This document shows, in pieces, positions 1 to 64,000 of a stretch of 64,000 nt of DNA. Source of the DNA: Xanthomonas sacchari (lineage in GTDB: Bacteria; Pseudomonadota; Gammaproteobacteria; Xanthomonadales; Xanthomonadaceae). The stretch lies in NCBI RefSeq assembly GCF_024266585.1, contig NZ_CP100647.1, positions 1 through 64,000 of the forward strand. Direction: 5' to 3'. The notes beneath the pieces are model-generated. The model worked only from the letters and a program-made list of their open reading frames with translations. It was not told where the DNA came from and did no database searches. A program made the position numbers and the translations under genes. Within the stretch, counting starts at the first letter, position 1; every line of letters begins with the position of its first letter.

Positions 1-98
1 CCCCCTGCGGGTCCGCCTCTCGGCGGCGACGGCGACGCTCCGCGGCACGATCGCGGGTGCGCGCGGCGACCACCGCGCGCATGCCGGGCCGCTCCCCG
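1..98. other. Window edge, no gene recognised
   Basis: GC-rich sequence between the window edge and the stop codon of the ankyrin gene. I see no recognisable coding start or RNA. It may be the tail of a gene that lies outside the window. Confidence 0.4.
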
Positions 99-3000
99 TC
101 AGCGGCTCTCGCGCAGGAACCGGGCCATCGACGACACCCCCGGCAGCGCCGGCTGGAACTGCCCGGCGACGTCGACGAAGCCGCGCATCACCGCGATCTC
201 GCGCGGGGTGCGGTTCAAGGTATCGCGCAGTTCCGGATCGGCGCCGGCGCGCAGCAGGCGCTGCACCAGCAGCGGCAGGCCGTGCAGCGCGGCCAGGTGC
301 AACGGGCCGAAGCCGCGCGGATCCTGCACTTCCAGGCTGACCTCCTCGTCGAGCAGGCGCTCGACGCCGGCCAGCACCACCGGCTCCTCGCAGGCCGTGC
401 CCGGTTCGGCGCGCGCGCCCAGCAGCAACAGCAGCGGCGTCACCCCGCCGGCGGAAGCGCGGTCGGCCTCGGCGCCGGCCAGCAGCAAGGTGTCCAGCAG
501 CGCCAACAGGCGCGTCTTGTCGCGCGCGGTGAAGCCGTACAGCGCCGCGCAGTGCAGCGGCGCCAGTTGCTGGGCATCGCCGGCATGCACGTCGGCACCG
601 GCCGCCAGCAGCCGCGCGGCGATGTCCGGCAGGCCCAGCGCGCAGGCCAGCATCAGCACGGTGACCCCGCCCGGCAGGCGGTGTTCGATCTGCGCGCCGG
701 CCTGCAGCAGTGCCGCGACGATCTCGGTCTGGCGCATGCTCACCGCCGCCGACAGCGGCGTGGCGCCGCTGGCCGCGGCGTGCTGCAGGTCGGCGCCGCG
801 CGACAGCAGCAGCTTCACCGCCGCGGCATGGCCGCCGCCGGCGGCGCGCAGCAGCGCGGTGCAGCCCTGCGCGTCCACCGCATCCACCGGCAGGCCCAGG
901 TCGATCAGGCGGCGGATCGCCTCGGCGTCGCCGACCATTGCCGCGGCCGGCACGTCGGCCTCGCGCAGCGGGCGCCGCGGCAGCGGCCAGGTGCGCCAGT
1001 CCAGCCAGTCGGCCAGGTCGCGGCGGCCGCTGGCCAGGGCCACGCCCAGCGGGGTCTGGCCGTCGGCGGCGCGCGCGTCCGGCGAGGCGCCCTGCTGGAT
1101 CAGCAGTTTCAGCGAGGCCTCGCGGCCCAGCGCGGCGGCCAGGTGCAGCGCGGTCATGCCATGGCTGTCGCGCGCCTCGCGGTCGGCGCCGCGCTCGAGC
1201 AACTGCAGTTGCAGGCGCAGCCAGCCCAGCCGCACCGCCAGCGACAGCGGCGGATCGCCGGCCGGCGATGGCGCGAACGGATCGGCGCCGCGCTCGAGCA
1301 GTTCCAGGGCGAACTGTTCCAGCGCGCGCGAGGCGTGATCGTGCTGGGCGCAGGCGGCGAGCAGCCGGGTCAGGCCGCCGCGGCCGGCCGGCGACACGCC
1401 ATGGCGCAGCATCGCCTGCAGGCTGGGCACCGCCTCCACGCCGCGCGAGAGCAGCGCGAACATCGGGGTGTCGCCGCAGGCGTCGAGCACCTCCGGCGCG
1501 GCGCCGTGCGCCAGCAGCCAGTCCACCGCCTGCGCGTTCAACGCCAGCGAGGCATCGTGCAGCAGCGCGCCCAGTTCCTCGGCCGCGCACAGCCGCGCCA
1601 GCGCGGCCAGGCCCTCGCGCGGCTGGCCCAGTTGCAGGCCCTCGCGCAGCAGTTCCAGCGGCGGCCGGTCGGGCAGGCCGGCGGGGCCGGTCTCGCCCTG
1701 GCCGTCGCTGACCGCGGCCGGCAGCGGATAGTCCGGGTCCAGCGCGGACACGATCGCCCAGCGCCCGGCCTCGGCGGCCAGGTCGACGGCGCGGCGGCCG
1801 CTGTGGTCCGGCTGCGCCGGCGCCACGCCCAGCTCCAGCAGGCGCCGGATCAGGCCGGGGGCGACGTGGTCGGCGGTGCAGGCCAGCAGGATCGCGTTGC
1901 GGCCGTCGGCGTCGACCGCGGCCAGGTCCGGCTTGTGCGGCAGCAGCCGTTCCAGCACCGCCACGCGGCCGTGGCGGGCGGCTTCCAGCCACGGCGTGCG
2001 GCCCAGCGCGTCGCGCGCTTCCAGGTTGGCGCCGGCGCCGAGCAGGGCCTGCACGATCTCCACGTGGCCGGCCTGCGCCGCCTCGTGCAGCGCGCTGCGG
2101 CGCTGGCGATCGCGCGCGTCGACCCGCGCCTTGTGCTTGAGCAGCAACTGCACGCCGGCCGGATCGTCTTCCTCGGTGCCGGCCGCGGCCAGCAGCACCG
2201 GGCTGGCCTCGGCGGGCTCCGGCTTGGCCCCGCGCTCGAGCAGGAACTTGGCCATGCGCCAGTTGCCGACCTGGCAGGCCACCGCCAGCGGGGTCAGGCC
2301 GTCGCGGCTGGCCGCATCCAGTTCGGCGGCGGCGTCGCGCAGCAGCGCGGCCACGCCGGGGTCGGAACTGCGCGCGGCGTGGTGCAGCGGGGTATTGCCG
2401 TCGCCGTCGCTGGCGCGCGGGTCGGCGCCGTTGGCGAGCAGGGTCATCACCGCTTCCGGGCGGCCATGCCAGCTGTCGCGGGTGGCGGCCAGCAGCGGGG
2501 TCATGCCCAGGTGCGGACGATTGACGTCGACCCCGCGCACGATGAGTTCGCGCAACAGGCGCAGGTCCGGCAGCACCGCCGCCAGCACCGGCAGGCTGCG
2601 CTGGTCGCGCCACTCGGCGGCGGGCAGCGCATGCGGATCGGCGCCGGCCTGCAGCAGCTGCAGCGCACGATCCACGCGGCCGCCACGGGCCGCCTCGTAC
2701 AGCGCCGCATGCAGTTCGTCCTGCGCCGGCGCCGGCTCGTCCGCGTGCGGCGCGGCGCTGAGTTCGGCGAACAGGTCGGCGGAGGACACCGGCGGGGTCA
2801 GCGGCTGCGGCGGCGCCACCCGTTGCAGGCCGGCATGCAGCAACGGCGACAGCAGCGCGTAGGCCAAGGCCAGCGGCCAGCGCGCGGCGTCGGCGAGCAG
2901 CCCCGGCCAGGCCAGCACCACGCCGAGCCCGGCCAGCACCAGCACCAGCGCCGCCACCGCCAGCCCGCGCCAGGCCTGCACGTCCTGCTGCGCCAGCGCG

Positions 3001-3410
3001 TGCCAGCGCGCGCCCAACGCGCCGCCCTGGCAATCGCTGGCGTGCCACAGCGGCCAGGTCCGCCACAGCCCGAGCAGCGCGGCGCTGGCGGCCACGCTCA
3101 GCGCCAATGCGGCGGCCAGGCTGCCGCTGTCGTGCAGCGCCGCCAGCGGCCAGGCCACCAGCACCGCGACCAGCGCCATGCCGCCGGCCCACAGCACCAG
3201 CAGCGGCGCCACCGCGCCGACCAGCTCGCGCGCCGCGCGCGGACGCGGCCGGCTGCCGCGCTGCCAGGACAGCGCCAGCGCGAACGCCGGTTGCGCCAGC
3301 CAGGCGCCCAGCGCCGCGGCCAGCGGGCCGAATCCGGCGGCCAGCGCCAGCACCGCGCCGAGCGCGGCGGCGAGCATCGGCGCACGCGCGCGGAGAAAGG
3401 AGTCAGTCAT
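99..3410 (-). CDS. Membrane-anchored multi-ankyrin-repeat protein
   Basis: Protein of 1103 residues. Roughly the first 200 residues contain several hydrophobic, Ala/Leu-rich segments, probably about five membrane helices. From about residue 230 to the end there is a long array of ankyrin repeats, around twenty, with recurring cores such as [18 protein letters not shown] and [15 protein letters not shown]. Ankyrin arrays bind proteins; the partner cannot be read from the sequence. The array is probably cytoplasmic, but its orientation is an inference. The start ATG overlaps the end of the upstream YcgL-domain gene by 8 bp, so the two are probably co-transcribed. No enzymatic domain is visible. 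Confidence 0.9.
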
Positions 3411-3663
3411 CGTGTCGATCGGTGGTGCCGGGCAGAGACGGCGGCAATTGCAGATGGAAGCCGCAGCCGGCGAGGTTGGCGCGCACCGCGGCCGGATCGG
3501 CGCGGGCCAGCGTGCGTTCGGCGGTCAACGCCACCTCGAGCACGAACGCCAGCGGCTGCAGCGACGCCAGCAACGCCGGCGGCAAACGGCCGAAGTCGTC
3601 GCGGGCGGCGAGATACAGATAGGTGTCCGGCTTGCGTTGGCTTTTGTAGACGTAGGCTTGCAT
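3403..3663 (-). CDS. YcgL domain-containing protein
   Basis: Protein of 86 residues starting [19 protein letters not shown], which matches the N-terminus of the small YcgL family (DUF709). That family is widespread in gammaproteobacteria and has no settled biochemical role. A longer in-frame reading extends upstream to 3777, but its first 38 residues lack family character and the family N-terminus begins at the ATG at 3663, so I use that start. The gene ends inside the start of the ankyrin gene (ATGACTGA overlap), which suggests translational coupling. Confidence 0.85.
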
Positions 3664-3819
3664 GCCCGTGGCGTGCGCCTGGCGTGGAAAGGCAAGCGAT
3701 TGTGGAGGAAATGCGCCAGCGGCGAAAGCGCACGCCGGCCCTGCGCTGAACGGATCCAGGGCAAGCGCGCCATTCACGTTGGCGTTGCGGGTGTTTCACG
3801 GCATGACCGAATGCGTCGA

Positions 3820-3825
3820 TATACT
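3820..3825 (+). promoter_or_regulatory. Possible -10 box upstream of the ketosynthase gene
   Basis: TATACT lies 17 bp before the ATG at 3843 in the divergent region between YcgL and the ketosynthase. A clear -35 hexamer at normal spacing is not visible. If this is the -10 box, the 5' leader before 3843 would be only about 10 nt, or about 50 nt for the alternative ATG at 3882. Confidence 0.3.
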
Positions 3826-3842
3826 GCGGCAATTGCCCTTGT

Positions 3843-5081
3843 ATGGAATACCGCGTGACCGAAGCGTCCTCGTCGCCCCGCATGGCCCCGGTGGCCATCC
3901 GTGCCTACACCGCGACCAACGCGCTCGGCAGCGGACTGCAGGCCCAGGCCACGGCGCTGCGCGAGGGCCGCAGCGGCCTGCGCCGCAACGATTTCGGTCC
4001 GCAACCGCTGCAATGCTGGATCGGCCGGGTGGACGCGCTGGAAACCGCCGCGCTGCCGCCGGCGCTGGCCGCGTGGGAATGCCGCAACAACCGCCTGGCC
4101 TGGCTGGCGCTGCAGCAGGACGGCATGGCCGACGCCGTGGCCGCCGCGGCGCAACGGCATGGCGCCGACCGGGTGGCGGTGGTGATGGGCACCTCCACCT
4201 CCAGCATCGGCGCCAGCGAGGAGGGCTACACCCGGCTCGATCATGACGCGGACGGCCCGCGCCTGCCCGCCGATCTGGACCGCCCGATCGTGCACACCCC
4301 GCATTCGCTGGGCGATTTCGTGCGCGCGGCCACCGGCCTGCGCGGCCCGTGCATCACCGTCGCCACCGCCTGCTCGTCCAGCGCCAAGGTGTTCGCCCAG
4401 GCGGCGCGGCTGATCGCCGCCGGCGTGGTCGATGCGGCGCTGGTCGGCGGCGTGGACACGCTGTGCGGCAGCGTGCTGTTCGGCTTCAACTCGCTGCAGG
4501 TGGTGTCGCCGGAACCGTGCCGGCCGTTCGACGCGCGCCGGGTCGGGCTGTCGCTGGGCGAGGCCGGCGGCTACGCGCTGCTGGAACGCGCCGATGCCGC
4601 CGATGCGCCGCCGGCGCAGGCGCTGCTGTGCGGGTACGGCGAGTCCAGCGATGCGCACCACATGTCCGCGCCGCATCCGCAAGGCCTGGGCGCCGGCCTG
4701 GCGATGCGCGGCGCACTGCAGCGCGCCGGCGTCGACCCGGCCGAGGTCGGCTATCTGAACCTGCACGGCACCGCGACCCCGGCCAACGACAGCGTCGAGG
4801 CCGCCGCGGTGGCGGCGTTGTTCCCGCCCACCCTGCACGCCAGTTCGACCAAGGCCTGGACCGGGCACACGCTCGGCGCCGCCGGCATCGTCGAGTCGGT
4901 GTTCGCGCTGCTGGCGCTGCGCGACGGCCTGCTGCCCGGCACCCTCAACAGCGAACTGCCCGATCCCGCCTGCGGCCCGCAGATCCGTTTCGCCACCGCC
5001 CATGCACAGGTCCGCTACGCGATGAACAACTCCTTCGGCTTCGGCGGCAACAACTGCTCGCTGCTGTTCGGCCGCGCATGA
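3843..5081 (+). CDS. Beta-ketoacyl-ACP synthase (FabF-type) of xanthomonadin biosynthesis
   Basis: Protein of 412 residues with the complete condensing-enzyme triad: Cys177 in TACSSS, His308 in LHGTATPAND and His342 in WTGHTLGAAG, plus Lys337 and the C-terminal NSFGFGGNN loop. It should catalyse decarboxylative condensation of malonyl-ACP with the aryl or polyene acyl-ACP. The next gene overlaps it (ATGA) and encodes a ketosynthase-like protein without the active cysteine, so the two probably form a KS/CLF heterodimer like ApeO/ApeC of aryl polyene clusters. The start is uncertain: ATG 3843, GTG 3855 or ATG 3882; no strong Shine-Dalgarno is visible for any of them. Which published xan letter it carries is not something I can assign from sequence. 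Confidence 0.9.
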   Translation: MEYRVTEASSSPRMAPVAIRAYTATNALGSGLQAQATALREGRSGLRRNDFGPQPLQCWIGRVDALETAALPPALAAWECRNNRLAWLALQQDGMADAVAAAAQRHGADRVAVVMGTSTSSIGASEEGYTRLDHDADGPRLPADLDRPIVHTPHSLGDFVRAATGLRGPCITVATACSSSAKVFAQAARLIAAGVVDAALVGGVDTLCGSVLFGFNSLQVVSPEPCRPFDARRVGLSLGEAGGYALLERADAADAPPAQALLCGYGESSDAHHMSAPHPQGLGAGLAMRGALQRAGVDPAEVGYLNLHGTATPANDSVEAAAVAALFPPTLHASSTKAWTGHTLGAAGIVESVFALLALRDGLLPGTLNSELPDPACGPQIRFATAHAQVRYAMNNSFGFGGNNCSLLFGRA

Positions 5082-5863
5082 GCACGCCCATGCTGCGCGC
5101 GACGATCGAAGGCATCGGCTTCTGGGCGCCCGGGCTGCCCTCGTGGACCGTGGCGCAGGCGTTCGCCCGCGGCGAGAGCGCACTGCTGGAGACGCCGGCA
5201 CGGCCCTCGCCGCAACTGCTGGCGCCGAACGAACGCCGCCGCGCGCCGGACACGGTGGCGGTGTCGCTGGACGCGGCGCTGGCCGCCTGCCAGGACGCCG
5301 GCCGCGACCCGGCCACGCTGCCGTCGGTGTTCACCTCCACCCACGGCGACCTGGCGATCACCGACTACATGTGCACCACCCTGGCCAGCGAACCGCTGTC
5401 GGTCTCGCCGACCAAGTTCCACAACTCGGTGCACAACGCCGCCGCCGGCTACTGGACCATCGGCGCCGGCGCCACCGCCGCGGCGACCGCGATCAGCGCG
5501 CACCACGGCAGCTTCGCGCAGGGCCTGCTGGAAGCGCTGTCGCAACTGGCCGCGGGCGAAGACGCGGTGCTGCTGGTCGGCTACGACAGCCGCTCGGTCG
5601 GCGCGCTGGGCCGCATCGCGCGCAGCGAAGGCCTGCTCGGCGGTGCGCTGGTGCTGAGCGCGGGCGCACGCGACGGCAAGCCGCAACTCCAGGTGCAACT
5701 GCGCGACGGCAACGCGCCGGTCGGCGATGGCGCGCTGGCGCAGCATGCCGCGGGCAACGCGATGGCGCCGATGCTGCCGCTGTTCGACGCACTGGCGCTG
5801 GGCGGCGGCTGCGTGCTCGACGCAGGCGGCGGCCGCTGCCTGCAAGTGGAGTTGCGCGCATGA
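5078..5863 (+). CDS. Chain-length-factor-like ketosynthase partner
   Basis: Protein of 261 residues starting MSTPMLRATIEGIGFWAPGL. It resembles the short N-terminal ketosynthase-like family (PF13723) found in aryl polyene clusters. Where active ketosynthases have TACSSS, this protein reads AYWTIGAGATAAATA-like sequence with no cysteine, as expected for a non-catalytic chain-length factor. It overlaps the ketosynthase gene upstream and the glycosyltransferase downstream by ATGA, a sign of tight translational coupling. I infer that it pairs with the KS encoded at 3843 and sets polyene length. Confidence 0.85.
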   Translation: MSTPMLRATIEGIGFWAPGLPSWTVAQAFARGESALLETPARPSPQLLAPNERRRAPDTVAVSLDAALAACQDAGRDPATLPSVFTSTHGDLAITDYMCTTLASEPLSVSPTKFHNSVHNAAAGYWTIGAGATAAATAISAHHGSFAQGLLEALSQLAAGEDAVLLVGYDSRSVGALGRIARSEGLLGGALVLSAGARDGKPQLQVQLRDGNAPVGDGALAQHAAGNAMAPMLPLFDALALGGGCVLDAGGGRCLQVELRA

Positions 5864-6681
5864 GCCGCACGCCGCTGACCGCCGCCGACGCCGCGATCCT
5901 GATTCCGGCCCTGAACGAACGGCTGCGCATCCGCGAGGTGGTCAGCGCCGCGCTGGCGCACTGCCCGCGGGTGATCGTGGTCGACGACGGTTCCGACGAC
6001 GGCACCAGCGATTGCATCGCCGACCTGCCGGTGACCGTGCTGCGCCACCCGCAGCGCCGCGGCAAGGGCGCCGCGCTGCGCAGCGGCTTCGCCGAGGCGC
6101 AGCGCCAGGGCGCGCGCGCGGTGATGACCATGGACGGCGACGGCCAGCACAGCGCCGCCGACTTCCCGCGGCTGCTGGCCGCGGCCAACCGCCATCCCGG
6201 CTGCGTGATCGTCGGCGCGCGCCTGCGCAAGCGCGCCAGCCAGCCGCCGATCCGCCGCATCGGCAACGATTTCGGCGACTGGGGCATCGCCTGGGGCTGC
6301 GGCTTCCGCCTGGTCGACAGCCAGAGCGGCCAGCGCCTGTACCCGCAGTCGGTCTATACCCTGCCCGACGTGCCCGGCGAAGGCTTCGTGTTCGAGGCGC
6401 AGCTGCTGATCTCGGCGGCGCGCCAGGCCGGCGCACGGGTGGTGGCGGTGCCGATCGAGACCCGCTATGCCAACCAGACCCCCGGTAGCTTCCGCAAGAG
6501 CCACTTCCGCCTGGTGCGCGATCTGTGGAAGATCACCTCGCACGTGATCGTGCAGGTGTGGACCTACGGGCACGTGGTGCGCGAGTACCGGCGCACCCGC
6601 GCCAACCCGGTGCTGATCGACGACGCCGACGGCACCCTCGACCCGGCGCCCCTGGCCGTCGGCAAGGAAAAGACGACATGA
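5860..6681 (+). CDS. Family 2 glycosyltransferase
   Basis: Protein of 273 residues with a GT2 fold. Near the N-terminus is AAILIPALNE, followed by VIVVDDGSDDGT and the metal-binding region MDGDGQH, and a GSFRKSHFRLVRD-like segment near the C-terminus. Dolichol-phosphate-mannose-synthase-like GT2 enzymes are common in aryl polyene clusters. The acceptor is probably the polyene or its lipid anchor, but neither the sugar nor the acceptor can be read from sequence. It overlaps the upstream CLF gene and the downstream flavoprotein gene by ATGA. No C-terminal membrane helices are evident. Confidence 0.85.
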   Translation: MSRTPLTAADAAILIPALNERLRIREVVSAALAHCPRVIVVDDGSDDGTSDCIADLPVTVLRHPQRRGKGAALRSGFAEAQRQGARAVMTMDGDGQHSAADFPRLLAAANRHPGCVIVGARLRKRASQPPIRRIGNDFGDWGIAWGCGFRLVDSQSGQRLYPQSVYTLPDVPGEGFVFEAQLLISAARQAGARVVAVPIETRYANQTPGSFRKSHFRLVRDLWKITSHVIVQVWTYGHVVREYRRTRANPVLIDDADGTLDPAPLAVGKEKTT

Positions 6682-8303
6682 ACGCAGCGCAGGCGGATGT
6701 GGCGATTCTGGGCGGCGGACTGGCCGGACTGACCCTGGCGCTGCAGTTGCGCCAGCGCGACCCGCAGCTGCGCATCCGCGTGCTGGAACGGCGCGCGCAC
6801 CCGGTGCGCGAAGCCGCGTTCAAGGTCGGCGAATCCTCGGTGGAGATCGGCGCGCACTATTTTTCCGAGGTGCTGGGCCTGCGCGAGCACCTGGATGCCG
6901 AGCAGATCCGCAAGTTCGGCTTCCGCTTCTTCTTCTCCGACGGGCGCACGGACATCGACCAGTGCACCGAGCTGGGGGTGAGCCAGTTGCTGCCCACCCC
7001 GTCGTGGCAGATCGACCGCGGCCGCTTCGAGAACTTTCTCGGCGAACGCGCGCGCGCCCTCGGCGTGGAGTTCCTCGACGGCAGCACGGTGCGCGGCGTC
7101 GACCTGGCCGAGGACGCCGGCGACCACTGCGTGCGCTACAGCCGCGACGGCGCCGACGCCCGCCTGCAGGCGCGCTGGGTGATCGACGCCAGCGGCCGCG
7201 CCGGCCTGCTCAAGCGCAAGCTCGGCCTGGCGCAGGACAACGCGCACCAGGCCAACGCGGTGTGGTGGCGGGTGGACGGGCTGGTCGATCCCAACGGCTG
7301 GTCGCAGGACAGCGCCTGGCTGCAGCGCTGCACGCCGCCGGACCGCTGGCGCTCGACCAACCACATGTGCGGCCCCGGCTACTGGTTCTGGCTGATCCCG
7401 CTGTCCTCCGGCGCGCATTCGCTGGGCATCGTCTGCGATGCCGCCCTGCATCCGCTGGAGACCATGAACACCCACGCCAAGGCGATGGACTGGCTGCGCA
7501 CGCACCAGCCGCAGGTGGCCAGCACGCTGGAGCGCAGCGAGCACACGGTGCAGGACTTCCTGTTCCTGCGCGACTTCTCCTACGGCTGCAAGCAGGTGTT
7601 CTCGGCGCAGCGCTGGGCGCTGACCGGCGAGGCCGGGGTGTTCCTGGACCCGTTCTACTCGCCGGGCAGCGACTTCATCGCCATCAGCAACACCTACATC
7701 TGCGAACTGATCGGCCGCGAGCGCGCCGGGCGCGACATCGCGCCCTACGCCGAGCTGTACCAGCAGCTGTACTTCTCGTTCTACGAGAACACCCTGACCC
7801 TGTACCAGGACCAGTACCCGCTGTTCGGCGACGCCCAGGTGATGCCGGTCAAGGTGATCTGGGACTACACCTACTACTGGTCGCTGCTGGCGCCGCTGTA
7901 CTGCACCGACCGCATCGCCGACCTGGCGGTGCTGGGCCGGCTGCGGCCGGCGCTGCAGCAGGCCAGCGCGCTCAACCTGGGTATGCAGGCGCTGCTGCGC
8001 GACTGGGGCGCGGCCAACCGCGCGCAGGCCGCGGCGGTGGCCGACGGACGCCTGCTGGACCAGTACTTGATCGGCTGGTTCCACGAGCTCAACCGCGCCC
8101 TGGGCGACCGGCTCGACGACGCCGCCTTCGTCGCCCGCCTGCACGGCAATGTCGCGCGCATGGCGGAACTGGCTGGGGAGATCCTGGCGCGCGCCCGCCA
8201 GCGGCATCCCGCGCTGGCCGACCACGGCCTGCTGGACGCCTGCCGCGGCGTGCCGATCCCGGCGCCGGTGCTGTCGCCGGCCTGGTACGCGGACGCCGCC
8301 TGA
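6678..8303 (+). CDS. Halogenase-like FAD-dependent oxidoreductase
   Basis: Protein of 541 residues. The N-terminal dinucleotide-binding motif is LGGGLAGL (residues 11-18), followed by KVGESSVEIG (49-58) and WVIDASGRAG (168-176). Residues 236-241 are WFWLIP, which fits the WxWxIP motif of flavin-dependent tryptophan halogenases, a motif thought to suppress monooxygenation. Xanthomonadins are brominated and methoxylated aryl polyenes, so this protein could be a halogenase or a ring hydroxylase; sequence alone does not decide. It is the last gene of the left operon and overlaps the GT2 gene by ATGA. A second halogenase-like protein, XanB1, lies at 18856. Confidence 0.85.
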   Translation: MNAAQADVAILGGGLAGLTLALQLRQRDPQLRIRVLERRAHPVREAAFKVGESSVEIGAHYFSEVLGLREHLDAEQIRKFGFRFFFSDGRTDIDQCTELGVSQLLPTPSWQIDRGRFENFLGERARALGVEFLDGSTVRGVDLAEDAGDHCVRYSRDGADARLQARWVIDASGRAGLLKRKLGLAQDNAHQANAVWWRVDGLVDPNGWSQDSAWLQRCTPPDRWRSTNHMCGPGYWFWLIPLSSGAHSLGIVCDAALHPLETMNTHAKAMDWLRTHQPQVASTLERSEHTVQDFLFLRDFSYGCKQVFSAQRWALTGEAGVFLDPFYSPGSDFIAISNTYICELIGRERAGRDIAPYAELYQQLYFSFYENTLTLYQDQYPLFGDAQVMPVKVIWDYTYYWSLLAPLYCTDRIADLAVLGRLRPALQQASALNLGMQALLRDWGAANRAQAAAVADGRLLDQYLIGWFHELNRALGDRLDDAAFVARLHGNVARMAELAGEILARARQRHPALADHGLLDACRGVPIPAPVLSPAWYADAA

Positions 8304-8510
8304 ACCGCGCGCAGGGCCATGCCGCCCTGCAACAACGCATGCGCCGCGCGCCGCCGCGACGCGCCATGCAACGCCGCTATTGTGCGACATAAGTCGCAAT
8401 GGGCGAATATCGCCCACGCATCCGCGTTTTCGCACGAACCGCGGTTGACGCCTCGCGCTACCGGCGCGAAACAGGCCCGCCGTGCCCGGCGCCCCCTTCA
8501 GGAGAACTGC

Positions 8511-10187
8511 ATGCACTCCACGCTGCTCGCATTGGCCCTGCCCCTGGCCGCTCTGGCCGTGACCTCCACCGCGCATGCGCAGCCGACCGAACGCGCGCCG
8601 GCCACGCCGGCACCGCTGCAACAGTCGTGCGAGGCGTTGGCGAGCCGGCTCGTCTATCCCGGCACCCGCTTCACCGCGGTGCACAGCGTGGCCGCCGGCG
8701 CCCTGCAGGTGGGCGGCCAGCCGATCGGCGCGCACTGCCAGATCACCGGCCTGATGCACGAACGCGTCGGCACGGACGGCCAGGCCTATGCGATCGGCTT
8801 CGAGATGCGCCTGCCGGCCGCATGGAACGGGCGCTTCTTCTACCAGGCCAACGGCGGCCTGGACGGCAACGTGGTTCCCGCGCTCGGCGACATCGGCGGC
8901 GGCGGTCAGCGCGACAACCCGCTGCGCATGGGCTTTGCGGTGATCAGTTCCGACGCCGGGCACAGCAACGCGCAGAACCCGCTGTTCGGTCGCGACCCGC
9001 AGGCGCGGCTGGACTACGGCTACCAGGCGGTGCAGGCACTGACCCCGATGGCCAAGCGCGTGGTGCAGATCGCCTACGGCAAGGCGCCGGACTACAGCTA
9101 CTTCGGCGGCTGCTCCAACGGCGGTCGCCACGGCATGGTCGCCGCCGCGCGCGATGCGCAGGACTACGACGGCATCCTGGTCGGCGATCCCGGCTTCCAC
9201 CTGCCCAAGGCGGCGATCGCGGACCTGGCCGCGGCCCAGCAGCTGGCGGCGCTGGCCGGCGGCAACGACACGCGCAGCGGCCTGACCGCCGCCGAGCGCA
9301 GCCTGGTGGCCGAGCGCATCGTCGCCACCTGCGATGCGCTGGACGGCGTGCGCGACGGCATGGTGCAGGACGTGCTCGCCTGCCAGCGCCGCTTCGACCT
9401 GAACCGCGACGTCGCCACCTGCGGCAGCGCCGGGCGCACCGGCCAATGCCTGACCCCGGCGCAGAAGCGCGCGCTCGGCGCGATCCATGCCGGCGTGCGC
9501 AACAGCGCCGGCACGCCGCTGTACGCGCCCTTTCCCTACGACCCGGGCATCGCCAGCGGCGACTGGGCCGGCTGGCGGCAGGACGCCTCGCTGACCCTGG
9601 TGCCCGGATCGGTGGCCTTCGGCTTCGTCACCCCGCCGGAGGATCCGGCGGTGCTGCAGGACCTGAAGCGGTACGCGCTGCAGTTCGACATGGACCGCGA
9701 CGCGCCGAAGATCTTCGCCACGGACGGCGCCTTCCGCGAATCCGCCTGGTCGTACATGACCCCGCCGAACGAGACCCAGCTGACCACGCTGAAGGCGCGC
9801 GGCGGCAAGCTGCTGATCTACCACGGCACCGGCGACGGCATCTTCTCCTTCGCCGACACCGCGGCCTGGTACGACCGCCTGCGCACGGCCGATGCCGACG
9901 CCGCCAGCTACGCACGCCTGTTCGCGGTGCCGGCGATGGCCCATTGCGCCGGCGGACCGGCCACCGACCAGTTCGATGCGCTGACCCCGCTGGTCGCCTG
10001 GGTCGAGCAGGGCCAGGCGCCGACCGCGATCGTCGCCAACGCACGCGGCAGCGGCAGCGCCGCGCCCAACAACGAGGTGCCGGCCAGTTGGAGCAGCCAG
10101 CGCAGCCGTCCGCTGTGTCCGTATCCGCAGGTGGCGCGCTACGTCGGCGGCGACGTGGAGGCGGCGTCCAGCTTCGTCTGCCGCTGA
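8511..10187 (+). CDS. Tannase/feruloyl esterase family secreted protein
   Basis: Protein of 558 residues starting at the ATG after AGGAGAACTGC, a good Shine-Dalgarno. An N-terminal signal peptide (hydrophobic to about residue 20, ending TAHAQ) predicts export. The tannase family (PF07519) serine hydrolase features are visible: nucleophile in GGCSNGGRHG, Asp in GTGDGIFSF and His in AHCAGG. The family cleaves phenolic esters such as feruloyl, galloyl or MHET-like substrates. The gene lies between two arms of the pigment cluster and converges on the SDR gene. A role in pigment metabolism is not established; degradation of plant cell-wall phenolics is as likely. Confidence 0.9.
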   Translation: MHSTLLALALPLAALAVTSTAHAQPTERAPATPAPLQQSCEALASRLVYPGTRFTAVHSVAAGALQVGGQPIGAHCQITGLMHERVGTDGQAYAIGFEMRLPAAWNGRFFYQANGGLDGNVVPALGDIGGGGQRDNPLRMGFAVISSDAGHSNAQNPLFGRDPQARLDYGYQAVQALTPMAKRVVQIAYGKAPDYSYFGGCSNGGRHGMVAAARDAQDYDGILVGDPGFHLPKAAIADLAAAQQLAALAGGNDTRSGLTAAERSLVAERIVATCDALDGVRDGMVQDVLACQRRFDLNRDVATCGSAGRTGQCLTPAQKRALGAIHAGVRNSAGTPLYAPFPYDPGIASGDWAGWRQDASLTLVPGSVAFGFVTPPEDPAVLQDLKRYALQFDMDRDAPKIFATDGAFRESAWSYMTPPNETQLTTLKARGGKLLIYHGTGDGIFSFADTAAWYDRLRTADADAASYARLFAVPAMAHCAGGPATDQFDALTPLVAWVEQGQAPTAIVANARGSGSAAPNNEVPASWSSQRSRPLCPYPQVARYVGGDVEAASSFVCR

Positions 10188-10248
10188 GCGCCGGCCACCG
10201 TTGCGCCGCCGGCGTGGCGGCGCAACGGCCGCGGCGTTTTCGAGGCGG

Positions 10249-10986
10249 TCAGCCCATGCCGCCGTTGATGCCGATGACCTGGCCGTTGATGTAGGCGGCC
10301 GCGTCCGAGCACAGGAAGGCGACCAGCGCGGCCACTTCCTCCGGCTTGCCCGGGCGCCCGGCGGGAACCATCTGCTTGATCGCCTCCGGCGGGAACGCGC
10401 TCTCGGCCATCGCGCCCTGGATCACACCCGGCGCGACCACGTTGACGCTGATCCCGCGGCTGGCCATTTCCCGCGCCAACGACATGCTGGCGCCGTGCAG
10501 CGCGGCCTTGGCCGCGGCGTAGTTGGTCTGCCCGCGGTTGCCCAGCACCGCCGCCACCGAGGACACGCTGACGATGCGGCCCCAGCGCGTGCGCGCCATC
10601 GGCAGCAGCAGCGGCTGGGTGACGTGGAAGAAGCCGTGCAGCGACACGTCGATGACGCTGTGCCACTGCGCCGCGGTCATGCCCGCCATCGGCGCGTCGT
10701 CGTGGATGCCGGCGTTGTTGACCAGCACCTGGATCGGGCCGGCCTCCAGCAGCGTCGCCAGCGCCTGCGCACTGGCCTCGGCGTCGGCCACGTCGAACGC
10801 CACCGCCTCGGCGCTGCCGCAGGCGGCGACGATCGCCTCCACCACCGCCGCCGCCCGCGCGACATTGGCGTTGGCGTGCACGATCACGTGCAGGCCCTGC
10901 GCGGCCAGGGCGTGGCAGATCGCGCCACCGAGATCGCCGCTGCCGCCGGTGACCAGGGCACGACGCGGGGAAGAGGAAGCTGTCAT
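10249..10986 (-). CDS. 3-oxoacyl-ACP reductase (SDR, FabG-like) of the pigment cluster
   Basis: Protein of 245 residues starting MTASSSPRRALVTGGSGDLG. It has the Rossmann TGGSGDLGG motif, the NNAG motif (VLVNNAGIHDD), and the catalytic Ser, Tyr and Lys (VSVSSVAAV and NYAAAKAAL). This is the classical short-chain dehydrogenase arrangement of FabG, which reduces the 3-keto group after each condensation using NADPH. It is the last pigment gene of the minus-strand arm, separated from the dehydratase gene by an MgtC-family gene. A longer upstream reading is possible but would add a low-complexity extension before the Rossmann fold. Confidence 0.9.
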   Translation of the reverse strand: MTASSSPRRALVTGGSGDLGGAICHALAAQGLHVIVHANANVARAAAVVEAIVAACGSAEAVAFDVADAEASAQALATLLEAGPIQVLVNNAGIHDDAPMAGMTAAQWHSVIDVSLHGFFHVTQPLLLPMARTRWGRIVSVSSVAAVLGNRGQTNYAAAKAALHGASMSLAREMASRGISVNVVAPGVIQGAMAESAFPPEAIKQMVPAGRPGKPEEVAALVAFLCSDAAAYINGQVIGINGGMG

Positions 10987-11190
10987 CGGCAAGGCTCCGC
11001 TGGCGACCGACGTCGGCCGCCGACAAGGGGCCGCCATCGTAGAGCAAACCCGGGCGCGTTGCGCCGCATGCGCATCCGCCTCCTCAGCCGCCACCGCCGT
11101 CGGCAACGACGCGACGGCGATGCGCGCACCGATCAACATCTCGCACCGGCACGGCCTGCACCTGCAGCCGCCGCCGCGCCGTCGTTCGAC

Positions 11191-11907
11191 TCAATCGCGG
11201 GTGCTGGTTTCCCAGGTCCCGTGCACGACCTCGCCCTTGCGCTCCAGCCGCGCGATCACCGCATCCAGTTCGTCCGGATGCGCCGCGCTGCTGACCAGCG
11301 AGGCCACCAGCTCGGTCTGCTCGTCGCCGCGCTCGATCAGGTCCACCGCGCTCACCGGGTAGTGGGCCGCCTCCAGTTCCTCGACCAGGCGCTCGCGCAG
11401 TTCGGGCACGGCGGAGGTCGCCACGGTGAGGCGCACCGCATAGTGCATCTCGGTGGCGTTGGCGTTGATGGGGATGCGGTTGATCGCATTGACCAGCGGC
11501 CGCAGCAGGGTATTGCCGCCGATCACCATGACCGTGAGCAGCGCGGCCTCGGCCAGCATGTCCGCGCCGGCGCAGCAGCCGACCGCGCCCGAGCACCAGA
11601 GCGTGGCGGCGGTGTTGAGCCCGCGCACGTTCATGCCTTCCTTCATGATCACGCCGGCGCCGAGGAAGCCGATGCCGGAAACCACGTAGGAAATCACCCG
11701 CACCGCCTCGGCGCTGCCGGCGATGCTCATGCCCAGGTCCACGAAGGCCGCCGCGCCCAGCGCCACCAGCACATTGGTGCGCAGGCCGGCGGTGCGCTGC
11801 CGGTACTGGCGTTCGGCGCCGATCAGGGTGCCGAGCAGGAACGCCGCCACCAGGCTGACCACCGTGTCCAGGAACGCGGCGGCATGGAAGGTTTCGATGG
11901 ACCGCAT
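11191..11907 (-). CDS. MgtC/SapB family membrane protein
   Basis: Protein of 238 residues. The N-terminal half has four to five membrane helices with the MgtC signature GTLIGAERQYRQRTAGLRTN and the segment GIGFLGAGVIMKEG. The C-terminal soluble part, with VSAVDLIERGDEQTELV-like sequence, resembles an ACT-type regulatory domain. The chosen ATG has GGAG eight bases upstream. MgtC proteins modulate F-ATPase activity and adaptation to low Mg2+ or acid. Nothing links the family to aryl polyenes, so this gene looks like a passenger between the pigment ketoreductase and dehydratase genes. Confidence 0.88.
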   Translation of the reverse strand: MRSIETFHAAAFLDTVVSLVAAFLLGTLIGAERQYRQRTAGLRTNVLVALGAAAFVDLGMSIAGSAEAVRVISYVVSGIGFLGAGVIMKEGMNVRGLNTAATLWCSGAVGCCAGADMLAEAALLTVMVIGGNTLLRPLVNAINRIPINANATEMHYAVRLTVATSAVPELRERLVEELEAAHYPVSAVDLIERGDEQTELVASLVSSAAHPDELDAVIARLERKGEVVHGTWETSTRD

Positions 11908-12003
11908 CAACAAGCTCCGTTGTTCCCATCCGCCGCCATCGACGGTGGCGCCACCTTGCCACAGCCACGCTGCGGCGCGCTTACGCCGGCGGCAGGCGCC
12001 GGC

Positions 12004-12453
12004 TCAGCCGGCTGCGCGCAGCATCACCGTGGCGCGACCCTCGGCCAGCAGCTGCCCGGCATGGCGGATGCGGAAGGCGTACTGCTGGCTGTCCTCGGCC
12101 TGCAGCAGCACCTCGGCCTCGCCTTCGATCGGCCCGGCCAGGTCCTGCAGCTCGCTGACGTGCAACTGCACCCCGCGCAGCGCCACCAGCATGCCCGGCC
12201 GCACCGGCGTGCCGGCGGCACGGCCGAGCAGGCCGCCGTGCACCGCCATCGCCTGCGCGCCGTATTCGCACAGGTGCAGCGCGCGCAGGCGTCCGCCGCT
12301 GCGCAGCGGATGCGCGGCCTGACGATGCGCGACGCTGCGCACCACCACGCGCTGCGCGTCCCAGGCCACCACCTTTTCCCACAGGCACATCAGGCCCTGG
12401 TGCGGGACCAGCGCGGCGATGGCGTCGCGCCCGTGCAATGGCTCAGTGTGCAT
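12004..12453 (-). CDS. Hot-dog fold 3-hydroxyacyl-ACP dehydratase (ApeP-like)
   Basis: Protein of 149 residues resembling the predicted 3-hydroxyacyl-ACP dehydratases of aryl polyene clusters (COG4706, ApeP-like). Visible features are LVPHQGLMCLWEKV near the start and the central helix LCEYGAQAMAVHGG. It should dehydrate 3-hydroxyacyl-ACP to the trans double bond of the polyene. Together with the FabZ/ApeI-like gene at 16649 it makes two dehydratases in one cluster, the usual set for aryl polyenes. Its start overlaps the end of the MMPL exporter gene by 11 bp. Confidence 0.8.
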   Translation of the reverse strand: MHTEPLHGRDAIAALVPHQGLMCLWEKVVAWDAQRVVVRSVAHRQAAHPLRSGGRLRALHLCEYGAQAMAVHGGLLGRAAGTPVRPGMLVALRGVQLHVSELQDLAGPIEGEAEVLLQAEDSQQYAFRIRHAGQLLAEGRATVMLRAAG

Positions 12454-14800
12454 GGCGGCTCTCCAGGGCGTCGCTGGCGGTCTCGCGCGAAATCAGCAGC
12501 GCCAGCACGAAATTGAACAGCACGCCCAACGCCACGGTGCTGCCGATCGCGCGCAGCACCGGGATGCTGGAGGCGGCCAGCAGCGCGAACACGAGCAGGG
12601 TCATCAGGCTGCACACGATCAGCGCATGCAGGGTGCGCAACTGGTCGGCGCGGTCGTCGCCGGCGTGGTCGAAGAACAGCGCGTAGTCCAGGCCCAGGCC
12701 GGCGGCCAGGATCAGCGCGATCAGGTGGAACAGGTTCAGTTCGACGCCGCAGCCACGCAGGATCGCCAGGATCAGCAGCGTGGTCAGCGCCATCGGCAGC
12801 AGCACGCGCACGATCCGCCGCGGCGTGCGCAAGGCGATCGCCACGGTCAGCGCCAGCAGCACCGCGGCCACGCCCAGCGCGGCGAGCACGCGGCCGCGAT
12901 AGGCGGCCACCAGCGACTCGGACGCGTCCTTCAGGTCCAGCAGCTGCGCGCCGCTGCCCTGCACCGCGCGCGCCAGTTGTGCCGGATCGCGCAGTCCGCT
13001 CAGCGACACCAGCGCGGTAGTGCGGTCGGGGCGCTCCAGCAGCAGGCCGCCGACGGGCGTCGCCAGCGGCGTGCCGTGCAGCGCGCGCGCGGTCAGCAGC
13101 GGCGCGTTGCGCGCGACCTGCAGGTCGGCCAGAAACGGGGCGAAGGCGTCGGCGCGGAACGGCGTGGCGGCGACCGCGGCGGCGGTCATCGCCTGCGCCT
13201 GCGCCGGATCGGGCAAGGCGGCCTGGCGCCGGCGCTGGGTGGCGGCGCTGGGCAGGTAGCGCGCGGCCATGTCGTAGCCGGCCAGGTCGCCCTGCGCCAC
13301 CAGCGCGTCCAGGCGCGGGCGCAGGCGTTCGGAGGCGGCCAGCGCGGCATCGGCGGAGGCGGCCGGCAGGGCCAGCACGTAGCGCACGTCCGGCGCGCCC
13401 AGTTCCTGGCGCAGGTGCGCGTCCCGTGCCAAGCCGTCGGCCGGCACCGGGGTCAGCTTGGACAGGTCGTTCTGCCAGAACGGCCCGGGCGCGAACACGA
13501 TGACCGCGGCCGCCAGCAGCGCGAGCGGCAGCAGCGACCAGCGCGGCCGCGGCAGCCGCGCGATGCCGCGCCACAGCCGTTCCAGCAGTGGCGAGTCGGC
13601 ATGGTCGCGCGGCGAGGGATCGATCAGCGCCGGCAGCAGCAGCCGCGTGGTCAGCGCCGCCACCAGCAGGCCGGCGATGGTGAACACCGCCAACTGGCGC
13701 AGGCCGTCCACGCCGGAGAACAGGAAGGTGACGTAGGCGATGCAGGTGGAGACCACGCCGGTGGCCAGGGTCGGCCACAGGTGGCGCGCGTTCTCGCGCG
13801 GGTCCAGGCCCGGACGCTGGTGGCTGAACAGGTGGATCGGATAGTCCTGGACCACGCCGATCAGGGTGAAGCCGAATGCCACGGTGATGCCGTGCACGCC
13901 GTCGAACAGCAACGCCACCGCGCCGAGCCCGGCCAGGCCGGCGCTGGCCAGCGGCAGCACGCCCAGCACCGGGATCTTCCAGCTGCGGTAGGCCACCAGC
14001 AGCAACACGATCAGCCCCACCGTATCCAGGGTGCCGATCCACTGCGCCTCATTCTGGGTGCGTCCGCCGATCTCCACCGAGAACGCGCCGGGGCCGGTCA
14101 ACGTCAGCTTGCTGCGGGTGCCGGCGCTGACCTTGGCGAAGGCGGCATGGATCGCGTCCACCGCACGCTGCTGGCCGGTGGGGTCGAAACCGGCGGCGCG
14201 GGTCTGCGCCACCAGCAGCGCGTCCTTGCCGGCGCGGTCGAACCAGACCCCGTCGCGCTGCTGCGGGCCGCCGGCCGGCTGCAGGCGCTCGGCCAGGTGC
14301 AGCACCTCCAGGGTCGGATCGCGCGGCAGCAGCGGCTCCACCATCGCCGCCGCCGGCGAGCCCAGGTCCTGCAGCCGCGCCTGCAGCGCATCGCGCAGGG
14401 TCGGCGTATCCAGCGGCTTGGCGTCGAAGCTGTCGCTGAGCAGGTAGCGGTACGGCAGCAGGCGCTCGGGGATCGCGTCCAGGCCGGCGTCGGCGCCGTT
14501 GGCGACCAGCTCGAACACGTCGCGCTGCGCCGCCAGCGCGGCATGCAGCGCCTGCGATTGCTGCGCCAGCGTGGCCGGATCGGCCCCGGACAATGACATC
14601 AGCAGCAGCCGCGAGCCGGGGCCTTCGCCGAGTTCGTCGAGTAGGAGCTTTTGGGCGGGGGTGCGGGCTTCCGGCATGAACTTGCGCAAGTCCCCCGACA
14701 CCTGCAACGCATTGCCCAGCCAGATCCCGGCCACGGTCAGCACCGCCAGCCATAGCAGCGCCAGCGAGATGCGCATCTTCGAACTCAGTTGGCGTGTCAC
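12443..14800 (-). CDS. MMPL/RND-type exporter of the pigment cluster
   Basis: Protein of 785 residues with the two-halved architecture of MMPL transporters. An N-terminal helix (MRISLALLWLAVLTVAG) is followed by a large periplasmic loop, a helix bundle (IGTLDTVGLIVLLLVAY, GVVQDYPIHLFSH), a second periplasmic loop and a second helix bundle (ALILAAGLGLDYALFFDHAG). It probably exports the aryl-polyene lipid across the inner membrane toward the LolA-like carrier. I choose the GTG at 14800: GGGGGAG lies eight bases upstream, and the codon aligns with the ATG of a duplicated copy of this 5' end located just upstream. An internal ATG at 14776 is the alternative. Confidence 0.85.
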   Translation of the reverse strand: MTRQLSSKMRISLALLWLAVLTVAGIWLGNALQVSGDLRKFMPEARTPAQKLLLDELGEGPGSRLLLMSLSGADPATLAQQSQALHAALAAQRDVFELVANGADAGLDAIPERLLPYRYLLSDSFDAKPLDTPTLRDALQARLQDLGSPAAAMVEPLLPRDPTLEVLHLAERLQPAGGPQQRDGVWFDRAGKDALLVAQTRAAGFDPTGQQRAVDAIHAAFAKVSAGTRSKLTLTGPGAFSVEIGGRTQNEAQWIGTLDTVGLIVLLLVAYRSWKIPVLGVLPLASAGLAGLGAVALLFDGVHGITVAFGFTLIGVVQDYPIHLFSHQRPGLDPRENARHLWPTLATGVVSTCIAYVTFLFSGVDGLRQLAVFTIAGLLVAALTTRLLLPALIDPSPRDHADSPLLERLWRGIARLPRPRWSLLPLALLAAAVIVFAPGPFWQNDLSKLTPVPADGLARDAHLRQELGAPDVRYVLALPAASADAALAASERLRPRLDALVAQGDLAGYDMAARYLPSAATQRRRQAALPDPAQAQAMTAAAVAATPFRADAFAPFLADLQVARNAPLLTARALHGTPLATPVGGLLLERPDRTTALVSLSGLRDPAQLARAVQGSGAQLLDLKDASESLVAAYRGRVLAALGVAAVLLALTVAIALRTPRRIVRVLLPMALTTLLILAILRGCGVELNLFHLIALILAAGLGLDYALFFDHAGDDRADQLRTLHALIVCSLMTLLVFALLAASSIPVLRAIGSTVALGVLFNFVLALLISRETASDALESRHAH
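14671..14784 (-). repeat. Direct repeat copy A (5' end of the MMPL gene)
   Basis: 114-bp segment that recurs at 14889-15002 in the same orientation with 6 mismatches. It encodes the first transmembrane helix of the exporter. Weaker similarity extends on to the start codons at 14800 and 15018. See the fragment at 14800-15018. Confidence 0.9.
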
Positions 14801-15018
14801 TACCGCCGCTCCCCCAACGCCCATCCGTTCAGACCCGGGGCCGCGGGCGCGGCATCGGGCATGACTGACCGCCGCCTGCCACCACGGGCCGGCATGAACT
14901 TGCGCAGATCGCCCGACACCTGCAACGCATTGCCCAGCCGGATCCCGGCCACGGTCAGCACGGCCAGCCACAGCAGCGCCAGCGAGATGCGCATCTTCGA
15001 ACCGAGGGCACGCCTCAT
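14800..15018 (-). pseudogene. Duplicated, truncated 5' end of the MMPL exporter gene (72-codon frame)
   Basis: This 72-codon frame begins MRRALGSKMRISLALLWLAV and matches the exporter N-terminus for about 43 residues, with a W-to-R change, then diverges into 29 unrelated residues. It has its own AGGGG seven bases before ATG 15018. Its stop TAG overlaps the exporter's GTG start (TAGTG), so it might be translated as a leader peptide with one membrane helix that couples translation to the exporter. It could equally be a decaying leftover of a tandem duplication. Five of the six mismatches between the copies appear to be silent, so the copies are not fresh. Confidence 0.75.
14889..15002 (-). repeat. 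Direct repeat copy B
   Basis: 114-bp partner of the repeat at 14671-14784, with 108 of 114 positions identical by eye and a period of 218 bp. It holds the N-terminal helix of the truncated upstream frame. Confidence 0.9.
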
Positions 15019-15106
15019 CGCGCTGCCCCTGCGTACCGTTCAGCGGCCGCACGCGCACCCGTCAGGCCGGCAGCGTGCTGCCGGCACCCGTCGCCGCGCG
15101 CGGGGG

Positions 15107-15754
15107 TCACGCCGCGTCGCCGTGGCACAGTGCGGTCAGCGCGGCGCCGTCGGCGAGGGCGCCGGCGGCCTGCGCCGCGCCGGCCAGCAGGGTGCGCTGG
15201 ACCTCGCCCTTGGCCGGGGTGGTCTCGATGCAGCGCAGTTCGGCGCCGCGGCCATACAGGCGCAGGCTGCGCACGTGCGCGGCCATGGCCGGGTCCTTGG
15301 GCTGCAACTCCAGCTGCCAGCGCTCGCGGGTGCCGGCGCTGCTGATGGTGTACTGCTGCTGCAGCAGCGCGCGGTCGCCGGACAGCAGCGCGCCGAAGCC
15401 GCTCTGCAGGCCGGCCAGTTCCGGCACGCGCGCCAGCGAGAAGCGCCGCGGCGGCTTGCCGTCGCGTTCCAGCGTGGCCTCGCCACCGCGCAGGGTGGTG
15501 GTCTCGTGGTACGGCGCGGTGACCTCGCGCACCAGGGTCTGCGCGTCCGGGCGGCGGTATTGGCCCTGCACCCGCAGCGGCGTCTTCAGCAGCGCCGAGC
15601 CGCGCAGTTCGACGAAGGCGGTGCTGACCGGCGCCGGCCGCGCCAGCTTCTGCAGGATCCAGTCGGCGTCCGGTGCCTCAGGCGATGCGGCGCTCAGCGG
15701 TGCGGCGCTGCACAGCAGTATCAGCATCCACGGCAAGGTGCGGCGCATCGGCAT
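15107..15754 (-). CDS. LolA-like outer-membrane lipoprotein carrier protein
   Basis: Protein of 215 residues with a signal peptide (WMLILLCSAAPLSAAS) and a periplasmic LolA/LolB-like fold, suggested by ADWILQKLARPAPVSTAFVELRGSALLKTPL-type sequence (residues about 30-60) and QGQYRRPDAQTLV. In aryl polyene clusters such proteins are thought to carry the lipid-linked product through the periplasm between the MMPL exporter and the outer membrane. The gene starts within the 3' end of the LpxL-like acyltransferase gene (77-bp overlap, or 71 bp from the second ATG at 15748) and is followed by the duplicated exporter start. Confidence 0.82.
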   Translation of the reverse strand: MPMRRTLPWMLILLCSAAPLSAASPEAPDADWILQKLARPAPVSTAFVELRGSALLKTPLRVQGQYRRPDAQTLVREVTAPYHETTTLRGGEATLERDGKPPRRFSLARVPELAGLQSGFGALLSGDRALLQQQYTISSAGTRERWQLELQPKDPAMAAHVRSLRLYGRGAELRCIETTPAKGEVQRTLLAGAAQAAGALADGAALTALCHGDAA

Positions 15755-16652
15755 GGCGGTTGTTCCAGAAGTCGTAGAAGTTGAACCAGTTGTAGGGCGC
15801 GGAGCGGGTGTAATGCTCCAGCCTGGCGGCGTAATCGCGGATGAGCGCGGCCAGCACCGGCGCGCGCTGCCGGCGCGGCAGGTCCAGGCCTTCGCTGAAG
15901 GTCTCGAACACCAGCTGGTAGCGGTTGCCGCCGCGGTACAGGCCGAACGCCAGCACCACCGGCACCTTGAGCGCGGCGGCGATCAGCCACGGCGAGGTCG
16001 GGAACAGCGCGCCCTGGCCGATGAACGCCGCCGGCAGCGCCGGATCCTCCGGGCGCGGCCGGTCCACCAGCAGTGCGACCAGCGCGCCCTCGTCGGTGGC
16101 CTGCTTGATCGCCATGACGATCGAGGTGCTGTCCATGCCGGCGTCGATGATGTTGGCCGCCAGTTGCGGGTTCAGCGCGCCCAGCAACTCGGTCATCGCC
16201 GGGTTGTGCGCCTTGTCCAGCACCACCTTGACCTGCACGTCCGGACGCTCGGTGGCCAGCACCCGCAGCGCGTCGAAGCTGCCCAGGTGCGAGCCGAAGA
16301 TCAGCACGCCGCGGCCGCGGTCCATCTGCGTGTGCAACTGGTCCAGGCCCTGGACCTGCACCCGGAACCGGTGCATCTGCCCGCACAGCATGAACACCCG
16401 GTCGAGGATGGTCGCGGCGAAGGTGTGGATGTGCCGGGCCACCTCCAGCAGGGTGGCCGGGCGGTCGAACACACGGCTCAGGTAATGCCGCGAATCGCGC
16501 CGCTCCGGGCCGCGCACCAGCAGGAAGTACAACGTGATCGGGTACAGCAGCAGGCGCCCGACGGCGCGGCCGCCGTGGCGGGCGATGCCGCGAATCAGCC
16601 ACAGGGCGAAGCGGCCGCCACCTTCCGGGCGATGCTTCCAGCCGGCGCTCAC
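15678..16652 (-). CDS. LpxL/HtrB-like lysophospholipid acyltransferase
   Basis: Protein of 324 residues of the lauroyl/myristoyl acyltransferase type, with an N-terminal membrane-proximal region and the catalytic HxxxxD motif in GSHLGSFDALR. It probably transfers the aryl polyene acyl chain from ACP to a lipid acceptor in the inner membrane, as proposed for the acyltransferases of aryl polyene clusters. Translation begins at a GTG that overlaps the stop of the hot-dog gene (GTGA). The 3' end overlaps the LolA-like gene, so four genes in this stretch are translationally linked. Confidence 0.85.
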   Translation of the reverse strand: MSAGWKHRPEGGGRFALWLIRGIARHGGRAVGRLLLYPITLYFLLVRGPERRDSRHYLSRVFDRPATLLEVARHIHTFAATILDRVFMLCGQMHRFRVQVQGLDQLHTQMDRGRGVLIFGSHLGSFDALRVLATERPDVQVKVVLDKAHNPAMTELLGALNPQLAANIIDAGMDSTSIVMAIKQATDEGALVALLVDRPRPEDPALPAAFIGQGALFPTSPWLIAAALKVPVVLAFGLYRGGNRYQLVFETFSEGLDLPRRQRAPVLAALIRDYAARLEHYTRSAPYNWFNFYDFWNNRHADAPHLAVDADTAVQRRTAERRIA

Positions 16653-16936
16653 GGCGCCGCCTCGGCGTTCAGCTCGCCGCTCACCAGCAGGTCCTCGCCG
16701 CGCAGCACGCGGAAACGCCAGCGCGGCGCGGCGCCGTCCAGCTCCACCCGTGCCGGCTGCCCGGGCAGCAGCGGCTGCAGGAACTTCACCTGCGGCAGGC
16801 GCAGCGGCGCGCGCGCGCCGTGCGCCGCCTCGACGGCCTGCAGCACGTGGTCCAGCACCACGACGCCGGGCACCACCGGGCGGCCCGGGAAGTGGCCCGG
16901 CAGGCTGGGATGATCATGCGGGACGACGAAATGCAT
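16649..16936 (-). CDS. FabZ/ApeI-like hot-dog dehydratase
   Basis: Protein of 95 residues. The signature DHPSLPGHFPGRPVVPGV followed by a VLDHVLQAVE-type helix is the FabZ/FabA-like active-site region, containing the catalytic His. The protein is shorter than FabZ (about 150 residues), which is usual for the ApeI-type dehydratase of aryl polyene clusters. It should act on 3-hydroxyacyl-ACP intermediates. It lies 9 bp downstream of the PlsC-like gene and overlaps the start of the LpxL-like gene. Confidence 0.85.
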   Translation of the reverse strand: MHFVVPHDHPSLPGHFPGRPVVPGVVVLDHVLQAVEAAHGARAPLRLPQVKFLQPLLPGQPARVELDGAAPRWRFRVLRGEDLLVSGELNAEAAP

Positions 16937-16945
16937 ACGGGCGAC

Positions 16946-17722
16946 TCATATCCTGGGTTCGAGCATGGCACGGACGGCCTGGTGCGCGCGCTGGGTCACT
17001 TCCTGGCGGTTCAGCGGGCCGTCCTCGCCGTTCACCGGGATCGGCGTGCCGATCCGCACCCGGATGACGCCGGGCCGGACCCGGAACAGGCTGGTCGGCG
17101 GCAACACCTTGCCCGCCCCGTCCAGCGCCACCGGCACCACGTCCACCCCGGCGTCGATCGCGGCCTGCAGCAGCCCGGCCTTGAACTCGGCCAGCGCGCC
17201 GCTGCGGCTGCGGGTGCCTTCCGGGAACAGGCACAGATCCTCGCCGCGGCGCAGCAGCGCCGCCGCCGCGCGCCGCATCATCGCCCCGGCGCGGCGGCTG
17301 TCGCGGTCCAGGAACAACATGCCGGTCGCGCGCGCATACCAGTTCACGAACGGCACCTTCAGCATCTCGTCCTTGAGCAGGAAGCGCAGCGGCACCGGCA
17401 GCGCCACGAACAGCGCGCAGATGTCGATGATCGACTGGTGGTTGCTGACGAACAGGTGGTTGCGCGACCAGTCGACCCGCTCGCGGCCCTCCACCTGCAG
17501 CCGCGCCCCGGCGCCGAACAGCAGCACCGGCGCCCAGAATCGCGCGCCCATGCGCAATGGCAGCCGCGGCCCGGTCAGCCGCAGCAGCACCAGCGCTACG
17601 ACGATGCCCAGCGCGGTATGCGCCAGGGTGAACAGCAGCTGCAGGGCGTTGTACATGGCCCAGGCCATGCGCGAGGGCATCCCTGCCTGCGGCAACTTGC
17701 GGTTTTCCTTGATGATCTGCAC
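16946..17722 (-). CDS. PlsC-like 1-acylglycerol-3-phosphate O-acyltransferase family protein
   Basis: Protein of 258 residues with an N-terminal membrane helix (about residues 25-47) and the acyltransferase blocks NHQSIID (HxxxxD) and LFPEGTRSRSG. This is the PlsC superfamily, which acylates glycerol-phosphate or related acceptors. It is the second acyltransferase of the cluster and probably helps build the lipid anchor of xanthomonadin. The start is uncertain: GTG 17722 is the longest reading, while ATG 17680 (MPSRMAWAMYN) has AGGCAGGG just upstream and would still keep the whole domain. Confidence 0.83.
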   Translation of the reverse strand: MQIIKENRKLPQAGMPSRMAWAMYNALQLLFTLAHTALGIVVALVLLRLTGPRLPLRMGARFWAPVLLFGAGARLQVEGRERVDWSRNHLFVSNHQSIIDICALFVALPVPLRFLLKDEMLKVPFVNWYARATGMLFLDRDSRRAGAMMRRAAAALLRRGEDLCLFPEGTRSRSGALAEFKAGLLQAAIDAGVDVVPVALDGAGKVLPPTSLFRVRPGVIRVRIGTPIPVNGEDGPLNRQEVTQRAHQAVRAMLEPRI

Positions 17723-17749
17723 GACCCTGCATCCCCTGCAATACGCGCG

Positions 17750-18481
17750 TCAGCGCAGTAGATCGCGCCAAAAAACCGGCCCCAGCCGCGCCAACTGGTG
17801 CAGGAAGTCGGGCAGATTACGGTAGGGACGCTGCGGAAACCAGCGCCCACGCAACAGGTACTCGCCGACGAAGAAGCCGCCGATGACCCCGTAGCCGAGC
17901 AGATTGGCGAACAGCGAGGCGCGCGCATCGCTGATCGGCAACGGCGCGGCCAGACCCAGTTGCGCCAGCACGCCGCTGGGCTGGGCGCATAGCGCCAGCA
18001 CCAGATTGAGCAGGGTCAGCCCGACCAGCAGCAGGGTCCAGGCCAGGGTCAGGCGCTGGGTGTAGCGCCGCTGCGCCGGGCTGATCGGCATGCCGGCCTG
18101 CCGGTACAGGGCCTCGACGATGCGGGTGATCAGCGGCGTGCGCCCGCGCTGCAGGCTGCGCCCGAAGAACCAGGCCACCCAGGCGGTGAACAGCACCGGC
18201 GGGGCGGCCAGCAGCAGCAGGGCGTGCGGCGAGCGCCACAGCGGCACCAGCGCCGCCGTCGCGGCGATGGCCAGCGCCCAGGCCCAGGGCCGCCAGCGCG
18301 CCATCGGCTCCACCAGCACCATCAGCACCAGCGCCGCGCCGGCCAGCACCGCCAGGTCCGGGCGGTGCGCGGCATTGGCCCAATGCGCCAGCGGCGAGTA
18401 GGCCAGCGCCAGCAGCACGCCCAGGGCCAGCGCCCAGGGCGCGGCGTCGGCCCGCTCAGCTGGTCTTGTTGGCTTCGACAT
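17750..18481 (-). CDS. COG4648-type membrane protein of aryl polyene clusters
   Basis: Protein of 243 residues with about six hydrophobic helices (for example WALALGVLLALAYSPLAHWA and LLLLAAPPVLFTAWVAWFFG) and a C-terminal cytoplasmic tail. The same family sits beside the ACP in aryl polyene gene clusters; its biochemical role is unknown. The start ATG lies inside the 3' end of the ACP gene (26-bp overlap). Accessory function in lipid or product handling is an inference from position only. Confidence 0.8.
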   Translation of the reverse strand: MSKPTRPAERADAAPWALALGVLLALAYSPLAHWANAAHRPDLAVLAGAALVLMVLVEPMARWRPWAWALAIAATAALVPLWRSPHALLLLAAPPVLFTAWVAWFFGRSLQRGRTPLITRIVEALYRQAGMPISPAQRRYTQRLTLAWTLLLVGLTLLNLVLALCAQPSGVLAQLGLAAPLPISDARASLFANLLGYGVIGGFFVGEYLLRGRWFPQRPYRNLPDFLHQLARLGPVFWRDLLR

Positions 18482-18725
18482 GCGCCGACAGCGCGCGCAG
18501 CGAGGCGAAGATGCGGCGGTTCTCGTCGTTGTCCGAGCGCAGCTGGAAGCCATAGCGCTTGCTGATCGCCAGCGCCAGTTCCAGGGCGTCGATCGAGTCC
18601 AGCCCCAGGCCGGTGTTGAACAGCGGCGCCTCCGGATCGATGTCGCCGGGCTGGACGTCTTCCAGGTTCAGGCTCTCGACCAGCAGCTCGGCCAGTTCAC
18701 GTTCGGCGGCGGTTTGCGAAGACAT
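18456..18725 (-). CDS. xanC: Acyl carrier protein (XanC-like) for xanthomonadin synthesis
   Basis: Protein of 89 residues with the 4'-phosphopantetheine attachment serine, Ser44, in GLGLDSIDALEL. It is acidic and has the three-helix ACP pattern. In Xanthomonas campestris the xanthomonadin ACP has been named XanC and is loaded with 3-hydroxybenzoate by an ATP-dependent ligase. This is the only free-standing ACP in the window and it heads the minus-strand arm of the cluster. A longer upstream reading would add 22 residues without ACP character. Confidence 0.85.
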   Translation of the reverse strand: MSSQTAAERELAELLVESLNLEDVQPGDIDPEAPLFNTGLGLDSIDALELALAISKRYGFQLRSDNDENRRIFASLRALSAHVEANKTS

Positions 18726-18855
18726 CCAGGGGCTTCCAGGCGAAAGGACGGGTGCGACAAGATGGTGCATCGGACGCTGCGGCGCAACCATGCGCCCGCG
18801 AACAGCACGCTATCATGCCGTTTCGCCCCGCCGTTGCGCCGCAGGTTCCCTCAGG

Positions 18856-20214
18856 ATGACGTCCCCCGCTGTTGCTCCCCTCCCCCCCACCGTAAACGCC
18901 GCCGCGGCAGAGACGCCCGACGTGCTGGTGATCGGCGGAGGGCCGGCCGGCTGCGCGGCGGCGATCGTCCTGGCCCAGCGCGGCTGGCGGGTGACGGTGC
19001 TGGAGAAGGACCACCATCCGCGCTTCCACATCGGCGAATCGCTGCTGCCGATGAACATGCCGATCCTGCAGCGGCTGGGCGTGCTCGAGCAGGTGCGGGC
19101 GATCGGCGTGCTCAAGCTCGGCGCCGACTTCCCCAACGACGCCGGCGGCTACAACACCTTCCGCTTCGCGCATGCGCTGGGCGCGCAGTCCGACTTCGCG
19201 CTGCAGGTGCCGCGCGCCGACTTCGACCGCGTGCTGTGCGCGCATGCGCGCGCGGTCGGCGCCGACGTGCACGAGGGCGTGCGGGTCGAGGCGGTGCAAT
19301 TGGACGGCGAGGCGCCCACCGTGCAGGCGCGCAGCGCCGAGGGCGTGCGCCACTACCGGCCGCGCTACCTGATCGACGCCAGCGGCCGCGACACCTTCCT
19401 CGGCAACAAGCTCAAGCTCAAGCGCGCCAACCCGCGCCACCAGTCGGCGGCGCTGTTCAGCCATTTCCGCGGGGTAGCGCGGCGCCCGGGCGAGGACGCC
19501 GGCAACATCAGCATCTACCGCCACGCGCACGGCTGGATGTGGCTGATCCCGCTGCCCGACGACGTGATGAGCGTGGGCGCGGTGTGCGACCCGCAGTACA
19601 TGAAGACCCGCCAGGGCTGCGACAGCGAGGCATTCCTGCTGCGCACCCTGGCGCTGAATCCGGACGTGGTGGCGCGCATGGCCGGCGCGCAGCGTGTGGC
19701 GCCGGTGCACGCCACCGGCAACTACGCCTACGAATGCACCCGCATGAGCGGGCCGCGCTGGCTGATGCTCGGCGACGCCTACGCCTTCGTCGACCCGATG
19801 TTCTCCTCCGGCGTGTACCTGGCCATGCACAGCGCCGAGCGCGGCGCGGCCATGGTCGATGCGGCGCTGCGCGACCCGGCCAGCGAGGCGCGGCTGCAGC
19901 GGCGCCTGGAGCGGCACCTGCGCGGCGGCCTGGACGAGTTCAAGTGGTTCATCTACCGCTTCACCTCGCCGACCATGCGCGAGCTGTTCGCGCAGCCGCG
20001 CAACGTGCTGCAGGTGGAACAGGCGGTGGTGGCGATGCTCGCCGGCGACGTCTTCGACAACCGTGCGGTGCTGCGCCGCCTGCGCGTGTTCCGCGCCATC
20101 TATGCGCTGTCGGCGGTGGCGATGCTGCCGCGGGCGTGGCGCGCCTGGCGCCACCGCCGCCGCCAGGCCCGCGAATCGTTCCACGGCGACACCTTGCACG
20201 GAGACGCACCATGA
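18856..20214 (+). CDS. xanB1: XanB1-like FAD-dependent halogenase/oxidoreductase
   Basis: Protein of 452 residues. VIGGGPAG (residues 25-32) binds FAD, GESLLPMN (60-67) is typical of tryptophan-halogenase-like flavoproteins, LIDASGRDT (172-180) follows, and GWMWLIP (226-232) is a full WxWxIP halogenase motif. The gene position directly before xanB2 with ATGA overlap matches xanB1 of the classical pigB region, described as a reductase/halogenase. It is the best candidate for bromination of the xanthomonadin ring, though a monooxygenase role cannot be excluded. It is divergent from the ACP gene with about 130 bp between them. Confidence 0.85.
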   Translation: MTSPAVAPLPPTVNAAAAETPDVLVIGGGPAGCAAAIVLAQRGWRVTVLEKDHHPRFHIGESLLPMNMPILQRLGVLEQVRAIGVLKLGADFPNDAGGYNTFRFAHALGAQSDFALQVPRADFDRVLCAHARAVGADVHEGVRVEAVQLDGEAPTVQARSAEGVRHYRPRYLIDASGRDTFLGNKLKLKRANPRHQSAALFSHFRGVARRPGEDAGNISIYRHAHGWMWLIPLPDDVMSVGAVCDPQYMKTRQGCDSEAFLLRTLALNPDVVARMAGAQRVAPVHATGNYAYECTRMSGPRWLMLGDAYAFVDPMFSSGVYLAMHSAERGAAMVDAALRDPASEARLQRRLERHLRGGLDEFKWFIYRFTSPTMRELFAQPRNVLQVEQAVVAMLAGDVFDNRAVLRRLRVFRAIYALSAVAMLPRAWRAWRHRRRQARESFHGDTLHGDAP

Positions 20215-21227
20215 GCCGCCCGCACCTGCAGTTCCCGCACCCCACGCAGGGCCATCCGCAGTTGCAGGTGGACTACGTCGCCGAGACCGATCCCGGCCAG
20301 CTGCTGGGCGAGGACCAGGTGCTGGCGGTGTTCGGCTTTGGCGAGACCGCGCCCTACCACGACGACCCGCGCTACCTGCGCGTGCCGCTGCAGCCGCACG
20401 GCCCGCGCATGCTCGAGGTGTGGCGCACCGACGCCCCGGTGCATAGCGGCCGCGACGGCGCCATCGCCTGGGCCAGCGACGGCCGCCTGCAGTTCGGCGT
20501 GATCGAGATCGACGAGCGCCAGGTGGACCTGGACATCGAGGAAGCCGCCGCACTCGCCTACGCGCAGATCACCGCCTTCGTGTCCGGCAGCGCTACGCCA
20601 CGCCTGCTGCGCATCTGGAACTACCTCGACGCGATCACCCTGGGCAGCGGCGATCGCGAACGCTACCGGCGCTTCTGCGTCGGCCGCGCGCGCGGGCTGG
20701 GCGAGTTCGACGCCACCCAATTGCCGGCGGCCACCGCGGTGGGCCGCTGCGACGACGCGCGGGTGATGCAGATCTACTGGCTGGCCGCCGCGCGGGCCGG
20801 CACGCCGTTGGAGAACCCGCGCCAGGTCAGCGCCTACCGCTACCCGCGCCAGTACGGCCCGCAGCCGCCCAGCTTCGCCCGCGCCATGCTGCCGCCGGCC
20901 GGCAGCGACATGCCGCTGCTGCTGTCGGGCACCGCCAGCGTGGTCGGCCACGCCTCCATGCACCAGGGCCAGCTGCTGGCGCAGTTGGAAGAGACCTTCG
21001 CCAACTTCGACGCCCTGCTGGCAGCCGCGCGCAGCCACGCTCCGGACCTGCCGCCGCAATTCGGCGACGGCACCCGCCTGAAGGTCTACGTGCGCGAACC
21101 CGACGACCTGCCGCTGGTCGCCTCCGCCCTGGACGCCCGCTTCGGCGACCGCGTCCCGCGCCTGCTGCTGCACGCGGTGATCTGCCGCGACGAGCTGGCG
21201 GTGGAGATCGACGGCGTGCATGGCTGA
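20211..21227 (+). CDS. xanB2: XanB2 chorismatase (3-/4-hydroxybenzoate forming)
   Basis: Protein of 338 residues, formerly annotated as pteridine-dependent deoxygenase-like. XanB2 of Xanthomonas campestris cleaves chorismate to 3-hydroxybenzoate and 4-hydroxybenzoate, feeding xanthomonadin and ubiquinone synthesis respectively. Recognisable segments are LLRIWNYLDAITLGSGDRER, RYRRFCVGRARGL and LLLSGTASVVGHASMHQGQL. The start overlaps the xanB1 stop (ATGA), so both are translated from one mRNA. Downstream is a GTAG-type REP and then the convergent T4SS effector gene. Confidence 0.92.
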   Translation: MSRPHLQFPHPTQGHPQLQVDYVAETDPGQLLGEDQVLAVFGFGETAPYHDDPRYLRVPLQPHGPRMLEVWRTDAPVHSGRDGAIAWASDGRLQFGVIEIDERQVDLDIEEAAALAYAQITAFVSGSATPRLLRIWNYLDAITLGSGDRERYRRFCVGRARGLGEFDATQLPAATAVGRCDDARVMQIYWLAAARAGTPLENPRQVSAYRYPRQYGPQPPSFARAMLPPAGSDMPLLLSGTASVVGHASMHQGQLLAQLEETFANFDALLAAARSHAPDLPPQFGDGTRLKVYVREPDDLPLVASALDARFGDRVPRLLLHAVICRDELAVEIDGVHG

Positions 21228-21263
21228 GGCCGCGCTCCGGCGCATGCCACGCGGCACGTCGGC

Positions 21264-21318
21264 GTAGGAGCGGCTTCAGCCGCGACCGGGTCCTCCTGGG
21301 AATGCCGTCGCGGCAAAT
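21264..21318 (+). repeat. GTAG-type REP element
   Basis: GTAGGAGCGGCTTCAGCCGC starts here; the part GCGGCTTCAGCCGC is an almost perfect hairpin. The same head occurs at 34980-35002 and, split by an IS110 element, at 52670-52676 plus 53823-53840. GTAG-headed REPs are common in Xanthomonas and Stenotrophomonas. It lies between the convergent ends of xanB2 and the effector gene. Confidence 0.8.
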
Positions 21319-21426
21319 GCGCGTTACCGGCGGCGACCGTCCGCCGCCATCGGGCATAGGCGTAGTGGCATGCCGGGCCTGCCATCGCACCAGACACGCC
21401 GCGGCGTGCACTGCAAGCGGCGGGCG

Positions 21427-22935
21427 CTAACGTCCAGGCGCCATGTGCGCCGGCTCGTCGACCCCGCGCCCCAGCGCCTGTTGTGCAGCACGCTGCTGCT
21501 CCTGCCCCAGCGCCTGATTGGCCAGCGCCAGTTTCTGGTCCGACTGCTCCACCGGCGTGGCCAACGCCTGCTCCACCGGAACGACCGCGCGCTTCATCGC
21601 CGGATCGTTCAGCGCGCCCTGCACCGCGATCAGGTTGCCGGTTTTTCCCAGCACCACATGGTCGACCCGCTCCAGCGCATTGCCCGCCAACGAGTAGCCG
21701 GCCGCGCCCGGATACAGGTCGCGGTTGTCCTTGCAGGCCGCCAGCAGACTGCGGCTGAGCCGTTCGCTGTCGTGGTCGTAGGCCTTGCCAAGCGCTGCAT
21801 CGACCTTGCGCATCCCTGCGCGGATCTGTTCCAGCAGCGCGTGATCCGGATGCCCGGGCAGCGAGGGATCGTCGCTCCGCTGCGCCTCGGCGCCATGCGC
21901 GGCAGGCGCCGCTGGTTCCGGCAACCCGTTGGCCAGCGGCGACACGTGCCGATGGGTATCGGCAGTGTGCTGCAGCAGCCCCGCGGCGGGCGGCTGCGTG
22001 CTGGTGTCGAAGTACGGCAGTGGCCGCCGGTCCCTGCCCAGATCCAGCCCGTTCTCTTCCAGCAGCGCCTCGCGCAGATGCAGCCGCGACAGGTTCAGCG
22101 CGATCTGCGGCGTGTCGTTGCCCGGCTGCGGCGGATGTTGCCTGTGCTCGACTTGGGCAATGTGGCTGACCGGGTTGGTAGCGTAATAGTTTGCGTAATC
22201 TGAGGTGCCGTTGGCGCCAAGCCTGGCTTTTCGAGCTTCCTTGTCAAAAAAGTTCTGCCCCATTCCCTCCACATTACCGGGAGTTTCGCTCATCGTCAGA
22301 TCGGTATTGAGACGAAGATTTGGCTTCAATGTGAAGGTTGCAGGCCTGCCGCTACGATCTATGAAATCCGCCATGCGCCCTGGCTGTTCTTTGTAAACGT
22401 CTTCTAGCGTTGCATCCGGGTTGCCTGCCCGAACCCTGCTGACGACTGCATTCCATCCGGCGATCTGCGCACCGGCTTCGTCGCGGCGATTTTGCGCCAA
22501 CAAGGTCGCCAAGGGCTCGGTGTAATCACGTAATCCAGAGCCGCGTGAAATGTTCCCGACATCGTTGTCGAACTGCTTCAACGCCCGCTTAGTAGCTTCA
22601 GCATTGAACCCATGTTGCAGCTCGTGGCCTAACGCATACGTGACCTCACCCATATTTGTGGCACTGGGGAGTTGGCCTGGAGAGACAGGGACCAATCGTG
22701 CCAAGGGTAGGCGGATCGCATGATTCTGCGCATCGTATTCACCACCCGCATTGGGATTAGTCAATGGAACGATGCGCGCCACATGGCCTTTGGCTACAGC
22801 AGTGTTGATCTGGTCAACGAGTACGGGCGAAGCGTTGACGATCGATAACAGATTCCTCGCCTGATCCGCCGTAACGCCCGGCTCAGAGCCAAATTCACTG
22901 ACGATCTCCCGAGCTTGAGCAGTGAGTTCCGCCAT
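21427..22935 (-). CDS. XVIPCD-containing T4SS antibacterial effector (X-Tfe) with HExxH metallopeptidase-like domain
   Basis: Protein of 502 residues. Residues about 357-490 form an XVIPCD, the VirD4-binding signal of Xanthomonadales type IV effectors: GHPDHALLEQIRAGMRKVDA, then LERVDHVVLGKTG, AVQGALNDPA, a PVEQS-like turn and a Gln-rich tail. The N-terminal half has YALGHELQHGF (HELQH at 104-108), an HExxH zinc motif, and Glu153 in RRDEAGAQIAGWN as a possible third ligand, resembling M91-type effector peptidases. It is therefore predicted to be injected into competing bacteria; the substrate is unknown. The lipoprotein gene 19 bp upstream on the same strand is the likely immunity gene. The N-terminal coding half is less GC-rich than its surroundings. 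Confidence 0.88.
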   Translation of the reverse strand: MAELTAQAREIVSEFGSEPGVTADQARNLLSIVNASPVLVDQINTAVAKGHVARIVPLTNPNAGGEYDAQNHAIRLPLARLVPVSPGQLPSATNMGEVTYALGHELQHGFNAEATKRALKQFDNDVGNISRGSGLRDYTEPLATLLAQNRRDEAGAQIAGWNAVVSRVRAGNPDATLEDVYKEQPGRMADFIDRSGRPATFTLKPNLRLNTDLTMSETPGNVEGMGQNFFDKEARKARLGANGTSDYANYYATNPVSHIAQVEHRQHPPQPGNDTPQIALNLSRLHLREALLEENGLDLGRDRRPLPYFDTSTQPPAAGLLQHTADTHRHVSPLANGLPEPAAPAAHGAEAQRSDDPSLPGHPDHALLEQIRAGMRKVDAALGKAYDHDSERLSRSLLAACKDNRDLYPGAAGYSLAGNALERVDHVVLGKTGNLIAVQGALNDPAMKRAVVPVEQALATPVEQSDQKLALANQALGQEQQRAAQQALGRGVDEPAHMAPGR

Positions 22936-22954
22936 CCTGGGGCTTCCTTGTCTT

Positions 22955-23629
22955 TTATCCGATCAAAACCATTTGCACGCACAAGTGGCTAATCTTTTCG
23001 ATCGGCTCATTTGCCTCGCCGTTGGGATAGACCTGAATCCACATGCCGGGACGCTGAAAAAGATCGTACATCAGCGCCCCATGCGGCAACTTTTCTCCAA
23101 ACGATGCTTGTGGCGGAGAATCGAAGTAGTGCTCACGCAAAAATCCCATCTTTTCAAGTTCGCCAGTGAAGCGATCAAAGTCCATCTGGCAGATACTGGT
23201 CATGTCGGGAGAAGATCCAGGCGTCGCCGGATCGAAGCTGAACTCAAACCCATGATTCTTCATTCTCGGATCAACCTCGAAGCCATGCACCCAGTCCTGG
23301 CTTACCTTCTCTCCGAATCCATACCGCCCGGACCCATCGCGCGCATAGTCCACATCCACCCCCATCACCTCGCGCAAGCGCTGCGGCGTGAACTCGGCCA
23401 CGCTCTTGCTGGTGCGGATCAGGGTCAGCAAGCGGCTGAGCATCTGCTCGGCGCTCAGCTTGGGCGACACGGGCGCGGCGGCCGGATCGGCGGCGCCGGA
23501 CGAGGGGGACGAGGTCATGGCGGGAGAGTCCTTGGCAGGAGGCGCGGCGGCAGGCGCCCGCGCAGGCGCATGGGTGCAGGCCGCACACAGGAGCGAGGCG
23601 ATCAGGACGAGGGAGGCCCGATGGGGCAT
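22955..23629 (-). CDS. Putative immunity lipoprotein (X-Tfi) for the adjacent effector
   Basis: Protein of 224 residues with a lipoprotein-like signal peptide (LVLIASLLCAAC) and an Ala/Pro-rich linker, followed by a soluble domain containing SAEQMLSRLLTLIRTSKSVAEF and QDWVHGFEVDPRMKNHGFEF. Immunity proteins of X-Tfe effectors are usually periplasmic lipoproteins encoded immediately beside the effector, and this gene precedes it by 19 bp. The lipobox has Cys rather than Leu at -3, so lipidation is probable but not certain. ATG 23629 has AAGG nine bases upstream; ATG 23638 is the alternative. Specific binding to the effector is an inference. Confidence 0.8.
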   Translation of the reverse strand: MPHRASLVLIASLLCAACTHAPARAPAAAPPAKDSPAMTSSPSSGAADPAAAPVSPKLSAEQMLSRLLTLIRTSKSVAEFTPQRLREVMGVDVDYARDGSGRYGFGEKVSQDWVHGFEVDPRMKNHGFEFSFDPATPGSSPDMTSICQMDFDRFTGELEKMGFLREHYFDSPPQASFGEKLPHGALMYDLFQRPGMWIQVYPNGEANEPIEKISHLCVQMVLIG

Positions 23630-23804
23630 GCGGCACATCCTTGCGGCGCGAAGCGATAGGCGCAGTATACGAACACCCGCGTGGGGGGCGGCAAGCCACG
23701 CCCCGGCCGTGCCAAGCGGCGGGCGGCCGCGTGCCACGCTGCGCAAACCGTAGCGCGCTGGCGCCTGGTCGCTGCGCGCTATCCCGGCGCCGTCCGGCGG
23801 GTGC

Positions 23805-25169
23805 TCAGTCCTCGCGACCGGCCGCCAGCAACGCCAGCAGGCGATCGCGCGGCAACTTGCCGGTCTCGTTGCGTGGCAGGGCCTCGAGCAGGCGCAACCG
23901 GCGCGGCAGGAACACCGGGTCCAGTTCGCGGCGCAGCGCGGCCAGGATCGCGGCCTCGTCCAGGGTCGGCGCCACCACCACCGCGGCGATGCGGCCCACC
24001 GCCTGGCCCGGTTCCGGATCCAGTTGCAACATCGCGCCGTCGACCACGCCGGGCAGCGCCAGCAGGCGCCGGGTGAGATCGGCCAGCGAGGCACGCTTGC
24101 CGGCGATCTCCAGCAGGTCGGCCTGGCGGCCGCGCACCTGGAAGCGGCCGTCGGCGTCCACGTCCATTAGGTCGGCCAGCAGCACCGGCTGCGGCAGATG
24201 CGGCGCGTGCACCAGGGTGCCGTCCGGCTGCGGCGCCACGCGCACGCCGGGCAACGGCGTCCACGGCACCTCGCAAGCGGTGCGGCGGCTGGCGAACACG
24301 CAGGTTTCGGTGGAGCCGAACATCTCGCGCACCTCGCCGCCGAAGCGCGCCTCGGCGGCGGCGGCCAGCTCCTGCGCCAGCGGCGCGGTGGCCGAGACGA
24401 TGCCGGCCAGCGGCGGCAGCGCGACGCCGGATTCGACCAACGCGCGCAGATGCACCGGCGTGGTCACCAGCAGCCGCGGCGCCGGCAGCTGCGCCAGCGC
24501 ACGGGCCACGTCCTCGGGAAAGAACGGGCGCCCGGCGTGCACCGCCAGCGGCGTCACCAGCGGCAGCAGGATCGACAGCTCCATGCCGTACATGTGCTGC
24601 GGCGGCACCGTCGCCACCACCTGCGGCACCGCCGTGTCCGGCCACAGCCCGACCAGCGCCAGCAGGTCCTGGCGGGTGCTGGTGAGGAAGCTGCCCCAGG
24701 TCTTGGGATTGGGCTTGGGCGCGCCGGTGCTGCCGGAAGTGAAGCCGATCGCCACCAGCGCGTCGTCGGCCAATTGCGGCATCGGCCCGTCCAGCGACGG
24801 CAGCGCGTCCGGCAGTCGCCAGTAGCGCGGCGGCGGCTCGGCCAACGCCAGGTCGCCCAGGCAGTAGCAATCGGTATGGCTGCGCTGCACCTCGGCCACC
24901 ACCGCCGGCGCGCGCGAGGACGGCAGCAGCGAGGTCTGCCCGCGCAGCGCCACCGCGCAGAACGCGACCATGAAACGGTAGCGGTCCTCGCACAGGTTCA
25001 GCGCATGCCGGCCGGCCGGCAGCACCGCGGCCAGGCCGCGCACGTGGCCGAGGAAGGTCGCCAGGTCGATGTGCTCGCCGTTGGCGAAGGCCAGCGGACG
25101 CCGCGCGTCGCCGACGGCGAGCGGGTGCAACAGGGGCGCAGCGGGAATCTCGGAGGAAACGGCGGACAT
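23805..25169 (-). CDS. xanA2: Aryl-AMP ligase: 3-hydroxybenzoate activation and loading onto ACP
   Basis: Protein of 454 residues of the acyl/aryl-adenylate-forming superfamily. FTSGSTGAPKP is the P-loop-like motif, MFGSTETCVFA the A5 motif, and RNETGKLPRDRL the C-terminal catalytic lysine region. In Xanthomonas the pigment cluster ligase XanA2 uses ATP to activate 3-hydroxybenzoate and transfer it to the pigment ACP. The gene is separated from xanB2 only by the T4SS effector/immunity pair. It is convergent with xanB2 and lies about 100 bp downstream of cydB on the same strand, so read-through from cydAB is possible. Confidence 0.85.
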   Translation of the reverse strand: MSAVSSEIPAAPLLHPLAVGDARRPLAFANGEHIDLATFLGHVRGLAAVLPAGRHALNLCEDRYRFMVAFCAVALRGQTSLLPSSRAPAVVAEVQRSHTDCYCLGDLALAEPPPRYWRLPDALPSLDGPMPQLADDALVAIGFTSGSTGAPKPNPKTWGSFLTSTRQDLLALVGLWPDTAVPQVVATVPPQHMYGMELSILLPLVTPLAVHAGRPFFPEDVARALAQLPAPRLLVTTPVHLRALVESGVALPPLAGIVSATAPLAQELAAAAEARFGGEVREMFGSTETCVFASRRTACEVPWTPLPGVRVAPQPDGTLVHAPHLPQPVLLADLMDVDADGRFQVRGRQADLLEIAGKRASLADLTRRLLALPGVVDGAMLQLDPEPGQAVGRIAAVVVAPTLDEAAILAALRRELDPVFLPRRLRLLEALPRNETGKLPRDRLLALLAAGRED

Positions 25170-25273
25170 GCGTGGCGGCGGCTCGGGCGGGGCGATGACC
25201 CGCACGGCGCGGGGAGCCGGTAGCTTGGCCGGCGCCGCCGCCGCTGGCAAGCCGGCGGCCGCCGCGGCCGCCG

Positions 25274-26290
25274 TCAGTGGTGGTAGCCGGTGTCGGCGGT
25301 GATCTTGCCGCGGAACACCCGGTACGACCAGGCGGTGTAGCCCAGGATCACCGGCAGCAGCACCGCCAGCCCGGCCAGCACGAAGCCCTGCGAGGCCGGC
25401 GGCGAGGCCGCTTCCCAGATGGTCAGCCCGGGCGGCACGATGTTCGGCCAGATGCCCAGCACCAGGCCGAAGAAGCCGAGCACGAAGAAGCACAGGGTCA
25501 GCATGAACGGGCGCGCGTCGCGGCCCTGTGCCATCGCCGCACGCCACAGCGCCAGCGCGTTGACCAGCACCAGCAGCGGCACCGGCGAGAGCCACCAGAA
25601 ATTGCCGTCGTGGAACCAGCGCGCCATGATCCGCGAGTCCAGGAACGGCAGCCAGGCGCTGACCAGGCCCATGAACACCACCACCACCAGCACCAGCGGC
25701 CGGGTCAGGGTGCGGGCGATGTGTTGCATCGCGCCCTCGGTCTTGAGGATCAGCCAGCTGCCGCCGAGCAGCGCGTAGCCGAACACCACCGCCGCGCCGG
25801 TGAGCATCGAGAACGGGCTGAACCAGCCAAGCACCCCACCCAGGTACTTGCCGTCCTGCAACGGCATGCCTTCCACCAGCGCCCCCAAGATCACCCCCTG
25901 CCAGAACGCGGCGCACAGCGAACCCAGCGCGAACGCCCAACCCCACAGGTACTTGGAACTGCGCGCCTTGAAGCGGAACTCGAAGGCCACGCCGCGGAAC
26001 ACCAGCGCGATCAGCATCAGCAGCACCGGCAGGTACAGCGCCGACAGCACCACCGCGTAGGCTTTCGGGAACGCCGCCAGCAGGCCGGCGCCGCCGAGCA
26101 CCAGCCAGGTCTCGTTGCCGTCCCAGATCGGCGCGGCGGTGTTCATCATCAGGTCGAGCTGGTCCTCGTCCTCGGCGAACGGCGCCAGGATGCCCAGGCC
26201 GAGCACGAAGCCGTCCAGCAGCACGTACATCAGCACGCCGAAGCCGATCACGCCGAACCAGATCACCGGCAGCACGGTCGCCATGTCCAT
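25274..26290 (-). CDS. cydB: Cytochrome bd-type ubiquinol oxidase subunit II
   Basis: Protein of 338 residues, MDMATVLPVIWFGVIGFGVL at the N-terminus, with eight to nine predicted membrane helices and the conserved segment NTAAPIWDGNETWLVLGGAG of subunit II. With subunit I it forms a terminal oxidase that reduces oxygen to water using quinol. Translation starts at ATG overlapping the cydA stop (ATGA). Confidence 0.95.
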   Translation of the reverse strand: MDMATVLPVIWFGVIGFGVLMYVLLDGFVLGLGILAPFAEDEDQLDLMMNTAAPIWDGNETWLVLGGAGLLAAFPKAYAVVLSALYLPVLLMLIALVFRGVAFEFRFKARSSKYLWGWAFALGSLCAAFWQGVILGALVEGMPLQDGKYLGGVLGWFSPFSMLTGAAVVFGYALLGGSWLILKTEGAMQHIARTLTRPLVLVVVVFMGLVSAWLPFLDSRIMARWFHDGNFWWLSPVPLLVLVNALALWRAAMAQGRDARPFMLTLCFFVLGFFGLVLGIWPNIVPPGLTIWEAASPPASQGFVLAGLAVLLPVILGYTAWSYRVFRGKITADTGYHH

Positions 26291-27690
26291 CAGTGGGTCT
26301 CCTCGATGTCGTCGTCGGCCGCCGACAGTGGCCGCGCCGGGGTCTTGTCGCCCTCCTGCATGCGCGGCGCCGGCTCGTGCGGCAGCGGCCCATGGCGCAG
26401 CATGCGCAGGATGTACCAACTGCCGAAACCGAACACCAGCGCGTAGGCGAGCACGTACACGCTCAGCGAGATCCACACCATCGCCGGGCTGACCGGGCTG
26501 ACCGCATCGCGTGTGTGCAGCAGGCCGTAGATCACGTACGGCTGGCGCCCGATCTCGGTAACGAACCAGCCGGCGACCAGCGCCACGAACCCGGCCGGCA
26601 GCATCGCGTTCCACGCCAGATGCAGCGCGCACCGACGCAGCAGCGTGCCGCGCCACCAGAAGAACAGCGACACCAGCGCCAGCAGCAACATCGCCATGCC
26701 CAGCCCGACCATCACCCGGAACGCGTAGAACACCGGCTTCACCGGCGGCCGCTCGTCTCGCGGCACCGCGGTCAGCGGCGTGATCTCGCCATCCAACGTA
26801 TGGGTGAGGATCACACTGCCCAGGCGCGGAATGGTCACCTCATAGTCGTTGCGCTCGGCGGCCTCGTTGGGCACCGCGAACACCACCAGCGGCACGCCCT
26901 GCCCCGGCGCCTCGCCGTGCCAGTGCCCTTCCATCGCCGCCACCTTGATCGGCTGGTGCTCGAGCGTGTTCAGCCCATGCGCATCGCCGGCGGCGATCTG
27001 CAGCGGCAGCGCGATCGCGGCAAAGGCCACCGCCAGCTTGAGCATGCGCCCGGCCGCGTCCAGGTGTTCGCCGCGGCGCAGGTACCAGCCGCTGACCCCG
27101 CCGATCACGAAACAGGTGGTGATGAAGGCGGCCAGCACCATGTGCGTGAGCCGGTACGGGAACGACGGATTGAAGATCACCTCGCGCCAGTTGGCCGGAT
27201 GGAACACACCCTCGACCACCGCGTAGCCGGCCGGCGTCTGCAACCAGCTGTTGGCCGACAGGATCCAGAACGTGGAGATCAGCGTGCCGATGGCGACCAG
27301 GCAGGTGGCCAGGAAGTGCAGCTTTTCCGGCACCTTGTGCCAGCCGAACAGCATCACCCCGAGGAACGAGGCCTCCAGGAAGAACGCGGTCAACACCTCG
27401 TAGCTGAGCAGCGGACCGAGGATGTTGCCGGCACGTTCGCTGAGCACCGCCCAGTTGGTGCCGAACTGGAAGCTCATGACGATGCCGCTGACCACGCCCA
27501 TGCCGAAGGACACGGCGAAGATCTTCAGCCAGAAGAAGTACAGATCGCGCCACACCGTGTCGCGCGTGCGCAGCCAGCGCCACTCCAGGAACGCCAGCCA
27601 GCTCGACAAGCCGATGGTGAAGGCCGGGAACAGCACGTGGAAACTGATGACGAATCCGAACTGGATGCGCGACAGCAGCAGGGCGTCCAT
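26290..27690 (-). CDS. cydA: Cytochrome bd-type ubiquinol oxidase subunit I (CioA-like)
   Basis: Protein of 466 residues with the subunit I N-terminus RIQFGFVISFHVLFPAFTIG (His in SFHVLFP is the expected haem ligand), the YEVLTAFFLEA motif and GWHKVPEKLHF. The periplasmic Q-loop is short, as in cyanide-insensitive oxidases (CioA) rather than E. coli CydA. It catalyses quinol oxidation with a high-affinity haem site, giving respiration at low oxygen or under cyanide and NO stress. No clear FNR/Anr box is visible in the upstream 100 bp. It borders the low-GC island. Confidence 0.95.
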   Translation of the reverse strand: MDALLLSRIQFGFVISFHVLFPAFTIGLSSWLAFLEWRWLRTRDTVWRDLYFFWLKIFAVSFGMGVVSGIVMSFQFGTNWAVLSERAGNILGPLLSYEVLTAFFLEASFLGVMLFGWHKVPEKLHFLATCLVAIGTLISTFWILSANSWLQTPAGYAVVEGVFHPANWREVIFNPSFPYRLTHMVLAAFITTCFVIGGVSGWYLRRGEHLDAAGRMLKLAVAFAAIALPLQIAAGDAHGLNTLEHQPIKVAAMEGHWHGEAPGQGVPLVVFAVPNEAAERNDYEVTIPRLGSVILTHTLDGEITPLTAVPRDERPPVKPVFYAFRVMVGLGMAMLLLALVSLFFWWRGTLLRRCALHLAWNAMLPAGFVALVAGWFVTEIGRQPYVIYGLLHTRDAVSPVSPAMVWISLSVYVLAYALVFGFGSWYILRMLRHGPLPHEPAPRMQEGDKTPARPLSAADDDIEETH

Positions 27691-28308
27691 GGGTGCGCCT
27701 GAGAAAGCGGAGACGATGCCTATTGTTGGTGCGGCGCGGCGAAATGGGATGTGACGGTTTGTCGCAGTGTCGGGTGCATGCGATGACGACCTCCGCGTTC
27801 GCGCAGATTGCGCGAGCCTTGGTCAAGTTGGAGTCCGCTGACCAACTCTGCCGCTTGATCGCTCCCAACGATGGCGAGCCTTGCTTGGCTCGATCATTCC
27901 TCTGTGGACGCGATCAAACATAACTCTCGAATCCGCTCAATGTCACCGAGTTTGGATCGCTGCACTATGCATGGTGTATCGAACCATGCGCTGTCACGCA
28001 CAAAGATCGTGCATGGCGCAACTCTAGAACTGAGCAAACGTTGCTGGCTTTCCCCCACCATCAGGCACCTGGCACCTGGCACGCATCGCTCCACCTCAAT
28101 CCTGATTTCAGGACTTAACAACGAGAGCAGTCTGCAATCGGACGTTTTACTGGAACAAAACACCCAGGGAATCTCTATGCGATGCCTCTCCCAATTGGAA
28201 GAGGCATCTTCCTTAATCCGGAGCCGGCGCAGACCCTTGCTTAAGCCTGCGCTCTGCCACTCCATGTAATCCTGAATACCTAAGCAATGCAACCCTCTGA
28301 AGCAGGCG
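27691..28308. other. Gene-poor low-GC spacer, left part of island
   Basis: About 620 bp with visibly lower GC than cydA. Open frames of up to 132 codons exist on both strands (27871-28269 plus, 27894-28292 minus) but have no ribosome binding site or family resemblance. A 9-bp inverted repeat GATGCCTCT...AGAGGCATC at 28181-28208 could form a hairpin. Confidence 0.5.
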
Positions 28309-28620
28309 CTACTTCAAGTAAATCTCGACGATACGGCATCCATCCGCCTGCACGTTGACCTTGCGCTTATTCAAAAGCGCGGCCATCGCGATGGCAAGCA
28401 TTCCTTTTCCTCCGGACTGCGCCTCGTCGAACGTCATGATCGAAGCTGAAGGAGATGCCGTTTTGCACTCTTGAGGCAACGCGGTGAACCATACGAAATG
28501 ACCCGTTCCTGATTGATAGGCGTTGATCTGAGTAACCTCGACATCATTCATCCACTCATTGGCGAACGACTGGCCAGAGAAAACAACTGCAAACATAAGC
28601 GCAATCCACCTAACCTGCAT
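28309..28620 (-). CDS. Small secreted protein of unknown function
   Basis: Protein of 103 residues. A signal peptide is clear (MQVRWIALMFAVVFSGQSFA, cleavage after SFA), followed by a short periplasmic domain with EWMNDVEVTQINAYQSGTGH and a C-terminal QADGCRIVEIYLK. Two cysteines (in QECK and DGCRI) may form a disulfide. AGAGGTG sits seven bases before the ATG, a strong ribosome binding site, which argues that the gene is expressed. I do not recognise the family. It is alone in a low-GC island near an orphan tailspike gene, so acquired origin is likely. Confidence 0.7.
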   Translation of the reverse strand: MQVRWIALMFAVVFSGQSFANEWMNDVEVTQINAYQSGTGHFVWFTALPQECKTASPSASIMTFDEAQSGGKGMLAIAMAALLNKRKVNVQADGCRIVEIYLK

Positions 28621-29852
28621 TTCTATCACCTCTCTCCTGTTGGTTTTTCGATTTTCATTCAAAAGAATAGCACGCGACGAATCTCACAACACATCGGCCC
28701 GCGCAGTCATAAGCTCAGGGCGAGATCACCGCCCGTGACTGACCCTACTTCATATAAAAATCAACTGCACCATATTGGACCACCCCGATTGATGACAGCC
28801 ACATGATCTAAGCAAGTCCACCTTGATTCACCCCACTTGTTGCTGATGGTGCAGCGTTGCAAGCTTTCCTCTCACAGACCCATTGCCGGATTCACGCCGC
28901 CAGCGATCCGCGCGCGACACGGGATCGCTGATACAGTCGCGCGGGGGTGTCAACTCGACAGAGCGATCCTGACACCCGGCCGATCGGCACGAGTCAAAGT
29001 CGCCGCATTGCTCCGCGGCGACTTCGGTCGTGGCTCGAAGCGGAGGCCGAACTCCGCCACGGCAAAACATGCCAATGGTTAGCGCAACACATCGTTAGCC
29101 TGCCGAAAATCCCTTTACCTCGCGCTGCAACGCCTTAAGGCGCGGACAGCGCACATACAACGCGCGCGATTGCGCTACGCCTGCGCCGTGCAACCAACCT
29201 TGCCAGTAATCCCCCCAATCAACACAACAGCCGCTCACTCCGATTCCTGCATGGTACGGCGCATCTGCAACGTCCAAGTCGCAGGCTCCCGTGCGTTCCG
29301 AGAGTACCTCACTTGTTGATCACGAATCCATCCATCCCCCTTGACTAACACGATCCTTAGCAAGTTCTCATTCGGTGAGAACGCGTTGCCCCATGCTGTG
29401 GTCCCGTTTCCTGGAGACCGGATGATGTCCATCAACCATGTGTCATTCCAGCTGAGCCTTTCGCTGCACCAACTTCTTAAGCTAGGCGGTAGCGAACGCT
29501 GGTGCGAACTGGTGCTGGCGGCCTTGCAACTATTCGGGAACGCCGTACCCGGATTGAAACAATATGGCGTTTCAACCGCAACGTCGATCTAACCAGGCAG
29601 ATGCCGAGCCTGTCGATGACGGCCACACGGGCAGAACCCTGTACACGGCGTGCACTGCGTAATGTTTTTGTGCCCTTCGCAGACCGCCCCTCTCCAGCGT
29701 TGGCCCGCAGGAGTTCCAGGAAGATTCGCAGTGCCGATCCACGACCCGCGTAGTTCAAAAGTCCCTGTACGCAATGAAGGCATTGAGTCTCCACGGTGTA
29801 CTGGGTAGTCCACGTTTCAACCTTGCCTACTTTTCATAAAGGAGTTGAATAA
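28621..29852. other. Decayed, gene-poor part of the low-GC island
   Basis: About 1.2 kb without a convincing complete gene. On the minus strand a protein-like fragment (KGDGWIRDQQVRYSRNAR) lies around 29235-29480; other frames are short and lack ribosome binding sites. Nothing recognisable as RNA. Confidence 0.5.
29235..29480 (-). pseudogene. Possible coding remnant of unknown family
   Basis: The open minus-strand frame reads SERLSWNDTWLMDIIRSPGN and further on VKGDGWIRDQQVRYSRNARE, then stops at 29235. The composition looks protein-like, but there is no ribosome binding site at its only ATG and the frame continues upstream of that ATG without a clear start. I cannot name the family. It may be a fragment of a lost gene. 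Confidence 0.25.
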
Positions 29853-31940
29853 ATGACAGTCTCCACAGCCGACCATTGCCGATTTCACCAGGGCGACGGC
29901 GTTACCCGTGCTTTTGCTGGCCCGGTGGCTCACTCCAGAAGTCGCGTGAAGGCATTTATCATCCTTAATGAAAAGGCGTCCGAATTGGAGAGTGGCGATT
30001 TCGACGTTGAACGAATCGGCGATGAATCCGGTACCCGCATCGTAATGCACCGCCCTCCATCTTCCGCTGAAAAAATCCTGTTGATCAATGTGGCAAGTTA
30101 TGCACATAAGATTGACGCCGCCGGCGATATTCCACTCGCCGAAGCATTTACAAAACCCAGATTGGACACACTTGCAATGCACAATCACGAACACGCCAAA
30201 TCCCACGGCGGGTTACGGGAAATTTCGGATTCAACGCCAAGCACTGTAAGCGACACGCGCTCCCCTTTTCCAATGACAGCGCGTGAGAGAAATGAGGAGA
30301 TTGCCGGAACAGCTTCTAGCGAAGGTGACGACACCTCCTTACGCGAGAGCCTCGCTCAAACAGACGGAGGCTCTTTGATTGGATATTCCTTCCCTGCGTC
30401 TGGCGAAGGCACTACAGTCAAGGATTTTCTGGATGGTCTGTGGGCAGGAACAGGCGCGCGGAATATTCGGTTCCAGCAGACGGCTGCCACCGGCGCCGCG
30501 CCCATCCCCGTTTCCGACAAGTTGAGTTACCTTCCTGTCTCGGTACTGGAATTTGGTGCTGATCGCACCGGTTCCTCTGATTCGTCGTCGGCATTCCAGG
30601 CCGCGGTGGACGATGTGCAAAACCGTGGCGGCGGAGTCGTGCATGTGCCATACGGGATTTATCGGATTGATACAGCAGTGACGATTTCCCGAGGGGGAAT
30701 CGCGATCAAGGGCGACGGTGTCCTAGAAGAGTTCGTCGGCCCATTCGGCTCGACTGTTCCGCAACTTCGCGGCAATGGATCCTGGATACTATTAGGCTCG
30801 GAAAACGAGAGCGCATTCGTTTTGGCATCTGGCTCAAACAACGTACAGATAGCGGGAATCGGATTCGACCAGACGAAACCTTCACCGACCCCCGACTGGA
30901 ATCCCCCCGCCTACAAGCCCTGCATCAGGATCAATGCCGGCGGAGCTTGTTTGCTAGAAAATTTGGTTTTTTTGGGGGTGACAGCGGGCATTGAGATCGG
31001 CCAACCAGGTGTCAGCACAGGGCGGACGCGCATCGAAAACGTATGGGGGGAGTTCTTCTCATTTGGAATAAAAGTCAATTTTGCCGCAGACGTTGTCCGC
31101 GTCAACAATTTCCATCAATATCCCTTTTGGAGCGCCTTCACCGCCGACGTGGCCGCTTACACCCAAAAAAATACCTATGGCCTAGTTTCGTATCGCAACG
31201 ACAATTGTCAAATCACCAATTTCTTCGTCTATGGTGTCTGGCGAGGCATTTACCTGGCAACGAGTGGGGACGGCGCCACCAATAAAATGATGGTGGCGAA
31301 TGCGGACTTGGATGCCTGCGCTACTGGTGTTCTTGTAGACGGCAGTGGCATTACCGCTTCCATGACCAATATTCAATGCCAGCCCGGCCCAAATACGCAG
31401 CTATCAAATAGCCGCGGCATCTTCGTCAATGGAGATGGAAACAGCCTTATGCTGTGCAATTTGCGCGTAGCACGGACAACGGCAGAAGCTGTATTTGTCA
31501 GTGGGAACGGGAATGCTGTTGGCATCAGCAATTGCTATTTTGACAATTGGGATGACGCCCTGTCTGGTGCGTTCACTGCAATCTCGTCCACCAGCGACAC
31601 GAACAGAATCCATCTGTCAGGTTCTATCACCTATTTCACGGGCACCGGTAATCACGGTGCGTTCCTTGGTGGTCAGATGCGCTCGTATCATTGGCCGAAC
31701 TGCGCATCTGGATCTCTTGCCGCCACTGTGGACAGCAGCGGCTCGGTAGCGATTGCGCATGGGCTCGGCTTTGCCCCAGCGCGTGCATTTTCCAACAATC
31801 AGACGGACTACGCGTTTCTTCTAAATGTCATCAATATAGACAACACGAACATCTATGTTTCGGTTCGCGATGTAAACAAATCCGGGGAAAGGGCGGCATC
31901 CGGCTCAAATCTCACGATCAACTGGTCGGCCAGCATGTGA
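29853..31940 (+). CDS. Orphan phage tailspike/tail-fibre-like protein with pectate-lyase-type beta-helix
   Basis: Protein of 695 residues. The first about 90 residues (HQGDGVTRAFAGPVAHSRSR, later VKAFIILNEKASELESGDFD) resemble the virion-attachment domain of T7-type tail fibres. From about residue 230, SVLEFGADRTGSSDSSSAFQ starts a right-handed parallel beta-helix of the pectate lyase superfamily, rich in Gly/Asn turns, as in polysaccharide-cleaving tailspikes. No signal peptide is present. AAGGAG precedes the ATG by eight bases. No capsid, terminase or lysis genes are nearby, so it is either a prophage remnant or a recruited tailspike. GC is clearly lower than the chromosome average. Confidence 0.8.
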   Translation: MTVSTADHCRFHQGDGVTRAFAGPVAHSRSRVKAFIILNEKASELESGDFDVERIGDESGTRIVMHRPPSSAEKILLINVASYAHKIDAAGDIPLAEAFTKPRLDTLAMHNHEHAKSHGGLREISDSTPSTVSDTRSPFPMTARERNEEIAGTASSEGDDTSLRESLAQTDGGSLIGYSFPASGEGTTVKDFLDGLWAGTGARNIRFQQTAATGAAPIPVSDKLSYLPVSVLEFGADRTGSSDSSSAFQAAVDDVQNRGGGVVHVPYGIYRIDTAVTISRGGIAIKGDGVLEEFVGPFGSTVPQLRGNGSWILLGSENESAFVLASGSNNVQIAGIGFDQTKPSPTPDWNPPAYKPCIRINAGGACLLENLVFLGVTAGIEIGQPGVSTGRTRIENVWGEFFSFGIKVNFAADVVRVNNFHQYPFWSAFTADVAAYTQKNTYGLVSYRNDNCQITNFFVYGVWRGIYLATSGDGATNKMMVANADLDACATGVLVDGSGITASMTNIQCQPGPNTQLSNSRGIFVNGDGNSLMLCNLRVARTTAEAVFVSGNGNAVGISNCYFDNWDDALSGAFTAISSTSDTNRIHLSGSITYFTGTGNHGAFLGGQMRSYHWPNCASGSLAATVDSSGSVAIAHGLGFAPARAFSNNQTDYAFLLNVINIDNTNIYVSVRDVNKSGERAASGSNLTINWSASM

Positions 31941-31964
31941 AGTAAGCCAATCGATCGGCTCAAT

Positions 31965-31996
31965 CAGCGCGGTTACTGCATGGAGTAGCCGCGCTG
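31965..31996 (+). terminator. Hairpin downstream of the tailspike gene
   Basis: Inverted repeat CAGCGCGGTTACT / AGTAGCCGCGCTG with a 6-nt loop, 25 bp after the stop codon. It could terminate transcription, but no T-run follows. Confidence 0.45.
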
Positions 31997-32129
31997 TCGA
32001 CCATTGAATTTCATGGGCCATTCGCCGACTTCGTCGGCTTTGAAAATTTGCTTTCATTCAGTACGGCGCGCCTACCAGCTTGGCCTGATCAAGCCTCGGT
32101 GCCAGATGCGGCGATCCGGATCTAGGCAT

Positions 32130-32282
32130 GAGGATAGGGATCCAGCGCATCAGCCAGCGCAGGTACTAGCCGGTGGCCGCAACGATGCCGTTCAGTGCAT
32201 CGCCCTGTCCCGCCTTGAGCCAGCAGCGGTCCAGCCGATGATCCCGCTTCAGATGCCCGAACACCGCTCTCATCCCCGTTTG
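32130..32282 (-). pseudogene. IS5-family transposase C-terminal remnant
   Basis: The minus strand encodes VFGHLKRDHRLDRCWLKAGQ followed by GDALNGIVAATG, an in-frame TAG at 32166-32168, and then YLRWLMRWI. This corresponds to the conserved C-terminal region of IS5-type transposases (usually GHLK..HRMDRCWLKG...GDALHAVLCAAGYNLRWLL). The rest of the element is missing or unrecognisable. It lies at the right edge of the low-GC island, just before the S9 peptidase gene. Confidence 0.75.
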
Positions 32283-32488
32283 ACCAGCATAGTTGTCAGC
32301 GTTTCCGCGACCTGCCCTGCGGGGTGCGAGATCGTTACTCCATCCAATAGCGACAGTCCCCCGCATCGGTGCACGCTCTGCTGGCGCGCCTGGCGCCGTT
32401 GCTCGGCCCCCGCCCATGACCAACGGCGCAATCGCCGCCACCCTGGCGGCTGCTACGCTTGCGGTTTGCCGTTCGCCCGGAAGTCCAG

Positions 32489-34873
32489 ATGCGTCGTCTC
32501 GCCCTGAGCGCTGTTGTGTTGCTGTCCCTGTCCTGCCTGCCGCCGCTGGCCGCGGCGCAGGATGCCGCCGCCCCGCTGACCATCGAACAGGCCATGGCCG
32601 ATCCGGACTGGATCGGGCCGCCGGTCGAGGACGCCTGGTGGGCCTGGGACGGGCGCCAGGTGCAGTACCAGCTCAAGCGCACCGGCAGCCCGGTGCGCGA
32701 CACCTACCGCCAGGGCATCGACGGCAGCGCCGCGCAGCGGGTCGAGGACGCCCAGCGCAGCACCCTGGATGCGGCCAATCCGGTCTACGACGCACGCCGC
32801 CAGCGCATGCTGTTCGTGCGCAACGGCGACGTGTTCCTGCGCGACCTGCGCAGCGGCGCGCTGACCCAGTTGACCCGCAGCAACCAGGCCGCCGCGCGGC
32901 CGCAGTTCACCACCGATGGCGGCGCGCTGTGGCGGGTCGGCAACGACTGGTACCGCTGGAGTCCCGGCGGCGGCGTACAGCAGGCCGCGGTGCTCAAGGC
33001 CGAGCGCGATCCCGATGCCGCGCCCAAGCCCGACGTGCTGCGCGAGCAGCAACTGCGTACCCTGGAAACCCTGGCCCGCGACCGCGCGCAGCGCGAGCTG
33101 CTGCGCCAGCAGGAGCAGGCCTGGCGCCGTGCCGACAGCAGCCGCGCGCCGGCGCCGGTGTACCTGGGCGACGACGTGGTGGTCGACGACAGCGCGCTGT
33201 CGCCGGACGGCCGCCACCTGCTGGTGGTGACCCACGCCAAGGGCGCCGAGGAAGGCCGCGAGAGCAAGATGCCCAAGTACGTGACCGAATCCGGCTACGC
33301 CGAATTCCAGGAAACACGCACCCTGGTCGGCCGCAACCCGCCGGTGGCGCAGACCCTGTGGCTGGTCGATGCGGTGGCCGGCAGCGCGCGCAAGCTCGAC
33401 CTCTCCGTGCTACCCGGCATCGACACCGATCCACTGGCGGCGCTGCGCAAGGCCGCCAAGCAGGAGCCGCTGCAGGGCCCGCGCGCGGTCCGCGTGGAGA
33501 CCGATGGCGACGGCAGCGGCGCCTCGATGCACTGGAGCGAGGACGGCCGCAACGTCGCCGTGCTGCTGCGCGCGGTGGACAACAAGGACCGCTGGATCGC
33601 CAGCGTGGACCTGGACAAGGCGGTGCTGCAGCCGCGCCACCGCCTCACCGATCCGGCGTGGATCAACTGGAGCTTCAACGACTTCGGCTGGATGCCGGAC
33701 AACCAGACCCTGTGGCTGCTGTCCGAGCAGTCCGGCTACGCGCACCTGTACACCCAGCGCGGCACCGAGAAGCCGCGCCAGCGCACCTCCGGCAAGTGGG
33801 AGGTGTCCGCGCCGGTGGTCAGCGCCGACGGCCAGGGCTTCCTGTTCCTGTGCAACCGCAAGTGGCCGGGCGACTACGAGGTGTGCAAGCTCGACCTGCG
33901 CAACGACAGCGTCGCCGAACTGACCGCGCTGGACGGCGTGGAGGACTTCGCGCTCTCGCCCGACGGCCAGCAGCTGCTGGTGCACTACTCCGGCCCCTAC
34001 CTGCCACCGCAACTGGCGGTGCTGCCGGCCGCCGGCGGCACCGCACGCGTGCTCACCGACACCCGCAGCGCCGCGTTCAAGGCGCGCCCGTGGGTGCAAC
34101 CGCAGTTCGTGCAGGTGCCGTCCAAGCACGGCGCCGGCACCATCTGGGGCAAGTACTACGGCCCGGCGCAGCCGGAGCCGGGCAAGCGCTATCCGGTGGT
34201 GATGTTCGTGCACGGCGCCGGCTACCTGCAGAACGTGTCGGCGCGCTACACCCCTTACTTCCGCGAGCAGATGTTCCACAACCTGCTGGTGCAGAAGGGC
34301 TACATCGTGCTGGACCTGGACTACCGCGCCAGCGCCGGCTACGGCCGCGATTGGCGCACCGCGATCTACCGCGACATGGGCCATCCGGAGCTGGAGGACT
34401 ACCTGGACGGCCTGGACTGGCTGGTCGACAGCAAGCAGGGCGACCGCGGCCGCGCCGGCATCTACGGCGGCTCCTACGGCGGCTTCATGACCTACATGGC
34501 GCTGTTCCGCAGCCCCGGCACGTTCAAGGCCGGCGCCGCGCTGCGCCCGGTGGCCGACTGGAGCCAGTACAACCACGAGTACACCTCCAACATCCTCAAC
34601 ACCCCGGACCTGGACCCGGAGGCCTACCGCACCTCTTCGCCGATCGAGTACGCCAGCGGGCTGCGCGACCACCTGCTGATCGCCCACGGCATGGTCGACG
34701 ACAACGTGTTCTTCAAGGACTCGGTGGACATGACCCAGAAGCTGATCGAACTGCACAAGGACAACTGGGAAATCGCGCCGTATCCGATGGAGAAGCACGG
34801 CTTCACCCGCGCCGACTCCTGGCTGGACGAGTACAAGCGCATCCTCAAGCTGTTCGAGCGCGAGCTGCGCTGA
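32489..34873 (+). CDS. S9 family peptidase (dipeptidyl-peptidase IV-like), exported
   Basis: Protein of 794 residues with a signal peptide (LALSAVVLLSLSCLPPLAAA). The N-terminal beta-propeller has TolB-like blades (LSPDGRHLLVV, SFNDFGWMPDNQTLWLL). The C-terminal alpha/beta-hydrolase has Ser in GIYGGSYGGFMTYM, Asp in HGMVDDNVFF and His in EKHGFTRADSW. S9B/S9C enzymes release dipeptides or degrade oligopeptides in the periplasm, and Xanthomonas species have several. An alternative upstream start in the same frame would spoil the signal peptide. Monocistronic. Confidence 0.92.
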   Translation: MRRLALSAVVLLSLSCLPPLAAAQDAAAPLTIEQAMADPDWIGPPVEDAWWAWDGRQVQYQLKRTGSPVRDTYRQGIDGSAAQRVEDAQRSTLDAANPVYDARRQRMLFVRNGDVFLRDLRSGALTQLTRSNQAAARPQFTTDGGALWRVGNDWYRWSPGGGVQQAAVLKAERDPDAAPKPDVLREQQLRTLETLARDRAQRELLRQQEQAWRRADSSRAPAPVYLGDDVVVDDSALSPDGRHLLVVTHAKGAEEGRESKMPKYVTESGYAEFQETRTLVGRNPPVAQTLWLVDAVAGSARKLDLSVLPGIDTDPLAALRKAAKQEPLQGPRAVRVETDGDGSGASMHWSEDGRNVAVLLRAVDNKDRWIASVDLDKAVLQPRHRLTDPAWINWSFNDFGWMPDNQTLWLLSEQSGYAHLYTQRGTEKPRQRTSGKWEVSAPVVSADGQGFLFLCNRKWPGDYEVCKLDLRNDSVAELTALDGVEDFALSPDGQQLLVHYSGPYLPPQLAVLPAAGGTARVLTDTRSAAFKARPWVQPQFVQVPSKHGAGTIWGKYYGPAQPEPGKRYPVVMFVHGAGYLQNVSARYTPYFREQMFHNLLVQKGYIVLDLDYRASAGYGRDWRTAIYRDMGHPELEDYLDGLDWLVDSKQGDRGRAGIYGGSYGGFMTYMALFRSPGTFKAGAALRPVADWSQYNHEYTSNILNTPDLDPEAYRTSSPIEYASGLRDHLLIAHGMVDDNVFFKDSVDMTQKLIELHKDNWEIAPYPMEKHGFTRADSWLDEYKRILKLFERELR

Positions 34874-35338
34874 GCCGGCCGCACGCCGAGGCGCCTGCAG
34901 TCGACATGCTGCAGGCGCCGGGCAGCAGCCTGCATGACATGCCAACCATCTGCGTGCGCCACGCATCACGCCGGCCTGCGTAGGAGCGGCTTCAGCCGCG
35001 ACGGGGCGTTACCGGTAATGCCCCGCCGCGGCTGAAGCCGTTCCTACGCCAGCACCCGCCACCGCCACGGCCCCGCGATGCCTGCACCCCTGTGACGTTG
35101 GCGGCCAGGTCGTCCGGACCCGGACAGCATCGGTACCACCTCGCGGCCGCCCCCGCTCCTGGCGACACCGCATCGGCCATGCCCTGACCGCATCGCGGCA
35201 GAGGCCAAGCGCCCGGCGCATGCGCAGCGCCGCGCCCCTCGCGCACCACCCGGCTTGCGCCCTGGTCCGTCGTCCCTATCCTTGCCGGACTGCCGCCGAC
35301 GCAATCGTGCCGGTGTCGCCCCGACCGAAGGACCGCCG
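34874..35338. other. Intergenic region with a REP palindrome
   Basis: 465 bp between the S9 peptidase and a small membrane protein gene. Apart from the paired REP at 34980-35047 I see no coding sequence. Confidence 0.6.
34980..35047. repeat. Paired inverted GTAG-type REP
   Basis: GTAGGAGCGGCTTCAGCCGC at the left end is mirrored by GCGGCTGAAGCCGTTCCTAC at the right end. The two arms are separated by about 28 bp that contain GGGGCGTTACCGGTAATGCCCC, itself a smaller palindrome. The whole unit can fold into one long hairpin. Such REP doublets often mark transcript ends or RAYT-mobilised repeats. Confidence 0.88.
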
Positions 35339-35893
35339 ATGCCGCCACCGCCGATGCCCGCCGCGCGCAACCAGACCATCGATGCGATGGCCAAGCTCTC
35401 GCTGTTGCTGGGGGTACTGTCGCTGCTATATGCGCTGGGCCAGGCACTGCTGCTGATGGCGCTGCCGGACGGGGCGGTCGAGGACGTGCTACGCGAGGCA
35501 GGCCTGCCGTTGCCGCCGCTGCTGCAGTGGTGCGTCGTCCATGCGCAGGCGCTGTCCTGGCTGTCGGCGCTGCTGGCCGCGGGCCTATGTGCGGCGTCGT
35601 GGGCGCTGCTGCAGCGGCGCGACTGGGCGCGGCGGGCCTTCATCGTGTTCCTGGTGGTCACCGCCGCGGCCAACTTCGCGGTGTTGCCGCTGCTGTGGCA
35701 ACTGATCGACCTGCTGCAGGCCTGGGCGCCACTGCACGCCTTCGACCCGCAACAACTCCAGCACGATCTGGCCTTGGGCCGGATCACCCTGATGATCAGC
35801 GGCGCGCTGACCGCACTGGTGTTCGCCGGCCTGCACGGCTGGCTGGTCTACCAGCTGTGCCGTCCGGCGATCCGCGCCGAGTTCCATCGCTGA
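35339..35893 (+). CDS. Four-helix membrane protein of unknown function
   Basis: Protein of 184 residues with four hydrophobic segments: LSLLLGVLSLLYALGQALLL, LSWLSALLAAGLCAASWALL, AFIVFLVVTAAANFAVLPLL and LMISGALTALVFAGLHGWLV. The N-terminus is Pro-rich (MPPPPMPAARNQ). I do not recognise the family. It lies 64 bp upstream of hemF on the same strand, so co-transcription with hemF is possible. Confidence 0.75.
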   Translation: MPPPPMPAARNQTIDAMAKLSLLLGVLSLLYALGQALLLMALPDGAVEDVLREAGLPLPPLLQWCVVHAQALSWLSALLAAGLCAASWALLQRRDWARRAFIVFLVVTAAANFAVLPLLWQLIDLLQAWAPLHAFDPQQLQHDLALGRITLMISGALTALVFAGLHGWLVYQLCRPAIRAEFHR

Positions 35894-35948
35894 CACGCCG
35901 ACCGGCCTGCGCAGCCCGCCGCAGACGCCTGACATGACGAGCTTCTAG

Positions 35949-37120
<1,172 letters not shown>

Positions 37121-37215
37121 ACCGCCCCGTTCACGCGCGGCGTCGGCCGCGATGCGGCATGCCCGACAGCGCCCTGGCGATTGCGCGGCCTTGCGCCGGC
37201 CGCCGCGACCTGCGC

Positions 37216-37695
37216 TCAACTGCCCTTGTTGCTGAGAATGGTGATGTGGCCGTTGGTCTCCAGCAGCGCCAGGCGCACGTCGTCGATGCCCAGGCAGCCC
37301 TGCTGGCGCATCGCCGCCTCGAAATCGGCATGGCTGACCAGCTCGCGGCGCAGCACCTGGCGGAACACATGGCCATCGCGGGCCAGCACCACCGGTTCGC
37401 CCTCGATCAAGCGCTCCATGCGGGCGCTGCGCGAGGTCACCAGGCCGACCGTGAAGTTCAGCGCGATCAGCGTCGCCGCCAGCAACAGGCCGCCGCCGAG
37501 CGAGGTGTCCTCGCCGAGCAGGGCGTTCTGCACCGCATTGCCGAGCAGCACGATCAGCAGCATGTCGAACGGCGTCAGCTGGCCCATGGCGCGCTTGCCC
37601 GAGACCCGCACCATCACCAGCACCGCCACGTACACCACCACCGCGCGGAAGACGAATTCCCACCAGGGCATCGACAGATGGAAAAGATCAGGCAT
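37216..37695 (-). CDS. YetF/DUF421 family membrane protein
   Basis: Protein of 159 residues with two to three N-terminal helices (WWEFVFRAVVVYVAVLVMVR and FDMLLIVLLGNAVQNALLG) and a cytoplasmic C-terminal domain with MERLIEGEPVVLARDGHVFR. DUF421 (YetF) proteins are of uncertain function. It starts about 85 bp downstream of the 3' end of the sX13 sRNA on the same strand and converges on the hemF operon. Confidence 0.9.
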   Translation of the reverse strand: MPDLFHLSMPWWEFVFRAVVVYVAVLVMVRVSGKRAMGQLTPFDMLLIVLLGNAVQNALLGEDTSLGGGLLLAATLIALNFTVGLVTSRSARMERLIEGEPVVLARDGHVFRQVLRRELVSHADFEAAMRQQGCLGIDDVRLALLETNGHITILSNKGS

Positions 37696-37779
37696 CGCAC
37701 GGCTCGCAGGGAGGATGGAGCGGCGACCTTACGCCGTGGCGTGCAGGCGGCGATAGGGGCAGGCCCGAAGCGCGGGCAT

Positions 37780-37816
37780 AAAAAAGCCCCGCGGACCAGG
37801 GGGAGGTCGGCGGGGC
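37780..37816 (-). terminator. Rho-independent terminator of sX13
   Basis: On the minus strand GCCCCGC / GCGGGGC pair around an inner GACC/GGTC stem with a CU-rich loop, followed by six T residues (37785-37780). This is the third hairpin of the sRNA. Confidence 0.9.
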
Positions 37817-37903
37817 CAGGGAACGGGGACTTGGGGAGGAGTCGCCGTTCCTGGATCTGCTCCAGGGGATGGGAGGAGATCCGCGACAGGTATTGCGCCT
37901 GTC
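37780..37903 (-). ncRNA. sX13: Small RNA sX13
   Basis: On the minus strand there is a short 5' hairpin (GACAGG/CCTGTC, 37885-37903), then three hairpins whose loops are CU-rich: 37853-37882 (GGATCT/AGATCC), 37820-37851 (GGAACGG/CCGTTCC, loop CCTCCCCA) and the terminator at 37786-37816. This matches sX13 of Xanthomonas, an Hfq-independent sRNA whose C-rich loops pair with G-rich leaders and ribosome binding sites of virulence and type IV pilus mRNAs, and which is encoded downstream of polA. A -10-like TTATAT lies a few bases upstream of the first stem. The exact 5' end is an estimate. Confidence 0.88.
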
Positions 37904-38222
37904 GAGGGATATAAGAACATTTCCCACCTTGCTCGTTCGTGAAGATTTAAGTTAAAAATTTGTCAGATTAAGGACGGATTCATTCCCGAAAATCCCGCGA
38001 ATACCGCGCGTCAACATTCCGTCCAAATCCGGCGCCACCGCCTGCCCGCAGGGTGTGACGGCAGTTGAACTTTCCGCCGCTTGCACCGCCCGCGCGGCGC
38101 AAAAAACCCCTAGAAATGGGAAAGCGAAAATCGCTGGCGGGATAATCCTCAGAAAAACTCCGGTGCGCTCTGCGTGGCGCGCGCGCCTGCGATGTCTACG
38201 CAGGACACCGCAGCGCCGGGAA

Positions 38223-38248
38223 GGGCCCCGGAAGCATCCCCGGGGCCC
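38223..38248 (-). terminator. Hairpin after polA
   Basis: GGGCCCCGG / CCGGGGCCC with an 8-nt loop, just past the polA stop codon on the minus strand. A strong stem, but only TT follows, so terminator function is likely rather than certain. Confidence 0.55.
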
Positions 38249-38254
38249 GAATGG

Positions 38255-41026
38255 TCAATGCGCCTCGTCCCAGTTGTCGCCCACGCCGCTGTCCACCACC
38301 AGCGGCACCTTCAGCTCCGCCGCGGCGGCCATGCGCCGGGTCACCTCCGGCAGCAGCGTGTCGACGAAGTCGGCATCGGCCTCGAACACCAGTTCGTCGT
38401 GCACCTGCAGGATCATCAGCGCGCGGGCGCGGTGCTCCTGCAGCCAGGCGTCCACGCCGACCATGGCGCGCTTGATGATGTCGGCGGCGGTGCCCTGCAT
38501 CGGTGCGTTGATCGCGGCGCGCTCGGCACCGGCACGCAGGCCCTGCTGGCGGGCGTTGATGTCGTTCAGGTACAGGCGGCGGCCGAACAGGGTCTCCACG
38601 TAGCCCTGGGTGCGCGCCTGCTCGCGCATGCGTTCCATGAAGTCGCGCACGCCCGGGTAGCGGCTGAAGTACAGCGCCACGTAGTCCTGCGCCTCGCCGC
38701 GGCCGATGCCCAGGTTGCGGGCCAGGCCGAACGCGCTCATGCCGTACATCAGGCCGAAGTTGATCGCCTTGGCGGCGCGGCGCTCGTTGCCGGTGACCTC
38801 CTCGAGCTTGCGCCCGAACACCTCGGCGGCGGTGGCGCGGTGCACGTCCACGCCGCTGCCGAAGGCGCGCAGCAGGCCCGGGTCCTCGGACAGGTGGGCC
38901 ATGATCCGCAGTTCGATCTGCGAATAGTCGCAGGCGATCAGCTTGCGCCCGGGCGGGGCGACGAAGGCGCGGCGGATGCGACGGCCGTCGTCGGTACGGA
39001 TCGGGATGTTCTGCAGGTTGGGATCGGAGGAGGACAGCCGCCCGGTAGCGGCGCCGGCCTGGTGGTAGCTGGTGTGCACGCGGCCGGTGGCGGGGTTGAC
39101 CATCTCCGGCAGCTTGTCGGTGTAGGTGCTGCGCAGCTTGGCCAGGCCGCGGTACTCCAGGATCACCCGCGGCAGCTCGTGCTGGTCGGCGATCGCCTCC
39201 AGCGCCTCCTCGTTGGTGCTGGGCTGGCCCTTGGGGGTCTTCAGCACCGCCGGCAGCTTCAGTTCGTCGAACAGCACCGCCTGCAGTTGCTTGGGCGAGT
39301 CCATGTTGAAGCTGCGCCCGGCCAGTTCGGTAGCCTTCTGCTGCGCGGCCAGCATGCGCTGGCTCAGCTCCTGGCTCTGCTTGCGCAGCTCGGCGATGTC
39401 CACGCACACGCCGTTGGCCTCCACCCGCGCCAGCACCGGCACCAGCGGCATCTCGATCTCGCGGTAGACCCGCGCCAGCGCGGGCTCGGCGTCCAGCTGC
39501 GCCGACAGGGTGCAGTGCAGGCGCAGGGTGATATCGGCATCCTCGGCGGCATAGCGGGTGGCATCGTCGATGGCCACCTGCGAGAAGGCGATCTGCTTGG
39601 CGCCCTTGCCGGCCACGTCCTCGTACTTGACCGTGTCGTAGCCCAGGTAGCGCCGGGCCAGCGAGTCCATGTCGTGGCGGCTGGCGGTGGAGTTGAGCAC
39701 GAAGCTCTCCAGCATGGTGTCGTCGGTGTAGCCCAGCACCTCCACGCCGTGGCGGCGCAGCACGTGCAGGTCGTACTTGCCGTGCTGGCCGACCTTGGCC
39801 TTGGCCGGGTCCTCCAGCAGCGGCTGCAGTGCCGCCAGTGCCTGCGCCCGGTCCAGCTGCGCCGGCGCGCCGGGGTAGTCGTGGCCCAGCGGCAGGTAAT
39901 CCGCGCGGCCCGGCGCGGTGGCGAAGCTGAGCCCGACTAGGTTGGCGCGCATCGCGTCCAGCGCGTCGGTCTCGGTGTCGAAGGCGAAGCCGTCGGCGGC
40001 GCGCAGCCGCGCCAGCAGGTCCTCGAACTGCTCGGCGGTGGTCACCGCAGCGTACTCGCCCTTGGCGGCCAGCGCCGGATCCAGCGCGCCGTCGTCGGCC
40101 GGCGCCGCGGCGCGGGCATAGCCGGCGGCGGTGCCGCGCAGGCTGGGCGTCGCCTCGCTGGCGGCCTCCGGCGCGGCCACGCCGCCATCCAGGTCGCGCA
40201 GCGCCTGGGTGAAGCCGTAGCGCTGGTACAGGCCGCGCAGCTGCTCCGGCTCCTGTTCGCGCAGGCCCAGGGTGCGCGGCCCGCCGGCCAGCGCCACGTC
40301 GGTCTTGATGGTGACCAGTTCACGATTCAGCGGCAGGCGCTGCAGCGCCGCGCGCAGGTTGTCGCCGATCTTGCCCTTGATGGTGTCGGCGTGGGCGATC
40401 ACCCCGTCCAGCGAGCCGTACTCGGCCAGCCACTTGGCCGCGGTCTTGGGCCCGCACTTCTCCACCCCGGGCACGTTGTCGATGGCGTCGCCCATCAGCG
40501 CCAGCAGGTCGACGATCTGGTGCGGCCAGACCCCGAACTTCTCCATCACCGCCGCGTCCGAGTCCATGCGGCTGCCGCTCATGGTGTTGACCAGCTGCAC
40601 GCCGGGGCGCACCAGCTGGGCGAAATCCTTGTCGCCGGTGGAGATGGTGACGTCCAGGCCGTCGCCGGCGCCCTGCAGGGCCAGCGTGCCGATCACATCG
40701 TCGGCCTCGACCCCGTCCTCGCGCAGGATGGTGATGCCCAGCGCATGCACGATCTGGCACATCGGCTCGACCTGCGCGCGCAGTTCCTCGGGCATCGGCG
40801 GCCGGTTGGCCTTGTACTGCGGGTACAGGTCGTCGCGGAAGGTCTTGCCCGGCGCGTCGACCACGAAGGCGACGTACTCGGGCCGCTCCTTGAGGGTGGC
40901 GCGCAACATGTTGACCACGCCGAACAGCGCGCCGGTGGGCTCGCCGGCGGCATTGGTCAGCGGCGGAAGCGCGTGGAACGCGCGATACAGGTAACTGGAC
41001 CCGTCGATCAGGACTAATCGGCTCAT
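38255..41026 (-). CDS. polA: DNA polymerase I
   Basis: Protein of 923 residues with all three domains. The 5' nuclease domain begins MSRLVLIDGSSYLYRAFHAL. The 3'-5' exonuclease retains its DxE motif (FAFDTETDAL), so proofreading is probably intact. The polymerase has motif A (DYSQIELRIMAHLSEDPG), motif B (RRAAKAINFGLMYGMSAFGL) and motif C (QVHDELVFE). It fills gaps and removes RNA primers in replication and repair. Length is normal. sX13 lies downstream on the same strand. Confidence 0.98.
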   Translation of the reverse strand: MSRLVLIDGSSYLYRAFHALPPLTNAAGEPTGALFGVVNMLRATLKERPEYVAFVVDAPGKTFRDDLYPQYKANRPPMPEELRAQVEPMCQIVHALGITILREDGVEADDVIGTLALQGAGDGLDVTISTGDKDFAQLVRPGVQLVNTMSGSRMDSDAAVMEKFGVWPHQIVDLLALMGDAIDNVPGVEKCGPKTAAKWLAEYGSLDGVIAHADTIKGKIGDNLRAALQRLPLNRELVTIKTDVALAGGPRTLGLREQEPEQLRGLYQRYGFTQALRDLDGGVAAPEAASEATPSLRGTAAGYARAAAPADDGALDPALAAKGEYAAVTTAEQFEDLLARLRAADGFAFDTETDALDAMRANLVGLSFATAPGRADYLPLGHDYPGAPAQLDRAQALAALQPLLEDPAKAKVGQHGKYDLHVLRRHGVEVLGYTDDTMLESFVLNSTASRHDMDSLARRYLGYDTVKYEDVAGKGAKQIAFSQVAIDDATRYAAEDADITLRLHCTLSAQLDAEPALARVYREIEMPLVPVLARVEANGVCVDIAELRKQSQELSQRMLAAQQKATELAGRSFNMDSPKQLQAVLFDELKLPAVLKTPKGQPSTNEEALEAIADQHELPRVILEYRGLAKLRSTYTDKLPEMVNPATGRVHTSYHQAGAATGRLSSSDPNLQNIPIRTDDGRRIRRAFVAPPGRKLIACDYSQIELRIMAHLSEDPGLLRAFGSGVDVHRATAAEVFGRKLEEVTGNERRAAKAINFGLMYGMSAFGLARNLGIGRGEAQDYVALYFSRYPGVRDFMERMREQARTQGYVETLFGRRLYLNDINARQQGLRAGAERAAINAPMQGTAADIIKRAMVGVDAWLQEHRARALMILQVHDELVFEADADFVDTLLPEVTRRMAAAAELKVPLVVDSGVGDNWDEAH

Positions 41027-41102
41027 CGGCCAATTCTACGCTGCGGCGCGTTCACGCCCCCGAAACGGGGATCCGCCCCAGGCGCAGCAGGGAGCCGTGG
41101 TT

Positions 41103-41280
41103 AGCCCCTCTCCCACCGGGAGAGGGGTTGGGGTGAGGGTCCGGCGCGGAGCGTCTCGCCGAGTTGGGTCCACGAGGCTGCGCCCGCACCCTCATCCGCC
41201 CCTGCGGGGCACCTTCTCCCAAGGGGAGAAGGGAGGAGCCGTAGCCCCTCTCCCACCGGGAGAGGGATTGGGGTGAGGGT
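41103..41280. repeat. Cluster of CTCTCCC-hairpin intergenic repeats
   Basis: Two direct copies beginning CCCCTCTCCCACCGGGAGAG and ending TTGGGGTGAGGGT are at 41103-41140 and 41242-41280, with a related inverted unit (ACCCTCATCCGCCCCTGCGG, then CTTCTCCCAAGGGGAGAA) between them at 41188-41232. Each unit can fold into a hairpin. Such units are widespread in xanthomonad intergenic DNA. They lie between divergently oriented polA and the DUF2782 lipoprotein gene. Confidence 0.85.
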
Positions 41281-41358
41281 ACGGCCCACCATTCGCACGC
41301 CACATGCGGACACTCGGCGCATACTCTGCGTCATGTCCTGCCCGTGGAGAACACCGCA

Positions 41359-41652
41359 ATGAAAGCCCTGATCCTGATCCCGCTGTTGCTGCTGGCGGGT
41401 TGCGCCTCCACCGGCCTCGGCCCGGACGGCGCGCCGATGGACGTGCGCGGCGCGGAAACGACCCAGCGCAAGATGGACAACGGCGACACCGTCGACGAGT
41501 ACCGCGTGGGCGGCCAGCTGCGCATGGTCAAGGTGACCCCGGCGCGCGGCCCGGCCTACTACCTGTACGACCGCAACGGCGACGGCCACATGGAAGTGGA
41601 CGGCAGCAAGGACAACGTGTCGCCGGTGTACTGGAAGCTCTACAGCTGGTGA
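41359..41652 (+). CDS. DUF2782 lipoprotein
   Basis: Protein of 97 residues with a lipoprotein signal (LILIPLLLLAGC, cysteine 17 or so) and a small domain containing EYRVGGQLRMVKVTPARGPA and YYLYDRNGDGHMEV, as in DUF2782 proteins encoded beside polA in Pseudomonas and Xanthomonas. The function is unknown. GGAG lies ten bases before the ATG. It is divergent from polA across the repeat cluster. Confidence 0.85.
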   Translation: MKALILIPLLLLAGCASTGLGPDGAPMDVRGAETTQRKMDNGDTVDEYRVGGQLRMVKVTPARGPAYYLYDRNGDGHMEVDGSKDNVSPVYWKLYSW

Positions 41653-42069
41653 TGCACGCCCTGCGCGCCGCCGAACGGCAGCGCGCACCGCGCAGCGGGC
41701 CATCGGCGCACGCCTGATCCTGGGGCGACCGTGGGATGACCCGCGGTCGTCCGGGAACGCGGCCGGGAGACGACGCGCTACGGCGCGCGCGCCACGCCAT
41801 GGCAGGAACACGCGCCATCGATGGCCACCGAAGAGCAGCGGCATGACCCACGCCGGCGGCACGCTCACAGAGGCTGGCGACGGCAGGAGTTCGTGGTGGC
41901 GGACGCCGGGCGCGGCATGGCATGGCATCCGGGCGGTTTCCGCCAGGCCGCGGGGCGTTGCCGCAGGCTGCACCGCAACGCCGCAGCACGCCGCTCCCGC
42001 CGCCCGCCGAACGCGGGCCCCTGGGACGCTCCGGTCCCGCGCCGATGCCGACGCTCGGCGCTCAACGCC
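41653..42069. other. Intergenic region without recognised features
   Basis: 417 bp between the convergent ends of the DUF2782 gene and the universal stress protein gene. Short GC-rich frames are present on both strands but none has a ribosome binding site or family resemblance. Confidence 0.5.
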
Positions 42070-42516
42070 TCAGCGGATCACCAATACCGGCACCTGGCTG
42101 TTGGCGAGCACTTCCGCGGTCTGGCTGCCGAGCAGCACCCGGCTCATGCCGCGGCGGCCGTGCGAGGTCATCACGATCAGGTCGCTGTTGCAGGCCACGG
42201 CCATGTCGATGATGCCCTCGGCGGCATAGCGGTCGAGGACGTGGCGGCCGTGCGCGGTCACGCCGGTGGCCGCGGCGGCGGCCAGCGCCGGCGCCAGGAT
42301 CTTCTGCGCGCCGGCTTCGCGGTCCTGGCGGTACTCGGGGCTGGCCTCATAGCCCACGCTCCAGCCCATCGCGTCGTACATGCCCATCGCCCACGGCTCG
42401 GACACGGTGACGATATCCACCTCCGCGCCAAGCTTGGCGGCCAGCGCCAGCCCCTGCTGCAGACCCTTGGCGGACAACTCGGAACCATCGATGGCGATCA
42501 GGATGCGCTGGTACAT
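42070..42516 (-). CDS. Universal stress protein (UspA family)
   Basis: Protein of 148 residues starting MYQRILIAIDGSELSAKGL. It shows the nucleotide-binding signature MTSHGRRGMSRVLLGSQTAE (G-R-R-G and LGS), indicating the ATP-binding UspFG type, and the C-terminal VPVLVIR strand. It is a cytoplasmic stress protein without known partner here. Read as a single gene; the acetyltransferase gene upstream is about 85 bp away on the same strand. Confidence 0.93.
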   Translation of the reverse strand: MYQRILIAIDGSELSAKGLQQGLALAAKLGAEVDIVTVSEPWAMGMYDAMGWSVGYEASPEYRQDREAGAQKILAPALAAAAATGVTAHGRHVLDRYAAEGIIDMAVACNSDLIVMTSHGRRGMSRVLLGSQTAEVLANSQVPVLVIR

Positions 42517-42600
42517 GGGATGCTCCGTTGACGCCGCGCGCGGCGGCCGGGACAGCATTGCACACCCAATGCGCGGCGCCTTCCTTGACCCGGATCAAAT

Positions 42601-43161
42601 TCAGTCGCTGTGTGGCTTCAGCCGCCGTGCCGGATTGCCGGCCACGCGCGCGCCGGCCGGCACGTCGCGGGTGACCACGCTGCCTGCGCCGATCACCGCA
42701 TCGTCGCCGATGCTCACGCCCGGCAGCACGATCGCGCCGCCACCGATCCAGACGTTGCGCCCGATGGTCAGCGGCCGCCCCAGTTCCAGTCCCTCGGCGC
42801 GCTGCGCGGCATCGCGCGGGTGATCGGCGGCGTACAGCTGCACCGCCGGCCCGATCTGGGTGCCGGCGCCGATCCGCACCGGCGCCACGTCCAGGATCAC
42901 GCAGTTGAAGTTGAGGAACACGTCCGCGCCGAGATGGATGTTGTAGCCGTAGTCGCAATGGAACGGCGGACGCACGACCGCACCGCGCCCGACCGAGCCC
43001 AGCCCCGCTTCCAGCAGCGCGTGCCGCCGCGCCGGCGGCTCGGCCAGCGCCGTGTTGTAGCGCAGCATCCAGGCACTGGCCGCGTCCTGCTCGGCCTGCA
43101 GCTGCGCATCGCCGGGACGATAGGCCTCGCCGGCCAGCATCTTTTCTTTCTCGCTGCGCAT
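42601..43161 (-). CDS. maa: Sugar O-acetyltransferase (maltose acetyltransferase-like)
   Basis: Protein of 186 residues. An N-terminal Mac domain ([20 protein letters not shown]) precedes a left-handed beta-helix with hexapeptide repeats and the motif [16 protein letters not shown] and [20 protein letters not shown]. The family uses acetyl-CoA to acetylate glucose, maltose or nodulation oligosaccharides; the exact sugar is unknown. GGGAGG is close upstream of the ATG. Confidence 0.9.
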
Positions 43162-43399
43162 CCTTGCCCTCCCAGGCCGTGGTCGAACCGGGATGATCGC
43201 ATCGGCGTGCGTGACGACCAACGCGCGCCGCCCCTGGGTCATGACGCACAGGCGGCGGCAGCGACGTCGTGACCTGCGCGCCACGCTGTGTTCACCGTCC
43301 AGCAACGCACACGCATCCGATCATCGAACGACCGTGCACGGCGATGCCAGGCCGCGCGGACTTTTCCCCCAGACAAGGCGGTGCGCGAGGTCCGAACGT

Positions 43400-43684
43400 G
43401 TGGAAGCAGGCCAGATGGTGTTCGTCGCAGACGGCGAGGTCGGTGTGGGTGCGGTGCGCGAGGTCCGCGACGGCGGCGCGACCTTCGTCATCAACATCGA
43501 GAACGGCGGCGATTTCGTGGTGCCGTCGAGCGCGGTGCGCGACGTGCATTTCGGCAAGGTGATCCTGGCGGTCGAGCACCTGCCGGCGCCGCTGCGCGAG
43601 GCGCTGCGGCATCCGCATGCCGCGGAACTGCCGACCTCGACCTATGCCGCCAGCGATCCGGGCGACGGTGCGTTGAAGGACTGA
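43400..43684 (+). CDS. Small DUF2171-like protein
   Basis: Protein of 94 residues (from GTG 43400) with VEAGQMVFVADGEVGVGAVR and NGGDFVVPSSAVRDVHFGKV, resembling the PRC-barrel-like DUF2171 proteins that begin with an EGMEVVGSDG-type strand. The GTG start has GAGG eight bases upstream and preserves that strand; ATG 43415 is the alternative. The function is unknown. Confidence 0.6.
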   Translation: MEAGQMVFVADGEVGVGAVREVRDGGATFVINIENGGDFVVPSSAVRDVHFGKVILAVEHLPAPLREALRHPHAAELPTSTYAASDPGDGALKD

Positions 43685-43980
43685 GGCGGCATCCCTCCCA
43701 GCCGCCGAAGCGCATGCGCAGCGCAACCAGCGGCCCGCGAGGCTGCGCGCTTGCTGCTCCGCAGCGCGGCGGACCGGGACAGACCGCCGCTGTCGCCAGG
43801 CAGTGGATGGAGACCGCGTTCGCACCGCCGCCTTTCGACCGCGGCGGGGCGCGGCGCGCGCATGAACGGCTCCGCCTGGCGCCTGCCTCGGCCCGGCCCG
43901 GCCACGCCAGTGCACCGGCGGCCGCGGCAGGTGCTAACGTTCCGCGCTTCCGCATCCCATCCCGCCTTTCGGAGCCGCGC

Positions 43981-45918
43981 ATGTCCGCCACCGCTTTCCC
44001 CGCCTCCCGTCGCGCCCGCCGGGCGCTGGTCCTCGGCATCGGCCTGGCCCTGGCCAGCGCCGCGCAGGCGCAGGTGGTGCGCACGCCCGACGTGCCGGCG
44101 CCGCAGGACACGCCCTATCCCGGCACGCTGACGCTGCAGGTGGACGTCGGCGACGTGCGCCAGGGCATCTACCGGGTGCACGAGACCATCCCGGTCAGCG
44201 CCGGGCGGCTGACCCTGCAGTATCCGGAGTGGATCCCCGGCGACCATTCGCCGAGCGGACCGGTGGCGATGCTGGCCGGCCTCACCCTCACCGCCAACGG
44301 CAAGCCGCTGCCGTGGCGCCGCGACACCTTCGACGTGTACAGCTTCCACGTCGACGTGCCACAGGGCGTGAGCGCGATCGACGCCAGCTTCCAGTACCTG
44401 TCGCCGCGCGACGACGGCTTCGAGATGACCGACAAGATGCTGCAGTTGGAGTGGAACAAGGTCGCGCTGTATCCGGCCGGCCACGACACCCGCGGCATCA
44501 CCGTGGCGCCGAGCGTGACCCTGCCGGCCGGCTGGGAGTTCGGCACCGCGCTGGAGACCGCCAGCCGCAACGGCGCCACCACCGCCTTCAAGCCGGTCGA
44601 CTTCACCACCCTGGTCGACTCGCCGATCTACGCCGGGCGCTACTTCAAGCGCGTGGACCTGACCCCGGCCGGCGGCGCGCCGGTGCACCTGGACGTGGTC
44701 GCCGACGCGCCGCGGTTCCTGGACATCAGCGCCGAGCAGCTGCAGGCACACCGCAACCTGCCGGTGCAGGCGATCAAGCTGTTCGGCTCGCACCACTATG
44801 ATCATTACGACTTCCTGTTCTCGCTGTCGGACGTGCTCGGCGGCAACGGCCTGGAGCACCACCGGTCCAGCGAGAACGGGCTGGCCGCCGACTACTTCAG
44901 CGCCTGGGCCGACAACGCGCCGGACCGCGACCTGCTGGCGCACGAGTACACGCACTCGTGGAACGGCAAGTTCCGGCGCCCGGCCGACCTGTGGACGCCC
45001 ACCTTCAACGTGCCGATGGGCGACTCGCTGCTGTGGGTCTACGAAGGCCAGACCCAGTACTGGGGCTACGTGCTGACCGCGCGCGCCGGGATGTGGACGC
45101 CGCAGCAGTTCCGCGATGCGCTGGCGATGACCGCGGCCAACTACGACCGCAACCGCCCCGGCTTCCGCTGGCGCTCGCTGGAGGACACCACCAACGACCC
45201 CACCGCCGCGCACCGCGCGCCGCTGCCCTACCGCAGCTGGCAGATGAGCGAGGACTACTACAGCGGCGGGCAGATGGTGTGGCTGGCGGTGGATGCCAAG
45301 CTGCGCGCGATGAGCGACGGGCGCAAGTCGCTGGACGACGTGGCCAAGGCCTTCTTCGGCATCGACGACGGCAGTTTCGCGGTCAAGACCTATACCTTCG
45401 ACGACGTCATCGCCGCGCTCGATGGCGTGGTCCACTACGACTGGGCCGACTACCTCAAACGGCGCGTGTACGAAGTCGACCCGCCGCTGCTGGAGGGCCT
45501 GCAGGCCAGCGGTTGGAAGCTGGTCTACACCGACCAGCCCAGCGAATTCGAAAAGCAGTACGACAGCCGCCACCAGTCGGCGCGGCACCGCTACAACTTC
45601 GCCTGGTCGATCGGCCTGGTGATGAACGACGACGCCAGCATCAACGACGTGCTTTGGGACGGTCCGGCGTTCAAGGCCGGAGTCAGCAGCGGCGCCACCG
45701 TGCTGGCGGTCAACGGCCAGGACTATTCGCGCGACACGCTCAAGCAGGCCATCGCCGGCGCCAAGGGCGGCACCGCGCCGATCGTGCTGACGCTCAAGTA
45801 CCAGGGCGGCGTGCGCGACGTGCCGGTGAACTACCACGACGGCCTGCAGTATCCGCACCTGGTGCGGGTCGAGGGCACGCCGGACTACCTGAGCAAGATC
45901 ATCGCCGCACGGCGCTGA
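43981..45918 (+). CDS. M61 family glycyl aminopeptidase with PDZ domain, exported
   Basis: Protein of 645 residues with a signal peptide (ALVLGIGLALASAAQA). The M61 zinc site HEYTHSWNGKFRRP (HExxH) is followed by LLWVYEGQTQYWG (third zinc ligand region). A C-terminal PDZ domain spans roughly residues 545-620 (SIGLVMNDDASINDVLWDGP, AGVSSGATVLAVNG). M61 enzymes favour N-terminal Gly and Ala and act in the periplasm. Monocistronic. Confidence 0.92.
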   Translation: MSATAFPASRRARRALVLGIGLALASAAQAQVVRTPDVPAPQDTPYPGTLTLQVDVGDVRQGIYRVHETIPVSAGRLTLQYPEWIPGDHSPSGPVAMLAGLTLTANGKPLPWRRDTFDVYSFHVDVPQGVSAIDASFQYLSPRDDGFEMTDKMLQLEWNKVALYPAGHDTRGITVAPSVTLPAGWEFGTALETASRNGATTAFKPVDFTTLVDSPIYAGRYFKRVDLTPAGGAPVHLDVVADAPRFLDISAEQLQAHRNLPVQAIKLFGSHHYDHYDFLFSLSDVLGGNGLEHHRSSENGLAADYFSAWADNAPDRDLLAHEYTHSWNGKFRRPADLWTPTFNVPMGDSLLWVYEGQTQYWGYVLTARAGMWTPQQFRDALAMTAANYDRNRPGFRWRSLEDTTNDPTAAHRAPLPYRSWQMSEDYYSGGQMVWLAVDAKLRAMSDGRKSLDDVAKAFFGIDDGSFAVKTYTFDDVIAALDGVVHYDWADYLKRRVYEVDPPLLEGLQASGWKLVYTDQPSEFEKQYDSRHQSARHRYNFAWSIGLVMNDDASINDVLWDGPAFKAGVSSGATVLAVNGQDYSRDTLKQAIAGAKGGTAPIVLTLKYQGGVRDVPVNYHDGLQYPHLVRVEGTPDYLSKIIAARR

Positions 45919-45994
45919 GCCGGCGCCTGCCGCCGCTGCCGGCGATGCAGCGGCGGCGGCGACACGCGGCGACACCGTCACGCGCCGCACGCGG

Positions 45995-46777
45995 ATGCTG
46001 GCGACAATGGCAACGCCGCCTCCCTCCTGCCCCGGCATGCCTGCGATCGAGTTGCTGACCCTCAATGCGCACATGGGCTTCAGCGTGCTGAAGCGGCGCT
46101 TCATGCTGCCGGAGTTGCGCGCGGCGATCCGCGCCCTGCCCGCGGACCTGGTGTTCCTGCAGGAAGTGCTGGGCGAACACCAGCTGCACGCCGGCCGCCA
46201 TGCCGACTGGCCGGCGCAGAGCCAGTACGCATTCCTCGCCGATGCGCGGTGGCCGCAGTTCGCCTACGGCCGCAATGCGGTGTATCCGCACGGACACCAC
46301 GGCAACGCGCTGCTGTCGCGCTTCCCGATCGCCTCCTGCGTCAACCGCGACGTCTCCATCGCCGGCCACGAGCACCGCGGGCTGCTGCATGCGGTGCTGG
46401 AGATCCCCGGACAGGCCATGGCGGTGCATGCGATCTGCGTGCACCTGGGCCTGCGCGAGGCGCACCGGCGCCGGCAGATCGGCCTGCTCGGCGCGCTGAT
46501 CGCCGACCTGCCGGCGCAGGCGCCGCTGATCGTCGCCGGCGATTTCAACGACTGGCGCCAGCGCGGGCATCCGCTGCTGCAGCGGCATGGCCTGACCGAG
46601 GCCTTCGCGCACCTGCACGGGCGCGTGGCGCGCAGCTTCCCAGCGCGCTGGCCGCTGTTGCCGCTGGACCGGATCTACCTGCGCAACGTGCGCATCGAGA
46701 GCGCACGGGTGCTGACCGGGCGCCCCTGGTCGCAGCTGTCCGACCACGCGCCGCTGCAGGCGCGCATCGCCTTATGA
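45995..46777 (+). CDS. Endonuclease/exonuclease/phosphatase family protein (YbhP-like)
   Basis: Protein of 260 residues with EEP-fold motifs: TLNAHMGFSV, VFLQEVLGEH, AGDFNDWRQRG and LSDHAPLQA. In E. coli the related ybhP gene neighbours clsB and ybhN; here a YbhN-like gene overlaps it (ATGA), but no clsB is adjacent. Substrate unknown; a phosphodiesterase or lipid-phosphatase role is plausible. Possible starts are ATG 45995, 46007 and 46037; the last still contains the whole domain. Confidence 0.85.
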   Translation: MLATMATPPPSCPGMPAIELLTLNAHMGFSVLKRRFMLPELRAAIRALPADLVFLQEVLGEHQLHAGRHADWPAQSQYAFLADARWPQFAYGRNAVYPHGHHGNALLSRFPIASCVNRDVSIAGHEHRGLLHAVLEIPGQAMAVHAICVHLGLREAHRRRQIGLLGALIADLPAQAPLIVAGDFNDWRQRGHPLLQRHGLTEAFAHLHGRVARSFPARWPLLPLDRIYLRNVRIESARVLTGRPWSQLSDHAPLQARIAL

Positions 46778-47769
46778 GCGGTACCGACCGCCTCGATGCG
46801 CATGGCGGCGCCGCGCCACACTCCGTACGTGCCACGTGCCGCACGCGCGAGCGCTGGCGCGTCCTGCGCCGCCTCGCCTACCTGGGGTTCCTGGCACTGG
46901 TCGCGGTGCTGCTGGCGCGCGCCGCGCGTGCGGTCGACTGGGCCGGGGTCGGCACCACCCTGGCTGGCTACGGCGCCGACACCCTGGCCGCGGCGGCCGG
47001 GCTGAGCGTAGCCAGCTACCTGCTGTACGCCTGCTACGACCTGGCCGCGCGCCGTTACACCGCGCATGCGGCGGCGACACCCCGGACGATGGCGATCGCG
47101 ATGATCGCCTACGCCTTGAGCCTGAACGTCGGCGCGCTGATCGGCGGCACCGGGATCCGTTATCGGCTGTACGCGCGGGCCGGATTGCGCCTGGGCGCGA
47201 TCAGCCGCGTGGTCGGCTTCGCCATCGCCACCAACTGGATGGGCTATCTGCTGCTGACCGGCGTGTTGCTGGCCAGTGGCCGCCTGCGCACGCCGGCGCA
47301 GTGGCCACTGAGCGGCGCGGCGCTGCCATGGATCGGCGCGGCGATGCTGGCCGCCGTGCTGGCGTATCTGATCGGTTGCCAGCGCGCGCATGGCCGTACG
47401 CTGCAGGTGCGCGGCCATGTCCTGCACCTGCCGCCGTTGCCGCTGACCCTCCTGCAACTGGGCCTGGGCGCCGGCAACTGGGCGCTGATGGGCGCCCTGC
47501 TGTACGTGCTGATGCCAGCCGGGGTGGACTACGTCGCGGTGCTCGGCGCGCTGCTGGCCGCAGCCGTGGCCACCGCCATCGCGCACGTACCGGCCGGCAT
47601 CGGCGTGATGGAAGCGGTGGTGCTGCCGCTGCTCGGCGCACAGGCGCCGCAGTCGGCGCTGCTGGCCGCGCTGCTGGCCTACCGTGCGTTCTATTATCTC
47701 GGCCCGCTGCTGCTGGCCGGCGCTGGCTACGCCATGCTGGAGGCGCGGCAGCGCCGCGGCGTGGATTAG
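46774..47769 (+). CDS. YbhN/UPF0104 family membrane protein
   Basis: Protein of 331 residues with about eight helices of the lysylphosphatidylglycerol-synthase transmembrane family, including YALSLNVGALIGGTGIRYRL and AHVPAGIGVMEAVVLPLLGA, two strongly conserved blocks. The aminoacyltransferase domain of MprF is absent, as in YbhN. Family members may move lipids across the membrane. It is co-translated with the YbhP-like gene. Confidence 0.88.
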   Translation: MSGTDRLDAHGGAAPHSVRATCRTRERWRVLRRLAYLGFLALVAVLLARAARAVDWAGVGTTLAGYGADTLAAAAGLSVASYLLYACYDLAARRYTAHAAATPRTMAIAMIAYALSLNVGALIGGTGIRYRLYARAGLRLGAISRVVGFAIATNWMGYLLLTGVLLASGRLRTPAQWPLSGAALPWIGAAMLAAVLAYLIGCQRAHGRTLQVRGHVLHLPPLPLTLLQLGLGAGNWALMGALLYVLMPAGVDYVAVLGALLAAAVATAIAHVPAGIGVMEAVVLPLLGAQAPQSALLAALLAYRAFYYLGPLLLAGAGYAMLEARQRRGVD

Positions 47770-47809
47770 CGGCGCCGCAGCCGTGGCTGGGGCACGCCGC
47801 CAGCGGCGC

Positions 47810-50011
47810 TCATAGCACCGTCAGGTTCGCGTACGCCATCACCAGCCACTTGGCGCCGGCCTCGTCGAACTGCACCTGCACGCGGGCGTGGGCGCCGCTG
47901 CCTTCGTAGTCGATGACCACGCCGCCGCCGAACTTGGGGTGCTGCACGTTGGCGCCGAGCTTGATCGCCGGCGCCTCGATCACGCTGTGCCCCATGCTGC
48001 GCGGTGCGCCCAGCGAGGCGCTGCGCGAGACCTGCACCTTCGGCCGCACTTCGTGCAGCAACTCGCGCGGGATCTCGCGCAGGAAGCGCGAGGGCACGTT
48101 GTAGTTGTCCTGGCCGTGGATGCGCCGCGACTCGGCGTAGCTCAGCACCAGCTTGTGGCGGGCGCGGGTGATGCCGACGTAGGCCAGGCGCCGCTCTTCC
48201 TCCAGGCGCCCGCTCTCTTCCAGCGAACGCGCGCTGGGGAACAGGCCGTCTTCCATGCCGGCCAGGAACACGATCGGGAATTCCAGGCCCTTGGCCGAGT
48301 GCAGGGTCATCAACTGCACGCCCTCCTCGCCGGCCTGGGCCTGGCCTTCGCCGGCCTCCAGCGAGGCGTAGGCCAGGAACGCGACCAGTTCGGTCATCGC
48401 CTGGCGGCCTTCGTCGGCGTCCTCGTCGCCGTCGGCGCGGACGAAGCGCGAAGCCACCGACACCAGTTCGTCGAGGTTGTCGGTGCGCGATTCCGAATCC
48501 AGTCCGCCGCGGCTCTCCTTGCTCCAGTGCTCGCGCAGGGTGGAGCGCGCCAGCACCTGGTCGATCTGTTCGGGCAGCGGCAGCCCGGCCACTTCCGCGG
48601 CCAGCTGCTCGATCAGGCCGAGGAACTGGCCCAGCGCGTTGCGCGCGCGCGCGGCCAGTTCGCCGCCCTGCTGCGCGGCCTGTTGCGCCGCGGCCCACAG
48701 CGACAGCGACTGCGCGCGCGCCAGGCGCCGCACCTCGTCCAGGGTGCGGTCGCCGATGCCGCGCGCCGGCGTGTTCACCGCGCGCTCGAACGCCGCATCG
48801 TCGGCGCGGTTGGCGACCAGGCGCAGGTAGGCCAGGGTGTCCTTGATTTCGGCGCGCTCGAAGAAGCGCATGCCGCCGTAGACCCGGTACGGCACCTGTT
48901 CGGCGATCAGCGCCTCTTCGAACGCGCGCGACTGCGCGTTGCTGCGGTAGAGCACCGCCGCCTCGCTGTAGCTGCCGCCGTCGCGCACCCACTGGCGCAC
49001 CCGCTCGACCACGTAGCGCGCTTCGTCCACCTCGTTGTAGGCGGCATACAGGTCGATCGGCTCGCCGTCGCCCGAATCGGTCCACAGCTGCTTGCCGATG
49101 CGGTCGGGGTTGTGCGCGATCACCGCGTTGGCGGCGTTGAGGATGTTGGCGCTGGAGCGGTAGTTCTGCTCCAGGCGGATGGTCTGCGCGCTGGGGAAAT
49201 CGGTGAGGAAGCGCTGTACGTTCTCGACCTTGGCGCCGCGCCAGCCGTAGATCGCCTGGTCGTCGTCGCCGACCACGAACACGTGGCCGCTGTCGCCGGC
49301 GAGCACGCGCACGAACGCGTACTGGATGGCGTTGGTGTCCTGGAATTCGTCGACCAGGATCTCGCCGAAGCGGGCGCGGTAGTGCGCCAGCAACGCCGGG
49401 GTATCGCGCAGCAGTTCGTGCGCGCGCAGCAGCAGTTCGGCGAAGTCGACCAGGCCGGCGCGGTCGCAACGCTCCTGGTACAGCGCGTAGGCGTTGCGCA
49501 GGGTGGTCACCCACTCGTCGCGCGGCTCCGGCTGGATGTGCTGCGCGCGGCGGCCCTCGTCCTTCTGCTGGTTGATCCACCACACGATCTGCTTGGGCGG
49601 GAACTTGCCCTCGTCCAGCTCCATCTGCTGCACCACGCGCTTGACCAGCCGCAGCTGGTCGTCGGCGTCGAGCACCTGGAAGCTTTCGGGCAGTTTCGCG
49701 TCCTGCCAGTGCAGGCGCAGCAGGCGGTGCGCCAGGCCGTGGAAGGTGCCGATCCACATGCCGCGGCTGCCGTTGCGCAACTGCAGGTCGGCGCGGTGGC
49801 GCATCTCGCCCGCGGCCTTGTTGGTGAAGGTGACCGCCAGAATGCCGTGCACCGGCACGCCATGCACCTGGTGCAACCAGGCGATGCGATGGGTGAGCAC
49901 GCGCGTCTTGCCGGAGCCGGCGCCGGCCAGGACCAGGTAATGGCCGGGCGCTGCGGAAACGGCCTCGCGCTGGGCGGGGTTCAGATCGTCGAGCAAATGG
50001 GAGACATCCAC
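47810..50011 (-). CDS. uvrD: DNA helicase II (UvrD)
   Basis: Protein of 733 residues. Superfamily 1 helicase motifs are complete: Q motif LNPAQREAV, Walker A AGAGSGKTRVLTHR, FTNKAA, DEFQDTN (II), GDDDQAIYGWRGA (III), LEQNYRSS (IV), LMTLHSAKGLEFP (V) and YVGITRAR (VI). The C-terminal tail has a Tudor-like RNA-polymerase-binding motif (VQHPKFGGGVVIDYEGSGAH). UvrD unwinds DNA in mismatch and nucleotide-excision repair. The reading starts at GTG 50011; the nearby ATG codons are in another frame. Confidence 0.97.
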   Translation of the reverse strand: MDVSHLLDDLNPAQREAVSAAPGHYLVLAGAGSGKTRVLTHRIAWLHQVHGVPVHGILAVTFTNKAAGEMRHRADLQLRNGSRGMWIGTFHGLAHRLLRLHWQDAKLPESFQVLDADDQLRLVKRVVQQMELDEGKFPPKQIVWWINQQKDEGRRAQHIQPEPRDEWVTTLRNAYALYQERCDRAGLVDFAELLLRAHELLRDTPALLAHYRARFGEILVDEFQDTNAIQYAFVRVLAGDSGHVFVVGDDDQAIYGWRGAKVENVQRFLTDFPSAQTIRLEQNYRSSANILNAANAVIAHNPDRIGKQLWTDSGDGEPIDLYAAYNEVDEARYVVERVRQWVRDGGSYSEAAVLYRSNAQSRAFEEALIAEQVPYRVYGGMRFFERAEIKDTLAYLRLVANRADDAAFERAVNTPARGIGDRTLDEVRRLARAQSLSLWAAAQQAAQQGGELAARARNALGQFLGLIEQLAAEVAGLPLPEQIDQVLARSTLREHWSKESRGGLDSESRTDNLDELVSVASRFVRADGDEDADEGRQAMTELVAFLAYASLEAGEGQAQAGEEGVQLMTLHSAKGLEFPIVFLAGMEDGLFPSARSLEESGRLEEERRLAYVGITRARHKLVLSYAESRRIHGQDNYNVPSRFLREIPRELLHEVRPKVQVSRSASLGAPRSMGHSVIEAPAIKLGANVQHPKFGGGVVIDYEGSGAHARVQVQFDEAGAKWLVMAYANLTVL

Positions 50012-50081
50012 CGCCGCATTTTAACCGCTGCGGCGGCGCAGCGGCTGCGACAGCGCGCGCCGCGCGGCACGCGGCGCGGCC

Positions 50082-50963
50082 TCACGCGGCGCGGAACAGC
50101 CGTTCGGCGAGGAAATCCACGAACACGCGCAGCTTCGGCGACAGTTGCCGGCGCGACGGCCACACCACGAAGAACGTGCCGCCGTCGGCCATGTGCGTCT
50201 CCAGCAGCGCCTGCAGGCGGCCGTCGGCCAGCGCGTCCCGGGCCAGGAACGCCGGCATGCAGGCGATGCCCATGCCGGCGATCGCCGCCGCGCGCACCGC
50301 CTCCATGTTGTTGCAGGTGAGCACTGCCGGCGGCAGCGGCGCCGGTTCCGCCAGCGGCCAGTCCTGCGGCTTGCCGGTGCCGGGAACGCGGAACAGCAGG
50401 CCATCGTGCGCGGCCAGTTCCACCGGGGTCTGCGGCACGCCGCGGCGGCGCAGGTAGTCCGGCGCGGCGCACAGGCAGAAACGGAACGGCCCCAGGCGCC
50501 GCGCCAGCAGCCGCGAGTCGGCCTGCACGCCGCTGCGGATCACCGCGTCCAGGCCGTGTTCGAGCAGGTCGACCACGCGGTCGTCGAAGTCCAGGTCCAG
50601 CTCCACCTCCGGATAGCGCTGGCGGAACTCCGGCAACAGCGGCACCAGGAAGCGGTAGCCGATGGTCGGCAAGCCGACCCGCAGCCGCCCGCGCGGTGCC
50701 TGCCGGGTCTGCGCCAGCGCATCCTCGGCCTCGCGCAGGTCGGCCAGCACGCGCTGGCAATGCTCCAGGAACAGCGCGCCCTCGGCGGTCAGCGCGATGC
50801 GCCGGGTGGTCCGCTGCAGCAGGCGCACGCCGAGCTCGCGCTCCAGCGCGGCCACGCTCTTGCCCACCGCCGAGGCCGAGAGGCCGAGCACGCGGCCGGC
50901 GCCGACGAAACTGCGCTGCTCGGCGGCACGGACGAAGGCAACGATGCCGGTGAGGCGGTCCAT
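50082..50963 (-). CDS. LysR-family transcriptional regulator
   Basis: Protein of 293 residues. Residues 1-60 form the winged helix-turn-helix (GIVAFVRAAEQRSFVGAGRV and KSVAALERELGVRLLQRTTR), and the rest the effector-binding domain. It is divergent from the MFS transporter gene with 115 bp between, the usual arrangement for a LysR regulator controlling its neighbour. The inducer is unknown. Confidence 0.92.
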   Translation of the reverse strand: MDRLTGIVAFVRAAEQRSFVGAGRVLGLSASAVGKSVAALERELGVRLLQRTTRRIALTAEGALFLEHCQRVLADLREAEDALAQTRQAPRGRLRVGLPTIGYRFLVPLLPEFRQRYPEVELDLDFDDRVVDLLEHGLDAVIRSGVQADSRLLARRLGPFRFCLCAAPDYLRRRGVPQTPVELAAHDGLLFRVPGTGKPQDWPLAEPAPLPPAVLTCNNMEAVRAAAIAGMGIACMPAFLARDALADGRLQALLETHMADGGTFFVVWPSRRQLSPKLRVFVDFLAERLFRAA

Positions 50964-51078
50964 GTCGCGATATTAGAGCGTTTTATTCCGTGAAGTCCGG
51001 AGAATCGCGGCCTTTTTCGGAGATTGCGGCCTGTGTATCTCTAGTGGCGTCCCGCTATCCGCCGCAAGAGCCGCTCCG

Positions 51079-52596
51079 ATGATCTCCCGTTCGACCTCCC
51101 GCTCCACGCCCCTGCCACGCCGTGGCGCCGCGCTGGCCGCGGTGTGCCTGGCCGCCCTGGCGCTGCCGCTGAACTTCTCCGGCGGCGCCGTCGCCACCCC
51201 GGCGATCGGCGCGGCCCTGGGCGGCAGTGCGCTGGCCCTGGCCTGGATCACCAACGCCTTCATGCTCAGCTTCGGCAGCCTGCTGCTGGCCGCCGGCGCG
51301 CTCGCCGATCGGCGCGGACGCCGCCGGGTGTTCCTCGGCGGACTGGCGCTGTTCGTCCTGGCGAGCCTGGGCGTGGCCGTGGCCGGCTCGGTCGTGGCGA
51401 TCGACCTGTGGCGGGCGCTGCAGGGCGTCGGGGCCGCCGCCGCGCTCGCCGCCGGCACCGCGGCGCTGGCGCAGCTGTACGCCGGCGCGGCGCGCACCCG
51501 CGCGTTCAGCCTGCTCGGCACCACCTTCGGCACCGGCCTGGCGTTCGGCCCGCTGGCCGCCGGTGCGCTGAGCGAGCGGCTGGGCTGGCGCGCGATCTTC
51601 TTCGGCGTGGCCGCGGTCGCGGCGCTGGCGTGGGGACTGGCCGCACGCTGGCTGCCGGCATCGCGCGACCCGGCCGCCGGACCGCCCGACCGCGCCGGCG
51701 CGCTGTGCTTCAGCGCGGCGCTGGCGCTGTTCACCGCCGGCCTGATCCAGGGACCGCACAGCGGCTGGGGCAGCGCCGCCACGCTGGCCCTGCTCGGTGC
51801 CGCGGCGATGCTGCTGCTGGTCTTCGTGCGGATCGAACGACGCCACCGCCACCCGCTGCTGGAGCTGCGCCTGTTCCGCTACCGGCGCTTCGTCGGCGTG
51901 CAATTGCTGCCGGTCGCCACCTGCACCAGCTACGTGGTGCTGCTGGTGCTGCTGCCGCTGCGCATGATCGGCGTGGATGGCACGCCCGCCGCCCGCGCCG
52001 GCCTGACCTTGTTGGCGCTGTCGGCGCCGATGCTGCTGGTACCGAGCCTGGCCGCCGCACTGGCGCAGCGCATCGCCCCGGCCTGGCTGTCCGCGGCCGG
52101 ATTGGCCGCGGCCGCGGCCGGCCTGTGCTGGCTCGGCGCGCGGCCACCGGCGCAGGCGCTGCCGGCGCTGCTGGTGATCGGCGCCGGCACCGCCCTGCCC
52201 TGGGGCCTGATGGATGCGCTGTCGGTCAGCGTGGTGCCGCCGGAACGCGCCGGCATGGCCGCCGGCCTGTTCGGCACCTTGCGTGTGGCCGGCGAAGGCA
52301 TCGCCCTGGCCGGCGTGGCGGCCCTGCTCGCGGCGTTGCTGCAGGTGCGACTGGCCGCGATCGCGCCGCTGCTGCCGCACGCGGCCCTGGCGGAAACCGC
52401 GCAGCGGCTGGTCGCCGGCGATCTGGCGGCATCCACGCAGGAGGGCGCACTGTCCGCGGTACAACTGCGCTTGGCCTACGCCGCGGCGTTCGGCACGCTG
52501 ACCCGGGTGCTGGCGGCGATCACCGCGCTGGCCGCGATCGCGATCTGCGTGCTGCTCGGGCGCACGCCGCAGGACGCGGTGGAGGGGGGCCCCTGA
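51079..52596 (+). CDS. MFS drug exporter, DHA2 (14-helix) type
   Basis: Protein of 505 residues with motif A GALADRRGRRRVFLGG after the second helix and motif C-like GTTFGTGLAFGPLAAGALSE, typical of proton-coupled drug efflux proteins of the EmrB/QacA (DHA2) group with fourteen helices. It is probably induced by the divergent LysR regulator. The substrate is unknown. A REP split by an IS110 element begins about 20 bp after its stop codon. Confidence 0.9.
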   Translation: MISRSTSRSTPLPRRGAALAAVCLAALALPLNFSGGAVATPAIGAALGGSALALAWITNAFMLSFGSLLLAAGALADRRGRRRVFLGGLALFVLASLGVAVAGSVVAIDLWRALQGVGAAAALAAGTAALAQLYAGAARTRAFSLLGTTFGTGLAFGPLAAGALSERLGWRAIFFGVAAVAALAWGLAARWLPASRDPAAGPPDRAGALCFSAALALFTAGLIQGPHSGWGSAATLALLGAAAMLLLVFVRIERRHRHPLLELRLFRYRRFVGVQLLPVATCTSYVVLLVLLPLRMIGVDGTPAARAGLTLLALSAPMLLVPSLAAALAQRIAPAWLSAAGLAAAAAGLCWLGARPPAQALPALLVIGAGTALPWGLMDALSVSVVPPERAGMAAGLFGTLRVAGEGIALAGVAALLAALLQVRLAAIAPLLPHAALAETAQRLVAGDLAASTQEGALSAVQLRLAYAAAFGTLTRVLAAITALAAIAICVLLGRTPQDAVEGGP

Positions 52597-52616
52597 TCGC
52601 GCTGGAAGACCCGCCT

Positions 52617-52676
52617 GTAGGACCGGCAATGCCCGTCGCGGCTAGCAACGAAGCGAAGGTCCTGTCCCTGTAGGAG
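52617..52676. repeat. REP half, left of the IS110 element
   Basis: GTAGGACCGGCAATGCCCGT starts a REP-like unit, and a second head, GTAGGAG, ends at 52676 exactly at the element boundary. The matching remainder AGCGGCTTCAGCCGCGAC starts at 53823 on the other side. Together they rebuild the GTAGGAGCGGCTTC sequence found intact at 21264 and 34980. Confidence 0.8.
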
Positions 52677-52683
52677 TCAACTG

Positions 52684-53607
52684 TCATGCCCCAGCGATAA
52701 CCGGAGGGGCGTACGGTGCCTGATCGCGCGCGATGGCATTGAGCCAGCGCAGGAACTTGTGCATGCAGGCGACGATGGCGACCTTGGCCGGCTTGCCGGC
52801 CGCGCGCAAGCGCGCGTAGGTGTTGGCCAAGGGGGATTTGGCGCGGATGCTGGCCCAGGTGGCCATGTACAGCACGCCTCGCACGTCGGCACGGCCGCCT
52901 TTGATGCGACGTTGGCCTTTCCAGCAGCCGCTGTCGTGATTGAACGGGGCCAGCCCGACCAGGGCGGCGAGCTTGCGTGGCGGCAGCGTGCCCAGCTCTG
53001 GCAACCGCGCGGCCAGGACCGCGCGCAGGATCGTGCCGAGCCCAGGCACCTTGGGCAAGCTCGAGCAGGTCTTGCCCTGCTGCTCGATCTCCTGCGTCAA
53101 TGTCTGGATCTGCTGGTTCAGCAGGGCGACCACCTCTCGGCAGCGGCGTTGCACCTTGGCGCTGGTGATGTGCTCCAGGCGCCGCCGATGGGCATCGCGC
53201 TGGCCCACCAGGGTGGCGCGTAGGTCCAGCAGTTCGCGCAGGGACTGAAGATGCTCGGGCACCACGGTCGTGGGCGTGGCCGGGATGTGCTGGGCGGCGA
53301 TGGCCAGCAGGCGCGCGTCCAGGGCGTCGGTCTTGGCCTGCAGGCCCAAGGCTTGGGCTAGCTTGCGCGGACGATCGGCGGCCATCCGCACTGCCGGCAG
53401 GTCCGCCTCTCGGAGTACCTGCAGCACGGCATGTTCGTAGCCGCCACTGGCTTCCAGCACGATCCGCTCGCAGCCCAGCGCCGCCAGGCGTTGGGCCAGC
53501 GCACGCTGCCCCTGTGGCGTATTGGGTTGGGTCCAGGCCTGCTCGTCCGGCAGGACATGAATGACCAGTTCGGCCTTGGATACATCGATCCCGACATAGC
53601 GCCGCAT
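52684..53607 (-). CDS. IS110-family DEDD transposase (recombinase)
   Basis: Protein of 307 residues starting MRRYVGIDVSKAELVIHVL. The RuvC-like DEDD residues are visible in GIDVSK, VLEASGGYE and KTDALDARLLA, and the C-terminal Transposase_20 domain in GCWKGQRRIKGGRADVRG, which carries the catalytic-serine region (RADVRGVLYMATWA). Full length and without internal stops, so the element may be active. A longer upstream reading would run into the non-coding end that encodes the presumed bridge RNA. Confidence 0.95.
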   Translation of the reverse strand: MRRYVGIDVSKAELVIHVLPDEQAWTQPNTPQGQRALAQRLAALGCERIVLEASGGYEHAVLQVLREADLPAVRMAADRPRKLAQALGLQAKTDALDARLLAIAAQHIPATPTTVVPEHLQSLRELLDLRATLVGQRDAHRRRLEHITSAKVQRRCREVVALLNQQIQTLTQEIEQQGKTCSSLPKVPGLGTILRAVLAARLPELGTLPPRKLAALVGLAPFNHDSGCWKGQRRIKGGRADVRGVLYMATWASIRAKSPLANTYARLRAAGKPAKVAIVACMHKFLRWLNAIARDQAPYAPPVIAGA

Positions 53608-53822
53608 AGACGTTCTCCGCAGTAGACTCAGGAACGAGAGCACTCCTGCCGATGCCCATGCTTGTGGAGTTCGAGCTCGCGACTCGGGCAACTGTTCGGG
53701 CTGATGAGGCAGGAGATACGGGGTGCGGCGGCGCTGACTCCTACTCGTGCTTGCTGGCACTGCGGCTAAACGGCCTGCCGCACTCCGCTCTCACCTATAA
53801 CGATAGACCCTCATTTGACACA
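53608..53822 (-). ncRNA. Candidate bridge RNA in the upstream non-coding end of the IS110 element
   Basis: In IS621 and other IS110-group elements the non-coding end upstream of the recombinase encodes a bridge RNA with a target-binding and a donor-binding loop. On the transposase strand this region contains GTAGGAGTCA (53744-53735), identical to the junction at 52670-52679, and ACAGTTG (53695-53689), identical to the element's downstream end (complement of 52678-52684). These are the kinds of guide matches expected for target and donor loops. The boundaries and the fold of the RNA are not determined here. Confidence 0.6.
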
Positions 53823-53880
53823 AGCGGCTTCAGCCGCGACGGGCGTGACCGAAATTCCGGGTCGCGGCTACGCCGCGCGC
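53823..53880. repeat. REP half, right of the IS110 element
   Basis: AGCGGCTTCAGCCGCGAC followed by GGGCGTGACC and GGTCGCGGCTACGCCGCG. It continues the REP that begins at 52617 and is interrupted by the IS110 element. Confidence 0.8.
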
Positions 53881-53907
53881 AACCGCGGCCGGCATGCGCC
53901 GCGGCGC

Positions 53908-55332
53908 TCAATGCACGGCGGCGACCGGCAGATCCAACGCCAGCAGCGCCTGCGCGGTCTGCTGCGCCTGCACCCGCAGTTCGGGGATCGCCAGGCTTTC
54001 CCACAGGCTGCCGATGCGCAGGCTGCCGAGCACGCGGATGCGCGGGGTGGCGCGGCCGTCGGCATCCAGCAGCGCGCCATCGGCGGCGCTGGCCACGCCG
54101 ATGCCGTGCGGGCCGGGCTGCGCGTGGCCGCAGCCGAGCACCTGGTGCAGCAGCGGATTGCGCATGGTCTGCGCGCGCAGCTCGACGCCGGTGGCGTTGA
54201 TCACGCAGTGCGCGTCGAGCTGCAGCGGCGCGCCGTCGGCGCCCATGCCGTTGACCTGCACGCAGGCGCCCACCGGGAACACCGTGTCCAGCCGCGCGCG
54301 GTGCAGGCGCAACTGGCCGACCCGGCGCATCGCCTGCAGTTGCGCGAACACGGAGGCGGCGATGCGGTGCCGGTGCACGTCCCAGTAGCGCACCACGTGA
54401 CGCAGGAAGCGGCGCTGCTCGACGACCGACAGCGACTGCCACAGCGCCTGGCTCAGCGGTCGCACCCGGTCCATCACGCTCTGCCAGGGCCGGCCCTGCG
54501 CCTGCGCCACGGCGGCGTGGCGGCGCAGCGCGTGCAGACGCTGGCGCAGCGACATCGCCAGCAACGCCTGCGCATCGAACTCGGCCGGCGCGCCATGCGC
54601 GGCGTGCGGCAACGGCAGCAAGGCATGCCGCGAGACCACGTGCACCGGGCCGCGGTGCGCGTTCGCCAGCAGGGTCAGCACGCTGTCGGCCATGCTCAGG
54701 CCGGAGCCGACGATGCACACCGTCGCCTCGCGTGGAATCGCTTGCAGCTGCGCGTAGTCCCAGGCCTCGATCCGCGACGGCGCGTCGAGACTGGGGGCAC
54801 CCCGCGCCGGCAGCGGACGCAGGCTGTTGCCCAGCGCCAGCACGGTGGCGCCGGCATGTAGCCGGCCGCCATCGTGCAACTGCAGGAGCTGCCCGCCTGT
54901 CGGCTGCGGATGCAGCGCCAGCACGCGCGCCTGGCGCCATTGCAGGCGCGCCGGCCCGGCGGCCTGCGCCTGCAGCAGACGCGCGCGCAGGTAGGCGGCG
55001 TAATGGCGGCGTTGCACGTAGGCCTCGGCCAGCGCCGCGCGCGACAGCTGCGGATACAGCGCCTGCTGCTGCAGCCAGTCGAGGAAATCGTCGGGCGCCT
55101 CGACGAAGGCGCTCATGCGCCCGCCGGTCACGTTCAACAGATGCTCGGCGCAAGGCGTCGCATAGGCCACGCCCTGCGCCAGCGCCGGCTGCGATTCGAT
55201 CAATTGCACGCGCAGCGCGGTGCCGGCCTGGCGCAGCAGTTGCAACGCGACCAGCACGCCGGCCGCGCCGCCGCCGACGATGGCGATGTCGCAGTCGTCC
55301 TCGGCCGGTTCGCTGGGCACAAGCTCATTCAT
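53908..55332 (-). CDS. FAD/NAD(P)-binding oxidoreductase-like protein
   Basis: Protein of 474 residues starting MNELVPSEPAEDDCDIAIVG. It has an N-terminal Rossmann motif IAIVGGGAAGVLVALQLL and a second, GSGLSMADSVLTLL, in the middle, with a C-terminal INATGVELRAQT region, as in the NAD_binding_9 family (PF13454). The substrate is unknown; some members act on hydroxylated siderophore or amine precursors. It stands alone between the IS110-split REP and the cardiolipin synthase gene. Confidence 0.82.
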   Translation of the reverse strand: MNELVPSEPAEDDCDIAIVGGGAAGVLVALQLLRQAGTALRVQLIESQPALAQGVAYATPCAEHLLNVTGGRMSAFVEAPDDFLDWLQQQALYPQLSRAALAEAYVQRRHYAAYLRARLLQAQAAGPARLQWRQARVLALHPQPTGGQLLQLHDGGRLHAGATVLALGNSLRPLPARGAPSLDAPSRIEAWDYAQLQAIPREATVCIVGSGLSMADSVLTLLANAHRGPVHVVSRHALLPLPHAAHGAPAEFDAQALLAMSLRQRLHALRRHAAVAQAQGRPWQSVMDRVRPLSQALWQSLSVVEQRRFLRHVVRYWDVHRHRIAASVFAQLQAMRRVGQLRLHRARLDTVFPVGACVQVNGMGADGAPLQLDAHCVINATGVELRAQTMRNPLLHQVLGCGHAQPGPHGIGVASAADGALLDADGRATPRIRVLGSLRIGSLWESLAIPELRVQAQQTAQALLALDLPVAAVH

Positions 55333-55443
55333 GCCGCGATTGTAAGGGAAGCCCCGACCGGCCCGGCCGGTGGCTGAGAACCGTGGTGCATGTGCCGGCA
55401 CCGATCGCGCATGAGCGCGTCATGCGCCTGTCATCGGCGTGCG

Positions 55444-56862
55444 TCACATCAGGGCATCGGCCAGGCGCGCGATGCCCTCGCGGCTGCGCCGCCAGGCCGG
55501 CCGTTTGCGCCAGTCCTGCAGCGACAGCACCCGTGCATCGGCCAGGTAGTCGGCTTCCACCGCGCGCAATCGCTGCACCACCGCGGCGCTGTAGCACAGC
55601 ATGCCGATCTCGGCGTTCAACGCGAACGAGCGGATGTCCAGGTTGATCGACCCGACCAGGGCGATGCCTTCGTCCACGCTCAGGTGCTTGGCGTGCAGGA
55701 AGCACGGCCGGTACAGCGCGATCTTGACTCCGCTGCGCAGCAGTTCGTCGTAATAGGCTTCCTGCGCCCAGGCGGTGAGCCGCTGGTTGTTGCTCTCGGA
55801 CAGGATCAGTTGCACGTCCACCCCGGACAGCGCGGCGATGCGCAGCGCGCTGAGCGTGGCCTCGTCCGGCACGAAGTACGGGGTGACCATGACGATGCGC
55901 CGCCGCGCCAGATGGATCAGCGCGTTGACCGTGTCGCGCGCGTTCTCGAACGGGTACGCCGGCCCGCTGGGCAGCAGCTGCGTGGCGACGCCGCCGCCGT
56001 GGATGGAGGCCGGCGCGACCACGCTCAGGCGCTGCCCGGTCTCGATGAACCAGTCGCTGGCGAACACCGCTTCCAGATGCGCCACCACCGGCCCCTGCAC
56101 CCGCGCCACCAGCTCGCGGTTGGGATGGCCGGGGACGAACTGCGGCTCGGCCAGGTTCTGCGAGCCGATGTAGCCGACGCGGTTGTCGATCACCGCGATC
56201 TTGCGGTGGTTGCGCAGGTCCATGCGGCCGCTGCGGCGCCAGCGCAGCCCGCCCGGCAGCAGCGCCTGCACCTCGACCCCGGCCGCGTGCAGGCGTTTGC
56301 GGTAGCGGCGCAGGCCGCGACGGCCGCCGCGCGCATCCAGCAGCAGCCGGCAGCGCACGCCGCGCGCGGCGGCGCGCAGCAGCGCGGCGCTCACCGCATC
56401 GCCGACCGCGTCGTCGAACATCAGGTAGTACAGCAGGTGCACGCGCTCCACCGCCGCGTCGATGTCGTCGATCAGCGCCTGCAGCGACGGGGCGTAGCGG
56501 TCGAGCAGCTCGACGCTGTTGCCGTGGGTCGGCATGAAGTCGCCCTGGCGCTCGACCAGCGGCACCACTTCGGCGATCACGGTATCGGCCGGCGGCGCCC
56601 AGCGCAGCGCGGTCAGCGGCACCTGCTGCTCGCGGATCACCTGCGAGGCCAGCGCCTGGCGGCGGATGCGCTCGCGCGAGAGCCAGGGGTGGCCGAGCAG
56701 CAGGTACAGCGGCAGCCCCAGCAGCGGCACGAAGCCCACCAGCAGCAGCCAGCTGCGCGCGGCCCCGGGCGTGGTGCGGGTAGGGATCCACAACAGCGCC
56801 ACCAGCCGGATCAGCCAGTCCAGCGCCAGCAGCCACGTGCCTTCCAACCAGACTGGCAGCAT
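55444..56862 (-). CDS. cls: Cardiolipin synthase (ClsA-type phospholipase D family)
   Basis: Protein of 472 residues with two N-terminal helices (WLLALDWLIRLVALLWIPTR and SWLLLVGFVPLLGLPLYLLL) and two phospholipase D-type HKD motifs: NHRKIAVIDNRVGYIGSQN and HAKHLSVDEGIALVGSINLD. It condenses two phosphatidylglycerols into cardiolipin and glycerol. The ATG at 56862 has GAGGA six bases upstream; a GTG five codons earlier is an alternative. Confidence 0.93.
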   Translation of the reverse strand: MLPVWLEGTWLLALDWLIRLVALLWIPTRTTPGAARSWLLLVGFVPLLGLPLYLLLGHPWLSRERIRRQALASQVIREQQVPLTALRWAPPADTVIAEVVPLVERQGDFMPTHGNSVELLDRYAPSLQALIDDIDAAVERVHLLYYLMFDDAVGDAVSAALLRAAARGVRCRLLLDARGGRRGLRRYRKRLHAAGVEVQALLPGGLRWRRSGRMDLRNHRKIAVIDNRVGYIGSQNLAEPQFVPGHPNRELVARVQGPVVAHLEAVFASDWFIETGQRLSVVAPASIHGGGVATQLLPSGPAYPFENARDTVNALIHLARRRIVMVTPYFVPDEATLSALRIAALSGVDVQLILSESNNQRLTAWAQEAYYDELLRSGVKIALYRPCFLHAKHLSVDEGIALVGSINLDIRSFALNAEIGMLCYSAAVVQRLRAVEADYLADARVLSLQDWRKRPAWRRSREGIARLADALM

Positions 56863-56961
56863 CGCGATCCTCGTCACCCAAGTCGCCCGATTCTGCGGGC
56901 TGCGGCGGCAAACGCAACCATGGCCGCATCGGCGGCGCGCGGTTTCGCCTCGCCCAGACGC

Positions 56962-56988
56962 ACGAAACCCGCCTTGCGGCGGGTTCCG
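56962..56988 (-). terminator. Terminator downstream of rpmG
   Basis: On the minus strand AACCCGCC GCAA GGCGGGTT forms a tight tetraloop hairpin followed by TCGTG. It separates rpmG from the cls gene. Confidence 0.7.
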
Positions 56989-57023
56989 TGTCCAGCGTGG
57001 GCGGCGATCCGAGGATCAGCCGA

Positions 57024-57188
57024 TCACTTGATCTTGCCTTCCTTGTACAGGACGTGCTTGCGCACGACCGGATCGTACTTGAGGAATTCCATCTTCCCCG
57101 GGGTGTTCTTCTTGTTCTTGTCCGTGGTGTAGAAGTGGCCGGTACCGGCCGAGGAAATCATACGGACCTTATCGCGCTTGCCTGCCAT
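57024..57188 (-). CDS. rpmG: 50S ribosomal protein L33
   Basis: Protein of 54 residues: [20 protein letters not shown], then [15 protein letters not shown] and [17 protein letters not shown]. Length and sequence are typical of gammaproteobacterial L33 without the zinc-binding cysteine pairs. It lies 13 bp downstream of rpmB in the usual rpmB-rpmG order. A tight hairpin follows it. Confidence 0.96.
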
Positions 57189-57201
57189 GATGCTCTACTC
57201 C

Positions 57202-57438
57202 TCAGACCTTTTCGCCGCGCGCACGCAGCTCAGCCAGAACGACGTCGATGCCGTTCTTGTCGATGGTGCGCAGCGCGTGCGCGGAAACCTTCAGCTTGAC
57301 CCAGCGGTTCTCGCTGGCGACCCAGAAGCGGCGCTCGTGCAGGTTGGGCAGGAAGCGACGACGGGTTCTGTTGTTGGCGTGGGAGACGTTGTTACCCGTC
57401 TGCACACGCTTGCCGGACACTTGGCATACGCGGGACAT
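57202..57438 (-). CDS. rpmB: 50S ribosomal protein L28
   Basis: Protein of 78 residues: [20 protein letters not shown], followed by [19 protein letters not shown]. It is a typical L28 and the first gene of the rpmB-rpmG unit. A longer upstream frame exists but adds a non-ribosomal extension. Confidence 0.97.
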
Positions 57439-57725
57439 TGCGCACCTCGATAGAAAGTTTGAGTCGCCCATAGCCTGGGAGACGGCGGCCCCGGCAGCCT
57501 TGTGGGCCACCACGCGACGTGGGAAATCAAACGGTTACGCTGGAAAAGCCGGCCGGAGATCGCGCATCCGGCCGCCGGCCCCGACCTCGTCGGGCACAGC
57601 GAGCCGCGCATTATGCAGGCGATCAAGGGCTTGTGCAAGTTGTCCACAGGCCGCGCAGCCGCCGTGACCGGCCGCAGGGTCCGCGCGGCCTCGCCCGGCC
57701 CCTGCCTGGCCGCCGCGATCGCCGG

Positions 57726-58631
57726 CTAGGCGGGGTCGGGGCCCAGCACCTCCACCGCCCAGTCGATGAAGGCACGCAGCCGCTGGCTCATGTGCCGGTT
57801 GGGCGCGAACATCAGATGCATCGGCATCGGCGGCAACTGCCAGTCCTGCAGCAGCGGCCGCAGCGCGCCGCTGGCCACGTGCGGCGCGGCCATGTAGGAC
57901 GGCAGCACGACCACGCCCAACCCGGCCAGGCCGGCGGCCAGATAGGCGTTGCCGTCGTCGAAGCCGACCTGGTAGCGGCCCTGCACCTGGCACTGCTCCT
58001 GGCCGCGCCGCGCCTGGAAGCTGCGCGCGCGGCCGCTGCGCGGGCTGAGGAAGCCGACCATGCAATGCGCCGGCCCGTCCAGCGCGCGCGGGTGCTCCGG
58101 CACGCCGTGCCGATGCAGGTACGCCGGACTGGCATGGAACCCCAGCGGCAGGCTGGCCAGCGGCCGTGCCACCAGCGCCGGATCGGCCGGCACGCCACCG
58201 CGGATCACGCAGTCGACCTGGTCGGCGATCACGTCGACCTCGCGGTCGCTCACGCCCACGTCGAGCTGGATCTGCGGGTAGCGGGTGTGGAAGTCGGCCA
58301 ACGCCGGCACCAGCCGCAGGCGCGCGTACGGCCCTGGCACGTCGATGCGCAGGCGTCCGCGCGGCGCCGCCGCGGCGCTGCCCAGGCCGGCCTCGACCTC
58401 TTCCAGCTCGGCCAGCAGGCGCGCGATGCGCGGGTAGTAGGCGGCGCCGTCGGCGGTGACGCTGACCCGGCGGGTGGTGCGGTGGAGCAGGCGCAGCCGC
58501 AGGTGCGCCTCCAACTGCTGCACCAGTTGGGTCACGGTGGTACGGCTGAGCTGCAGGGTGTGCGCGGCGCGGGTGAAGCTGCCGGTCTCCACCACCCGCG
58601 CGAACGCCCGCATCGCCTCGAATCGGTCCAT
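57726..58631 (-). CDS. LysR-family transcriptional regulator
   Basis: Protein of 301 residues with the LysR helix-turn-helix at the N-terminus (MDRFEAMRAFARVVETGSFT, then RTTVTQLVQQLEAHLRLRLL) and a typical effector-binding domain. It is divergent from a Rid-family gene with a 132-bp gap that holds a 21-bp dyad. It probably controls the Rid gene and itself. Confidence 0.92.
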   Translation of the reverse strand: MDRFEAMRAFARVVETGSFTRAAHTLQLSRTTVTQLVQQLEAHLRLRLLHRTTRRVSVTADGAAYYPRIARLLAELEEVEAGLGSAAAAPRGRLRIDVPGPYARLRLVPALADFHTRYPQIQLDVGVSDREVDVIADQVDCVIRGGVPADPALVARPLASLPLGFHASPAYLHRHGVPEHPRALDGPAHCMVGFLSPRSGRARSFQARRGQEQCQVQGRYQVGFDDGNAYLAAGLAGLGVVVLPSYMAAPHVASGALRPLLQDWQLPPMPMHLMFAPNRHMSQRLRAFIDWAVEVLGPDPA

Positions 58632-58642
58632 CGGCCGCCCGC

Positions 58643-58663
58643 GATTGTTTGGAATTGACAATC
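58643..58663. promoter_or_regulatory. LysR-type operator candidate and overlapping -35 box
   Basis: GATTGT-N9-ACAATC is a perfect dyad between the divergent LysR and Rid genes. TTGACA, a consensus -35, lies inside it at 58655-58660 and would direct transcription toward the Rid gene; no convincing -10 is seen at 17 bp. Confidence 0.55.
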
Positions 58664-58763
58664 AATCTAGGCGGACCATCGCGGTTTATCCAGACAACAG
58701 CGCACGCCACGCTGGCGACTCCGGCAGGCGCAGCGCGCGCCGCCCCTTTTCTGGAGCGCCCCC

Positions 58764-59153
58764 ATGTCCCACCGCGATGTCGTCTTTCCCGCCGGCCGCC
58801 AGGCGCTGTACGCGCGCAACCGCTACTCGCCGGCGATCCGCTGCAATGGCCTGCTGTTCGTCTCCGGCCAGGTCGGCAGCCGCGAGGACGGTTCGCCCGA
58901 GCCGGAGTTCGCCACCCAGGTGCGCCGCGCCTTCGACAACCTCAACGCGGTGCTGGCCGCCGCCGGCTGCACGTTCGACGACGTGATCGACGCGACCGTG
59001 TTCCTGGTCGATCCGGAACGCAACTTCGCCACCGCCTGGGCGATCGTGCCCGAGTACTGGGGCCAGGCGCCGCACCCGACGCTGACCGGCATCGGCGTGA
59101 CCTGGCTGTCCGGTTTCCAGTTCGAGATCAAGGTGATCGCGAAGCTGCCCTGA
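58764..59153 (+). CDS. Rid family protein (YjgF-like), lacking the usual arginine
   Basis: Protein of 129 residues with the YjgF/Rid fold: YSPAIRCNGLLFVSGQVG near the start, FDNLNAVLAAAGCTFDDVID, and FEIKVIAKLP at the end. The substrate arginine of true RidA, normally just after the P-x-R segment, is replaced (HPTLTGIGVTWL), so imine deaminase activity is doubtful and it belongs to a non-RidA subgroup. TGGAG lies seven bases before the ATG. Probably regulated by the divergent LysR protein. Confidence 0.88.
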   Translation: MSHRDVVFPAGRQALYARNRYSPAIRCNGLLFVSGQVGSREDGSPEPEFATQVRRAFDNLNAVLAAAGCTFDDVIDATVFLVDPERNFATAWAIVPEYWGQAPHPTLTGIGVTWLSGFQFEIKVIAKLP

Positions 59154-59163
59154 GCACGGCAGG

Positions 59164-59907
59164 TCAATCGTGCGGCGGCACCGTGGCGTAACGGATCACG
59201 TCCAACGCAGCCGCCGGATCGCAGGCGTACAGTCCCGCGCCCCATGCTGCGTTCAATTCCACGCAGGCCCAGCCATCTTGGGCGATCAATCCCACATCGA
59301 TCACGATGGCCCGCGGTAGATCAACCGAGACGTCCTCGAGCAGTTGCTGGACGAAACCGAGCATGTCTCGGTCTTCTTCGTCACTGCTTTCAAAACCGCT
59401 ATCGCGTTGTAGTTCGCCATCACGACAGTAGAGCGAGAACGTTCGCACTTCACGGTCGAGCACGAAACAGCGGAATTCGCTCTGCCAATGCACGACCTCC
59501 GAAACAAGGACCGGCATATCGTCATCGTAGTCATTTGGCAGGGCCGAACCCACGTATACACCGGCAGGAAAGCTCTTGTCGTTTGGCGGTTTGATGAAAG
59601 CTGGTGAGGTTCGCTGGCGCGCCTCAGCCAGCGTCGTCAGGACGATTTTCCGTCGTCGATACGTCTGCGGTAGTCGCACCAGCCAGTCTTCTGGTGGATC
59701 TAACAGCGTTACCCCTAACTTCTCAGCGAATGTTGGACCGAACAATGCCTCGGCATATAGCACGGGCGACTCAACATCACGCAATGCATCGGGGATGGCC
59801 CACCCGGCGAGCCGTTCAATACGCCATCCACGCCCCGCCGCAACCTTCCATAGCGCACGCGAGTCCTCGGTCTGCCGTGGCGTCATGAGCAGCGTGGGCA
59901 TTGGCAT
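59164..59907 (-). CDS. R2K-type ATP-grasp protein
   Basis: Protein of 247 residues with ATP-grasp features of the R2K clade (PF14243-like): FIKPPNDKSF for the nucleotide-binding lysine, SEVVHWQSEFRCFVLDREVR with the R2K arginine segment, and IVIDVGLIAQDGWACVELNA with the metal-binding Glu and Asn. The family ligates carboxylates to amines; substrates are unknown, and genes of this clade are often found near mobile elements or conflict systems. Starts ATG 59907 and 59901 are both possible. It is convergent with the Rid gene and alone. Confidence 0.8.
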   Translation of the reverse strand: MPMPTLLMTPRQTEDSRALWKVAAGRGWRIERLAGWAIPDALRDVESPVLYAEALFGPTFAEKLGVTLLDPPEDWLVRLPQTYRRRKIVLTTLAEARQRTSPAFIKPPNDKSFPAGVYVGSALPNDYDDDMPVLVSEVVHWQSEFRCFVLDREVRTFSLYCRDGELQRDSGFESSDEEDRDMLGFVQQLLEDVSVDLPRAIVIDVGLIAQDGWACVELNAAWGAGLYACDPAAALDVIRYATVPPHD

Positions 59908-60020
59908 CTTTCCTGGGCGGGTGGTGGACGGTAGGAAACGCAAGGATATCTGGACGAGGCAGGCGCATCGGCGTCCTGGTGGACTTCCCGGCGAGATCAA
60001 TAGGCGCAGGTTGATATTGT

Positions 60021-60032
60021 GTCCGCGCGGAC
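60021..60032. promoter_or_regulatory. Palindrome upstream of the metal-efflux operon
   Basis: GTCCGCGCGGAC is a perfect 12-bp palindrome 23 bp before the czcI-like start. It may be an operator for a metal-responsive regulator, but no regulator gene is in view. Confidence 0.35.
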
Positions 60033-60055
60033 GCGCTTGTTAGTCTGCCGGCCTC

Positions 60056-60394
60056 ATGCGCCGCTTCTTCCGACCACTGCGTACCGCCCTGCTGATGCTG
60101 CTGCTGGCGGCGTTCGTGGTGGTGCCGGTGGCCGATGCGCTGGCCTGCGCGCTGGAACCGGAATCGGCCGATGCGGTGCACACGCCCGCCGCGGCGCATG
60201 CCGATGGCGACGACAGCGACGGCAAGCACGCCGGCAGCTGCAGTCACAACCATTGCCACCACTCGAATCTGAGCCTGCCGGCGAGCACCCTCGCCGTGCT
60301 CGGCGCGCCGCGGCCGGCGCGCTGGATGCAGGCCGGCGACGCCGCACCCGACGGCCTCGCCCAGGATGGATTGAAGCGTCCTCCCCGGGCGTGA
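60056..60394 (+). CDS. czcI: CzcI-like small exported His-rich protein
   Basis: Protein of 112 residues with an N-terminal signal peptide (LLMLLLAAFVVVPVADALA) and a His-rich, metal-binding segment GSCSHNHCHHSN. In czc operons a small periplasmic protein, CzcI, precedes czcC and helps regulate or sense zinc and cadmium. It lies 56 bp upstream of the outer-membrane gene. Assignment as CzcI rests on position and the His cluster rather than a strong family match. Confidence 0.6.
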   Translation: MRRFFRPLRTALLMLLLAAFVVVPVADALACALEPESADAVHTPAAAHADGDDSDGKHAGSCSHNHCHHSNLSLPASTLAVLGAPRPARWMQAGDAAPDGLAQDGLKRPPRA

Positions 60395-60450
60395 GTTGAA
60401 CGCATCCCGCGACCGCGGGCGTCCGTTTCTCTCACTTCCGGAATCTTTCC

Positions 60451-61608
60451 ATGTCGCATCCGACACGTCGGCCGCCGCGCGCGGCCGGGCGGGTCGTCGC
60501 CGTGCTGCTGGGCCTGGCCCCGGCCGCGCTGGCGATGGCGCAGACCGCCCCTTCCTACGCCACCTTGCTGCAACGCCTGGACCAGTTGCCCGGTGCCCGC
60601 GTCGGCGCGGCGCTGGCCGAGGCCGCCGACGCGCGCGCCGAGCAGGCCCGGGCGCTGCCCAACCCGTCGCTGTCCTGGTCCACCGAAAACGCCTGGGGCA
60701 GCGGCGCCTATGCCGGCACGGGCCGGGCCGAAACCACGCTCAGCCTGTCGCAGCCGCTGGAGGTTTGGGGCCAGCGCGGCGCACGCGTGCGCGCGGCCCG
60801 TGCCGAAGCCGACAGCGCCGCGTTGCGCGGCGCGCGGCACCGCAGCGATGCCGCCGGCGAGCTGGCGCTGGCCTACGCGCAGGCGGAAGCCGCGCTGCGC
60901 CGCGCCGCCCTGGCCGACCAGGCGCTGGCGCTGACCCGCGACGATGCGGCGGCCATGGCCGCGATGGTCGCGCAGGGCCGCGAGCCGCAACTGCGCGCGG
61001 TGCAGGCGCGCAGCGAGGTGGCCGATGCCAGCGCCGCCGTGGACGAGGCGCAGGCGTTCCGCGACGCGGCGCTGGCGCGCCTGGCCGCCATCGCCCTGCT
61101 GGAGACGCCGGTGCAGTCCATCGACGCCGGCCTGCTCGACCGCGCGCCGCCACTGCCGCGCGCAACCGAGGTGGCGGCACTGCCGGTGCGCATCGCCAGC
61201 GCCGAGGCCGAGGCCGCTGCGCGCCTGGTCGAGGTGGAGCGCAAGCGCGCCCTACCCGACCTGAGCCTGACCGCCGGGCAGACGCGCTTCCGCGAAGACC
61301 GCGCCCACGCCTACACGCTCGGCGTCAGCCTCAGCGTGCCGCTGTTCGACCGCAACCGTGGCGGCATCCGTGCCGCCAGCGCCGAACAGCGCGCGGCCGA
61401 CGACGGCGTGGCGGCCGCGGAGGAAGCCTACCGCCTGGCCCGCATCGGCTTCGATGCCGGACGCATCGCTCAACTGGAACTGCGCAGCACCCGTGCCGCG
61501 CTCATCGCCGCCCGCGGCATCGCCGTGGATGCCCGCCTGACGCGGGTCACGGCAGAAATCGAACTGGCCCGCCTGGAAGGGCGCGCGCCGTTCATGGAGG
61601 TCCAATGA
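60451..61608 (+). CDS. czcC: CzcC-like outer membrane efflux protein
   Basis: Protein of 385 residues with a signal peptide (VVAVLLGLAPAALAMA) and a TolC-type alpha-barrel repeat structure: NPSLSWSTENAWG, SLSQPLEVWGQRGARVRAAR and SVPLFDRNRGGIRAASAEQR, the hallmarks of CzcC/CusC. It forms the outer-membrane channel for metal export. The start of czcB overlaps its stop (ATGA). Confidence 0.9.
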   Translation: MSHPTRRPPRAAGRVVAVLLGLAPAALAMAQTAPSYATLLQRLDQLPGARVGAALAEAADARAEQARALPNPSLSWSTENAWGSGAYAGTGRAETTLSLSQPLEVWGQRGARVRAARAEADSAALRGARHRSDAAGELALAYAQAEAALRRAALADQALALTRDDAAAMAAMVAQGREPQLRAVQARSEVADASAAVDEAQAFRDAALARLAAIALLETPVQSIDAGLLDRAPPLPRATEVAALPVRIASAEAEAAARLVEVERKRALPDLSLTAGQTRFREDRAHAYTLGVSLSVPLFDRNRGGIRAASAEQRAADDGVAAAEEAYRLARIGFDAGRIAQLELRSTRAALIAARGIAVDARLTRVTAEIELARLEGRAPFMEVQ

Positions 61609-62795
61609 ACCTGTCCCGTCCGATCTTCCGTGCCGGCAGCCTGCTGCTGGCCCTCCTGCTGGCCGCCTGCGCCGGCGACAAGCAGGCCACCCCGACGGCC
61701 GACGACGCGCACGGCCATGGCGCCGAGCGCAAGGAGGATGCGCGCGAGCCCGCATCGACATCCGCTGCGGACGCCGATGCCAAGGCCGGCGACACGGTGC
61801 GACTGACCCCGCAGCAACGCGCCGCATCCGGGATCGAAGTGGTCGCGGTCGGCCGCGGTGGCGGCGCCTCGACCCGCCTGGCCGGCCGGATCGAACCGGC
61901 GGTGGGCGCGCGCGCCGCGGTGGCGGCGAGCATCACCGGCCGCGTCGAGCGCGTGCTGGTCGCGCCCGGCAGCGCGGTGCGCCGCGGGCAGCCGCTGGCG
62001 ATTGTGGTCAGCGGCGAGGCCGCGGTGTTTCGCGCCAATGCGCTGGCCGCCAGCGCCGAGGCCGAGGCCGCACGGCTGGCGCATGCGCGCGACCAGACCC
62101 TGGTCGCGCAGGGCGTGGTCGCCCGGCAGGAGTTGGAAAGCTCGCACGCGCGGGCCGTGGCGGCGCGTGCGCAGGCCGCGGCGGCACAGGCGCAGGCCGC
62201 CGCCAACGGCGCGCCCGACGCCAGCGGCCGCGTGCGCATCGTCAGCCCGCTGGACGGGCGGGTCGGCACCGTGCAGGTCACCCCGGGCAGCGTGGTCGCG
62301 GCCGGCAGCGTGGTGGCCGAGGTCACCGATCCGACGATGAACGAACTGGTGTTCGCCGCGCCGCCGGCATTGGCCGCGCAGGTCGCGCCGGGGACGACGC
62401 TGGAGGTGAGCGCGCCGGGCGGCAACTTTGCCGCCACGGTCACCGCGGCGACCGCCGACCTGCGCGCGCCGGGCGGCGCGGCGGTGATCCGTGCGATGCC
62501 GGTCGCCGCGCCGGTGCCGCCGGCAGGGTCGCCGGTGTCGGCGGTGGTCGTCACCGAGGGTGAGGACACCGCACTGAGCGTGCCGGCCGACGCCGTGCAG
62601 ACCGTGGAAGGGCGCAGCGCGGTGTTCGTCGCCGTTGCCGAGGGCTTCCGCGCGCAGCCGGTGCTGACCGGGCGCCGCGCCGGCGATCGCCTCGAGATCC
62701 TCGACGGGTTAAGCGGCAGCGAACGCATCGCCGGCCGCAATGCCTTCCTGCTCAAGGCCGAACTGGCCAAGGGCGACGCCGAGCACGGCCACTGA
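61605..62795 (+). CDS. czcB: CzcB-like periplasmic adaptor (membrane fusion) protein
   Basis: Protein of 396 residues with a lipoprotein-like N-terminus (LLLALLLAAC), a His- and Asp-rich region (DDAHGHGAERKEDA), and RND adaptor domains: a lipoyl half GRVERVLVAPGSAVRRGQPL, an Ala-rich coiled coil, and a beta-barrel with VTPGSVVAAGSVVAEVTDP. It links CzcA to CzcC. The N-terminal His region suggests metal binding. Overlaps czcC by ATGA. Confidence 0.92.
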   Translation: MNLSRPIFRAGSLLLALLLAACAGDKQATPTADDAHGHGAERKEDAREPASTSAADADAKAGDTVRLTPQQRAASGIEVVAVGRGGGASTRLAGRIEPAVGARAAVAASITGRVERVLVAPGSAVRRGQPLAIVVSGEAAVFRANALAASAEAEAARLAHARDQTLVAQGVVARQELESSHARAVAARAQAAAAQAQAAANGAPDASGRVRIVSPLDGRVGTVQVTPGSVVAAGSVVAEVTDPTMNELVFAAPPALAAQVAPGTTLEVSAPGGNFAATVTAATADLRAPGGAAVIRAMPVAAPVPPAGSPVSAVVVTEGEDTALSVPADAVQTVEGRSAVFVAVAEGFRAQPVLTGRRAGDRLEILDGLSGSERIAGRNAFLLKAELAKGDAEHGH

Positions 62796-62805
62796 GGAGG
62801 CGACC

Positions 62806-64000
62806 ATGTTCACTCTCATCATCGACACGGCGGTGCGGCTGCGCTGGCTGGTGCTGTTCCTGGCCGCGCTGATCGCCGGCTGGGGCCTGTACCAGTTGGG
62901 CCGGCTGCCGATCGACGCGGTGCCGGACATCACCAACCGCCAGGTGCAACTCAACACCGTCGCCCCGGCGCTGACCCCCGAGCAGATCGAACGCCAGGTG
63001 ACCTATCCGCTGGAGACGGCGCTGGCCGGCATTCCCGGCCTGGTCACCACCCGCTCGCTGTCGCGCAACGGCTTTTCGCAGGTCACCGCGATCTTCACCG
63101 ATGCGACCGACCTGTACTTCGCCCGCCAGCAGGTGGCCGAGCGCATGCGCGAGGCGTCTGACGACCTGCCCGACGGCGTGACGCCGCGGCTGTCGCCGGT
63201 GACCACCGGCCTGGGCGAGGTGCTGATGTGGACGGTCGACTTCACCGCGTTCGACCCGGCCCGGCTGGCGCGGCCGGGCGCGGCGGGCTGGCAGGCCGGC
63301 GCGGTCTACCGCACGCCGGAGGGCGAACTGCTGCGCACCCCGCAGGAGCGCGCCACCTACCTGCGCACCGTGCAGGACTGGATCATCGCGCCGCAGATGC
63401 GCTCCAGCCCGGGCCTGGCCGGGGTCGACACGATCGGCGGCTACGTCAAGGAATACGCCGTGCATCCGGACACCGCGCGGCTGGCCGCGCATGGCCTGGG
63501 CCTGGCCGATCTGGTGACGGCCCTGCGGCGCGCCAACGTGCAGGCCGGCGCCGGCTTCGTGCAGCGCGCCGGCGAAGGCCTGGTGGTGCGTGCCGACGGC
63601 CTGGCGCTGGGCGCCGACGATCTCGCGCAGGCACCGGTGGCCACCCGCAACGGCGTGGTGGTGCGCGTGGCCGACGTGGCCGAGGTCGCCTCCGGCCGCG
63701 CCCCGCGCCTGGGTGCGGCCAGCCGCGACGGCCACGAGGCGGTGCTGGGCACGGCGTTGATGCTCGCCGGCGACAACAGCCGCACCGTGGCGCAGGCCGC
63801 GGCCGCGCGGTTGCAGCAGGTCAACGCCACACTGCCGCCGGACATCGTCGCCATGCCGGTGCTGGACCGCAGCGTGCTGGTCGACGCCACCATCCGCACG
63901 GTGGCCAGGGACCTCACCGAAGGCGCGTTGCTGGTGGTGGTGGTGCTGTTCCTGTTGCTGGGCAACCTGCGCGCGGCGGCGATCGCCGCACTGGTGATCC
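62806..64000 (+). CDS. czcA: CzcA-like heavy-metal RND transporter (partial, runs off the window)
   Basis: First 398 codons of a CzcA/CusA-type RND pump. The sequence starts MFTLIIDTAVRLRWLVLFLA, followed by DAVPDITNRQVQLNTVAPAL and the first periplasmic loop; a hydrophobic helix begins near the window end. It uses the proton gradient to export Zn2+, Cd2+, Co2+ or a related cation. AGGAGG lies about ten bases before the ATG. The gene continues beyond 64000; most of its helices and the second periplasmic loop are not seen. Confidence 0.92.
   Translation, partial: MFTLIIDTAVRLRWLVLFLAALIAGWGLYQLGRLPIDAVPDITNRQVQLNTVAPALTPEQIERQVTYPLETALAGIPGLVTTRSLSRNGFSQVTAIFTDATDLYFARQQVAERMREASDDLPDGVTPRLSPVTTGLGEVLMWTVDFTAFDPARLARPGAAGWQAGAVYRTPEGELLRTPQERATYLRTVQDWIIAPQMRSSPGLAGVDTIGGYVKEYAVHPDTARLAAHGLGLADLVTALRRANVQAGAGFVQRAGEGLVVRADGLALGADDLAQAPVATRNGVVVRVADVAEVASGRAPRLGAASRDGHEAVLGTALMLAGDNSRTVAQAAAARLQQVNATLPPDIVAMPVLDRSVLVDATIRTVARDLTEGALLVVVVLFLLLGNLRAAAIAALVI

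Follow-up and report, generated by a model that had tools for sequence, protein, structure and literature searches.

The window, a 64,000-nucleotide stretch of Xanthomonas sacchari DNA, contains a complete IS110-group IS that very likely works like IS621, that is, by way of a circle, a bridge RNA, and guided insertion into a GTAG REP. Sequence comparison established the ends, the core, the REP specificity, the orientation, the empty sites, and the concordance of guides and targets across relatives (Table 1). Based on its DEDD N-terminal and Tnp C-terminal domains and on candidate D/E/D/D/S residues, the encoded recombinase places the element in the IS110 family, IS110 group. The protein passes the cut-offs of both PF01548 and PF02371, and a phmmer search of the PDB at E ≤0.001 recovered two relatives, ISCro4 (9t56; E 6.2e-20) and IS621 (8wt6; E 1.4e-17). 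In the alignment to these two proteins, the candidate catalytic residues D8, E52, D94, D97, and S226 are all in place.

Table 1. Features of the IS110-group element and its REP target, in window positions
Feature	Position	Strand	Basis
REP head half, left of the element (ctgtagg)	52668..52674	+	Window flank and empty-site comparison
CT core, right (transposase 3') junction	52675..52676	-	Reads AG on the + strand
IS110-group element between core dinucleotides	52677..53822	-	Junctions of 11/11 full own-genome copies and empty sites
IS110 transposase/recombinase, 307 aa	52684..53607	-	PF01548 E 1.7e-17, PF02371 E 9.1e-15
Predicted bridge RNA region; + strand is a full-length sub-threshold match to Rfam RF02234 sX15	53633..53797	-	Rfam match, folds
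Right donor guide ACAAG + C, candidate second handshake base	53660..53665	-	Guide comparison
Left donor guide AACAGTTG (donor end ACAGTTG)	53689..53696	-	Junctions and left-end reading
TCA, candidate handshake guide to donor TGA	53735..53737	-	First base complements donor's last base in 22/24 guide types
Right target guide GTAGGAG (target CTCCTAC)	53738..53744	-	Guide-target comparison
Left target guide TTTAGCCG (target TGAAGCCG)	53763..53770	-	Guide-target comparison
-10-like TATCGT	53800..53805	-	Partner TTGACT at spacing 17, formed only at the joined RE-core-LE circle
CT core, left (transposase 5') junction	53823..53824	-	Reads AG on the + strand
REP stem half, right of the element (cggcttcagccgcgac)	53825..53840	+	Window flank and empty-site comparison

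A preliminary description of this DNA had placed the insertion in a GTAG REP at 52675..53824, and these coordinates proved exact, enclosing a complete element between CT cores. Core to core, its length is 1148 bp; the left end is long (53608-53822, 215 bp), the right end is short, CT alone is repeated, and the donor end abuts and overlaps the transposase stop codon. The genome holds 11 full copies, 6 of them near 100% and 5 at 98% identity to the window copy, as well as one 52-bp match. All 11 junctions read GAAGCCG (10 copies) or GGAGCCG (1 copy)-CT-CCTAC in a single orientation relative to the REP, which bears out the earlier proposal of a CT core on the transposase strand at both ends. The joining of CT to a REP head, a check that the preliminary description had proposed, holds more widely in the window's subgroup: for 66 of the 67 loci bearing the left end of this subgroup a right end was found, reading CT-CCTAC in 65 cases and CT-CCCAC in 1, with a search pattern that itself required CTCC. 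The left core was preceded by CG in 66/66 such loci. A copy with 95.8% identity at the protein level lies at CTGAAACCG-CT-CCTAC in Xanthomonas sacchari NZ_CP010410.1.

When the window flanks are rejoined with one core, they give the same REP, GTAGGAGCGGCTTC, that was previously noted as intact at 21264 and 34980; we confirmed both of these copies and found one more with a single mismatch at 35034 on the - strand. With up to 2 mismatches allowed, the chance mean for this sequence in the window is 0.45, and 3 or more occurrences arose in 1 of 100 shuffles. Across the genome the 14-mer was counted 214 times (109 + 105) versus once for a reversed control, so most REP targets are free. We sought the window's left flank in 20 genomes of the genus and matched it in 14, the own genome included. 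In the 10 syntenic relatives compared, both flanks lay ≤300 bp apart, which leaves no room for the element there. Empty-site sequence was read for 6 of these 10 relatives (L186-L191). Four (L186, L187, L189, and L190) carry GTAGGAGCGGCTTC uninterrupted at the window's locus, the sister-genome arrangement that the preliminary description had suggested looking for, and the other two carry one-base variants of the REP (GCAGGAGCGGCTTC in L191 and GTTGGAGCGGCTTC in L188). A second REP, inverted, stands behind the first in 5 of the 6, with L188 as the exception, and the REP-adjacent sequence in L187 and L191 differs from that of the window.

Read along the transposase strand, the left end presents in order TTTAGCCG, a hairpin, GTAGGAG plus TCA, AACAGTTG, a second hairpin, and ACAAG plus C. 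Both GTAGGAGTCA (53735-53744) and AACAGTTG (53689-53696) occur once on the left end's - strand. The preliminary description had proposed the 10-mer GTAGGAGTCA, the reverse complement of the right junction, as the target guide and ACAGTTG as the donor guide. GTAGGAG within the 10-mer stands as a target guide, whereas the adjoining TCA fits the handshake guide of IS621. ACAGTTG fits the left donor guide, but in this element by itself it is not beyond chance. Both candidates were thus readable, but the left target guide and the right donor guide had been missed. Compared with 2000 dinucleotide shuffles of the left end minus its first 25 bases, the 10-mer match was equalled in 9 shuffles, the 7-base match to the right junction (ACAGTTG) in 268, the 6-base match to the left junction in 1503, and the 7-base match to the reverse complement of the left junction in 708. 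Three of the four junction matches are therefore reachable by chance, and in this element alone only the 10-mer is notable; we rejected the guide matches of this single element as proof.

What decides for guided targeting is the tracking of guides and targets across 105 copies, not this element alone. Of 395 genomes of the family scanned, 56, the own genome included, had a transposase match at E ≤1e-40. The copy set comprised 100 stretches from 41 of the 55 other matching genomes, chosen non-randomly by rank and copy number and partly from places with sX15 matches, together with the 11 own copies and 3 further loci. These 114 oriented loci gave 105 usable copies representing 27 guide types, after the removal of loci whose ends were not matched by the patterns (L103, L142, L022, L183, and L184), three with N stretches, and L139, which lies at a contig end. 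Both flanks were available in 24 of the 27 guide types; L144, L023, and L172 are without a right end.

Based on their left ends, the copies fall into three groups with different targets. Group A (left end TGTGTC; the window's subgroup) targets GTAG REPs, with stems ending in GCCG, GTCG, GGCG, GCGCG, and once ACCG. Group C (left end TATGTC or CATGTC) sits at sites of the form TAACGC/TAACAC, CT, GAATTA/GAGTTA, several with GTTAGGC downstream, which we take to be integron attC sites. For L169-L171 and L173-L182, IS110-group relatives inserted at attC-like sites, the right guides are AATTCAG or AACTCAG and the targets CTGAATT or CTGAGTT. The targets of group B (left end TATC) are REPs of other kinds; compared by eye, one matches the S_sp1 REP tabulated in PMC2817692, and others resemble REPs listed there.

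Across GTAG REPs, other REPs, and attC-like sites, the predicted guides covary with the natural targets, a relationship that is non-significant within groups A and C alone. Over the 24 types, the left guides were identical to their targets at 124/168 positions, against a permuted mean of 59.0, and the right guides scored 106/120, against 48.2; in both cases 0/20,000 permutations, which ignore kinship and phylogeny, were as good. Group B by itself (11 types) gave 59 versus 35.2 for the left guide (0/20,000) and 43 versus 32.2 for the right (3/20,000). In group A (8 types), the left guide scored 36 versus a permuted 32.4 (1998/20,000; non-significant), and in group C it scored 29 versus 27.8 (7963/20,000; non-significant). 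The right-guide extraction pattern for these two groups held guide letters, so that part is not blind. The group A right guide (own 39, permuted 39.0) gives no permutation contrast because its target hardly varies, and that of group C scored 24 versus 22.4 (6014/20,000; non-significant).

Summed over the 105 copies, the left-guide positions comprised 563 identities, 39 wobble-compatible transitions, 5 reverse transitions, and 128 transversions; the right-guide positions over copies comprised 481 paired, 16 wobble, 1 A-C, and 12 other. The right donor guide exactly follows the left end in 22/27 types. The right target guide is followed by a base that complements the last base of the donor in 22/24 types; for the base following the right donor guide, complementarity to the last base of the target holds in only 17/28 type entries. 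It is highly improbable that the recombinase alone recognizes the REP, by sequence or hairpin, and that the guide-like matches are accidental: such recognition would accommodate the three window matches that are within chance and the non-significant left-guide permutation of group A, but it agrees poorly with guides and targets that change together over REP variants and attC-like sites (0/20,000 permutations) and with a wobble bias as expected of RNA pairing. The comparison across copies thus supports the reading given in the preliminary description, with REP targeting, a CT core, and a guide-bearing left end. It also presents a lineage of related IS110 elements whose guides have changed to follow REP variants and attC-like sites, in which natural retargeting is directly readable.

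For this IS621-like reading, we infer a circle, promoter activity, an RNA, its pairing, and strand exchange, which would proceed as follows. The recombinase would excise the element as a circle, the joined ends of which would build a promoter, and transcription of the left end would yield a bridge RNA of ∼165-180 nt. Of the two loops of this RNA, one would pair with both REP halves, the left guide contacting the bottom strand and the right guide the top strand, and the other would pair with the element's own ends. Recombination at CT would then place the circle, in a single orientation, where the head of a GTAG REP meets its stem. The putative promoter TTGACT-17-TATCGT is present at the circle junction in 11/20 distinct group A junctions, including that of the window, and the other nine are lower or different. 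On our own scale the window junction scores 9.5, and none of the 22 distinct junctions from groups B and C exceeds 6.5. A sigma-70 scan of 53500-53900 was negative for both strands, in line with a promoter that would be present in the circle alone.

The RNAalifold consensus of 51 distinct left ends predicts an outer stem and two stem-loops, one for the target and one for the donor, and the guides follow the order and strands of IS621 (PMC11208158). Because the group A consensus fold places part of the guides in paired positions, it is no proof of open loops; the question raised in the preliminary description, whether the guides lie in such loops, is in this way only partly answered. Folding of the window left end was only moderately better than that of shuffles on the transposase strand (-69.4 kcal/mol; z -2.36; 3/200 shuffles), and slightly better still on the antisense strand (-79.4 kcal/mol; z -2.79).

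The kind of system, IS621-like, is known, and the element may already be listed in ISfinder or in supplementary files. IS621 of E. coli is alike in that its recombinase is homologous, its core is CT, its target is a REP, and its long left end encodes an RNA, as predicted here (PMC11208160); the predicted placement of the target loop before the donor loop and the candidate handshake bases also agree with IS621 (PMC11208160, PMC11208158). A circle-junction promoter has been published for IS621 (PMC11208160). However, the REP and the guides differ, and the recombinase is only a distant homologue (E 1.4e-17). Specific insertion into the REP of the species is described for the IS110 family elements ISPpu9, ISPpu10, ISPa11, and ISRm19 (PMC1525189), although in other hosts; the word “Xanthomonas” is absent from the main text of that paper. 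ISPa11 is also unlike the window element in that its RNAs map downstream of tnp (PMC11187229), and the ISEc21 seekRNA system (IS110 type), in which an upstream non-coding region is needed for circle formation and transposition, resembles the arrangement predicted here (PMC11187229). The element is a new natural example, as the preliminary description had put it, but the novelty is modest because REP-targeting IS110 elements and predicted bridge RNAs are already in print (PMC11208160, PMC1525189).

What a specialist would not anticipate is a link to an Rfam family. The left end matches RF02234 (“Xanthomonadaceae sRNA sX15”) over the full model length (1-159), and the match covers the same 165 bp end to end, on the strand opposite the transposase (E 0.0076 in 1.3 kb and 0.002 in 351 bases). 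The score of 30.5 bits is below the gathering score of 55, and the window is not filed as an sX15 member. In 20 genomes of the genus we detected 44 sX15 matches at E ≤0.001, distributed over 11 genomes, with 6 above the cut-off in 2 genomes; there were 0 such matches in the own genome, which is not among the 11 because its match is too weak genome-wide, and 0/14 control genomes had a match. All but one of the genus matches (43/44) lie 21-32 bp from the start of an IS110 transposase on the opposite strand, a count made up of 42 matches, with the transposase starts for L130 and L131 extrapolated from residues 121-299, and one in G010, 26 bp from a full transposase. The 44th, in G019, runs across the edge of a transposase piece with 35% identity and appears to be a remnant. 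The sX15 locus is thus probably the bridge-RNA locus of IS110 elements, either strand-flipped in the annotation or the source of a real antisense RNA, and an orphan sRNA family would gain a probable identity. In the open-licence literature we found nothing linking sX15 to IS110; sX15 is named there in a table of bacterial sRNAs, and the same letters elsewhere denote something else. The main text of PMC11208160 contains neither “sX15” nor “Rfam,” and that of PMC11187229 does not contain “Rfam.”

We lean toward a strand-flipped annotation, in which the named RNA would be the bridge RNA or a fragment of it, as suggested by the near-constant position of sX15 opposite the transposase start. Pairs predicted on both strands, when read on the transposase strand, include 102 G-U versus 33 A-C cells (17 versus 7 columns), an excess that favors a structured RNA on the transposase strand. 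Prediction on the transposase strand yielded pairs with 230 G-U versus 41 A-C, and prediction on the other strand 103 versus 115, indicating that each strand's pair prediction is biased to its own strand; the antisense-only pairs, without a G-U excess, speak against a flip, as does the slightly better fold of the window's antisense strand. Moreover, the Rfam model is of one given strand, and strand-specific data may underlie the paper from which sX15 comes.

Tentatively, sX15 could instead be a genuine antisense RNA over the bridge RNA that tunes transposase translation or titrates the guide RNA, like Asr9, a tested antisense RNA that covers the 5'-UTR of ISPpu9, itself inserted in a REP, and acts on transposase mRNA (PMC8450116). 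Consistent with this, in the genus matches the transposase lies on the strand opposite that modeled by Rfam, and a TANNNT box lies just upstream on the antisense strand in 20/20 elements read (TAGACT in 11). Nevertheless, we saw no -35-like partner for this box, the promoter scan of 53500-53900 was negative on this strand too, and the evolution of pairs leans to the transposase strand. Somewhat more doubtful is the idea that sX15 is a real antisense RNA spanning the whole bridge RNA. Such a natural “anti-bridge RNA” could either block the guide or shield it, and could determine how often the element transposes. Genuine expression of the antisense strand would point to control of bridge RNAs.

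A second Rfam match, to the tick-borne flavivirus xrRNA (16.9 bits; E 0.45), was far under the cut-off and is attributed to chance. We also considered short left-end matches as mini-elements and rejected them: six in G015 lie at contig ends and reflect assembly breaks, and the matches in G000, G005, and G019 appear to be remnants. In the own genome, a related left-end remnant (L242; G000:C1:243040-243691) lies beside a REP stem, with CCTAC ∼85 bp on. The left end represented by L238 and L243 in G019 is split into halves ∼0.86 kb apart, probably by another insertion inside the IS. Among the group B elements tested, 5/7 (L144, L153, L157, L163, and L172) have a REP-like palindrome (GCCGGCC..GGCCGGC) immediately downstream of the transposase gene, and these palindrome-bearing elements insert into other REPs.
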